This document shows, piece by piece, positions 1 to 32,912 of a stretch of 32,912 nt of DNA (positions within the stretch are counted from its first letter, which is position 1; the number at the start of each line of letters is the position of its first letter). The stretch is taken from IMG/VR virus record IMGVR_UViG_3300032180_000028, positions 1 to 32,912 of that record. One strand, 5' to 3'. Under the pieces are notes generated by a model that saw nothing but the letters and a program-made list of their open reading frames with translations, was not told where the DNA came from and searched no databases. The position numbers and the translations under genes were made by a program. This DNA comes from a virus.

Positions 1-133
1 TTGCAATTGCTAGTGCTATTGCATCAATCGTTAGAAAAACTGTGTTTTCAAATTTTTGAATTATCAAATTACCTGGCTGAGAAGCCGCCCAAGGGCCTGA
101 CCAGGAAAATGAGACATTATGCTCTTCATAATT
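1..133. repeat. Left copy of the terminal overlap (matches 32780-32912)
   Basis: Bases 1-133 match 32780-32912 with a single mismatch (T at 7, C at 32786). The repeat lies inside one open reading frame that is intact only when the ends are joined. This is what an assembler leaves on a circular or circularly permuted genome, as expected for a headful-packaging P22-type phage. A true short terminal repeat is less likely because it would cut a gene. Confidence 0.9.
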
Positions 134-949
134 AGAAATTGTTCCACTATCTGGTGTTAGATCCCATTTAATACCACCTTTAACAATTACTGGAACAGCA
201 GCTTTTCCTAATTCAACAGAAATAGCCGATAAGCCACCTATAACTAATGGGATTGGACCTCCATCGGCATATTTTTCAATTCTATTAGTTTTAATACCAG
301 TAGTTGTAAGCGCTGTATCTTGTCCAATAAAAGTAAGGCCATCATAGAGGCCATGCATATTAATTGCCGTTCCTGGTCCTGTATTAGTAAAATTATTAGT
401 AATAATAATTGAAGGGAAAAAAACTCCTGCTGCTCCACCCCCAATAGTAATTGTACTTGTCTGATTATTACCAAAAAACATAAAGTCTGCTGGATTAATG
501 CCTTCATAAATATTATTTTTAATCCCATTAGCCGTTAATACAGAAGGGATATTTACGGGTGCGGTTACAGATCCAATAGTAATTGGGGCGGTTTGAGCTG
601 GACCAAAAAACATTGGATCCGATGGGGAGATTCCATTGTAAACATTAGCTTTAATTCCACCTGGAAATACATCATCTGATGATGTGTCAAGCGCTATAGG
701 ATTTAATGCAGTTACTAATCCTGCTGTAAAAGCAACTGGCGCTAACATAGATGTAACCCAAACAATATCACCAACTTGAACAGTTGTATCATCTGAAGCT
801 AATCCGAAAAAAGCAGGAAAATAACCTGGGGCTAACATAGCCGTTAAGGTATCGGTATCACTGATATAAGAATGAACTGCTGAAGTTACTACAGCATTTT
901 GAGAATTGAAAGTACCACGATTAAACTGCATTCTTGAAAAATTAAACAT
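1..949 (-). CDS. Putative tail adhesin, N-terminal 316 residues (continues at 32912-32544)
   Basis: Starts at ATG 949 behind a strong GGAGG (about 957-961) and stays open to the window edge. Because 1-133 equals 32780-32912, the gene continues there and the joined protein is about 394 aa. Residues 28-80 are a module with the motif PGYF (41-44), shared with the proteins at 1575-2213 and 32262-32516. Residues 98-126 and 142-170 are near-repeats (GIK.N.Y.GI.P.D.MFFG..QT..ITIG). Residue 284 on (SGPWA) begins a second module shared with 1575-2213 and 17165-17587. No catalytic motif is seen. Its place after tail fibre and lysozyme genes suggests a virion surface or receptor-binding protein; that role is inferred. 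Base 7 gives Ile where the other copy (32786) gives Val. Confidence 0.8.
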   Translation of the reverse strand, partial: MFNFSRMQFNRGTFNSQNAVVTSAVHSYISDTDTLTAMLAPGYFPAFFGLASDDTTVQVGDIVWVTSMLAPVAFTAGLVTALNPIALDTSSDDVFPGGIKANVYNGISPSDPMFFGPAQTAPITIGSVTAPVNIPSVLTANGIKNNIYEGINPADFMFFGNNQTSTITIGGGAAGVFFPSIIITNNFTNTGPGTAINMHGLYDGLTFIGQDTALTTTGIKTNRIEKYADGGPIPLVIGGLSAISVELGKAAVPVIVKGGIKWDLTPDSGTISNYEEHNVSFSWSGPWAASQPGNLIIQKFENTVFLTIDAIALAIA

Positions 950-1020
950 AATATTACCTCCATTGAAAATTTGGAGTATACCCATTTAATTTTTTTTTAA
1001 AGAAAAAACACTAATATTTT

Positions 1021-1578
1021 TCAAATATTTTCAACGTCATATCTTTTAATAAGAATATTAAAAAATAATTCTCTGTTTTTTAATCCATTTAAACCGCCAT
1101 TAATACGTTTTGTTATATCAATGATATTGTCATGATCAGATAAATTATTTAATTTTTGACGTTTCCAATATTCGCAGGCAACATGAGTCCCACTGTCCAT
1201 ATCTAATAATAAATCAGGAAAATTAATTAAATCTTTTCCTATAAGATTTCCAAACAAATCATAATTCGCTCTTCCGCTTAATTGGATTATTCCCCTTCCT
1301 TTATATTTATAACCATCACCTTTTTTAATATTTCCTAATGAGTGGCCTATCTTAGTTTCAGGCTCATATTTTGAGCAATATTCTTGACCGCCTAATTCTT
1401 TAAAAAATATAAAACCACCAGTTTCATGAGCACATTGAGAAATAAAATAACATATTCTCTTTTTATTATTTATTTCATAAATAGGTAAATATTTATTAAA
1501 AGCTATTATTAATTTATTTAATATTTCTGATTGAGCATTTGCATGGCAAACATTTCTTAAAAATTTTTCTTTTATCAT
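1021..1578 (-). CDS. GH19 chitinase-like endolysin (lysozyme)
   Basis: 185 aa. It carries the glycoside hydrolase family 19 pattern used by phage endolysins: AHETGGF with the catalytic acid candidate E52 after H51, a second acidic residue at about E61 in KELGG, then GYKYKGRGIIQLSGRANY and, near the C-terminus, TKRINGGLNG. It should cleave the glycan strands of host peptidoglycan. No signal peptide or membrane segment is visible, so export would depend on a holin; the holin candidate is far away at 31662-32210. The start ATG overlaps the stop of the upstream gene by 4 bases, so translation is probably coupled. Family assignment is firm; the exact catalytic pair is inferred from the family. Confidence 0.92.
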   Translation of the reverse strand: MIKEKFLRNVCHANAQSEILNKLIIAFNKYLPIYEINNKKRICYFISQCAHETGGFIFFKELGGQEYCSKYEPETKIGHSLGNIKKGDGYKYKGRGIIQLSGRANYDLFGNLIGKDLINFPDLLLDMDSGTHVACEYWKRQKLNNLSDHDNIIDITKRINGGLNGLKNRELFFNILIKRYDVENI

Positions 1579-2213
1579 GTAGTTCTATATTTCACGGATT
1601 GAGTAGGAAATCCAGCGGTTCCGCCAATAGAAAATGCAGTCGCGTCTAATCTGAAAACTTTTACAGAACCATCTGTTTTTAATTCTAAATGACCAATTTC
1701 AGAAATTGAATTATCCATTATTTCAAATGGAACAATTACATCATAAAGTGGGATTGATCCGGCAATAACAGGCGATGTAAATGAAATAAATGGACCTCCG
1801 GTTGAAACATCAAATCCAGATGGAACAGTCATTAAGCATTCGTGACCTTGCTGAACAAAATCAATTAAAATAGGAATATTTGCAGCCCATATTCCAGAAT
1901 ATTCATTACTTTGTGTTGTAATTAATTCTGTAACAAGATTTGATGGAAAATCAAAAAATGCTGTGAATACAACTGGCTCTAAAGATGAAACAATAGCAAA
2001 AACATTATTATCACTTCCCATTAATGAAAAAATATCATGAACTCTGGAATTTAATGGGTCTTGTCCAAAAAAATCAGGGAAATAACCTGGAGTTGCAATT
2101 GTTGAAATCGTATCATCAGTACTGATATAAGTATTATAGGAAGGCGCGTCATCATAAGAAGTTGAATTATAAGCGCCCCTCGATAAGAATAAATTTGAAG
2201 ATTGAAATGCCAT
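1575..2213 (-). CDS. Putative virion adhesin with PGYF and SGxWA modules
   Basis: 212 aa. The N-terminal part (about residues 28-90) has the module ISTDDTI..IATPGYFPDFFG also seen in the 949-1 gene. The rest begins with YSGIWAANIP and ends GGTAGFPTQSVKYRT, matching the layout of the C-terminal module of the 949-1 gene (SGPWA to FPLGVSY) and of 17165-17587. The composition (G, T, S, F-rich, beta-like) suits a trimeric virion surface protein. It lies between the fibre/100-aa genes and the endolysin. Known phage proteins with a DT.......GYF module lie in virion operons, but I cannot name a function. Confidence 0.75.
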   Translation of the reverse strand: MAFQSSNLFLSRGAYNSTSYDDAPSYNTYISTDDTISTIATPGYFPDFFGQDPLNSRVHDIFSLMGSDNNVFAIVSSLEPVVFTAFFDFPSNLVTELITTQSNEYSGIWAANIPILIDFVQQGHECLMTVPSGFDVSTGGPFISFTSPVIAGSIPLYDVIVPFEIMDNSISEIGHLELKTDGSVKVFRLDATAFSIGGTAGFPTQSVKYRTT

Positions 2214-2240
2214 ATCAATTAATCCTTTAATTTAAAATTA

Positions 2241-2543
2241 TTAAACACCGCCAAAAACAAATATTCCAGTAGCAGTCGTAGATACATCAATTGTTTTTCC
2301 TACAGCCCAATATTGTATTCCAGGAATACAAGCTGGCATTGTAAATAACTGATCACCGGTATCAACAATAGTAACATCGCCGCCTACTCTAATCATAAAA
2401 GAACTAAATATAAATGGAACTTCAACACCAGGTGTAACGGCAGCAGTTAATCCGTGTGAAGCAAATCTTCCTATTCCACCCGATCCACCCCTTCTATTAG
2501 AAGGTTGAATTCTTGTTACTGGATAAGATCCATTAATTGACAT
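2241..2543 (-). CDS. Small probable virion protein, 100 aa
   Basis: Unrecognised. N-terminal 30 residues are basic and glycine-rich (RRGGSGGIGRFASHG), the rest is beta-prone and ends in IFVFGGV. It sits in the tail gene string directly after the fibre gene, with 11 bases between them, so a fibre- or adhesin-associated role is likely. No catalytic residues, signal peptide or membrane segment. Confidence 0.65.
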   Translation of the reverse strand: MSINGSYPVTRIQPSNRRGGSGGIGRFASHGLTAAVTPGVEVPFIFSSFMIRVGGDVTIVDTGDQLFTMPACIPGIQYWAVGKTIDVSTTATGIFVFGGV

Positions 2544-2554
2544 ATAAATATTCC

Positions 2555-4141
2555 TTATAATTTAACAAAAAAGAAAACGGGTAATGATTGTTGAATAATT
2601 GAAAAAGGTGTTCCAGAACCAGTTGATGTTGTTGTATAAGTTGTTGCTGGAGGATTCCAATTAATGAGTGGATTAGATATATTACCAACACGAGTCCCTG
2701 GAGCTCCAGTTCTACCAAGAACTGTAACATCATGTGTATGAGCCGCTAATTCTGCAATAGTTAAAGTATGTGTTTTTGAACCTGCCGCTACACCAGCAGT
2801 GAAGAATACACTTCCAAAAGCATTAACAAGTATATAGTCTGTAGTAACTACTTGTGTCATTCTCTTATTAGCGTTGAAATCCGCTAATGCAGAAACGCCT
2901 CTTCCACCAGAAACAGGAAAAATAGCATTAGAAAAACTCTGCCACCAAAATAAATAAAGGCTTCTGTATTGTATTCCAGTAAAATCAGCACCCGATCCTG
3001 TATTACCAATAGAAATACCAGATTGCAATCTTAACCATCCAGGCCTATCTGTTCCTCTAAAACTTTGCATTATATCGCCAGTTTCAAATACATTATGAAC
3101 ATTTGATTCTATTTTTGTATAAACATCTGATTGTGTTTCATAAAGATAAGTTGGAGGGATTACAGTGCCTCTCACCCCCATGACATTAGTGATTTGATAA
3201 GTACCTAATGATCCAATTGGCATACGTATGCCAATTTCAAAAATGTCATTATTATCTATTCCCCTAGCTTTTCCAGCCGTTGACGGAACTACAATTGAAG
3301 TCGTAATTTTACCAAAAACGCCAGCAGGCCATACAAAAGGAAATGTCACCTCAACATCAGCAGAAGGCGCGCCACCTGTTCCAAAAGATTGACGTACAAA
3401 TACAACCGATCCCACTCCAACAGGAGCCGCTCCACTAGCATTTGCTTCAAATTGAAATGTAATTTGCTCATTTTGAAATGTTTTTACATCTCCGGATATA
3501 AATGTCATATCCATACGAGAACCAACACCAGGTGCGGTACATTGATATGTTAAAATTCCTCTTGGATTTGAATCTGGAGATGTAGAACTTAAAGAAGGTT
3601 GCTGAACCGCTAGCGTATCAACATTACCTACTAAATCTTTTATAACAAACCATCCGCCTTCAACAGTTGTATCTATTGCGCCATTAAAATAAGCAATAGA
3701 TTGAATTTCAGTTGATGCAATAGGAATTGGAAACAATCCATTCCCTAATGAATGAAATGTAAATTGTCCATCAATAACAAAATTATTAAGATCATTAAGA
3801 ATAGTTATCGGACCACCACCGCCTCCGCCAGATATAGGGTAATTATCAATAGTGTAATTACTTAATAAATCCCCTTGCGCGGTATAAACTTGTAAAAAAT
3901 ATAAATCAACGCCATTTAATTCCCAATAAAATGGTCCTTGTGTTCCATTATCACCAAAGACAATACCGCCATTAGCATCTAATGGATAAGGAATCATTCC
4001 AGCAGGATCTTGAAATACATTCTTTACAGCTTGATGATCTAAGCTAGAACGAGGATATAAAACACAATTAGCAGCAGGCTTCCCATCATTATCCAAAATA
4101 ACCCAAATAGGAATTGGCGCTAATATAAAAGTTGATGCCAT
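2555..4141 (-). CDS. Tail fibre/collar-domain protein
   Basis: 528 aa. The N-terminal about 105 residues (PIPIWVILDNDGKPAANCV, FYWELNGVDLYFLQVY) resemble the head-proximal domain found in many podophage tail proteins. A poly-glycine linker (about 106-111) separates it from a long beta-rich shaft. The C-terminal about 170 residues look like a phage tail collar domain: GDIMQSFRGTDRPGWLRL, then AHTHDV, a serine/glycine/threonine stretch and the typical ending QQSLPVFFFVKL. It probably forms a trimeric fibre contacting the host surface. There is no endorhamnosidase-like region as in the P22 tailspike. It is the largest tail gene and precedes the adhesin-like genes. Confidence 0.82.
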   Translation of the reverse strand: MASTFILAPIPIWVILDNDGKPAANCVLYPRSSLDHQAVKNVFQDPAGMIPYPLDANGGIVFGDNGTQGPFYWELNGVDLYFLQVYTAQGDLLSNYTIDNYPISGGGGGGPITILNDLNNFVIDGQFTFHSLGNGLFPIPIASTEIQSIAYFNGAIDTTVEGGWFVIKDLVGNVDTLAVQQPSLSSTSPDSNPRGILTYQCTAPGVGSRMDMTFISGDVKTFQNEQITFQFEANASGAAPVGVGSVVFVRQSFGTGGAPSADVEVTFPFVWPAGVFGKITTSIVVPSTAGKARGIDNNDIFEIGIRMPIGSLGTYQITNVMGVRGTVIPPTYLYETQSDVYTKIESNVHNVFETGDIMQSFRGTDRPGWLRLQSGISIGNTGSGADFTGIQYRSLYLFWWQSFSNAIFPVSGGRGVSALADFNANKRMTQVVTTDYILVNAFGSVFFTAGVAAGSKTHTLTIAELAAHTHDVTVLGRTGAPGTRVGNISNPLINWNPPATTYTTTSTGSGTPFSIIQQSLPVFFFVKL

Positions 4142-4143
4142 TA

Positions 4144-4227
4144 CTAATCCTTTTTAACTTCTTCTATGAAATAATAAATTGCTAATCCAATAGCAATAAA
4201 TCCAACTAGCCCAATTAATATATACAT
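4144..4227 (-). CDS. 27-aa single-span membrane peptide
   Basis: A short frame MYILIGLVGFIAIGLAIYYF followed by a charged tail (EEVKKD). It is one transmembrane helix with a positive-ending cytoplasmic-type tail. The start overlaps the stop of the upstream ejection-protein gene by one base (TAATG), a coupling arrangement, and it fills the gap before the fibre gene exactly. It could be a small holin/antiholin or a membrane partner of ejection; nothing in the sequence decides this. Confidence 0.5.
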   Translation of the reverse strand: MYILIGLVGFIAIGLAIYYFIEEVKKD

Positions 4228-5657
4228 TATTCAAATATCTCTTTTTTTGCTTTATAAACTCCGCCTAATCCAGCAGCGCCAAGCCCAGTTAATCCCGCAT
4301 ATTTCATTCCTTTTTTTACAGGTCCAATATATTTTCTTTCAAATTCTAATCTATCTTCTAAATCTCTTATTAAATTTCTATTTTCTGGTGATAAAAATTT
4401 ATTAAATTTACCACTTTTAACTTCTGATAATTTATCTAATAATTTTTTAGGATCTACTTGAAGGCCGCTTCTCTCTGTTTGATTAATTACAGGCGCCAAT
4501 TTTTTAGCTAATATTAAATCTTTTGTATTGTTTGATAAATCACCTACAATTTTTTGAACTGCCTCGTCATCTTTCGCCAAAGTATTATGAATGTTTTCTG
4601 GATTAACTTCATCTAAATCTCGTTTTGTAACGACCTGATTAATTGTTCTGTTTTTCTGATAAGGAACTACATTTTCTTTAAAATTAGAAGTAGCTTTTTT
4701 ATATAAATCACCTAAATCAGTATCTTTATTCTTAGAAAAAGATTTTTGTATATCAGAAATTAAATCTCTTCTCGCATCTAAATATTTTCCGCCTAACTGT
4801 CTCTGAACGCTATCACTACTAGTTCTCAAATAAGAACCTTCACTTCCAAGCCTAGATTGTAAACGATGAGCTAAATCAAATGAGGGCTTTTCTTTAAATT
4901 TATTAACCAAATCATTTAATGTTTTATCATTAGATTCCAGTTTATCAATATCTTGTAATGTTGATGTGGCATCAATAGATTTCCCATTTCTTTCTCCTAA
5001 TGCACGAGATAATTTTGATTGACCATGGTAATCTCTATCATTAGCTATCTTTTTTATTAAACCATATTCTTCATTTGAATTTTGAAGATTTGATTTATAA
5101 TTAGATCGTAACTCACCCAAAATAGATTTATGAGCTTCATCAACTCTATTACCATTTAATAAATTTCTAATAAAATCTTTTCCTTTCTCAGCAGAAGAAA
5201 CTCCATATTTTTCTATTGCTGAAGCAACGCCAGGAATTTTATTAACACCAGCTAATGCGAATCTTCCTAATCCAGGTAATGCAGCTAATGAAGATCCTAA
5301 AGATATCCCCGTCAAAGCCGCTGGCGTATATCTGCCTTCAATTGCTTCTGGATTATATAGAGGAACATCAAAATGAGCTCCAAATTTAGGTATGCGTCCA
5401 CCTGAAAGAAAATTTGGTAAATTAGCAAGCCATTCTCCAGTATCTACACCATATTGAGCTGCCGCAGAACCAATATTAATTGGTATCTTTGCTGCTCTTT
5501 CTGTTCCATGTAGAACACTAGAGCCAATATCTTTTAATTTTTCCATTAAAGATTTTTGAGGGAGCGGGGCGTCATGCTCTTCTAATGTAGGGATATATCC
5601 AGTCTTTTCCTTTTCAATATCCTTATCATATTGTTCTAATGTTGGTAAATATGCCAT
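4227..5657 (-). CDS. Putative DNA ejection (internal head) protein, gp16/gp20 position
   Basis: 476 aa. The N-terminus carries a duplicated short motif (YLPTLEQYDKD, YIPTLEEHDAP). A glycine/alanine-rich stretch near residues 105-160 (AALTGISLGSSLAALPGLG) could insert into membrane, and a second short hydrophobic patch (KYAGLTGLGAAGLGG) lies at the C-terminus. The middle is long, charged and helical. These traits fit the internal virion proteins that P22 injects with its DNA (gp7, gp20, gp16), and the gene lies second after a gp7-like gene, the place of gp16. Sequence alone does not prove homology. Confidence 0.6.
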   Translation of the reverse strand: MAYLPTLEQYDKDIEKEKTGYIPTLEEHDAPLPQKSLMEKLKDIGSSVLHGTERAAKIPINIGSAAAQYGVDTGEWLANLPNFLSGGRIPKFGAHFDVPLYNPEAIEGRYTPAALTGISLGSSLAALPGLGRFALAGVNKIPGVASAIEKYGVSSAEKGKDFIRNLLNGNRVDEAHKSILGELRSNYKSNLQNSNEEYGLIKKIANDRDYHGQSKLSRALGERNGKSIDATSTLQDIDKLESNDKTLNDLVNKFKEKPSFDLAHRLQSRLGSEGSYLRTSSDSVQRQLGGKYLDARRDLISDIQKSFSKNKDTDLGDLYKKATSNFKENVVPYQKNRTINQVVTKRDLDEVNPENIHNTLAKDDEAVQKIVGDLSNNTKDLILAKKLAPVINQTERSGLQVDPKKLLDKLSEVKSGKFNKFLSPENRNLIRDLEDRLEFERKYIGPVKKGMKYAGLTGLGAAGLGGVYKAKKEIFE

Positions 5658-5662
5658 TATAA

Positions 5663-6814
5663 TTAACCGATCCCAGAATTTTTATTTCTTAAACTTATAA
5701 GATATTTTCTATAATCTTCTTTTTGTTCAGAAGATGCTTTTGATTTCCAATTAGCATAATCTTTTTCATTTTTAAATGAAGGTGGATTATAAGAACCTTG
5801 ATTTTCTTCTTTTCCTTCTGCTGGAATAATATAACCACCATTTCTTAAATATCGATTACCTTGTTTTTTAGCTTCTTTCAAAGTATCAATTAATCTATTA
5901 GCTCTTTGTTCATAATGCTCTGCTGTTTCACCAGCATATCTTTTATTTATATCAGTTAAAGTTGTAATTGCTTGTTTTACTCTTGGCAAACTAGTTGCGC
6001 TTAACATTTTTTCTTTAGTATAGGCTAATGTACTTCCATAATCTGCATTATTTTCAGGGTCAATCATTTTATTTATTAAAGTTGATGGAGCGCCTAAATA
6101 CGCTTTTTTTCCATATTCAATTAATTTTTGAATCTGAGGAATTACATCATCAATAGCCGAATTAGCCGTAAGAACTTTATCTTTAGTTTTTGGTGTAAAT
6201 GGTACTAATGTTTCTTTAGTTTTTGGATTATAAAATTGTTTTGCTTCACCTTTTGCGGAACGTCCAATATTGGAAGGAATCCATTGATCTTGTTCTTCTG
6301 ATGGAGTTTGTTGTTGTTGAACATTTTGCGAAGATGGCATCATACCTTGAATTCCTAGAGACGTGACACCTCCTTGAGGACTTCCAATAGGAATTCCATG
6401 AATATCTACTGGTTGATTTCCTCTTGTTGCATTAGCAATTTGAGATAATCGCAATTGATTTAAAATATTTAGATTTTCAGGAGAAAATCTTTGTTTATTT
6501 AAAGCTAAATTCCCACCTTCAATTCCAAGTCTTTGTGCCGCTTGACTATATTTTGTTGGAACGAATTGTGCCTCTAATTTATTTTTTAGGGCTTCTGCTA
6601 ATGACTTATTTATATTTGCTTTAGCTTGAGGAGCAATAAATGGCATTTTTTCTTGAGCTGCTTGATTAGATAATTGTGTTCCTAAAAGAGCAGCCATTGC
6701 ATTTGGTTCTGCAAATTGAGATGCAACTCTATTTTTCCTTAAATTCGCATATTCATTCAATGCGTCTAAAATAGATGTTGGTTGAACACCAGCTATAGGA
6801 ATATTAATAGCCAT
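5663..6814 (-). CDS. Putative DNA ejection (internal head) protein, gp20 position
   Basis: 383 aa, helical, glutamine/asparagine-rich, with repeated short segments such as LGTQLSNQAAQ and NVQQQQTPSEEQDQW. No enzyme motif. It follows the gp7-like gene directly (1-base ATAATG overlap) and precedes another large helical protein, as P22 gp20 does. The C-terminal 60 residues are very hydrophilic. Called an ejection protein by position and composition only. Confidence 0.55.
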   Translation of the reverse strand: MAINIPIAGVQPTSILDALNEYANLRKNRVASQFAEPNAMAALLGTQLSNQAAQEKMPFIAPQAKANINKSLAEALKNKLEAQFVPTKYSQAAQRLGIEGGNLALNKQRFSPENLNILNQLRLSQIANATRGNQPVDIHGIPIGSPQGGVTSLGIQGMMPSSQNVQQQQTPSEEQDQWIPSNIGRSAKGEAKQFYNPKTKETLVPFTPKTKDKVLTANSAIDDVIPQIQKLIEYGKKAYLGAPSTLINKMIDPENNADYGSTLAYTKEKMLSATSLPRVKQAITTLTDINKRYAGETAEHYEQRANRLIDTLKEAKKQGNRYLRNGGYIIPAEGKEENQGSYNPPSFKNEKDYANWKSKASSEQKEDYRKYLISLRNKNSGIG

Positions 6815-7467
6815 TATAATAAATTCCTCAAGAAGTCTAATCCTGGAATATGACTTGCAAAATTAAGCCCTCCACCAAATAATCTATTTAATGCTTGTGC
6901 TCTTGCGGTGTCTTCATTATATTGTGCGGCGCCTTGTTGTTGTAAATCATTTGCTAGATTTCCACCTGTTCCATAACGCCAATTTCCAATTTGTCCTCTT
7001 GCACCATACTGTTGGGCAGATTCATTTCCTGCTAAACCGCCAAGTTGACCAAGATAATTACTTCGTATTCCAAGAAGTTTATTAATATAATCTTGTTGAT
7101 CTGCCGATGTAATATTTTGAGCATTTTTCTGTAATTCTTGCATTTCTGCGCCACTTCCATGCATACCACTTGCAGCTTCAGCAGACCTAATTGCATTCAT
7201 GCCAGCTTCAGTTTGTGTTTTTGCTAATGGAGATTGTTGATAAGTCGCTGCTAATTGATTATATAAAGCAGCAGGATCAGCGCCACCAGCAATTGCTTTT
7301 TGATATTGCTCCATTAATGGAGAGCCTTGAGTATAAGGAGATAAAGCTTGTTCAGCCTGCCTTTCCCAATCAGTTCTTGCACCAGAACCTTGGCCAATAT
7401 ATTTTCGTAAATCTTCATATCCTTTTTGTTGACCACCACCAAATAAGGTATCAATCACGCCTCCCAT
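6814..7467 (-). CDS. gp7-like DNA ejection protein
   Basis: About 217 aa from ATG 7467, which has a GGAGG four bases upstream; the frame is open further up but only to a TTG. The start MGGVIDTLFGGG, the Q/A/G-rich body (LSPYTQGSPLMEQYQKA, PAALYNQLAATYQQSP) and a helical C-terminus match the style of P22 gp7-type internal proteins, and the length is near P22 gp7 (229 aa). It should be carried in the head and released with DNA into the host envelope. It overlaps the end of the GNAT-like gene by 13 bases. Confidence 0.6.
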   Translation of the reverse strand: MGGVIDTLFGGGQQKGYEDLRKYIGQGSGARTDWERQAEQALSPYTQGSPLMEQYQKAIAGGADPAALYNQLAATYQQSPLAKTQTEAGMNAIRSAEAASGMHGSGAEMQELQKNAQNITSADQQDYINKLLGIRSNYLGQLGGLAGNESAQQYGARGQIGNWRYGTGGNLANDLQQQGAAQYNEDTARAQALNRLFGGGLNFASHIPGLDFLRNLL

Positions 7468-7919
7468 ATAGCCTCCAAAAAACAATATTCACTATTACGA
7501 TTTATAATCACAAAACCCGCTCTCATTGCAAAAAAAATAGATTTTTTATTTTCAACTTTTATACGCGTATACAACTTATTTGGATTTATTTCAGTGAAGA
7601 ATTTTTTCTTTGCCATTAACGCTAATTTATAAGCAAATTTACCACGTATTTCATTAACAAACCCAATATCTACCCAATAAATTCCACTTGAATCAAATAT
7701 TTCACTTACATTATGTAATATGCATATTCCAATTGGATCATTGTCTATTTTAAATAAATAAAATATGAATTTTTCATTATCTAATTTATTTTCTTGATAA
7801 AGATAATTCTCAGATAACAATCCTTTAATAATATCTTCATCAAATATTAATCTTTCTAATATTTCAAAATCTCTACTTTCAATAACTTCTAAGCAGCGAT
7901 TGGAGCAAACGTCACCCAT
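7455..7919 (-). CDS. GNAT-like N-acetyltransferase inside the virion gene cluster
   Basis: 154 aa with the GNAT layout: a beta strand FIFYLFKIDNDPIGICIL (51-68), then VDIGFVNEIRGKFAYKLAL (83-101) whose R-G-K-x-A resembles the acetyl-CoA loop R/Q-x-x-G-x-G/A, and the C-terminal NKKSIFFAMRAGF (124-136), the usual N..S...A...GF segment. The loop is not perfect, so activity is uncertain. It occupies the slot between the gp10-like/127-aa genes and gp7-like gene, where P22 has gp14. It overlaps the upstream gene by 31 bases, and its start has only an AGAGAAG ribosome site, so a slightly later start is possible. Confidence 0.65.
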   Translation of the reverse strand: MGDVCSNRCLEVIESRDFEILERLIFDEDIIKGLLSENYLYQENKLDNEKFIFYLFKIDNDPIGICILHNVSEIFDSSGIYWVDIGFVNEIRGKFAYKLALMAKKKFFTEINPNKLYTRIKVENKKSIFFAMRAGFVIINRNSEYCFLEAIWEA

Positions 7920-8272
7920 GCACCAGCTTCTCTAAAATTTATTCTTCCTGTTGTTTCATTATAAATAGCAATCCCATCTCTTGCATTATCAAGACTATTT
8001 CTATCTGCTTGAGTCATACTTGGTAATTGTAATGTTGGAACTTCAGTGGTTCTGACACCACCTATGATTAAATAGTCTTGGACTATTACTCTCCCCATTA
8101 CTTTTGTTACTGAATTCAACCAATTAGACCAAGAATTAGATATTTGCCATTCAGATTTTGTTATTAATTCTCCATTAACTGTCGTAACAGATGGCATTAT
8201 TGATATATCAAAAAAATTATTATAAAAAGGAGGATCCGCTATAAAAGGGGGTGGCAATGATTGATTTGTCAT
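7889..8272 (-). CDS. Virion-associated protein, 127 aa
   Basis: Unnamed. The C-terminal 40 residues (MTQADRNSLDNARDGIAIYN followed by ETTGRINFREAGAWVTF) match a segment seen at the ends or middles of many phage tail and fibre proteins (L...R.....DG..IYNTTT....F...GAW). N-terminus is proline-rich. It follows the gp10-like gene with a 4-base overlap, the place of the P22 tail needle gp26, but it is much shorter and lacks a visible coiled coil, so it may only cap or decorate the tail. Confidence 0.6.
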   Translation of the reverse strand: MTNQSLPPPFIADPPFYNNFFDISIMPSVTTVNGELITKSEWQISNSWSNWLNSVTKVMGRVIVQDYLIIGGVRTTEVPTLQLPSMTQADRNSLDNARDGIAIYNETTGRINFREAGAWVTFAPIAA

Positions 8273-9750
8273 AAATTCTCAACTTCTAAATAAATAGCAG
8301 CGCCTAGAATATAAAGTTTTACTGAATTCCATGTTTCTACTTTTAAAACATGATCATAAGCCATTCCAAGATTACGCCAAATTGTTCTATGAATCCTGTT
8401 TCCAACTTTACCTATTGTTGCATCACCAATTGCGATAAATGTAACGCCACCATCTACTGAAACACTTAATTTTAATTTAGGATCTTGATCCTTATTAGCT
8501 AACAAGGACGCGAAATCAGTTCGATCCGTCCCTGGTATACCAACTCCTTGAAGCATATCAATCTGTAATCTATCTATTCTTATTCTTCTATAGAGTGGAT
8601 CATTAATAACATGGGCTATGCGTGCTCTATAAATAGCTTCGCCATCGTTATCTAATAAATCCGTAGAGAATTCGTATAAATTAGAAGAATTATATGACCC
8701 TACAAAATGTTGATTCACAAAAAATATATGCGTATTAGCAATATGACGCGTTTTATCTAGCATCATTTCTTCATGCCATTTCCTATCTTCTGGAGAAGAC
8801 ATTGTTACATTATAGACAAATGTTCTTCCTCCAACTGAAATCTTATAAAAAATGATTCCATCTATTTTATAGACCATTCCAACCGCAAGATTGGTATCAA
8901 TTAATCTTTGAATAACTAAATCTAATTCATAGGTGCTAATATTTTCTGGATAAGTTCCCTCAACCATTTTTATGGAGCCGACACCATTTTTATCTCTCGA
9001 TAAATAAAATAATCTGTCAAATCCCTCTACTAAAGAACCATCAGCTTCTAATCCATGTTCAAATAATAAATTATTATCACGTCTAAAATGGAAATTAGCC
9101 GTTCCAGCATCAAGCCAAACTTCTGTAATATTTGTTCCGAAAACAAATAAACGCCTTTTTAAACGTTGAATTCCTCTAGCAAAAGTAGGATTTGAATTTA
9201 TTAATGCAAAACTTAAAGGATTCCAAATTAAGCCATTATCTAAATCACTAACATAAAATCGATTTGTAACTGTATCTGTAACAATAAAATAACCATCCAT
9301 ATAAGTTACAGAATTAGGCCTTACACCAGGTGGAAACGGAACAACTGATAATACAAGTCCAACCGTATCAAAAAGAAGACCCGTAAGACCATCAACAAAA
9401 ATTATCTGAGTTTGATTAGCATCAATATCAACATATCCAGATGCAGTTCCAAATATCGGAGCGCCTAACAAACTGACTGCAAATGTTGTGCTCACTCTAA
9501 AAACTTGAGAACCAGAGCAAAAATAAGAAAAATCATTAAATACAAAAGAGCCTCTATGAGGACCAATGCCTATTGATGTTTTAAATAATAAACCTGGAGT
9601 TGGATGAAGCGCAGTAACCTTTTTTCCATGAGGATGAATACCTTCATACCAATTAATCGTTCTTTCTGAACTTATTTTTGTTATTCTATCTTCCCTAAAA
9701 CTGCCAACAATAGGGAAATCAATTGCTTTTTCTGTTGCATTCCTATTCAT
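8269..9750 (-). CDS. Packaged DNA stabilization protein (P22 gp10-like)
   Basis: 493 aa against 472 for P22 gp10. The N-terminal part has DFPIVGSFREDR..KISSERTINWYEG and GLLFKTSIG, and the body is a run of beta-propeller-like segments (FVFNDFSYFCSGSQVFRV, YFIVTDTVTNRFYVSDLD, RRLFVFGTNITEVW), typical of this family. In P22 gp10 forms a hexameric ring below gp4 that plugs the portal channel after packaging. It overlaps the gp4-like gene upstream by 4 bases. Family call from motif style, length and synteny. Confidence 0.85.
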   Translation of the reverse strand: MNRNATEKAIDFPIVGSFREDRITKISSERTINWYEGIHPHGKKVTALHPTPGLLFKTSIGIGPHRGSFVFNDFSYFCSGSQVFRVSTTFAVSLLGAPIFGTASGYVDIDANQTQIIFVDGLTGLLFDTVGLVLSVVPFPPGVRPNSVTYMDGYFIVTDTVTNRFYVSDLDNGLIWNPLSFALINSNPTFARGIQRLKRRLFVFGTNITEVWLDAGTANFHFRRDNNLLFEHGLEADGSLVEGFDRLFYLSRDKNGVGSIKMVEGTYPENISTYELDLVIQRLIDTNLAVGMVYKIDGIIFYKISVGGRTFVYNVTMSSPEDRKWHEEMMLDKTRHIANTHIFFVNQHFVGSYNSSNLYEFSTDLLDNDGEAIYRARIAHVINDPLYRRIRIDRLQIDMLQGVGIPGTDRTDFASLLANKDQDPKLKLSVSVDGGVTFIAIGDATIGKVGNRIHRTIWRNLGMAYDHVLKVETWNSVKLYILGAAIYLEVENL

Positions 9751-10517
9751 ACAATCAAAATGCCACTTGCTGCGTAATAATAAAATTGATTTGAAAAATT
9801 AAGAGTTTTATCAACTTTAATAGAACAATTCCATTCGTCAGCACCTTGAACTAATTTTCTCATTTCAATGAATTCATTTTCAGCCTGAGGCGTCCAATTT
9901 CCAGATGGATAATAAGAAATTAATTCACGCGCTAAAGCAAAAATTAAAAATTTAAAATAAAAAGGTGGTAATGCCGTAATATCTGTAAATCTTGTTAAAT
10001 AATCTAAAGTAACTTTTGCTTTTATTTCGACTGGATAATTTATATTTGGCGTTGGATAAAACTGAACAATACTTTGAAGTCTTTCAATAGTTAAAAAACA
10101 ATAAACAGGAATACTGGTTAATGCTTTTATTCTAATTGTTTCATAAAACTCAGATTTACTAATAACTCGTATTGGATAAACAATCGATCCAGGATTTCCT
10201 AAAAATTCTAAATTAACATAATTCAGCATTATTATTTGATTTGATCCAATTATTACCGGAGAACCTGGCGGCGGTGGAGGACCAATCGGTTGAGGAACGC
10301 TTGTAAAAATATATTGATTAGAGCCAGCTGTTAAATTGAAATTTATCTTTTTTTCATAAGGAATAAAAAGCGATGACATCGAAAAAGCACCGATCATATT
10401 ATTCATGATATCGAATGCTTCATTAATCTGTCCTTGATCGGGAACTTCCCCTCTTCTTAGTTCTCCAATCATTCTAAAAGCGGATAAGACAATATCTTCC
10501 ACAGATCGATTAGACAT
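9747..10517 (-). CDS. Head completion/tail adaptor (P22 gp4-like)
   Basis: 256 aa. The start SVEDIVLSAFRMIGELRRGE and the following DQGQINEAFDIMNNMIGAFS match the helical N-terminus of the P22 gp4-type tail accessory factors. It carries a proline-rich loop (QPIGPPPPPGSP) and a C-terminal FKFLIFALARELISYY segment. P22 gp4 (166 aa) is shorter; the extra length is beta-rich middle sequence. It should bind the portal dodecamer and seat gp10. Lies between coat/109-aa genes and gp10-like gene as in P22. Confidence 0.82.
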   Translation of the reverse strand: MSNRSVEDIVLSAFRMIGELRRGEVPDQGQINEAFDIMNNMIGAFSMSSLFIPYEKKINFNLTAGSNQYIFTSVPQPIGPPPPPGSPVIIGSNQIIMLNYVNLEFLGNPGSIVYPIRVISKSEFYETIRIKALTSIPVYCFLTIERLQSIVQFYPTPNINYPVEIKAKVTLDYLTRFTDITALPPFYFKFLIFALARELISYYPSGNWTPQAENEFIEMRKLVQGADEWNCSIKVDKTLNFSNQFYYYAASGILIV

Positions 10518-10531
10518 TTCCTTATCCCCTT

Positions 10532-10861
10532 TTATTTACTTCTTGGACGACCTCGACGCTTTATTACTTTTTCGTCTTCGCTGGATCCGATACTATTTTC
10601 TTCACAGGATCGTCTTTCATATATTCGTTTTTGATCATCGGAATGTCGTAAATCCGATTCGCCATATGTAGACAATCTGTATGATCCGGATTCAACACTT
10701 TTTTTGTATTCATCGAGTAACCGTTTTGTTTCATCTCTGTTCCCCTTTTCATTAATTTGCGGTCTATCGAACCACTCTCCTGTTGCTAAATATTCTAAAT
10801 ATTGTTGCTCCTCAATGAGGAATTCTGAAGAAAGTGATTCGTGATAGACTATATATGACAT
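10532..10861 (-). CDS. Conserved P22-type structural-cluster protein, 109 aa
   Basis: Function unknown. It opens with YHESLSSEFLIEEQQYLEYL and ATGEWFDRP; a similar opening (deduced residue pattern: Y, acidic stretch, LL..G.WFDSP) is common in small genes next to gp4 and coat in P22-like phages. The C-terminus is basic and ends KRRGRPRSK, an AT-hook-like RGRPR that could touch DNA. Its ten-base spacing from the coat gene suggests shared transcription. Confidence 0.65.
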   Translation of the reverse strand: MSYIVYHESLSSEFLIEEQQYLEYLATGEWFDRPQINEKGNRDETKRLLDEYKKSVESGSYRLSTYGESDLRHSDDQKRIYERRSCEENSIGSSEDEKVIKRRGRPRSK

Positions 10862-10870
10862 TAATTTACC

Positions 10871-12118
10871 TTATGAAATTGCACTAACAATTCTAACCGC
10901 ATAATCTTGATGGAATTTATAACCAGCTAAAAATTCAACTCGGAATAAATCAAGACCATTTATTGGATCGAATGCAATGCTAATACGCAATGAAATTCCA
11001 CTATCTTTATCCATAGCAATTCCAACTTCTGGCGCATGAATACGTGCCATTGGAGGCATTACTAATGAAAGTCCACGAGATGTATAGGCATAGCTGATTC
11101 GATAACGAAGGCCTGCACCTAATAAATTAACTGGAGCATTTAATGGAATATTTTGACTAACATTTCTACGGTTATTAGCTGGATCACTGATAATAGCTGG
11201 AGAAATAGGAATAATTGCATTACCACCAGCATCCGCATTTACATCAGCTTGAACAACAAATGTCATTAATTGACCTGTTGATTGACGGCTAACTTTATTA
11301 ACAGATTCAACCGCAGTAGCAGTTCCAAATGTTCCAAATGAAATGATATCGCCAGCTCTATAAACACCAACAGCTAAAGCAGTTAATCCACTTACAGAAA
11401 TTGAGGTAGCACCAGAAGCAGGAACAACGCTCACTACTGGAGTTCCAGCACCAGAGCCCGCTTGATGAATAACAGTTGCAGGAGTTTGGTATAAATTAAA
11501 TGCAGAATATCGACCTAATTGTGATTCAAAAGAAATATCTGTATTTAATGTTTGATTGAATGCATTTTGATTGGTTGCTTTTAATGCTGTCGCATCTCTT
11601 GGAGACAACAAAAAGCTATTTGCAGCAGCGGTTGGCATACCAAGCTCAGTCATTTGAGCATATGCAATATCAACCATTGAAAAATCAGAAATTAAGCTTG
11701 TTGGTGAACCAACAACATAATTCACATCTAAAACACCTGATTGCATAATATCTCTTTCAAGCGTAGAGACTAAATTAAGAATTCTCGGTGAAACATATCG
11801 TTGCTGATATCGTGGCGCATTTTTTGTAACTTCCAAAGTTAATTCTTTAGAATCAAATTGCCATGAATTTAAATATTCAGGTCCAATCGTTAATGGAACT
11901 GTTTCTTCATTAATGTCTTCTGGAACCGCAATACGACCACGTGTAGTCGTTCCGAAATTTTGTTTACGAATTTGAACCGTTAATCCAGATTGATAGGTTT
12001 GATCCATAAAATCTGTTTCAAATGATCTATCAGCGGTAAAAATACATGGGGAATTAAATTGGAATTCTGCTAGTGATAAGTCAGAAACTAACTGACTAAA
12101 TGAAATAGTATTTGGCAT
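10871..12118 (-). CDS. Major capsid (coat) protein, P22-like
   Basis: 415 aa against 430 for P22 gp5. It opens MPNTISFSQLVSDLSLAEFQ, with the HK97-fold spine in NLVSTLERDIMQSG and RDATALKATNQ, and an inserted domain around residues 220-305 (PASGATSISVSGLTALAVG, GDIISFGTFGTATAVESVNK) at the place of the telokin-like I-domain of P22 coat. The C-terminus DLFRVEFLAGYKFHQDYAVR is typical. It should form the T=7-type shell around the scaffold. The gene has its own structured leader (12166-12196) and GGAG ribosome site. Confidence 0.92.
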   Translation of the reverse strand: MPNTISFSQLVSDLSLAEFQFNSPCIFTADRSFETDFMDQTYQSGLTVQIRKQNFGTTTRGRIAVPEDINEETVPLTIGPEYLNSWQFDSKELTLEVTKNAPRYQQRYVSPRILNLVSTLERDIMQSGVLDVNYVVGSPTSLISDFSMVDIAYAQMTELGMPTAAANSFLLSPRDATALKATNQNAFNQTLNTDISFESQLGRYSAFNLYQTPATVIHQAGSGAGTPVVSVVPASGATSISVSGLTALAVGVYRAGDIISFGTFGTATAVESVNKVSRQSTGQLMTFVVQADVNADAGGNAIIPISPAIISDPANNRRNVSQNIPLNAPVNLLGAGLRYRISYAYTSRGLSLVMPPMARIHAPEVGIAMDKDSGISLRISIAFDPINGLDLFRVEFLAGYKFHQDYAVRIVSAIS

Positions 12119-12165
12119 TTCAGTGCTCCACGTAAAAAAGAATATGATTAAAAATTATCATTTTT

Positions 12166-12196
12166 CAGTTTTACGCTCTGAAATGCGGAGCAACTG
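12166..12196 (-). promoter_or_regulatory. Nested inverted repeat in the coat gene leader
   Basis: In the 153-base gap between scaffold and coat genes, CAGTT/AACTG (12166-12170 with 12192-12196) encloses GCTC/GAGC (12175-12178 with 12188-12191). The structure would lie about 48 bases upstream of the coat start in the minus-strand mRNA. It may stabilise the coat message or mark a processing site. No clear sigma70 promoter was found in the gap. Confidence 0.35.
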
Positions 12197-12271
12197 TTTA
12201 TGGTACAGTCAAACACAAAGAAAGCAGTTTAACGTTACTGCCATACGAAAATATATTTTTAAGGCAATATA

Positions 12272-13234
12272 TTAGCCTTTTTGTTTACAATATTTTGCAC
12301 GCATAAAATCTTTAGCAGATTCATAACCTTTATAATTAGAATCAACAGAAGAACTTGCTTGCAATGGTTTAATTGGTTCAGGAGCCTTACTTATTTGAGG
12401 TGATTTAGAACCAAAATTAATAGCATGTTTAAAAACAGCTTTATATTGGTCGTATATACTCATATCGCGTATTCTCGCTAATTCTTGAGGATTCTTTCCC
12501 AAGAAATAAAGGAAATCTGAACCATTAAATTTATCATTTGAATTATTATCAGTCATCAATGCTGCTATGTCAACCATGGTCTTAGTAAATTTATGACCAT
12601 TTTTTAAAACTACATCTTCATAATCTTTATATTTAAATTTCGCTTCTTCAATTTTTTCAGCTAAAGCCATTTCATGTTGATGCTGCTTATCTTCATATTG
12701 CTGATAAGCCATTTTATTTTTAAAATTATTTCTCGCTTCTTTCGCCAAAATATCTTTAGCAATAGATTCACCTTCTGGCGTTGTTATATCAAATTGCATC
12801 CCAGTTTCGGGATCATGAAAAAGATTTTCATTGACTGTTTGATTATTAGATTGATTTTGATTATTTTGATTTAATCCAGAAGATAAAAGTTGCTTAAATT
12901 GTTCTATTTGAGCCTGTTGTTCCTCTACTTTCTTTTGATATTCTTTTTCTTTCAAACGAGCCTTATATTTCCCCCATTTCTCAGGATTATCTTTACCCCA
13001 TTGAGGAATATCACTTTTTTTGTCAGCAACAACCTGATCATCACTCGAATTTTCAGCTTCAATAGAGCTGACTTCTACGGGTTCCTCCACGCTAGAAGCA
13101 TCATCATTTTCCGTCGGAGAATTTAGCGGAATATGATCTTCCATATTATTAGGAATCGAGTGATGATCAGGTGATTGCACATCAGACTGAACTTGTTCTT
13201 TATTATCAATATTTTGTTCTTCTTTAATTTCCAT
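12272..13234 (-). CDS. Scaffolding protein, P22 gp8-like
   Basis: 320 aa against 303 for P22 gp8. The N-terminal third is very acidic and low in hydrophobic residues, the middle is a long coiled coil (KARLKEKEYQKKVEEQQAQI) with an N/Q-rich spacer (SGLNQNNQNQSNNQ), then GMQFDITTPEGESIAKDIL and a basic C-terminus (DFMRAKYCKQKG) like the coat-binding helix of P22 scaffold. It sits between portal and coat, the standard position. Call rests on composition, layout and synteny. Confidence 0.85.
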   Translation of the reverse strand: MEIKEEQNIDNKEQVQSDVQSPDHHSIPNNMEDHIPLNSPTENDDASSVEEPVEVSSIEAENSSDDQVVADKKSDIPQWGKDNPEKWGKYKARLKEKEYQKKVEEQQAQIEQFKQLLSSGLNQNNQNQSNNQTVNENLFHDPETGMQFDITTPEGESIAKDILAKEARNNFKNKMAYQQYEDKQHQHEMALAEKIEEAKFKYKDYEDVVLKNGHKFTKTMVDIAALMTDNNSNDKFNGSDFLYFLGKNPQELARIRDMSIYDQYKAVFKHAINFGSKSPQISKAPEPIKPLQASSSVDSNYKGYESAKDFMRAKYCKQKG

Positions 13235-13242
13235 AAATTACC

Positions 13243-15372
13243 TTATACTCGTTTAATTACTTCTTTTTTCATATCATTATGGCTACCAATGATTTTACCA
13301 GTTGTTTCAACCATTTTTGAATTATGATCAATAGCTGCTTTCTGAACTTCAGCACCAGCTTTTATTTTTGTAATTTCAATTTCTTGAAATAATTTCTGCA
13401 ATTGAGATTCAATCTTCTTTTGTTCTAATTGAATCTTCTCCATTTGAAGTTGTTGATCCCGTTCTTTTAATTGCATTTGTTGTTGAGCAATCATTAATTG
13501 AGGATTTGGCTGAGGGGGAGGTGGCGGCTTTCCTTCTTCTGCCGCAATTACATCTGGAGGTACCAATGTCTTAAGCCGCTTTACGATTCCAGATATGCTA
13601 TCAAGCGACAGATTTTCCCCTATATAATCGGCAATCATTGGGAATACATTAGGATTTAACCCACAAAGTTGTACTAAAATATCTAATGATTGTGCTTTTT
13701 GAACTGCCGCAGAAGGTCCAGCAGCAATAACGACATCAAATTCACCGGATGTCATATCATTATTCATTAAATTACCAGCTATTTGCTGGTTAATTAGTAT
13801 ATGCTCAGTCTTCCCATTTTGGGTTAAAGTAGGTATTTTTCTTTCTGTATCAAAAATTTCTTTTTTCATTGACATAACAACACGGCCACATTGTTCTATA
13901 GCCCTGTTTAAATTATCATAGAAAACTCCAACCGACATATTTCCAGTTCTTTGTTGCTCTTTAATTGCAACACCAGATTTCTCAACTGAATCGGCTCCAC
14001 GATTAGCTTCATAGAAACCCAATATATTTTGAATCGACATTTCTGATTGCTGAAAAAGCTGCATATAAGAAGCTGATATTTCATTAGCAGCAATAGGGAC
14101 AGGTAAATTTCCCATAATAGGATCTGGATTAGCTGGCAACATTCCTTGAACATTAGCTACATTTTTCCAAATTTCTTCAAATCCAGAAATTTGAGCTGGC
14201 GTTCCAATAAATCTTTCTTTTCTTCCAGTTTGTAAAGAAAACGCCATATCTACTAATAGATAGTTATGAAATACCTGTGCATCTCTAGCAAATCTGACAA
14301 AAGAAATCGTTCTATCTAATCCATCTATAGTTGAAATTCCACCAGGAACTAAGATAATAGGAAGATGCCTTCCTGGAAAATCTTTTCTCTCAATAATTTG
14401 ATTATAAATAGCCTTAAACATTACTATTTTATGATCTTCTTTAGTAATTGTTTTTATTATTGTTGGTTTAGCTATTGATTGAGAGAATAAGGCTATAAGT
14501 GGATTATCATTTTGTGAAGAAAAATCTGGAGTAGCTTCAATTCTTTTCCACTCTTCATCTCTAACAACTCGCCCATCACTTAATTTATGAAGTTTAAATT
14601 GATATCTTTCTTTTTTATAATATTCTATGACAGTAATCTGATCTTTTAGTCCCCACGAAAATTGCCCCATTTGAGTAAACATAGGGAATGAACTTGGATA
14701 AGGAACACCTGGATATTGTCTCTCAAAATCTTTCTTATTCATTACTACATAGACAGCACAAAAATCACCGTCACAACGAGTTGGATCTTGAGCAAATGGA
14801 TCGAAAATAGTTTTTTCACTATCTTTAATTGGATCAATAAAGATAGTTTGATCTATAGAATCTGGGGTCTCATAATCAGCCCTAACTCTAAATGCGCCAA
14901 ATCCACCTACAATCTGATCCGAAAAAGCAGTCTGATAAGCAATCCTAGATTTTGAATTAAAACAAATATGCCTTAAAAAATCCTGATTCAATTTAACTAA
15001 ATCATCAGGCGCTTCTCCATTAAGAGACTTCACTTCTAATTCCGCTGTATTTTGCCTCTGCTCAGCTAATACTTTATTCACAGCATCATAAATTTTATTC
15101 ATTTGCAAAATAGGCTTTTTATGCAAAATCAATTCTGTTCGTTGCGCCGCAGTCCAGTTATCAACAAATGTAAAATATTTTTCTATTCGAGAATTAGTAA
15201 GGTTCTGAGCATAATAAGATGACCAATTTTTAACATTATCGTTAATTTCATCTAATATTTTTTGCTCATTTGTGCCACCAGAAGAAAATTCAGTATTATC
15301 ATAATCATCAACATCTGAGTCTTTAACTAAATTATTTTCATCTGGAAGCCGAATACGCTTCTTGCGCGCCAT
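13243..15372 (-). CDS. Portal protein, P22 gp1-like
   Basis: 709 aa against 725 for P22 gp1. Recognisable parts: AQRTELILHKKPILQMNKIY in the N-terminal wing, the DPFAQDPTRCDGDFC region, RHLPIILVPGG, and the helical crown region near the C-terminus, with a proline run (GKPPPPPQPNPQL) followed by a long Q/K/E coiled coil (about 640-690). The portal forms the dodecameric DNA channel at one vertex and docks TerL and then the gp4-like adaptor. It lies directly between TerL and scaffold with spacings of about 9 bases. Confidence 0.93.
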   Translation of the reverse strand: MARKKRIRLPDENNLVKDSDVDDYDNTEFSSGGTNEQKILDEINDNVKNWSSYYAQNLTNSRIEKYFTFVDNWTAAQRTELILHKKPILQMNKIYDAVNKVLAEQRQNTAELEVKSLNGEAPDDLVKLNQDFLRHICFNSKSRIAYQTAFSDQIVGGFGAFRVRADYETPDSIDQTIFIDPIKDSEKTIFDPFAQDPTRCDGDFCAVYVVMNKKDFERQYPGVPYPSSFPMFTQMGQFSWGLKDQITVIEYYKKERYQFKLHKLSDGRVVRDEEWKRIEATPDFSSQNDNPLIALFSQSIAKPTIIKTITKEDHKIVMFKAIYNQIIERKDFPGRHLPIILVPGGISTIDGLDRTISFVRFARDAQVFHNYLLVDMAFSLQTGRKERFIGTPAQISGFEEIWKNVANVQGMLPANPDPIMGNLPVPIAANEISASYMQLFQQSEMSIQNILGFYEANRGADSVEKSGVAIKEQQRTGNMSVGVFYDNLNRAIEQCGRVVMSMKKEIFDTERKIPTLTQNGKTEHILINQQIAGNLMNNDMTSGEFDVVIAAGPSAAVQKAQSLDILVQLCGLNPNVFPMIADYIGENLSLDSISGIVKRLKTLVPPDVIAAEEGKPPPPPQPNPQLMIAQQQMQLKERDQQLQMEKIQLEQKKIESQLQKLFQEIEITKIKAGAEVQKAAIDHNSKMVETTGKIIGSHNDMKKEVIKRV

Positions 15373-15381
15373 ATGATATCC

Positions 15382-16884
15382 TTAGGAATTCCATATATTT
15401 TCTATTTGAGAATAAGATTTAACATTATTATTCATATTTGAATTAAATGGTAGAGAAAATGTTAATGATAATGCTTCAGCTTCATCCGGACTATTAAAGC
15501 CTTTCTTCTTTAAACTATCTTTGCTTTCCATTACAATCTGAGTATTCGAGTTATAATCAAATCCAACACAGCATAAATCTGTATGCAATGAATCAATGTC
15601 AGGAATTTGACATGGAAATTCAATTAACCAATCCTTCATATTTCCCCACATTTCTGCTTTTAAATTTCTATATTTATTTGAATTATAAGCAGATGAGCCA
15701 CAGTTAATCGCTTTAACTATTTTATCATATCCCAATTCCCTAAGGCGATCGACAATTCCAGATCCCAATCCAATGACATCAATACAAATAGCAACGGGAG
15801 AATATTGCTTAATCATATTGTGTATTATACCTACAATTTTCATTGTGTCATCAGTTTTGAATGATTTTAAATCAAATGCAACTCGCCCTTGGCGACAAAT
15901 TATTGACGTTCTGTCTCCGCTTCCATCATTTCTTGATGGATCAACACCTATAATTAATGGTCCATATGGCTTTGCCTCAATACATTTTCTAGCTCTATCA
16001 ACTAAAAAATTAGTAATAAATGATCCTGAAAATGATGTTTGAAATGCTTCTTGAGGATTAAATGGATATTCTTGCCTGAATAACTCTTCACCTAATTCTT
16101 GTATCTTCTTCTTTCGCCAATACATTTGTTCATTAGAAAGATTATATAAATCTCTTAATTCAGTATCTTCTTCAGATAAAGAAAACAGCTGATCTAAATG
16201 ATATTGATATTCATCTTGCCAAAACCAAGGAATAAAAATAGGTATAAAATCTGATTCACCTTTTTCAGCCATTATCCATTGCTTATGGAAAAAATTACCC
16301 ATTCCTTTTGCAGTAGATTCTAAAATAATTTCTGAATTAATAGACGGAATTGCCTGCATTATTCCAGATACTATCTCATCAGCAGATTCCCAAAAAGCTA
16401 CTTCAGAACCATGAAAAAGCTGAATCGTATCCGATCTTCCAACAGCGCCAGAACCAGCAGTTCCAATCTTATAACCAGAATCTAAAAGCGTAAAAGATAG
16501 TTCTTTCGCATTTTTTCTATCTACAAATGGTTTTAATTTATCAGGAAGATATTGATAATATCTTTGAGTCATCTTGAAAAGATTATCAGTTGCATCAGTT
16601 CGATGAGTAAGAATAAAGGCTCTAATACCTTTAGAATGAATAACCTGCCAAAAAAATCTTGCACCAGTATAAGTGGAGCATCCTTGTTGCCGACCTTTAA
16701 CAATAATTGCCTTAGCAAATCCTCGAAGTTTCTTTTGCTCTTCTATTTTTTCATGAATATATCGCTGAGCTTTATTAAGACGTAAATCAATTAATTCCCC
16801 TTCTTTTGGTCTAATTTTTAGACAATTGTGAGAAAAAAAAGGGAAATCATTTTTGAATTTTATTCTTATTTCACGTTCTTTCAT
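15382..16884 (-). CDS. Terminase large subunit (packaging ATPase/nuclease)
   Basis: 500 aa, like P22 gp2 (499 aa). The ATPase half has a Walker A-type VKGRQQGCST (62-71), a Walker B region IQLFHGSEVAFWE (154-166) and coupling motif ESTAKG (189-194). The nuclease half begins with IIGVDPSRNDGSGDR (311-325; D315 a metal ligand) and includes CIDVIGLGSG. It pumps DNA into the prohead and makes the headful cut. The small subunit is not adjacent but at 20747-21199. It overlaps the 90-aa gene upstream by 4 bases. Confidence 0.95.
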   Translation of the reverse strand: MKEREIRIKFKNDFPFFSHNCLKIRPKEGELIDLRLNKAQRYIHEKIEEQKKLRGFAKAIIVKGRQQGCSTYTGARFFWQVIHSKGIRAFILTHRTDATDNLFKMTQRYYQYLPDKLKPFVDRKNAKELSFTLLDSGYKIGTAGSGAVGRSDTIQLFHGSEVAFWESADEIVSGIMQAIPSINSEIILESTAKGMGNFFHKQWIMAEKGESDFIPIFIPWFWQDEYQYHLDQLFSLSEEDTELRDLYNLSNEQMYWRKKKIQELGEELFRQEYPFNPQEAFQTSFSGSFITNFLVDRARKCIEAKPYGPLIIGVDPSRNDGSGDRTSIICRQGRVAFDLKSFKTDDTMKIVGIIHNMIKQYSPVAICIDVIGLGSGIVDRLRELGYDKIVKAINCGSSAYNSNKYRNLKAEMWGNMKDWLIEFPCQIPDIDSLHTDLCCVGFDYNSNTQIVMESKDSLKKKGFNSPDEAEALSLTFSLPFNSNMNNNVKSYSQIENIWNS

Positions 16885-17153
16885 TCAATCAACAATTTAT
16901 TATCTCTGAATACTTTTATGTTATTAAACAAATGAACATTTCTAGCTTCTCTCGATGATTTCTTATTATATAAATCATTATCCAAATCTCTTTCAAGATT
17001 TCGAGAAGCAAGAAGTAATTGTTCTGATAAATCCTGAATCTTTGCTTTTCTAAAAGAGGTTGTTACACCTCTTTTATTAATAGACATATCATCATTTATC
17101 TTTTGAATAGATTTATATCTTTCAAATAAATCATCCCAATCAATTAATTCCAT
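16881..17153 (-). CDS. Hypothetical protein upstream of TerL, 90 aa
   Basis: Unrecognised. Charged, helical (FRKAKIQDLSEQLLLASRNL, ERDLDNDLYNKK). Its stop overlaps the TerL start by 4 bases, so it is probably translated with TerL. A packaging accessory role is possible but only by position. Confidence 0.6.
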   Translation of the reverse strand: MELIDWDDLFERYKSIQKINDDMSINKRGVTTSFRKAKIQDLSEQLLLASRNLERDLDNDLYNKKSSREARNVHLFNNIKVFRDNKLLIE

Positions 17154-17164
17154 AATAATATACC

Positions 17165-17587
17165 TTATGAAGTAAATTGAGGATGAGGAGTTTGCCTAAT
17201 AAATTTTAGGTGTATAGGATCATTTCCAGTAGAACCCGCGCCTGCAAATACAGCCAAATTTGGAGATAATCCAATTCTTATTATTCCGCTACTTATTTCA
17301 AGATAAGTCATTAAAGCTACTAAGACCCCATTATTTATACCAAATGCAGCTTCCCTTTCTCCATCCGGAGAGATAATATCTGTTTTTATTGGAAGTAAAT
17401 TAGATGGAAGCGGCTTCAATGATTGTATAACTGAAGGATTATTTGCTGCAGCTATCATCCTTGGAATAAAGATAGAAATTAAGGATTGTTGCTCAACAAT
17501 TGTAAGCTCAACTTTTTGATTAACTGCCCAAGGACCAGAAAATTCCATTGGAAATTGAAATCGATTCTCTTGTACATAAATTCCCAT
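17165..17587 (-). CDS. Free-standing SGPWA-module protein, 140 aa
   Basis: First gene of the late block. Residues 14-32 (MEFSGPWAVNQKVELTIVEQ) match the start of the C-terminal module of the junction-spanning adhesin (WSGPWAASQPGNL) and of the 1575-2213 protein (YSGIWAANIPI). The body is beta-rich with glycine turns. So it is that module alone, far from its relatives. A decoration or receptor-binding subunit seems most likely; function is inferred from kinship only. Confidence 0.65.
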   Translation of the reverse strand: MGIYVQENRFQFPMEFSGPWAVNQKVELTIVEQQSLISIFIPRMIAAANNPSVIQSLKPLPSNLLPIKTDIISPDGEREAAFGINNGVLVALMTYLEISSGIIRIGLSPNLAVFAGAGSTGNDPIHLKFIRQTPHPQFTS

Positions 17588-17620
17588 TTTATAAACTCCA
17601 TGCAGATTAATAATTGGGCG

Positions 17621-17626
17621 ATTATA
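17621..17626 (-). promoter_or_regulatory. Candidate late-block promoter (-10 TATAAT)
   Basis: A perfect TATAAT on the minus strand, 34 bases above the start of 17165-17587, in the gap before the late genes. No good -35 is seen at 16-18 bases, so an activator may be needed, as for P22-type late promoters. Weak evidence. Confidence 0.3.
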
Positions 17627-17691
17627 TCATAGTTAGAATAAAATATAGTATTATAAGAATAATTTTGTGTTTAATGTTATTAACAAATCAA

Positions 17692-17719
17692 TAGACAATT
17701 CATTAAAGGATTATATAAT
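17692..17719 (+). promoter_or_regulatory. Sigma70-like promoter for a possible small RNA
   Basis: TAGACA (17692-17697), 16-base spacer, perfect TATAAT (17714-17719). Transcription would begin at about 17725-17727, exactly at the 5' edge of a perfect 7-bp stem. The direction is opposite to the genes on both sides. Confidence 0.5.
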
Positions 17720-17724
17720 GCTTA

Positions 17725-17780
17725 TGGCTCCAAGAATGTTTGTTCCCACCAACAAACTTGAAGCTATTTCTGGGGAGCCA
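17725..17780 (+). ncRNA. Possible structured small RNA (element 1)
   Basis: TGGCTCC (17725-17731) pairs perfectly with GGAGCCA (17774-17780). Inside it, GTTTGTT (17738-17744) pairs with AACAAAC (17751-17757) around loop CCCACC, followed by an unpaired 16-base segment. The stretch is richer in G+C than its surroundings and has its own promoter. A 32-codon frame (17718-17816, start MLMAPRMFVPTNKLEAISGE) with an AAAGGA seven bases before ATG overlaps it, so a peptide is an alternative reading. It is too short, and lacks T- and D-arms, for a tRNA. No T-tract follows. Function unknown; it is antisense to any minus transcript crossing from 17785 into the late genes. Confidence 0.45.
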
Positions 17781-17784
17781 CACA

Positions 17785-17973
17785 CTAACCTTCTCCATCC
17801 ATATCAAGCCTTCTAAATATAATTCCTTCAGAATCACATTTTCTATATTCAACAATAACAGATGGATAAGTAGTAATTGATTTTATGATCCCAAACTTAC
17901 CAACCTCATATTCGCTTACACTTCCAACAACAAATTTATTACCGTTCTTAAATTCAATTGACTTTATTGGCAT
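17785..17973 (-). CDS. Hypothetical protein, 62 aa
   Basis: Unrecognised. Short alternating beta strands (IKSIEFKNGNKFVVGSVSEY, FGIIKSITTYPSVIVEYR) suggest a small SH3-like barrel. Its start overlaps the stop of the gene upstream by one base. Stop lies 5 bases before the paired region of element 1. Confidence 0.6.
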   Translation of the reverse strand: MPIKSIEFKNGNKFVVGSVSEYEVGKFGIIKSITTYPSVIVEYRKCDSEGIIFRRLDMDGEG

Positions 17974-18212
17974 TAATCGTTTCCCCTATTAAATGGAGAC
18001 ATAAACAAAGCGATGTCTTTTGTAAACATTACAAAAGAATCTGAATGCTTATTACTTTCCATTTCAACAACGCGCTCTTTAGTAAACAAACATTTCTCTT
18101 TATTAACTATAGTAACAACTTCCCCTCCATTAAATTTATTGAAAAAGAAGTAATTTCCATTAAAATTAACATGGTCTTTTATCGTGAACCTTTGCCCTGT
18201 TCTATATTTCAT
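17973..18212 (-). CDS. Hypothetical protein, 79 aa
   Basis: Unrecognised, beta-rich (GQRFTIKDHVNFNGNYFFF, GGEVVTIVNKEKC), reminiscent of small SH3/KOW-like barrels such as its downstream neighbour. The start lies only 32 bases from the divergent 75-aa gene. A GGAT ribosome site precedes ATG. Confidence 0.6.
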   Translation of the reverse strand: MKYRTGQRFTIKDHVNFNGNYFFFNKFNGGEVVTIVNKEKCLFTKERVVEMESNKHSDSFVMFTKDIALFMSPFNRGND

Positions 18213-18244
18213 CTATTAACATCCATTATAAAAAGGAAATCTGA

Positions 18245-18472
18245 ATGACACCTCAAGAAAAAGAAGAATTTAAAAAACAAATAATAGACAATTTATATTT
18301 AAATATTATTATCTATTTAAAAAATACTGAAGATGTTGAATTAGGCCATCCTCCAGTTGAATATCAAAATCAAACCACAATGAATTTCTTGGATACAGAT
18401 TATGTTGAAAAAGTGATTAAATATTATTTAGAGAAAGCCGTTGAATTTGGAGAAATACAAAGAAATGAGTAA
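18245..18472 (+). CDS. Hypothetical protein, 75 aa, divergent
   Basis: A plus-strand gene inside the minus block. ATG follows AAAAGGAAATCTG, a good ribosome site. The protein is acidic and helical (TPQEKEEFKKQIIDNLYLNI, DYVEKVIKYYLEKAVEFG). It shows no known domain. Its stop overlaps the start of the next small frame, forming a two-gene unit oriented against its neighbours. Confidence 0.65.
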   Translation: MTPQEKEEFKKQIIDNLYLNIIIYLKNTEDVELGHPPVEYQNQTTMNFLDTDYVEKVIKYYLEKAVEFGEIQRNE

Positions 18473-18578
18473 TGGATATGAAATAAAGAAAATATCAACG
18501 CCAATAACAAGATTCGATGAATGCAATGGACTTCTCATATTAGAGAATAATTGGAAAACAAAGATCGAAATCAAATAA
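18465..18578 (+). CDS. Hypothetical 37-aa protein
   Basis: ATG at 18465 lies within the last codons of the 75-aa gene (AATGAGTAA), suggesting translational coupling. The peptide starts MSNGYEIKKIST and ends NNWKTKIEIK. Beta-like pattern, no domain recognised. Confidence 0.45.
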   Translation: MSNGYEIKKISTPITRFDECNGLLILENNWKTKIEIK

Positions 18579-18627
18579 TAATTTTAGCGCGAAATATTCT
18601 CTATCTTTATTAGTTTTATATATAACG

Positions 18628-18870
18628 TCATTCATCTTTTATATCCTCTTTATCATTATTTTGATGAATATGGCAAATACCATCTTTATCAAGATAAATT
18701 CTATTTATTAAATATTTACTATCATTTAAAGATATAAATTCTCTTGAAAATGATCCATCCTCTTTATTTATGGATAAAATCTTTATATTGTCATAACATA
18801 TAAATATAGTCTCATATTCATCTTTTAATGATATTTCAACGTCATTAATTTCTTCTTTTATTTTTATCAT
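18628..18870 (-). CDS. Hypothetical protein, 80 aa
   Basis: Unrecognised; alternating hydrophobic/charged strands (IKIKEEINDVEISLKDEYET, IFICYDNIKILSINKEDGS) suggest a beta fold. It ends EDIKDE, the same C-terminal tail as terminase small subunit and the 60-aa gene at 20572-20754; the shared DNA (GATATAAAAGATGAATGA) points to copying of this gene-boundary piece. Confidence 0.6.
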   Translation of the reverse strand: MIKIKEEINDVEISLKDEYETIFICYDNIKILSINKEDGSFSREFISLNDSKYLINRIYLDKDGICHIHQNNDKEDIKDE

Positions 18871-18873
18871 TAT

Positions 18874-18987
18874 TCATTCTCTATTAATCTTATTATTTAA
18901 TTCATTTCGACATGGATATTTTAAAAAATAATATTTTCTATTTATTTTTTGAAGCAGCCATCCTTCATTCATTGTTAATTCAGTCAT
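18874..18987 (-). CDS. Hypothetical 37-aa protein
   Basis: Short frame MTELTMNEGWLLQKINRKYY ending in KINRE. Start overlaps the previous stop (ATGACTGA), and the stop lies three bases above the next ATG, so it fits an overlapping operon. No function seen. Confidence 0.45.
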   Translation of the reverse strand: MTELTMNEGWLLQKINRKYYFLKYPCRNELNNKINRE

Positions 18988-19162
18988 TTATATACATTCC
19001 AAAAACTCCAAGATCACTCACGGGATACAAATTAACTATTTTTTGTGAAAGAATAAATTGATTGTTTTCCTCTAAAGAAAGAAATGCAACATATATATAT
19101 TTAAGAGATACAAATAAAATAATAAATTCACTTACTTTAAAGTAACAGATAAAGTTATTCAT
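18980..19162 (-). CDS. Hypothetical 60-aa protein with hydrophobic segment
   Basis: ATG 19162 (GGAG and AAGAAG upstream) is preferred over an upstream non-ATG start. The N-terminal half (ICYFKVSEFIILFVSLKYIY) could be one membrane span. It overlaps the upstream gene by 8 bases and the downstream gene by 8. Unknown function. Confidence 0.5.
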   Translation of the reverse strand: MNNFICYFKVSEFIILFVSLKYIYVAFLSLEENNQFILSQKIVNLYPVSDLGVFGMYIND

Positions 19163-19418
19163 CTTCTTTACTCCCAACAAAATATTCCCCGTCAATCTCT
19201 ATAATTGCAACTCCTATTTTTTGAAGCGCAATAATTTCATTAGGCTCTAACTTAAACATTTTAATACAACCTTTTCTAATACTAATATATCCAATATGAA
19301 TAAAGTCTATAAATATATCCAAATTGCCATTTTCACCTTCTTCAATATATATTGGCAGTGATTGGCAATGACCTTGTTGCCTTCCTTTTGAAATATTAAT
19401 ATCAATAATATCTGCCAT
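19155..19418 (-). CDS. Hypothetical protein, 87 aa
   Basis: Unrecognised. Contains KGRQQGHCQSLPIYIEEGEN and a second half with LEPNEIIALQKIGVAIIEID. Mixed alpha/beta, acidic end. Member of the tightly packed minus operon below terminase small subunit. Confidence 0.6.
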   Translation of the reverse strand: MADIIDINISKGRQQGHCQSLPIYIEEGENGNLDIFIDFIHIGYISIRKGCIKMFKLEPNEIIALQKIGVAIIEIDGEYFVGSKEDE

Positions 19419-19420
19419 TT

Positions 19421-19714
19421 TTATTGATTATCCATACCAATTTCCTCATCAGATTTCATATGCAAAATATGCTCTATAGCATCTTCCTTTTCTTTTATTC
19501 TATTTTTATATGAATTTATAGCTCTCTCACTAAGCCCAGAATCTACTGATAATTTCATTAATCTTTCAGACGCCTCTTTTGCTCTCAAAAAATATTCCAC
19601 CCATTCTTTCCTCGTTCTCGTATCCAGCCATCTACCTATATTTTCATCAAAAATATATTCGCATCTTAATGTTATTAAATCATCAGGGCTTCCAATAAGT
19701 TCTTTTTCAGTCAT
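19421..19714 (-). CDS. Hypothetical protein, 97 aa
   Basis: Unrecognised, helical and charged (RTRKEWVEYFLRAKEASERL, SERAINSYKNRIKEKEDAIE), likely a short coiled coil. Start overlaps the upstream stop by 4 bases (ATGA). Confidence 0.6.
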   Translation of the reverse strand: MTEKELIGSPDDLITLRCEYIFDENIGRWLDTRTRKEWVEYFLRAKEASERLMKLSVDSGLSERAINSYKNRIKEKEDAIEHILHMKSDEEIGMDNQ

Positions 19715-20106
19715 TTGGATATCCCAAATACATCTCTAAGTTTAGATAACTCTTTTCTTATCTCTAATAATTCCTTATCAGTTTCTCGAAAAAAAGTCTC
19801 GTAATAACGGTCTCTACTATTAAGTAATTCCTTAAGTATTTCTTCTGTAGATTTTGAATTAAGAAAATTATCAAACCACCCATCCAATTTTTTCCTGGCT
19901 TCATCAATAACAAATTGCATAAGATCTCTAAATTTATCACCTTCTTTTGCATATGCTTCTACACGGTCTTGATTGCTTAATAATTTTTTTATTTTATCTT
20001 GTAACTCATCGTATATTTTTGAAATATAAGATTTATTAGCATCAGCTGACATTCTATTAATCTCAATTCTACTTTCTAAAGCATCAATCTTTTGCTTGAT
20101 ATTCAT
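19711..20106 (-). CDS. Coiled-coil protein, 131 aa
   Basis: Almost all predicted helix with heptad-like spacing (KQKIDALESRIEINRMSADA, ISKIYDELQDKIKKLLSNQD, KELLEIRKELSKLRDVFG). No domain recognised. The DNA for its last 16 or so codons reappears as a broken copy at 20370-20417. It overlaps the upstream gene by 23 bases. Confidence 0.6.
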   Translation of the reverse strand: MNIKQKIDALESRIEINRMSADANKSYISKIYDELQDKIKKLLSNQDRVEAYAKEGDKFRDLMQFVIDEARKKLDGWFDNFLNSKSTEEILKELLNSRDRYYETFFRETDKELLEIRKELSKLRDVFGISK

Positions 20107-20341
20107 GTGACACCTCAGGTTCGTCTATCTTATCTTTCTTCCATAGGATAAATTCTTTGAAATTACGCCTGTCAGTTTCTCCCTTTTCCAAATATCTAAT
20201 CTTATAAATTTGATAACCGTCTATTGGATGATAATCATCATATATAACTTGAATTTCTGCAGGAGTTTCAAAATCAAATATAATTATATCTCCACATTCT
20301 ATTTCGCATTTTTTTAAAAATGGACCACCATTTCTACTCAT
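20084..20341 (-). CDS. Hypothetical protein, 85 aa
   Basis: Beta-rich start (ECGDIIIFDFETPAEIQVIY) and basic/acidic end; small barrel-like protein of unknown role. The start ATG is at the edge of the remnant copy upstream (20355-20417). Confidence 0.6.
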   Translation of the reverse strand: MSRNGGPFLKKCEIECGDIIIFDFETPAEIQVIYDDYHPIDGYQIYKIRYLEKGETDRRNFKEFILWKKDKIDEPEVSHEYQAKD

Positions 20342-20354
20342 CGTTTATACCCTT

Positions 20355-20417
20355 AAGTAATTCCGTATACATATCTAAGTTTATATAACTCTTTTCTTAT
20401 CTCTAATAATTCCTTTA
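20355..20417 (-). pseudogene. Remnant of the coiled-coil gene C-terminus
   Basis: The stretch 20370-20417 repeats 19731-19778 with few changes. Read on the minus strand it still encodes KELLEIRKELYKLRYVYGIT then TAA, the counterpart of KELLEIRKELSKLRDVFGIS at the end of the 131-aa gene. It has no start codon of its own and is out of frame with the 51-aa frame just upstream, so it is a leftover of duplication or of a broken fusion. Confidence 0.65.
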
Positions 20418-20423
20418 TTTTAC

Positions 20424-20579
20424 TTATAAATAATAATTGATCATAATTAAAGATAAAAATTCAACTGCGTAACTATTTATAAGTTCTTGTGAAATTATTG
20501 GAGTTGTTTTTTTAACAACTTCATCCGATTCACTTTCACTTAATTTATAAACTAATGGAATATTATTTTTATCATTCAT
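20424..20579 (-). CDS. 51-aa truncated paralogue of the 60-aa gene
   Basis: Begins MNDKNNIPLVYKLSESESDE, nearly the same as MNDENYIPLVYKLSESDIRE of the 60-aa gene just upstream; after about 18 residues the two diverge and this frame stops at TAA 20424-20426. Bases 20535-20592 repeat 20710-20767. Possibly expressed, as it keeps start and ribosome site (GGAGATAAAAG), but it looks like a decaying duplicate. Confidence 0.5.
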   Translation of the reverse strand: MNDKNNIPLVYKLSESESDEVVKKTTPIISQELINSYAVEFLSLIMINYYL

Positions 20580-20754
20580 CTTTTATCTCCTCTAAATTTA
20601 CTCCAATAAATGGCTTTATTAATTCTGTCTTTGGCATAATTGGAAGAATACCAATTATTTGACATCCAATTTTCCATCCTGTTCTACATTCAATTTCTCT
20701 TATATCAGATTCACTTAATTTATAAACTAACGGAATATAATTTTCATCATTCAT
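20572..20754 (-). CDS. Hypothetical protein, 60 aa
   Basis: Unrecognised. Starts MNDENYIPLVYKLSESDIRE, ends VNLEEIKDE. The start overlaps the stop of terminase small subunit (ATGAATGA), as does its truncated copy downstream with its own stop. Function unknown. Confidence 0.55.
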   Translation of the reverse strand: MNDENYIPLVYKLSESDIREIECRTGWKIGCQIIGILPIMPKTELIKPFIGVNLEEIKDE

Positions 20755-21199
20755 CCTTTATATCCTCCAACCAATCCTCATGTCCTTTAACAGTTACTTC
20801 TTGTTTTTCAGTAAACAATCCATGATGCTTACCAATCAATTCGAGCGCTTTTAATGCAGTTGAGCCATATTCTTCAAAACATAAATCCGAAGCCGTCTTT
20901 AATCTTTTAAGAACAAACTCTTTTGTGCAACCTGCTTCATCTGCTATTTTTGACATCAATCTGTCCTTTTCTTGCTCTATGTAAGGCTTTGAAAGGGTTT
21001 CTACAGCGGCCTGTCTTGCTGCTTTTTTACTGTAACCCGCCTTTATTGCTGCTTGAGTTCCATTATTCCCATTTGCAATATATTCTTTTATGAATACTCT
21101 TTGTCTATCAGTAAGCTTAACGCCATTAACTACTTTCCTCACATCAATCCGAATTTTCTTCCTTTCGTCTGGCTCCATCATTGGATTTGGTCTTGGCAT
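20747..21199 (-). CDS. Terminase small subunit
   Basis: 150 aa. Residues 30-110 carry the Terminase_2 pattern: LTDRQRVFIKEYIANGNNGT, QAAIKAGYSKKAARQAAVET, LSKPYIEQEKDRL, then a helical region and LELIGKHHGLFTEK, the usual end of the domain. It should bind the pac site by its N-terminal HTH and load TerL. Unusually it lies about 3.9 kb upstream of TerL, with around twelve small genes between, all on the same strand except a two-gene plus unit. It ends LEDIKDE, a tail shared with two other genes in the block. Confidence 0.9.
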   Translation of the reverse strand: MPRPNPMMEPDERKKIRIDVRKVVNGVKLTDRQRVFIKEYIANGNNGTQAAIKAGYSKKAARQAAVETLSKPYIEQEKDRLMSKIADEAGCTKEFVLKRLKTASDLCFEEYGSTALKALELIGKHHGLFTEKQEVTVKGHEDWLEDIKDE

Positions 21200-21260
21200 T
21201 TCTATTTACCTTTAATATTAATTCGCATCATTTATCTTCATTAAGAATTAACACATACTT

Positions 21261-21440
21261 TTATAATACAATTTCAATTCCATCGGACGTATCTTGAAAA
21301 AACTCAAAATCTTTAATCACTTACATTGTGCAATCATTATAATAAAAATATAATTCCCCTTCTCGATAGATGATGCGTTTCAATATTTGTATGTCTCCTA
21401 CCTCTTCACCTGCTACAGAAAAATCGCCTGGATTAAACAT
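21261..21440 (-). CDS. 39-aa protein, possibly a 59-residue gene split by a stop
   Basis: ATG 21440 follows AGAGGAGTAGATAAAA, a strong ribosome site; the frame MFNPGDFSVAGEEVGDIQIL runs to TAA at 21321-21323. Directly after it, in the same frame, GTG opens a further 19 codons (IKDFEFFQDTSDGIEIVL) ending at TAA 21261-21263. Either the second part is a separate tiny frame, or the gene carries a nonsense codon. Beta-like peptide; no function known. Confidence 0.45.
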
Positions 21441-21466
21441 TTTTATCTACTCCTCTATATGAGCTA

Positions 21467-21742
21467 TTACCTAAGGCATCCACCGCGATCACAATCAGAA
21501 ATATCTATATTTTCATTTCCCGGGTAATTTTTAGCAAAATTAAATATTTCATGCTTAATTTCCTCTAACCAAGTTTTACATTCACAAGTACATTTAGGTT
21601 GATATACAGGAGAATCCCTAAATAGCCAGTACAATTCTGGCCACCTCATCTTCGAGGAATACGTACCATCAAATAAGGATGGTAGATCAAAATTATTAAT
21701 ATGAGTATGGCATACACATTCGCATTCGTTATTTATTGGCAT
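21467..21742 (-). CDS. Cysteine-rich protein, 91 aa
   Basis: Nine cysteines in clusters: CECVCH near residues 7-12, CTCEC near the middle, and CDRGGC at the end, plus histidines (CHTH, KHE). This looks like a metal-binding (zinc or Fe) small protein rather than a disulphide protein, because no signal peptide is present. It sits one base from a second Cys-rich gene upstream, so the two are likely made together and may work as a pair. No family recognised. Confidence 0.6.
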   Translation of the reverse strand: MPINNECECVCHTHINNFDLPSLFDGTYSSKMRWPELYWLFRDSPVYQPKCTCECKTWLEEIKHEIFNFAKNYPGNENIDISDCDRGGCLR

Positions 21743-21931
21743 TTACATTCCCCTATCCTTACCGCACAAACAGCTACATTCTTTCTGCTGCCATCCAGAA
21801 AATAAAAACCCTCCATCAATATCTTCTGTATAATACGGATTCTTACATTTACATTTACATTCTTCACAGCACCAATAAACATAATGAATATTAAGTATTT
21901 TCACTGAAACATTTTCTTGATTCTTTTCCAT
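21743..21931 (-). CDS. Cysteine-rich protein, 62 aa
   Basis: First gene of its minus block. Cysteines are clustered as CCEECKCKC and ECSCLC, eight in 62 residues, with aromatic neighbours (HYVYW). Likely a metal-binding knuckle. It is followed immediately by the 91-aa Cys-rich gene. Transcription probably starts from the extended -10 promoter at 22020-22048. Unknown function. Confidence 0.6.
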   Translation of the reverse strand: MEKNQENVSVKILNIHYVYWCCEECKCKCKNPYYTEDIDGGFLFSGWQQKECSCLCGKDRGM

Positions 21932-22019
21932 AAAATCACCTCTATCAGTTATTATCCATATTATTTTTAATCATTAATTTTTTTGATCACCATTTGATTC
22001 AATGAAAATTAATTAAATA

Positions 22020-22048
22020 ATTATACCAAAATTATTGAAAAAAAACAA
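22020..22048 (-). promoter_or_regulatory. Minus-strand promoter, extended -10
   Basis: Read on the minus strand: TTGTTT, 17-base spacer, TGG TATAAT (extended -10 TGn). It points to the Cys-rich and terminase small subunit block about 90 bases away. It overlaps the plus promoter at 22035-22061, so the two may exclude each other. Confidence 0.55.
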
Positions 22049-22061
22049 AATTATGTATAAT
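22035..22061 (+). promoter_or_regulatory. Plus-strand promoter for the frameshifted basic protein
   Basis: TTGAAA (22035-22040), 15-base spacer, perfect TATAAT (22056-22061), about 45 bases before ATG 22107. The short spacer makes it moderate. Confidence 0.4.
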
Positions 22062-22106
22062 AAGCTGAAACCTTTATTTCAAACAATTATACAAAAGGAA
22101 TTATAT

Positions 22107-22438
22107 ATGACAGAACTTCAACAGAAAAAAGAAAAAAATTAAAGAAGAGTACTTTTGGTCTACCTGGAGAAAGAAAATATCCGATGCCAGATAGAGATCA
22201 TGCAGTTAACGCTAAAGCGAGGGCAACACAAATGGTTAAGAAAGGAAAGCTTTCTAAAGAAAGCAAAGAAAAAATAGATGCTAAAGCTAATAAAATTCTA
22301 GGTAAAGCTGAAAAAACTAAAGATAAGGCAGGTAAAGTAAAAGATAAAGTAAAAGGATTAAAAAAAGAAACAATAAAGCATGAAAAAATAGAAAACAAAG
22401 AAAACAAAAAACACATAAAAAAAGTAAAAGCATATTAA
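22107..22438 (+). CDS. Lysine-rich conserved phage protein needing a -1 frameshift
   Basis: ATG 22107 has AAAAGGAA seven bases upstream, but the frame ends after 11 codons at TAA 22140-22142. The conserved part of the protein (KSTFGLPGERKYPMPDRD, HAVNAKARATQMVKKGKLS) lies in the -1 frame, which is open from 22064 to 22438 but has no start of its own before ATG 22184. Codons GAA AAA AAT TAA give the slippery heptamer A-AAA-AAT just before the stop, so -1 slippage yields a product of about 110 aa. An eight-A instead of seven-A run (22132-22138) would give the same. The family is a small basic protein found in many phages; role unknown. The C-terminal half is almost only K/E/A and helical. Confidence 0.6.
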
Positions 22439-22442
22439 CAAA

Positions 22443-22462
22443 AATGGGATGAGAATCCCATT
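22443..22462 (-). terminator. Intrinsic terminator downstream of RusA
   Basis: AATGGGAT/ATCCCATT, perfect 8-bp stem with GAGA-type tetraloop, between convergent genes. On the minus strand it is followed by TTTTTG, so it would stop transcripts leaving RusA. The plus strand lacks a T-run but the hairpin also bounds the basic-protein gene. Confidence 0.65.
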
Positions 22463-22465
22463 CCT

Positions 22466-22897
22466 TCAAAGAAAGTCTTCGTATTCAGGGTCACACCAAT
22501 TACAAGGTGACCTTGGATCATTAATATCTAAAAATAAATCCCCTACAATAACTTCAATTTTTGAATCATCACGCATTTTCTTTTTCATGACTAACAGCGC
22601 CACTATCTGGCTGTCATCTTCATATACCTTAAGTTTCTGTATTATATCCAACGTACATTTAAGGATATTATCAATGTCCCTTCTCCTGTTATCAGGCTGT
22701 CTTACATGAAGCTCAACCCTTACTCTCTTATTTCCAAATGAACCCGCTATTTTATTCTTTAATAACAATACAGTACTATCAATATAATTCTTAACTTTTT
22801 TCTTAAGAAAAACACCATTAAGCGTCCTATTATAATAATTATTAATAGAAGGAGGATAAGGCAAATCAAACTTAATAAAAGCAAGATTAGAATTCAT
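22466..22897 (-). CDS. rusA: RusA-like Holliday junction resolvase
   Basis: 143 aa from ATG 22897, which has GGAGAAG eight bases upstream; an ATG five codons earlier has no ribosome site. RusA family marks: LPYPPSINNYYNRT at the N-terminus, RQPDNRRRDIDNILKCTLD in the middle (the acidic D-x-D residues bind metal) and YEDDSQI. It cuts four-way junctions formed in recombination-dependent replication and so fits with the Sak4-like ATPase. It overlaps the end of the replication gene by 11 bases. Confidence 0.92.
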   Translation of the reverse strand: MNSNLAFIKFDLPYPPSINNYYNRTLNGVFLKKKVKNYIDSTVLLLKNKIAGSFGNKRVRVELHVRQPDNRRRDIDNILKCTLDIIQKLKVYEDDSQIVALLVMKKKMRDDSKIEVIVGDLFLDINDPRSPCNWCDPEYEDFL

Positions 22898-24041
22898 AAG
22901 TAGCTTCTCCATAATTAAATGAAGCTGGTGATTGCCATTTCCCCTCTCTGACTAATTTCAATGCAATATTAATCGATTTCATTATTGGCATTTCATCCTG
23001 AATAAGATATTTTGTATGCGAAAGTGAGCCAAATCTCACAGAATGAACAATCTCATTCAATGTAATAGCAATTTTGTTTACAGCAACACCCGATTTGTAT
23101 AATTGCTTCTTTATCCACCAAACAAGACCAGTACCCATAGGCCTTTTACCTTTTTTATTAGCTAAATAATTCTCATCCGTATGAACAGCCATTTTTTGCT
23201 CTTCTTTTTGCTTTTGCTTCCCTAATTCTTTTTCCAGATAATCGATTTTAACCTCAAGATGCAACTTTTCAGAACCGCATTTAGATGCCTTTTCCAATAA
23301 TTCCTTAGCCAACCCAACATCTATCACCTTGAATCTGTCAACAATATTAGCAGAAATAGCCTTACTTATTTCATCAAGCTCAATATCCAGTTGTTTTATC
23401 CTGATTTTTGAGGACAATATTTCATCTTTTTGTTTGTTATACATATCTTCCCCCATAGAAAATGAAAAAAGCTCACATTGTACATTGTGTTTATTTATAA
23501 ACTTACTTTGATATATAGAATGGTGGTCAACTTCATTTGAAGTCTGTTTGTTTTTCGTTGAATAGTGATTTGAAGATGGATGAAATGATTGATTAGATGT
23601 TTGTAATTCATTCATTCTCATATCACAGAATTCTTCATGCCATGAAAAGATATCGTTCCATTCATCTTTTTCAGGCATGTAATGAACATACTTTTTATTA
23701 GTAGGAATTTCCGGAAGCGTTTTACCTGGAAATAAACATAGATAGTAATTAACTCCCCATTTACCACTATTTTTATACATAGGCCAATATTTAAGATAGC
23801 CTCGAGAAGATAATTCTCGTAGTGCTCTTTGAACCGTACTTTGAGATTGATTTGTCATTTGACAAAGAATAGCAAGGGATGGAGACACTTTCTGGAAGTT
23901 TTTTCGAGTCATTAAAGTATAAATAGCCATCCATACTAAACGCTCTCTTTTTCTGAAATTAGCCTTTTCTTGAAAAAAGAGAAAAGTCTCTCTTGACATA
24001 CCTTCAAGTAAAACGCTATTATCTTGTGAGAAATCAGCCAT
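22887..24041 (-). CDS. Winged-helix replication initiator-like protein
   Basis: 384 aa from ATG 24041 (AGGAG six bases upstream). Residues 36-86 form a winged-helix/HTH_36-type domain: RLVWMAIYTLMTRKNFQKVS, LAILCQMTNQSQSTVQRALR, ELSSRGYLKYW. The middle is hydrophilic with a coiled coil (about 232-290) and the C-terminal about 80 residues are a second conserved-looking domain (GTGLVWWIKKQLYKSG, LNEIVHSVRFG). This layout resembles phage O-type or plasmid initiators that bind iterons and load the helicase. No helicase or primase is encoded nearby, so host DnaB would be recruited. It overlaps the upstream gene by 8 bases. Confidence 0.7.
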   Translation of the reverse strand: MADFSQDNSVLLEGMSRETFLFFQEKANFRKRERLVWMAIYTLMTRKNFQKVSPSLAILCQMTNQSQSTVQRALRELSSRGYLKYWPMYKNSGKWGVNYYLCLFPGKTLPEIPTNKKYVHYMPEKDEWNDIFSWHEEFCDMRMNELQTSNQSFHPSSNHYSTKNKQTSNEVDHHSIYQSKFINKHNVQCELFSFSMGEDMYNKQKDEILSSKIRIKQLDIELDEISKAISANIVDRFKVIDVGLAKELLEKASKCGSEKLHLEVKIDYLEKELGKQKQKEEQKMAVHTDENYLANKKGKRPMGTGLVWWIKKQLYKSGVAVNKIAITLNEIVHSVRFGSLSHTKYLIQDEMPIMKSINIALKLVREGKWQSPASFNYGEATYEF

Positions 24042-24339
24042 AAGATCTCCTGTGTGTTTTCTCACACCCTTGTGAAGGTGAGTTATTACTTAGGTAAGAT
24101 TTTTGTGCTTTGAAAAAAGCATTTTCTGTTTTTGAAAAAGCATGCTTTGAAAAAGCACGTTTTAAGAAATCATAAAGGTTGGTTTTTAACGGATCTAAAC
24201 GCCTGACAGTGTTAAATCTAAAAAGAACCTCAGCAGGTTTTCTGTAATTTCCTGCTGAGAATTCTTTAATAAAACCACGAATAATTTTAAAGGATTTTTT
24301 TGAATTTGTTCTGAAGAGATTGTCCGTAATATTTTTCAT
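24034..24339 (-). CDS. Small protein upstream of rep, 101 aa, with embedded iteron-like repeats
   Basis: Unrecognised, basic, helical. The frame is open up to an ATG at 24435, but that start has no ribosome site and would include the palindrome and promoter region 24371-24434; ATG 24339 with GGA eight bases upstream is preferred. An AGGAGG at 24365-24370 serves a tiny TTG frame of six codons whose TGA overlaps ATG 24339, a possible coupling leader. The C-terminal third contains RAFSKHAFSKTENAFFKA, which comes from repeated DNA (24108-24158). It is translated with the replication gene. Confidence 0.5.
   Translation of the reverse strand: MKNITDNLFRTNSKKSFKIIRGFIKEFSAGNYRKPAEVLFRFNTVRRLDPLKTNLYDFLKRAFSKHAFSKTENAFFKAQKSYLSNNSPSQGCEKTHRRSYG
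24108..24158. repeat. Iteron-like repeats TTTGAAAAAGCA
   Basis: Three direct copies of TTTGAAAA(A)AGCA centred near 24115, 24137 and 24152, the first with one extra A. Two copies include the preceding GC, giving short hairpins GCTTT-GAAA-AAGC. They lie within a gene 70-120 bases upstream of the replication initiator start, the usual place for initiator-binding iterons. Confidence 0.45.
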
Positions 24340-24370
24340 TGTAAGCATCCAAGCAAAAGTTGATCCTCCT

Positions 24371-24430
24371 ATATTATTCCTCTCTATCAATCCTATCAAT
24401 ATACGTTGATAACTTTTTTTAAAAAAAGTT
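24371..24430. promoter_or_regulatory. Operator-like symmetric region upstream of the rep operon
   Basis: TATCAA occurs directly repeated at 24385 and 24394; the second forms an inverted repeat with TTGATA at 24406-24411 (TATCAA-6-TTGATA). It abuts a perfect 20-bp palindrome (AACTTTTTTT/AAAAAAAGTT, 24411-24430). On the minus strand TTGATA-N17-TAATAT (24399 to 24371) could be a promoter for the rep genes. The HTH protein at 25250-25468 is a candidate binder. Confidence 0.4.
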
Positions 24431-24456
24431 GACATATAATATATTCATGTTAATAT
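24429..24456 (+). promoter_or_regulatory. Sigma70-like promoter, TTGACA-N16-TAATAT
   Basis: Perfect -35 TTGACA (24429-24434) and TAATAT (24451-24456). The same TTGACA-16-TAATAT pair is used at 25565-25592. It faces away from the rep operon, and transcription would begin near 24462, at the foot of a small hairpin. No plus gene follows. Confidence 0.5.
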
Positions 24457-24461
24457 AAATA

Positions 24462-24569
24462 TGGCTTTGCATAGCCACTTTCCTTAAAAAGTATCATTAA
24501 GTTGGTGTCCTTATTAGCCCTGTTTTTGAGATCCGTCCAATCTCGATATTTCCTTTCAGGGCTAATTTT
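24462..24569 (+). ncRNA. Possible structured antisense RNA (element 2)
   Basis: From the predicted start: hairpin TGGCT/AGCCA (24462-24466 with 24473-24477), a 35-base single-stranded stretch, then a perfect 10-bp stem ATTAGCCCTG/CAGGGCTAAT (24513-24522 with 24557-24566) holding an inner GAGAT/ATCTC hairpin with loop CCGTCCA, ending in TTTT. No coding frame of note. It is antisense to the leader between the 73-aa gene and the rep operon, as copy-control RNAs are in plasmids. The minus strand would carry the same fold just after the stop of 24569-24790, so a leader element on that strand is an alternative. Confidence 0.45.
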
Positions 24570-24790
24570 CAATTAATCATCAATTTTTTATCTTCTTCTT
24601 CATAATCAATTAATTCACTTTCTACTCCTAATAATAATCCATCAAAAAATTCTATTAAATCAACTGCCTTACCATCATGTAAATAAGCCATGGGAGTTAA
24701 CCCATAACTTTTATTCATTTTTTTCAATAAAATTAACGCTGAACAAACTGATTCTTTGAAATCTATTAATAAATCTGTTCTTTTATTCAT
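24569..24790 (-). CDS. Small helical protein, 73 aa, paralogue of its neighbour
   Basis: Unrecognised. Shares the pattern LL..MN.SYG..P......D...VDLIEF with the 90-aa protein encoded just upstream (LLHDINRKLRESYGKKP, RVIDLVELL), so the two are a tandem pair. Acidic C-terminus. Role unknown; position is early control region. Confidence 0.6.
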   Translation of the reverse strand: MNKRTDLLIDFKESVCSALILLKKMNKSYGLTPMAYLHDGKAVDLIEFFDGLLLGVESELIDYEEEDKKLMIN

Positions 24791-24813
24791 AATAATACTC
24801 CATGTTAATTCAA

Positions 24814-25086
24814 TTAATTAACAGATATATCATATTTTTTATTTTTAAAAAAATCTCTAGCTTCATCTATTTTTGGAATAAACTCGCCGAGTCCTTTTAT
24901 TAGCAATTCAACCAAATCTATTACTCTTAGCTCGTGATCAAAGATATTCATTGCCACAGAATAAGGCTTTTTCCCATAAGATTCTCTTAATTTTCTATTG
25001 ATATCATGTAATAAGCCAATACAATATAAAAGTGCATCTTGTTCTTTTTTTCTATCATTTTCTTCCTGATTTTCTATTTCCGACAT
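24814..25086 (-). CDS. Small helical protein, 90 aa, paralogue of its neighbour
   Basis: Paralogue of the 73-aa protein that follows it (shared SYG..P and VDLxE motifs, both ending in a VN/IN residue pair). Longer, with an acidic N-terminal leader (EIENQEENDRKKEQD). Overlaps the 49-aa gene upstream by 32 bases. No domain recognised. Confidence 0.6.
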   Translation of the reverse strand: MSEIENQEENDRKKEQDALLYCIGLLHDINRKLRESYGKKPYSVAMNIFDHELRVIDLVELLIKGLGEFIPKIDEARDFFKNKKYDISVN

Positions 25087-25204
25087 AACTTATCCTCTTA
25101 TTAAGCAGTTTATTAAAGATATCTCTGTCATCCATTTCTATCTTTTTGTCCAAAATCTTAACTAACATATCGAAAAATTTATCTTTATTGCTTTCAATTT
25201 TCAT
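25055..25204 (-). CDS. Hypothetical 49-aa protein
   Basis: ATG 25204 follows AAGGGATTAATC, a good ribosome site. MKIESNKDKFFDMLVKILDK is helical and amphipathic; the tail is basic (SYVGNRKSGRK). Its 32-base overlap with the next gene makes it less certain, but it fills the gap between the HTH gene and the tandem pair. Confidence 0.5.
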   Translation of the reverse strand: MKIESNKDKFFDMLVKILDKKIEMDDRDIFNKLLNKRISYVGNRKSGRK

Positions 25205-25249
25205 GATTAATCCCTTATATATAAAAATATCCTTACCGAATATTACTTA

Positions 25250-25468
25250 TTATTTTTGATCCAATTTTTTTTTCAAGAAATCTAAAATAGATTTTTTATT
25301 AAATCTATAAGTATATCCAAACTTTATACATTCTATTTTCTCTTCTCTTGCAAATTTCAAAACTGTTCCAACATTAAGCTTTAATAATTTCGCGGCTTCT
25401 TTTGTTGTTATTAAAGAGGCTACAATATCTTCTATCTCTTTAATGTCTTTATCTTTTTCATCTACCAT
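25250..25468 (-). CDS. Excisionase/MerR-type helix-turn-helix DNA-binding protein
   Basis: 72 aa. Residues 20-66 are an HTH_17 (excisionase family) domain: ITTKEAAKLLKLNVGTVLKF, then AREEKIECIKFGYTYRF wing and NKKSILDFL. An acidic N-terminal 15 residues precede it. Such proteins act as regulators or excision factors; with no integrase in the window, regulation is likelier. It is divergent from the early plus operon, with promoters for both in the 160-base gap, so it may control that switch and the palindromes at 24371-24430. Confidence 0.8.
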   Translation of the reverse strand: MVDEKDKDIKEIEDIVASLITTKEAAKLLKLNVGTVLKFAREEKIECIKFGYTYRFNKKSILDFLKKKLDQK

Positions 25469-25505
25469 TAATATCTCCTTTGTTATTTTAATTGATGGAG
25501 ATACA

Positions 25506-25534
25506 ATATTATATTAGTTAATATTACAAGTCAA
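25506..25534 (-). promoter_or_regulatory. Promoter of the HTH gene
   Basis: Minus strand TTGACT (25534-25529), 17-base spacer, TAATAT (25511-25506), with a TATAAT register at a 15-base spacer. About 40 bases before the HTH start and back to back with the early plus promoter. Confidence 0.5.
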
Positions 25535-25564
25535 ATATTTATTTTAAATAAAATAAAAAATATG

Positions 25565-25592
25565 TTGACATTAATTTCTATAATGCTAATAT
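25565..25592 (+). promoter_or_regulatory. Early plus-operon promoter
   Basis: Perfect TTGACA (25565-25570), 16-base spacer, TAATAT (25587-25592), 40 bases before ATG 25633. Same elements and spacing as the 24429-24456 promoter. Confidence 0.6.
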
Positions 25593-25632
25593 AGTAATTG
25601 TCAGGTTGTTTAACTTAAAAGGAGATTTAATA

Positions 25633-26040
25633 ATGTTTAATAATGAATTTGTTAATGATTTATATGATATCTATTCAATAGAATACGATGATAAGTTAAG
25701 TTTTTCTAACTTAACTAGAGAAGAGAAATTTTTTGTAATTAAAAGTCTATTAATGAATACTGAAAATCATTTAAGAGATTTAATTTCTTATCTAAAGAAT
25801 CCAGAAGCGGTAATAAAATATTTTAATATTTCTCGGTATCCTTCTTTAAGGATATCAATAGATGATGGCAGTTATATTGATTTTGAAAAAGAATTAGCTT
25901 GCTTTATCTGCGAACAATTCTCTTGCCCTTCCTTAATATTTGAACAAGAATTCTTGAGTTCACTTTCTAATAAAGTCAATTATATATTAGATATGTTTAA
26001 ATATGACAATATTAATCCTCTCTTTTTGAGAGGCATTTAA
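25633..26040 (+). CDS. First early protein, 135 aa, unknown
   Basis: Start set at ATG 25633, behind AAAAGGAG; the frame is also open from a TTG nine codons earlier. Acidic and mostly helical: MFNNEFVNDLYDIYSIEYDD, EEKFFVIKSLLMNTENHL, CFICEQFSCPSLIFEQEF. No known domain. As first gene of the early operon it is a candidate for host takeover or control. Confidence 0.6.
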   Translation: MFNNEFVNDLYDIYSIEYDDKLSFSNLTREEKFFVIKSLLMNTENHLRDLISYLKNPEAVIKYFNISRYPSLRISIDDGSYIDFEKELACFICEQFSCPSLIFEQEFLSSLSNKVNYILDMFKYDNINPLFLRGI

Positions 26041-26041
26041 T

Positions 26042-26170
26042 ATGAGCGATTACGATGACGATCCTTCACAGGAAGAGCAATGGCAACAACTTATTGATAA
26101 TATTGATAAAGAAATTATTTTTAAAGAAATAATTATGTTTGATGATGAAATAGAGAGGGAGTTCTCATGA
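26042..26170 (+). CDS. Acidic 42-aa protein
   Basis: MSDYDDDPSQEEQWQQLIDN followed by a helical tail; strongly acidic. ATG lies one base after the previous stop and the stop overlaps the next ATG (ATGA). DNA-mimic-like in charge, but too short to say. Confidence 0.5.
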   Translation: MSDYDDDPSQEEQWQQLIDNIDKEIIFKEIIMFDDEIEREFS

Positions 26171-26322
26171 AAAGTTGTTTTTTTAGAATACTTATAGGGT
26201 CAACTATTGGCGCATTTATTGGATATTCATTAGCACATAATGATTCTCCAGTGATAAGTACAGTAACTATAACTGCTGCCATTTGTTTTTTTATAGGATT
26301 TTTTTGGCCAGACAACAAATAA
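26167..26322 (+). CDS. 51-aa membrane protein, two spans
   Basis: Two hydrophobic segments (FFRILIGSTIGAFIGYSLA and VTITAAICFFIGFFW) separated by HNDSPVIS. Start overlaps the upstream stop. Unknown inner-membrane protein. Confidence 0.5.
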   Translation: MKSCFFRILIGSTIGAFIGYSLAHNDSPVISTVTITAAICFFIGFFWPDNK

Positions 26323-26335
26323 AAGGAATTGAAAA

Positions 26336-26503
26336 ATGAAAAAAGAAACATTATCAGAAAAAATAATAGCAATTTCATTATTAATAATAATCACATCATT
26401 CATGTTTGTTTTTTTTATGTACCAAATAACTTCTGATGAAGTATGGAATGAAAGCAAAGGATATTCTCATAGTATAAATCAAAAGGAGAATAATCATGAG
26501 TAA
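26336..26503 (+). CDS. 55-aa membrane protein, one span
   Basis: AAAAGGAATTGAAAA precedes ATG. Residues 9-30 (KIIAISLLIIITSFMFVFFM) are a membrane span; the tail is polar. Stop overlaps the Sak4-like gene start by 8 bases. Confidence 0.5.
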   Translation: MKKETLSEKIIAISLLIIITSFMFVFFMYQITSDEVWNESKGYSHSINQKENNHE

Positions 26504-27254
26504 TACTATATTGATAATAGGGGAATCTGGGACAGGAAAAAGCACAAGTATAAGAACTTTAGATCCAAAAGAGACATTTATTATTAATGTTATCGATAAA
26601 GACCTTCCGTTTAGAGGTTCAAGGAAAAAATATGTCCATAAAGAAGGGGGTAACTATTTTGTTTCAGATAACCCAAGGCAAATAATGAATCTAATTTCTA
26701 AAATATCTTCTCAAAGAAGCGATATAAAGAATATTGTTATTGATGATTTACAATTTGTGATGACTAATGAATTCATGAGAAGAGTAAAAGAAGGGGGTTT
26801 CCAGAAATTTAATGATATTGCATCCGATGTATTTTTTATTATAAATCATTCTGTAGGAATTCAAAAAGATATTAATATATTTATGCTTGCTCATTCTGAA
26901 TTAAAAAAAGATAACATTTCTAAGATGAAAACTGTTGGTGAATTAACAGATAAAAATGTAAGTGTAGAAGCAAGGGTTACGGTTGTGCTTCATACTTTTG
27001 TCGATTCATCATCTCAAAATCAAAATGGAAAATACAAATTTATAACAAATCATACAGGTGTATGCATGGCGAAATCGCCTATGGGTATGTTTGACGATTT
27101 ATATATAGATAACGATCTAAATTATGTTTTGAAAAAAATTGATGAATATCGAAATTATGATGAAGGTGATGGCTCAATTAAATTAGAAGAAATTAGCTCA
27201 AATCCTAATTCATATCATAATGATGACAATAATTGGAAGGATGAAGCTGCGTGA
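26496..27254 (+). CDS. Sak4-like RecA-fold ATPase (recombination)
   Basis: 252 aa. Walker A GESGTGKST (9-17) right at the N-terminus and Walker B NIVIDD (79-84), with LDPKETFIINVIDKDLPFRG between, the layout of phage Sak4-type single-domain RecA-like annealases/recombinases (AAA_24 family). The acidic C-terminal 40 residues are unstructured. It is followed by a DUF669 protein with an SSB-type tail, a frequent partner. Likely promotes strand annealing and recombination-dependent replication. RBS AAAGGAG is inside the upstream gene. Confidence 0.82.
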   Translation: MSNTILIIGESGTGKSTSIRTLDPKETFIINVIDKDLPFRGSRKKYVHKEGGNYFVSDNPRQIMNLISKISSQRSDIKNIVIDDLQFVMTNEFMRRVKEGGFQKFNDIASDVFFIINHSVGIQKDINIFMLAHSELKKDNISKMKTVGELTDKNVSVEARVTVVLHTFVDSSSQNQNGKYKFITNHTGVCMAKSPMGMFDDLYIDNDLNYVLKKIDEYRNYDEGDGSIKLEEISSNPNSYHNDDNNWKDEAA

Positions 27255-27463
27255 AAAAATTAAAAGAATTAGTTTTTAAAGATTTGCAAGTTAATGTAGT
27301 TATCAATGAAGATAATGGCAAAGAATATTTTTTACTAACAATATATCTTATTGGAAACGATCCATTAGAAATCTTCTTTCTAAATAAAGAAGACATGTGG
27401 AATTTTAATAGAAAATTTCTTAATGAATTAAAGCCTATTTTGAATATACCAACATCTCAATGA
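27251..27463 (+). CDS. Hypothetical protein, 70 aa, GTG start
   Basis: GTG start overlaps the TGA of the ATPase gene, so coupled. Short beta strands (LVFKDLQVNVVINEDNGKEY, FLLTIYLIGNDPLEIFFLN). Unrecognised; position within the recombination cluster suggests an accessory. Confidence 0.55.
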   Translation: MKKLKELVFKDLQVNVVINEDNGKEYFLLTIYLIGNDPLEIFFLNKEDMWNFNRKFLNELKPILNIPTSQ

Positions 27464-27488
27464 ATTTAAATATAAAGGAGAAAATAGA

Positions 27489-28013
27489 ATGAATGATTTT
27501 ATATCTTTGCCATTTGATGTAAAAGAAATAGAAGACAACGAGGAATTGCAAGTTATTCCTCCAGGCGATTATCTAGCTCAATTAGATTCCGCAGTAATAA
27601 AGCCAACAAAAAAAGCATTAGCTAATAAAACCGATGAGAAAATGCTTGAATTAAAATTTAAAATTACAAAAGGCGAATTCAAAGGAAGAAAGATATTTGA
27701 TAACTTAAATATAGTTCATTCTTCAGAAGAGGCTCAATTGATAGCTAGGAAAAAATTGAAATCGCTTGCAACATTAATGGGCGTTCAGAATGAATTAAGC
27801 GAAACAAGAGATGTGTTATGTATGGTTGGTAATGATATCTGTCTAAATTTAGATATCAATAGCTTTAGATCAAGCAATGGAAATTTAATAAATAATAATA
27901 AGGTCACAAAATATAAATTAATATCAGATTACATAGAGCCCGAAAGTAACTTACTTCCAATTAATTCATTATCAAATAATCAAAATGAATTTAATGACGA
28001 TATACCATTTTAA
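27489..28013 (+). CDS. DUF669-type protein with SSB-like C-terminal tail
   Basis: 174 aa. The N-terminal part (VIPPGDYLAQLDSAVIKPT, ..ELKFKITKGEFKGRKIFDNL) is the DUF669 pattern seen in phage replication/recombination operons and thought to be OB-fold-like. The last residues EFNDDIPF are the conserved bacterial SSB peptide that docks partner proteins. So it probably acts as the phage single-strand binding protein for the Sak4-like ATPase. RBS AAAGGAG precedes ATG. Confidence 0.8.
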   Translation: MNDFISLPFDVKEIEDNEELQVIPPGDYLAQLDSAVIKPTKKALANKTDEKMLELKFKITKGEFKGRKIFDNLNIVHSSEEAQLIARKKLKSLATLMGVQNELSETRDVLCMVGNDICLNLDINSFRSSNGNLINNNKVTKYKLISDYIEPESNLLPINSLSNNQNEFNDDIPF

Positions 28014-28022
28014 TGGTTATTT

Positions 28023-28265
28023 ATGGGTCACATACTAATATTACTATTAACTTTCTTATTAGGGCTATTTTTTGGGTGCGCTGGAATATTAGCTATTCAT
28101 GCAAATAAAATATTTGGAATTCTTTATTATTTCTTTTTATTATTTTTTTCTATAGTCGCAATATTACATGATGACATATTTGATGATGAATGGAAAATAG
28201 CTGCATATTCAGCATGCTATATATTTGGATTTTCACTAAGCTTTTTATTAGGAAAATTAATTTAA
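28023..28265 (+). CDS. Membrane protein, 80 aa, three spans
   Basis: Three hydrophobic stretches (ILILLLTFLLGLFFGCAGIL, FGILYYFFLLFFSIVAIL, YSACYIFGFSLSFLLGKL) with a short acidic loop (HDDIFDDEW). Unknown; it sits inside the recombination gene cluster. Confidence 0.6.
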   Translation: MGHILILLLTFLLGLFFGCAGILAIHANKIFGILYYFFLLFFSIVAILHDDIFDDEWKIAAYSACYIFGFSLSFLLGKLI

Positions 28266-28278
28266 GGAATTTCTTGAG

Positions 28279-28770
28279 ATGAGTGAACCTCTTTACAAAA
28301 TAAAAGAAACATATCTAAAAGCATTAGATGATTTAGTGGTTGATGACTTTATTGATTATCAATCTCTTAATGATACTCTATTATCAATTCAAGATGAATT
28401 TAAAGAAAAAGCAATCAATATCGGCTCTTATATCAAGAATCTATCATTAAAGATAGATGCATTAGAGAAATATGAAACTGAAATTAAGAAAAGAAAAAAC
28501 ATTATTAAAAATAAGAAGAGCTTTTTGAAAAGCTATTTAATGAAAAACATGATTGAATCAGAAATTAAAAAAATAGAAGGAATAGAATTTGATATTAAAT
28601 TACATGAAACACCTCCTCACTTAGAAATAGATAATTTAAATATAATACCTGAAAAATATATAAAAATAATAACATCACCAGATATCATTTCTATAAAAAA
28701 AGATTTATTAGCTGGAGAAATAATTGAAGGAGCATCAATTAAGAAAGGTTTTCATTTAAAAATAGGATAA
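28279..28770 (+). CDS. Gp157-family protein
   Basis: 163 aa. Pattern of the siphovirus Gp157 family: helical N-terminal half with LSIQDEFKEKAINIGSYIKN and LSLKIDALEKYETEIKKRKN, the hinge LKSYLMKNMIES, then IEFDIKLHETPPHLEIDN and IPEKYIKI, ending with ISIKKDLLAGEIIEGASIKK. Members accompany phage SSB and annealases and are proposed to act in DNA replication or host defence evasion; function is not proven. Confidence 0.82.
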   Translation: MSEPLYKIKETYLKALDDLVVDDFIDYQSLNDTLLSIQDEFKEKAINIGSYIKNLSLKIDALEKYETEIKKRKNIIKNKKSFLKSYLMKNMIESEIKKIEGIEFDIKLHETPPHLEIDNLNIIPEKYIKIITSPDIISIKKDLLAGEIIEGASIKKGFHLKIG

Positions 28771-28773
28771 GAA

Positions 28774-29010
28774 ATGATTAATTTTAATGACGGAGAACAC
28801 ATAAAAAACGAAAATTTCACAATAGAATTAACTGATGATAATCCACCTTGTTTTAAGATATATAAAAAGGGGCAAATTATTTGTATTGGAGATTATTATG
28901 GGGAAAAAGGAGCTGTATTTGCTAAGGTATTAAGTGATGTATTTACTAGTGCCAGTGGAAAAGCTTTTGTTGAATGTGAAATTTTATTTACAAAAAAGCA
29001 TAATAATTAA
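28774..29010 (+). CDS. Hypothetical protein, 78 aa
   Basis: Unrecognised beta-rich protein (NFTIELTDDNPPCFKIYKKG, QIICIGDYYGEKGAVFAKVL). Three bases after Gp157; same operon. Confidence 0.55.
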   Translation: MINFNDGEHIKNENFTIELTDDNPPCFKIYKKGQIICIGDYYGEKGAVFAKVLSDVFTSASGKAFVECEILFTKKHNN

Positions 29011-29021
29011 GGAAAGAGGAA

Positions 29022-29330
29022 GTGAGAATTAGTCTAAATGATTTTTTAAAACAACATAATTTAGAAGATTGCTGTAAGGCAAATATGGAGAGATACATTC
29101 TTCTTCAAGATGAAGTGAAAACAATAGTAAATCTAACTCCAAGTAGATTGCTACCTGATAATTTTTGCGAAAATTGTCTAAATAAACTTTGGGATCTTAG
29201 AAAGAAATATTATTCGGAAGAATGGGCGAATGCTGAAAATAATGATCCTTTTTATAAGGATACATTCCCATTTTGTAATATATGCGGGGAGTTTTTCCCG
29301 CTTCACTATTATGCTATAAACCACCAATAA
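29022..29330 (+). CDS. CC/FCExC zinc-type protein, 102 aa
   Basis: GTG start behind GGAAAGAGGAA. Contains LEDCCKANMERYI, then NFCENCLNKLWDLRKKY and, near the end, FCNICGEFFP. Paired CxxC motifs (CENC, CNIC) suggest a zinc knuckle. The first half (CC, about 35 residues, FCExC) is shared with the C-terminus of 31082-31591. Cytoplasmic; function unknown. Confidence 0.6.
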   Translation: MRISLNDFLKQHNLEDCCKANMERYILLQDEVKTIVNLTPSRLLPDNFCENCLNKLWDLRKKYYSEEWANAENNDPFYKDTFPFCNICGEFFPLHYYAINHQ

Positions 29331-29382
29331 AAAGGATTAGATAGTAATGAAAAAAACTAATAGATAGATTTGAGGTAGAAGA

Positions 29383-29616
29383 ATGATTGATTTTAATGAC
29401 GATATACACGATGTTGATACCGTAGAAGTAAAAATACCCTGTTGTGATAAACCTTATAATATACCAAAAGTTCATGGCGCACATGAAATAATATGCAATT
29501 TGCATAACAGAAAGTTCAATGTATTCATTGAAATGAATATTGTTGTAAAGAATGAATATTGTTGTAAAGGAAATAAAATAAAATGCCATCTAAATCAAAA
29601 AAACAAGCAAAATTAA
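29383..29616 (+). CDS. Small protein lengthened by a tandem duplication, 77 aa
   Basis: GAGGTAGAAG precedes ATG. The core (VEVKIPCCDKPYNIPKVHG, HEIICNLHNRKFNVF) looks like a zinc-ribbon-type motif (CC..., C..H). A perfect 19-bp tandem repeat (29532-29550 and 29551-29569) shifts the frame; without one copy the protein would end at 59 residues in IVVKEIK just before the next gene. The present C-terminus (EYCCKGNKIKCHLN) therefore looks new and overlaps the next gene by 34 bases. Confidence 0.55.
   Translation: MIDFNDDIHDVDTVEVKIPCCDKPYNIPKVHGAHEIICNLHNRKFNVFIEMNIVVKNEYCCKGNKIKCHLNQKNKQN
29532..29569. repeat. Perfect 19-bp tandem duplication
   Basis: AATGAATATTGTTGTAAAG occurs twice head to tail inside the 77-aa gene. 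Nineteen is not a multiple of three, so it changed the reading frame. Looks recent, as both copies are identical. Confidence 0.9.
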
Positions 29617-29750
29617 TGGCGGCTGCCGCTCATAATCCTGAATTTGCAAAGAAGGCTGGAGTTAAGCAATCAGTAGCTAAAGAATTTAATGAGGCTGATA
29701 AAGGAACAGGAATATTGAAAGGTAAAAATAAAAAAAGGAGAAAATTATGA
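29583..29750 (+). CDS. Conserved small basic phage protein, 55 aa
   Basis: MPSKSKKQAKLMAAAAHNPE, FAKKAGVKQSVAKEFNEADK then a basic tail. This AHNPEFAKKxGxxQSVxKEFxxAD pattern is a known small protein of many phages and prophages (function unknown). RBS GTAAAGGAAATAAA lies in the duplicated repeat. Stop overlaps the next ATG (ATGA). Confidence 0.75.
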   Translation: MPSKSKKQAKLMAAAAHNPEFAKKAGVKQSVAKEFNEADKGTGILKGKNKKRRKL

Positions 29751-29884
29751 ATTTACATAATATTATTACATTAATTTTAATTATATTATTACCGATATTC
29801 TTACTGTTTATTTTCGGTGTTACCACAGATTTTTATTTTGGAAATAAAAAAATAAATAAAGAAAATTTAAAAAATGATCGATGA
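29747..29884 (+). CDS. 45-aa single-span membrane protein
   Basis: Residues 5-25 (NIITLILIILLPIFLLFIFG) form a membrane helix, with a polar basic tail (GNKKINKENLKNDR). Preceded by AAAAGGAG; overlaps both neighbours. Confidence 0.55.
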   Translation: MNLHNIITLILIILLPIFLLFIFGVTTDFYFGNKKINKENLKNDR

Positions 29885-30032
29885 TAAAGAATTAGTTGAA
29901 ATTTTAGTATTTATTGTAGGCACTATTGGGATAGATAACCTCATTCCTGAGCTACAAGATAAAATGCAAGATAATAATTACGAAAAAGAATTATTATTAA
30001 AACTAACTAAATGGTGGTATTCATTAGATTAA
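29874..30032 (+). CDS. Hypothetical protein, 52 aa
   Basis: MIDDKELVEILVFIVGTIGI then acidic helix and KLTKWWYSLD. The pattern LVxxIGxDN ... LxxxxxWW is shared with 30410-30757 (FLCCIISIIGYDNI, LLALEIWWKEH), so the two look related. Overlaps the previous gene by 11 bases. Confidence 0.55.
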   Translation: MIDDKELVEILVFIVGTIGIDNLIPELQDKMQDNNYEKELLLKLTKWWYSLD

Positions 30033-30044
30033 GGAAAATAATAA

Positions 30045-30173
30045 ATGAGCAAAGAAGAAATAGCTTGTAAATTAATCCAAATATTAATTGAGAATAAATC
30101 TATGGATGTACAACAAGATTTGAGGCTGTTGATTGATGTATATAAAGAGGCGATTTCTTTACTCGATCAATAG
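30045..30173 (+). CDS. 42-aa helical protein
   Basis: AAGGAAAATAATAA precedes ATG. MSKEEIACKLIQILIENKSM then DVQQDLRLLIDVYKEAISLL; amphipathic helices, acidic. Unknown. Confidence 0.5.
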   Translation: MSKEEIACKLIQILIENKSMDVQQDLRLLIDVYKEAISLLDQ

Positions 30174-30224
30174 TTCGTATATAAGAAAATCAAAATTTTA
30201 TAAATGATAGCAGAAGGATAAATA

Positions 30225-30395
30225 ATGCTATCTTATAACCCAGCTATTCATCCTGTTATAGTTCCAGTTTCACATTCTTGTTCTACAATTTGCAATACAG
30301 CATCATGTGAAATGGTAAATAATATTTTAGAAATAGTTATAATAACATTCATGATATGTATGATTATTACGTTTATATGTAATTTTTTTAATTAA
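30225..30395 (+). CDS. 56-aa membrane protein with Cys cluster
   Basis: AGAAGGATAAATA precedes ATG. The N-terminal half has a Cys/His cluster (HSCSTICNTASCEM), the C-terminal half is a membrane span (ILEIVIITFMICMIITFIC). N-out orientation could place the cysteines in the periplasm. Unknown. Confidence 0.55.
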   Translation: MLSYNPAIHPVIVPVSHSCSTICNTASCEMVNNILEIVIITFMICMIITFICNFFN

Positions 30396-30409
30396 TTAAG
30401 GAGTTAATA

Positions 30410-30757
30410 ATGCCATGTTTTGAACCAAATCAAAGTGACTATTGGAGAAATGAAAATAAAAAAAAATTAAACGAAAAATATAGAGAATTTAGACATGATA
30501 GCGATGTAGCGGAATTCCTATGCTGTATAATATCTATTATAGGATACGACAATATATCTCATAATATTAAAAACCATGTTGAAGATCATATTCTTCTTGC
30601 ATTAGAAATATGGTGGAAAGAACATATTAAAAGAGATAATAAAAGAATTAATAATGACTTGAAAATAAAAGTTGATGAGTTTGTAAGCTCATTGCTTGAA
30701 AATGAAAAAAGAATAATAAAGAAAATTGATATCAATATAACTACCATAGAAAAATAA
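30410..30757 (+). CDS. Hypothetical protein, 115 aa
   Basis: AAGGAG precedes ATG. Helical, charged; contains VAEFLCCIISIIGYDNI and LLALEIWWKEHIKRDNKRIN, related in pattern to the 52-aa protein at 29874-30032. The rest is a basic/acidic coiled coil. Last gene before the DnaA-box region. Confidence 0.6.
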   Translation: MPCFEPNQSDYWRNENKKKLNEKYREFRHDSDVAEFLCCIISIIGYDNISHNIKNHVEDHILLALEIWWKEHIKRDNKRINNDLKIKVDEFVSSLLENEKRIIKKIDINITTIEK

Positions 30758-30838
30758 CATTTTGATCACTTTAAATGCATTAAAAAATTATATTTATAAT
30801 CATAACCTTAATACAAAAAACACCTATTTTTTAGCTAC

Positions 30839-30861
30839 ATATCCACAGAAATTGTGGATAA
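30839..30861. promoter_or_regulatory. Inverted pair of DnaA boxes (origin candidate)
   Basis: A perfect box TGTGGATAA (complement of TTATCCACA) at 30853-30861 faces ATATCCACA (8 of 9) at 30839-30847, five bases apart. It follows about 80 bases of nearly pure A+T with a GATC (30765-30838), like a duplex-unwinding element. The same bases also form a 7-bp hairpin ATCCACA/TGTGGAT, so a transcription-stop or RBS-shielding role for the next gene is an alternative. Confidence 0.5.
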
Positions 30862-30884
30862 CTTTTAATTGAAAAGGATGGGTA

Positions 30885-31085
30885 ATGGCACGTAATAATC
30901 ACATAATTATTATACTGGAAAAAGAAATTGAAGAATTAAAAATAGAAATTAATAAATTAAAAGATATGCTCTTAAAAGTTCTTAATACTGATGTTGGATG
31001 GAATGATTTTGTTATAGAATTCGTGGGTAAGCATCAAGAAGTAATGGATTGGTATAAACAAAATAATAAAAAGGAAATAATATGA
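30885..31085 (+). CDS. Coiled-coil protein, 66 aa
   Basis: AAAAGGATGGGTA precedes ATG. IIIILEKEIEELKIEINKLK DM is a leucine-zipper-like coil; the tail has VGWNDFVIEFVGKHQEVMDW. Coil shares ILEKExEELKxxI with the next gene, so the two may pair. Overlaps it by 4 bases (ATGA). Confidence 0.6.
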   Translation: MARNNHIIIILEKEIEELKIEINKLKDMLLKVLNTDVGWNDFVIEFVGKHQEVMDWYKQNNKKEII

Positions 31086-31591
31086 CGCATGTTTCAGAAA
31101 ATATTATGCTGGAAAAAGAAAATGAAGAATTAAAATACAAAATAGAAGAATTAAAATATCAAATAAAATATTTGAAAGACACATTGGTCTCTCAAGATTC
31201 CTTTGACAATGTATGTGAAAAAGTTGAAAGAATTGAGCGTGAGAATGAAGATATTATTAAACATAACACAGATTTAATAAAAGAAAATAATGAATTAAAA
31301 AAAGAAAATGAAAAATTATTGGAATCTCTTAAACAAAGAGAAGAGAGGTTTAAACATATATTAGATTTATATAAAAAAAAAGATGCTAATAAGGATTGTA
31401 TATCAGAATTTATATTTTATATACAAGAAATTGGAATACAAACATGTTGTCTTTATAATTTCCAAAAATATATATTTAATGAAAGATTAATTCATCAATT
31501 ATCTCACAATAAAATAAGTGGTGAATTTTGCGAAGAGTGTACCAAGAAAATTTATTGCTATTTACATCCAAATAACAAAATATATGACTAA
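31082..31591 (+). CDS. Coiled-coil protein with CC/FCExC C-terminal module, 169 aa
   Basis: About 100 residues of heptad coil (MLEKENEELKYKIEELKYQI, ELKKENEKLLESLKQREERF) precede a module SEFIFYIQEIGIQTCCLYNF, Y.FNERLIHQL, GEFCEECTKKIYCYL that matches the N-terminal half of 29022-29330. The cysteines suggest metal binding and the coil oligomerisation. Unknown role; perhaps linked to the neighbouring origin candidate. Confidence 0.6.
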   Translation: MTHVSENIMLEKENEELKYKIEELKYQIKYLKDTLVSQDSFDNVCEKVERIERENEDIIKHNTDLIKENNELKKENEKLLESLKQREERFKHILDLYKKKDANKDCISEFIFYIQEIGIQTCCLYNFQKYIFNERLIHQLSHNKISGEFCEECTKKIYCYLHPNNKIYD

Positions 31592-31623
31592 TAGATATTC
31601 ATTAAAAGTTAATATATAATTAT

Positions 31624-31643
31624 TAGCCCACATTTGTGGGTTA
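31624..31643 (+). promoter_or_regulatory. Hairpin in the holin leader
   Basis: TAGCCCAC/GTGGGTTA, 8 bp with one G-U and loop ATTT, 18 bases before the holin ATG. No T-run follows, so it is not a normal terminator; it could delay holin translation or be a processing site. Confidence 0.4.
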
Positions 31644-31661
31644 GTAAAAGGATGTAAAGCT

Positions 31662-32210
31662 ATGACTACATTTAAGGAAGTAATCTCATCTGCAATGCCC
31701 TTCATCGGGTCGTTGTTAGGTGGACCTTTAGGTGGCAAAGCTGGCGAAGTTTTAGCGGAAGCTTTAACGGGATCAAAAGGAGCTTCTCAAGAAGAAATAG
31801 ATAAAGCTATCTTATCAATAACCCCCGATAAGTTACTTGAGCTAAGAAAACTTGATGAGCAATATAAGCAACAACTACTTTCTGCTAAAGTGGAAAGTCT
31901 CAGGATTGAAACTGAAGATAGAGATAGTGCGAGAAGAACCCAAGTCAGTAATGCGAAGGCTAATTCCCTGAACATGCCGGCTGTTTTATCGTTAATCATT
32001 ATTCCAGGTTTCTTTGTAATTTTATTAATAATAATGCTTCATCCGATACAAGAGTCCTCGAGATCTGTTATTGATTTATTAATTGGTTTCCTAGGCGGGG
32101 CTATTGGACAGGTGATAGCATTTTATTTTGGTACAACTAGCGGGTCTTTGGAAAAGACCCGCCTTATGCTTAGTAATTTTGTAGAAATAAAAAAGCCACT
32201 TCCTAAATAA
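31662..32210 (+). CDS. Holin (3TM/GTA type)
   Basis: 182 aa. N-terminal amphipathic, glycine-rich stretch (AMPFIGSLLGGPLGGKAGEV), a long acidic helix in the middle (LLELRKLDEQYKQQLLSAKV), and two clear membrane spans at about 106-126 (PAVLSLIIIPGFFVILLIIM) and 136-156 (VIDLLIGFLGGAIGQVIAFY) followed by FGTTSGSLEKT. This is the layout of the 3TM holin family (GTA_holin_3TM). It should make lesions for endolysin release. It ends the early plus block, and its last codons form one arm of the terminator. The endolysin is on the other strand, across the junction. Confidence 0.8.
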   Translation: MTTFKEVISSAMPFIGSLLGGPLGGKAGEVLAEALTGSKGASQEEIDKAILSITPDKLLELRKLDEQYKQQLLSAKVESLRIETEDRDSARRTQVSNAKANSLNMPAVLSLIIIPGFFVILLIIMLHPIQESSRSVIDLLIGFLGGAIGQVIAFYFGTTSGSLEKTRLMLSNFVEIKKPLPK

Positions 32211-32224
32211 AGGTAAGTGGCTTT
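32192..32224. terminator. Bidirectional intrinsic terminator
   Basis: AAAGCCACTT/AAGTGGCTTT (32192-32201 with 32215-32224) is continued by CCT/AGG to 13 pairs with one bulged T and loop AAATAA. Minus strand reads on into TTTTTTAT, plus strand into TTTGAG. It separates the holin transcript from the end of the late block. Confidence 0.8.
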
Positions 32225-32261
32225 GAGTAAACTACTGGAATTATTAACTAAGAGTTGTTAA

Positions 32262-32516
32262 TTAAAATAACCAGGTAATAGCGACTGGTGCGACGGCTGT
32301 AATAGTACCTAAATTATAGCCGTCGCTTGCAATAGCAACAATTGTATCATTTACCAATACAAGTCCTTGTGTAAATCCAAAATGATCAGTGAAATAACCT
32401 CCTCCCTTAATGGTAGCCATTAATTCTGATGGATTGTTATATCCATTAGGCTTAGGTTCATTTGGAACATTTGGAATCGTTCTTGACTTTTGAAATTTAG
32501 TTTTATCATATGCCAT
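32262..32516 (-). CDS. PGYF-like module alone, 84 aa
   Basis: AGGGGG lies eight bases before ATG. MAYDKTKFQKSRTIPNVPNE and then SELMATIKGGGYFTDHFGFT match the first module of the adhesin-like proteins (TIATPGYFPDFFG). It ends in ITWLF with a beta-like body. Last gene of the late block, one short gap after the junction-spanning adhesin. Probably a small virion or decoration protein. Confidence 0.7.
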   Translation of the reverse strand: MAYDKTKFQKSRTIPNVPNEPKPNGYNNPSELMATIKGGGYFTDHFGFTQGLVLVNDTIVAIASDGYNLGTITAVAPVAITWLF

Positions 32517-32543
32517 TTTTTTAACCCCCTAAAAAAATTTAAA

Positions 32544-32912
32544 TTATGTTGCTTTATTATAAGAAACACCTAATGGAAATGCTCCGGTAAGTCCAAGGCC
32601 TGTAAATAATGTTCCGTTATAAGCAGTCGTGTAAGTTAAATCGCCATTTGTACCTACAGCTAAGCTCCCAGCGATAGCTCCTCCATTATCAGTTACACAT
32701 GTGATGAAATTTTTCTGGCTAATTGGTCTTGCAAAAGCAGGAATAATTCCAGGGGCAGTAATCGCTTGTCCTGCAATAGTTGCAACTGCTAGTGCTATTG
32801 CATCAATCGTTAGAAAAACTGTGTTTTCAAATTTTTGAATTATCAAATTACCTGGCTGAGAAGCCGCCCAAGGGCCTGACCAGGAAAATGAGACATTATG
32901 CTCTTCATAATT
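32544..32912 (-). CDS. Putative tail adhesin, C-terminal 122 residues (from 949-1)
   Basis: Second part of the gene entering from base 1; residues 273-394 of the joined protein, of which the first 44 are the terminal overlap. Holds the SGPWA module: SGPWAASQPGNLII, then VATIAGQAITAPGIIPAFAR and the end TGLGLTGAFPLGVSYNKAT. Pattern is that of a beta-sandwich tip domain. See the first entry for the whole protein. Confidence 0.8.
   Translation of the reverse strand, partial: NYEEHNVSFSWSGPWAASQPGNLIIQKFENTVFLTIDAIALAVATIAGQAITAPGIIPAFARPISQKNFITCVTDNGGAIAGSLAVGTNGDLTYTTAYNGTLFTGLGLTGAFPLGVSYNKAT
32780..32912. repeat. Right copy of the terminal overlap (matches 1-133)
   Basis: Same 133 bases as at the start with C at 32786 instead of T at 7, so Val instead of Ile in the adhesin. 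Supports a closed or permuted genome of 32,779 unique bases. Confidence 0.9.

What the first reader, a model, noticed from the sequence alone, without database searches (positions are those of the whole stretch)
32262..32912. A shuffled adhesin family built from a PGYF module and an SGxWA module
Four proteins share two building blocks. 32262-32516 has PGYF (as GGYF) only; 1575-2213 has PGYF then SGIWA; the junction gene (949-1/32912-32544) has PGYF, an insert, then SGPWA; 17165-17587 has SGPWA only, 17 kb away at the head of the late block. Such mix-and-match around the tail genes suggests interchangeable receptor-binding or decoration subunits.
Basis: partly seen in the sequence, partly recalled or inferred. 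Interest (0 to 1): 0.62.

Follow-up and report, generated by a model that had tools for sequence, protein, structure and literature searches.

The report
Phage surface spikes from two modules
A small uncultivated phage builds four of its proteins from two reusable parts, one related to a known phage capsid-associated protein and one to a virophage protein resembling the receptor-binding heads of viral spikes, so they are probably surface spikes and coat pieces, a new set of a known kind.

Summary
The window is a circular, P22-like short-tailed phage, and four genes of its minus-strand late block (A 32262-32516; B 1575-2213; J, intact across the circle junction, 949-1/32779-32544; D 17165-17587) share two modules. 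PGYF homology is strong: held-out profiles find each protein at E 1e-12 to 1e-17. SGxWA homology is not significant pairwise, but a profile made without D finds D (E 4e-7; 24.5 bits against 8.3 for the best of 2000 shuffles). New here: PGYF is homologous to the N-terminal module of "orf16", solved in equal copy number with a phage major capsid protein (PDB 9eg4); SGxWA is homologous to Zav_19 (7qrj), a virophage protein sharing the fold of the trimeric marseillevirus capsomer cap, with weaker links to trimeric viral receptor-binding heads. J is anchor + repeat shaft + knob, B anchor + knob, A anchor only, D knob only. A relative, L024, keeps E-B-lysin-J-A in the same order, so the shuffling is old and inherited; the main architectural difference is the shaft repeat number. 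Most likely these are virion-surface spikes and decorations. Head or tail location, trimerisation and receptor binding are inferred, not shown.

The parts
32262..32516 (-). A: stand-alone PGYF module (84 aa), last gene of the late block
   Evidence: ortholog L024:2596-2850 with PGYF intact
674..949 (-). J residues 1-92: N-terminal PGYF module of the junction gene (gene runs 949-1 then 32779-32544)
   Evidence: start fixed by L024
125..673 (-). J residues 93-275: shaft-like insert; tandem repeats at 536-658 and 404-526 (23 of 41 aa identical, 44-aa spacing); the relative J' has only one of these two repeats
   Evidence: repeat score 114 against a maximum of 44 in 1000 shuffles
1..112 (-). J knob, first part (SFSWSGPWA..., J residues from 280), continues at 32779-32544
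32544..32779 (-). J knob (SGxWA module), C-terminal part and stop codon
   Evidence: J,J' against Zav_19: hhalign 95.9%
1938..2213 (-). B residues 1-92: PGYF module
1575..1907 (-). B residues 103-212: SGxWA knob
17165..17587 (-). D: stand-alone SGxWA knob (140 aa), upstream of the small ORF and terminase
   Evidence: (Zav_19 E 0.0069 alone)
2241..2543 (-). E: 100-aa protein next to B, kept in L024 (shares neither module); neighbour only
1021..1578 (-). GH19-type endolysin between B and J (neighbour, same order in L024)
2555..4141 (-). separate tail-fibre/collar-like protein (weak Gp10_C and tail fibre phrog matches; neighbour)

Best explanation
The four genes encode virion-surface proteins assembled from an N-terminal anchoring module (PGYF) and a C-terminal trimeric beta-barrel knob (SGxWA). 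J is a spike: anchor, repeat shaft, knob. B is a short spike without shaft. A is the anchor alone, acting as a small decoration that occupies the same kind of site. D is a knob alone. The anchor most likely sits on the capsid shell, as orf16 is expected to do; the knobs point outward and contact the host surface or its glycans. Shown: homology of the modules, architectures, conservation in a relative. Inferred: presence in virions, trimers, head location, receptor contact.
For: PGYF: held-out profiles E 1e-12 to 1e-17; profile hit to 9eg4 orf16 residues 32-90, E 1.4e-5. 9eg4 has 7 chains of 'Phage major capsid protein' and 7 of orf16, and in phage contig L025 the orf16 homolog directly follows the capsid gene. 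SGxWA: D found at 3.8e-7 by a D-free profile; Zav_19 E 3e-11 by profile and E 0.0069 by D alone. Zav_19 shares its fold with the trimeric capsomer cap of marseilleviruses (PMC11936420). tblastn of the Zav_19 domain against phages finds only Lactococcus phages, the listed matches being receptor-binding proteins of the 936 group, E 2e-3. Foldseek: D matches reovirus sigma1 heads and Zav_19, B matches Zav_19 and lactococcal receptor-binding heads. All four genes are in the late structural block with terminase, portal, coat and ejection genes. Same order and architectures in L024 for B, J and A.
Against: Structure models are poor (pLDDT 48 and 57; TM-scores below 0.5), and the model of D used an alignment with B and J' knobs, so fold agreement is not independent. 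The link to 936 receptor-binding proteins runs through Zav_19; the direct profile match is weak (8.5-15.7 bits). The window's capsid protein is of the P22/Sf6 type, not that of 9eg4, and B, J and A are not next to it. No proteomics.
Confidence: 0.6

Rival explanations
1. The spikes sit on the tail, not the head: B, J and A are tail-fibre or appendage proteins, and PGYF is an attachment module for the tail or the collar fibre.
For: Genes follow the ejection genes and the fibre/collar-like gene 2555-4141 and surround the endolysin. In a Lactococcus 936-type phage the receptor-binding gene lies directly before holin and endolysin.
Against: The only solved PGYF relative is in an entry with equal numbers of capsid protein chains. 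Related genes lie next to capsid or head genes in L025 and L009.
Confidence: 0.3
2. They are passive capsid decorations (cement or caps) that stabilise the shell, with no receptor binding.
For: Zav_19's fold-mates cap capsomers, and the marseillevirus cap protein is among the most abundant in the virion (PMC11936420, PMC13119691). A is a bare PGYF module. The phage has a separate fibre gene.
Against: J carries a repeat shaft that varies in length between relatives, as expected of a projecting spike. The knob resembles sigma1 and lactococcal receptor-binding heads.
Confidence: 0.25
3. D is an unrelated or repurposed late protein whose SGPWA is a coincidence or serves a non-virion role.
For: D is about 15 kb or more from the others, between terminase genes, has no relative in the contigs searched, and pairwise similarity is marginal.
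Against: D-free profile E 3.8e-7, shuffles far lower; D alone matches Zav_19 collinearly over residues 11-129.
Confidence: 0.07

Closest known systems
orf16 of PDB 9eg4 (phage capsid structure, 7 major capsid chains + 7 orf16 chains)
   Same: PGYF module at the N-terminus, residues 32-90, E 1.4e-5; similar short N-terminal arm; followed by a linker and a C-terminal domain
   Different: Its C-terminal domain is not SGxWA; its homolog's gene lies directly after the capsid gene (L025); capsid protein of another lineage
Zav_19 of Zamilon virophage vitis (7qrj) and the marseillevirus capsomer cap (NMV_189 7qrr, Jyvaskylavirus ORF121)
   Same: SGPWA domain over about 115 residues; J,J' knob hhalign 95.9%; D alone E 0.0069
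   Different: Those are proteins of eukaryotic virophages and giant viruses, whose capsids are of another type; no PGYF module is known there from this work
Receptor-binding heads of lactococcal phages p2, TP901-1 and the 936 group (adenovirus fibre / reovirus sigma1 type)
   Same: C-terminal beta-barrel head after anchor and shaft; LPxxxRP-like stretch shared with Zav_19, J, J'; Foldseek matches
   Different: Direct sequence match weak; anchor and shaft unrelated; trimer and saccharide binding untested
Phage head fibres and decoration proteins in general (phi29 head fibre, phage L Dec; from memory)
   Same: Projecting or coating capsid proteins
   Different: No sequence relation tested

Membership tests
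Trimeric receptor-binding head (lactococcal RBP / adenovirus knob / sigma1 type) | beta-barrel head fold | tested here: inconclusive
   Foldseek matches with low-confidence models
Trimeric receptor-binding head (lactococcal RBP / adenovirus knob / sigma1 type) | sequence homology to a characterised receptor-binding head | tested here: inconclusive
   Only through Zav_19 (E 2e-3, 35 Lactococcus records)
Trimeric receptor-binding head (lactococcal RBP / adenovirus knob / sigma1 type) | C-terminal position after an anchor and a shaft | tested here: met
   J: anchor, repeat shaft, knob; B lacks the shaft; D lacks anchor and shaft
Trimeric receptor-binding head (lactococcal RBP / adenovirus knob / sigma1 type) | homotrimer; receptor or saccharide binding | not testable with these tools
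   needs biochemistry or complex prediction
Zav_19 / NMV_189 cap domain | sequence homology across the domain | tested here: met
   E 3e-11 by profile, 4e-11 without D, E 0.0069 for D alone
Zav_19 / NMV_189 cap domain | trimer seated on capsomers | not testable with these tools
   literature for marseilleviruses only
orf16-type capsid protein (9eg4) | N-terminal PGYF module | tested here: met
orf16-type capsid protein (9eg4) | homology over the full 269 aa, C-terminal domain included | tested here: not met
   only the N-terminal module aligns
orf16-type capsid protein (9eg4) | gene directly after the capsid gene, as in L025 | tested here: not met
   capsid gene 10871-12118; modules at 32262-2213 (across the junction) and 17165
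orf16-type capsid protein (9eg4) | 1:1 stoichiometry with the capsid protein | not testable with these tools
   no virion data

The most novel reading that the evidence does not exclude
The phage shell is studded, through one shared anchor module, with a mixed population of bare anchors, short knobs and long shafted knobs (plus a free knob), so the head itself is a tunable multivalent adhesive surface; and the same knob domain was exchanged between bacterial phages and virophages or giant viruses, where it caps capsomers.
Probability: 0.25. Interest if true: 0.62.

Novelty: new variant of a known kind. Interest (0 to 1): 0.42.

Why it matters
None of the four has a significant match in Pfam or PHROGs, and no isolated phage in the 50,697-record collection matches those tested (B, D, J), so they would be left as hypothetical proteins. 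Linking one module to a solved capsid-associated protein and the other to a virophage protein turns them into testable surface spikes. It also joins by sequence, not only by fold, a phage protein domain to Zav_19 of a virophage, and so bears on whether capsid caps and phage receptor-binding heads share ancestry.

Tried and rejected
Scans of IMG/VR with B, D, J, A and family alignments found only L024; alignment A1 had no stretch conserved enough to search with. tblastn of B, D, J and J' against phages: no match; the 59-aa fragment of orf16 matched neither phages nor plasmids. Pfam and PHROGs: nothing significant for the four. J' alone against PDB: nothing. The paper describing 9eg4 was not found, so the position of orf16 is inferred from chain counts. 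hhalign between J, B and D subfamilies directly is weak (16-31%), because each is one or two sequences; Zav_19 serves as the bridge for J and D, while B against Zav_19 alone is weak (1.6%). The tree of PGYF modules is unresolved (most inner branches open); orthology of A, B and J with L024 rests on order, architecture and identity. Rejected: chance resemblance (held-out and shuffle tests), and an assembly artefact at the junction (L024 is collinear). The first row of alignment A2 carries a typing slip near its start (TLIPDSG for DLTPDSG); the held-out work used the correct sequence and reached the same Zav_19 match.

Full report
WHAT IS THERE. The window is a virus record of 32,912 bases whose ends repeat each other over 133 bases with one mismatch, so it is a circular map. 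The late genes run on the minus strand: D, a small ORF, terminase, portal, scaffold, coat, head-completion, ejection proteins, a fibre/collar-like protein, E, B, endolysin, J, A. The coat protein matches the Sf6/P22-type gene 5 protein, so this is a P22-like short-tailed phage. A is the last gene of the block and D stands at its head.

OBSERVATION. The four proteins were re-derived. PGYF: blastp and phmmer connect A-B and B-J; each protein is also recovered by a profile from which it and its ortholog were left out (A 1.8e-12, B 1e-17, J 9e-15). SGxWA: pairwise scores are marginal, but a D-free profile finds D at 3.8e-7 with 24.5 bits, against 8.3 bits for the best of 2000 shuffles of D; held-out J (0.01) and B (0.015) are weak on their own. 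No fifth member was found in the window.

A RELATIVE. L024 is a 10-kb contig with E', B', endolysin, J' and A' in the same order. Identities: B 60%, J 54%, A 64%. The modules of different genes are only about 20-30% alike. So the three architectures existed before the two phages parted. A' has a canonical PGYF, which explains the GGYF of A as a local change. J' is 52 residues shorter mainly because it lacks one of two tandem 41-residue repeats in the insert (23 of 41 identical; score 114 against at most 44 in 1000 shuffles). A repeat array whose copy number differs between relatives is what a fibre shaft would show; that reading is inference. The contig does not reach the terminase region, so whether the relative has D is unknown.

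PGYF MODULE. A seven-member profile finds one PDB sequence with a significant score, 9eg4_H 'orf16', E 1.4e-5. The capsid gene of L025, a phage contig filed under an archaeal MAG, matches 9eg4_A 'Phage major capsid protein' at 6e-112, and the next gene matches orf16 over all 269 residues. Seven chains of each in one entry fit one orf16 per coat protein in a T=7 shell; I could not find the paper, so this is inferred. With orf16 added, the profile also finds a 266-aa protein between portal and scaffold in L009 (E 2.7e-4). So the module recurs in head gene clusters.

SGxWA MODULE. The profile finds one strong PDB sequence, Zav_19 of Zamilon virophage vitis (7qrj), E 3e-11; D alone finds it at 0.0069, collinear over its length. 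A paper states that the trimeric beta-barrel cap on marseillevirus capsomers (ORF121) shares its fold with NMV_189 (7QRR) and Zav19 (7QRJ) (PMC11936420); the melbournevirus paper reports the cap candidate as about as abundant as the coat protein (PMC13119691). tblastn of the Zav_19 domain against 50,697 phage records returns 35 records, all Lactococcus phages; the listed ones are annotated as receptor-binding protein (E 2e-3). Models of D and B are weak (pLDDT 57 and 48), yet Foldseek ranks Zav_19 first or second and otherwise lists reovirus sigma1, lactococcal receptor-binding heads and adenovirus fibre heads, a set already known to share a trimeric head fold (PMC3893620). The alignment behind D's model contained B and J' rows, so this is supporting, not independent.

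MECHANISM. The simplest reading is a spike system: PGYF fastens, the repeat insert lengthens, SGxWA forms the outward trimeric knob. J is long, B short, A a bare fastening unit, D a bare knob that may bind elsewhere or join the others. Shown: homology, order, architecture, conservation. Inferred: virion location, head rather than tail, trimer, receptor contact.

NOVELTY. Both modules have relatives of known structure, so this is not a new kind. The combination of a capsid-protein module with a virophage/receptor-binding-type knob, and four proteins using the two modules in four ways in a 33-kb phage, was not found in the families searched: a new variant of a known kind. Interest is moderate because function rests on remote homology.

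Noticed in passing
L025:4952-6646: A phage contig with portal, coat and orf16-like genes is filed in a MAG labelled Candidatus Nitrosotalea (archaeon); probably mis-binned, or the host label deserves a check.
   Followed up: partly
L009:14387-15187: A 266-aa PGYF-type protein with a different C-terminal domain lies between portal and scaffold genes in a phage whose terminase is 52% identical.
   Followed up: partly
window 32192-32224: Ten-base stem AAAGCCACTT...AAGTGGCTTT with a T-run on the minus strand, between A and the convergent gene 31662-32210; a likely terminator of the late block, with a loop too long for the terminator scan.
   Followed up: no
window 7455-7919: A GNAT acetyltransferase-like gene lies inside the head/ejection gene cluster (weak Pfam and PHROG matches).
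   Followed up: no
window 2064-2090 and 803-829: The PGYF-coding DNA of B and J is 89% identical over 27 bases, although the modules are only about a third identical in protein; a possible old recombination seam or codon constraint.
   Followed up: no
window 2241-2543: The 100-aa protein E, kept next to B in L024, has a glycine-rich N-terminal part and ends TTATGIFVFGGV; it may be another small surface protein.
   Followed up: no
window 7 and 32786: The two copies of the 133-bp terminal repeat differ at one base, which changes Ile to Val in J.
   Followed up: yes
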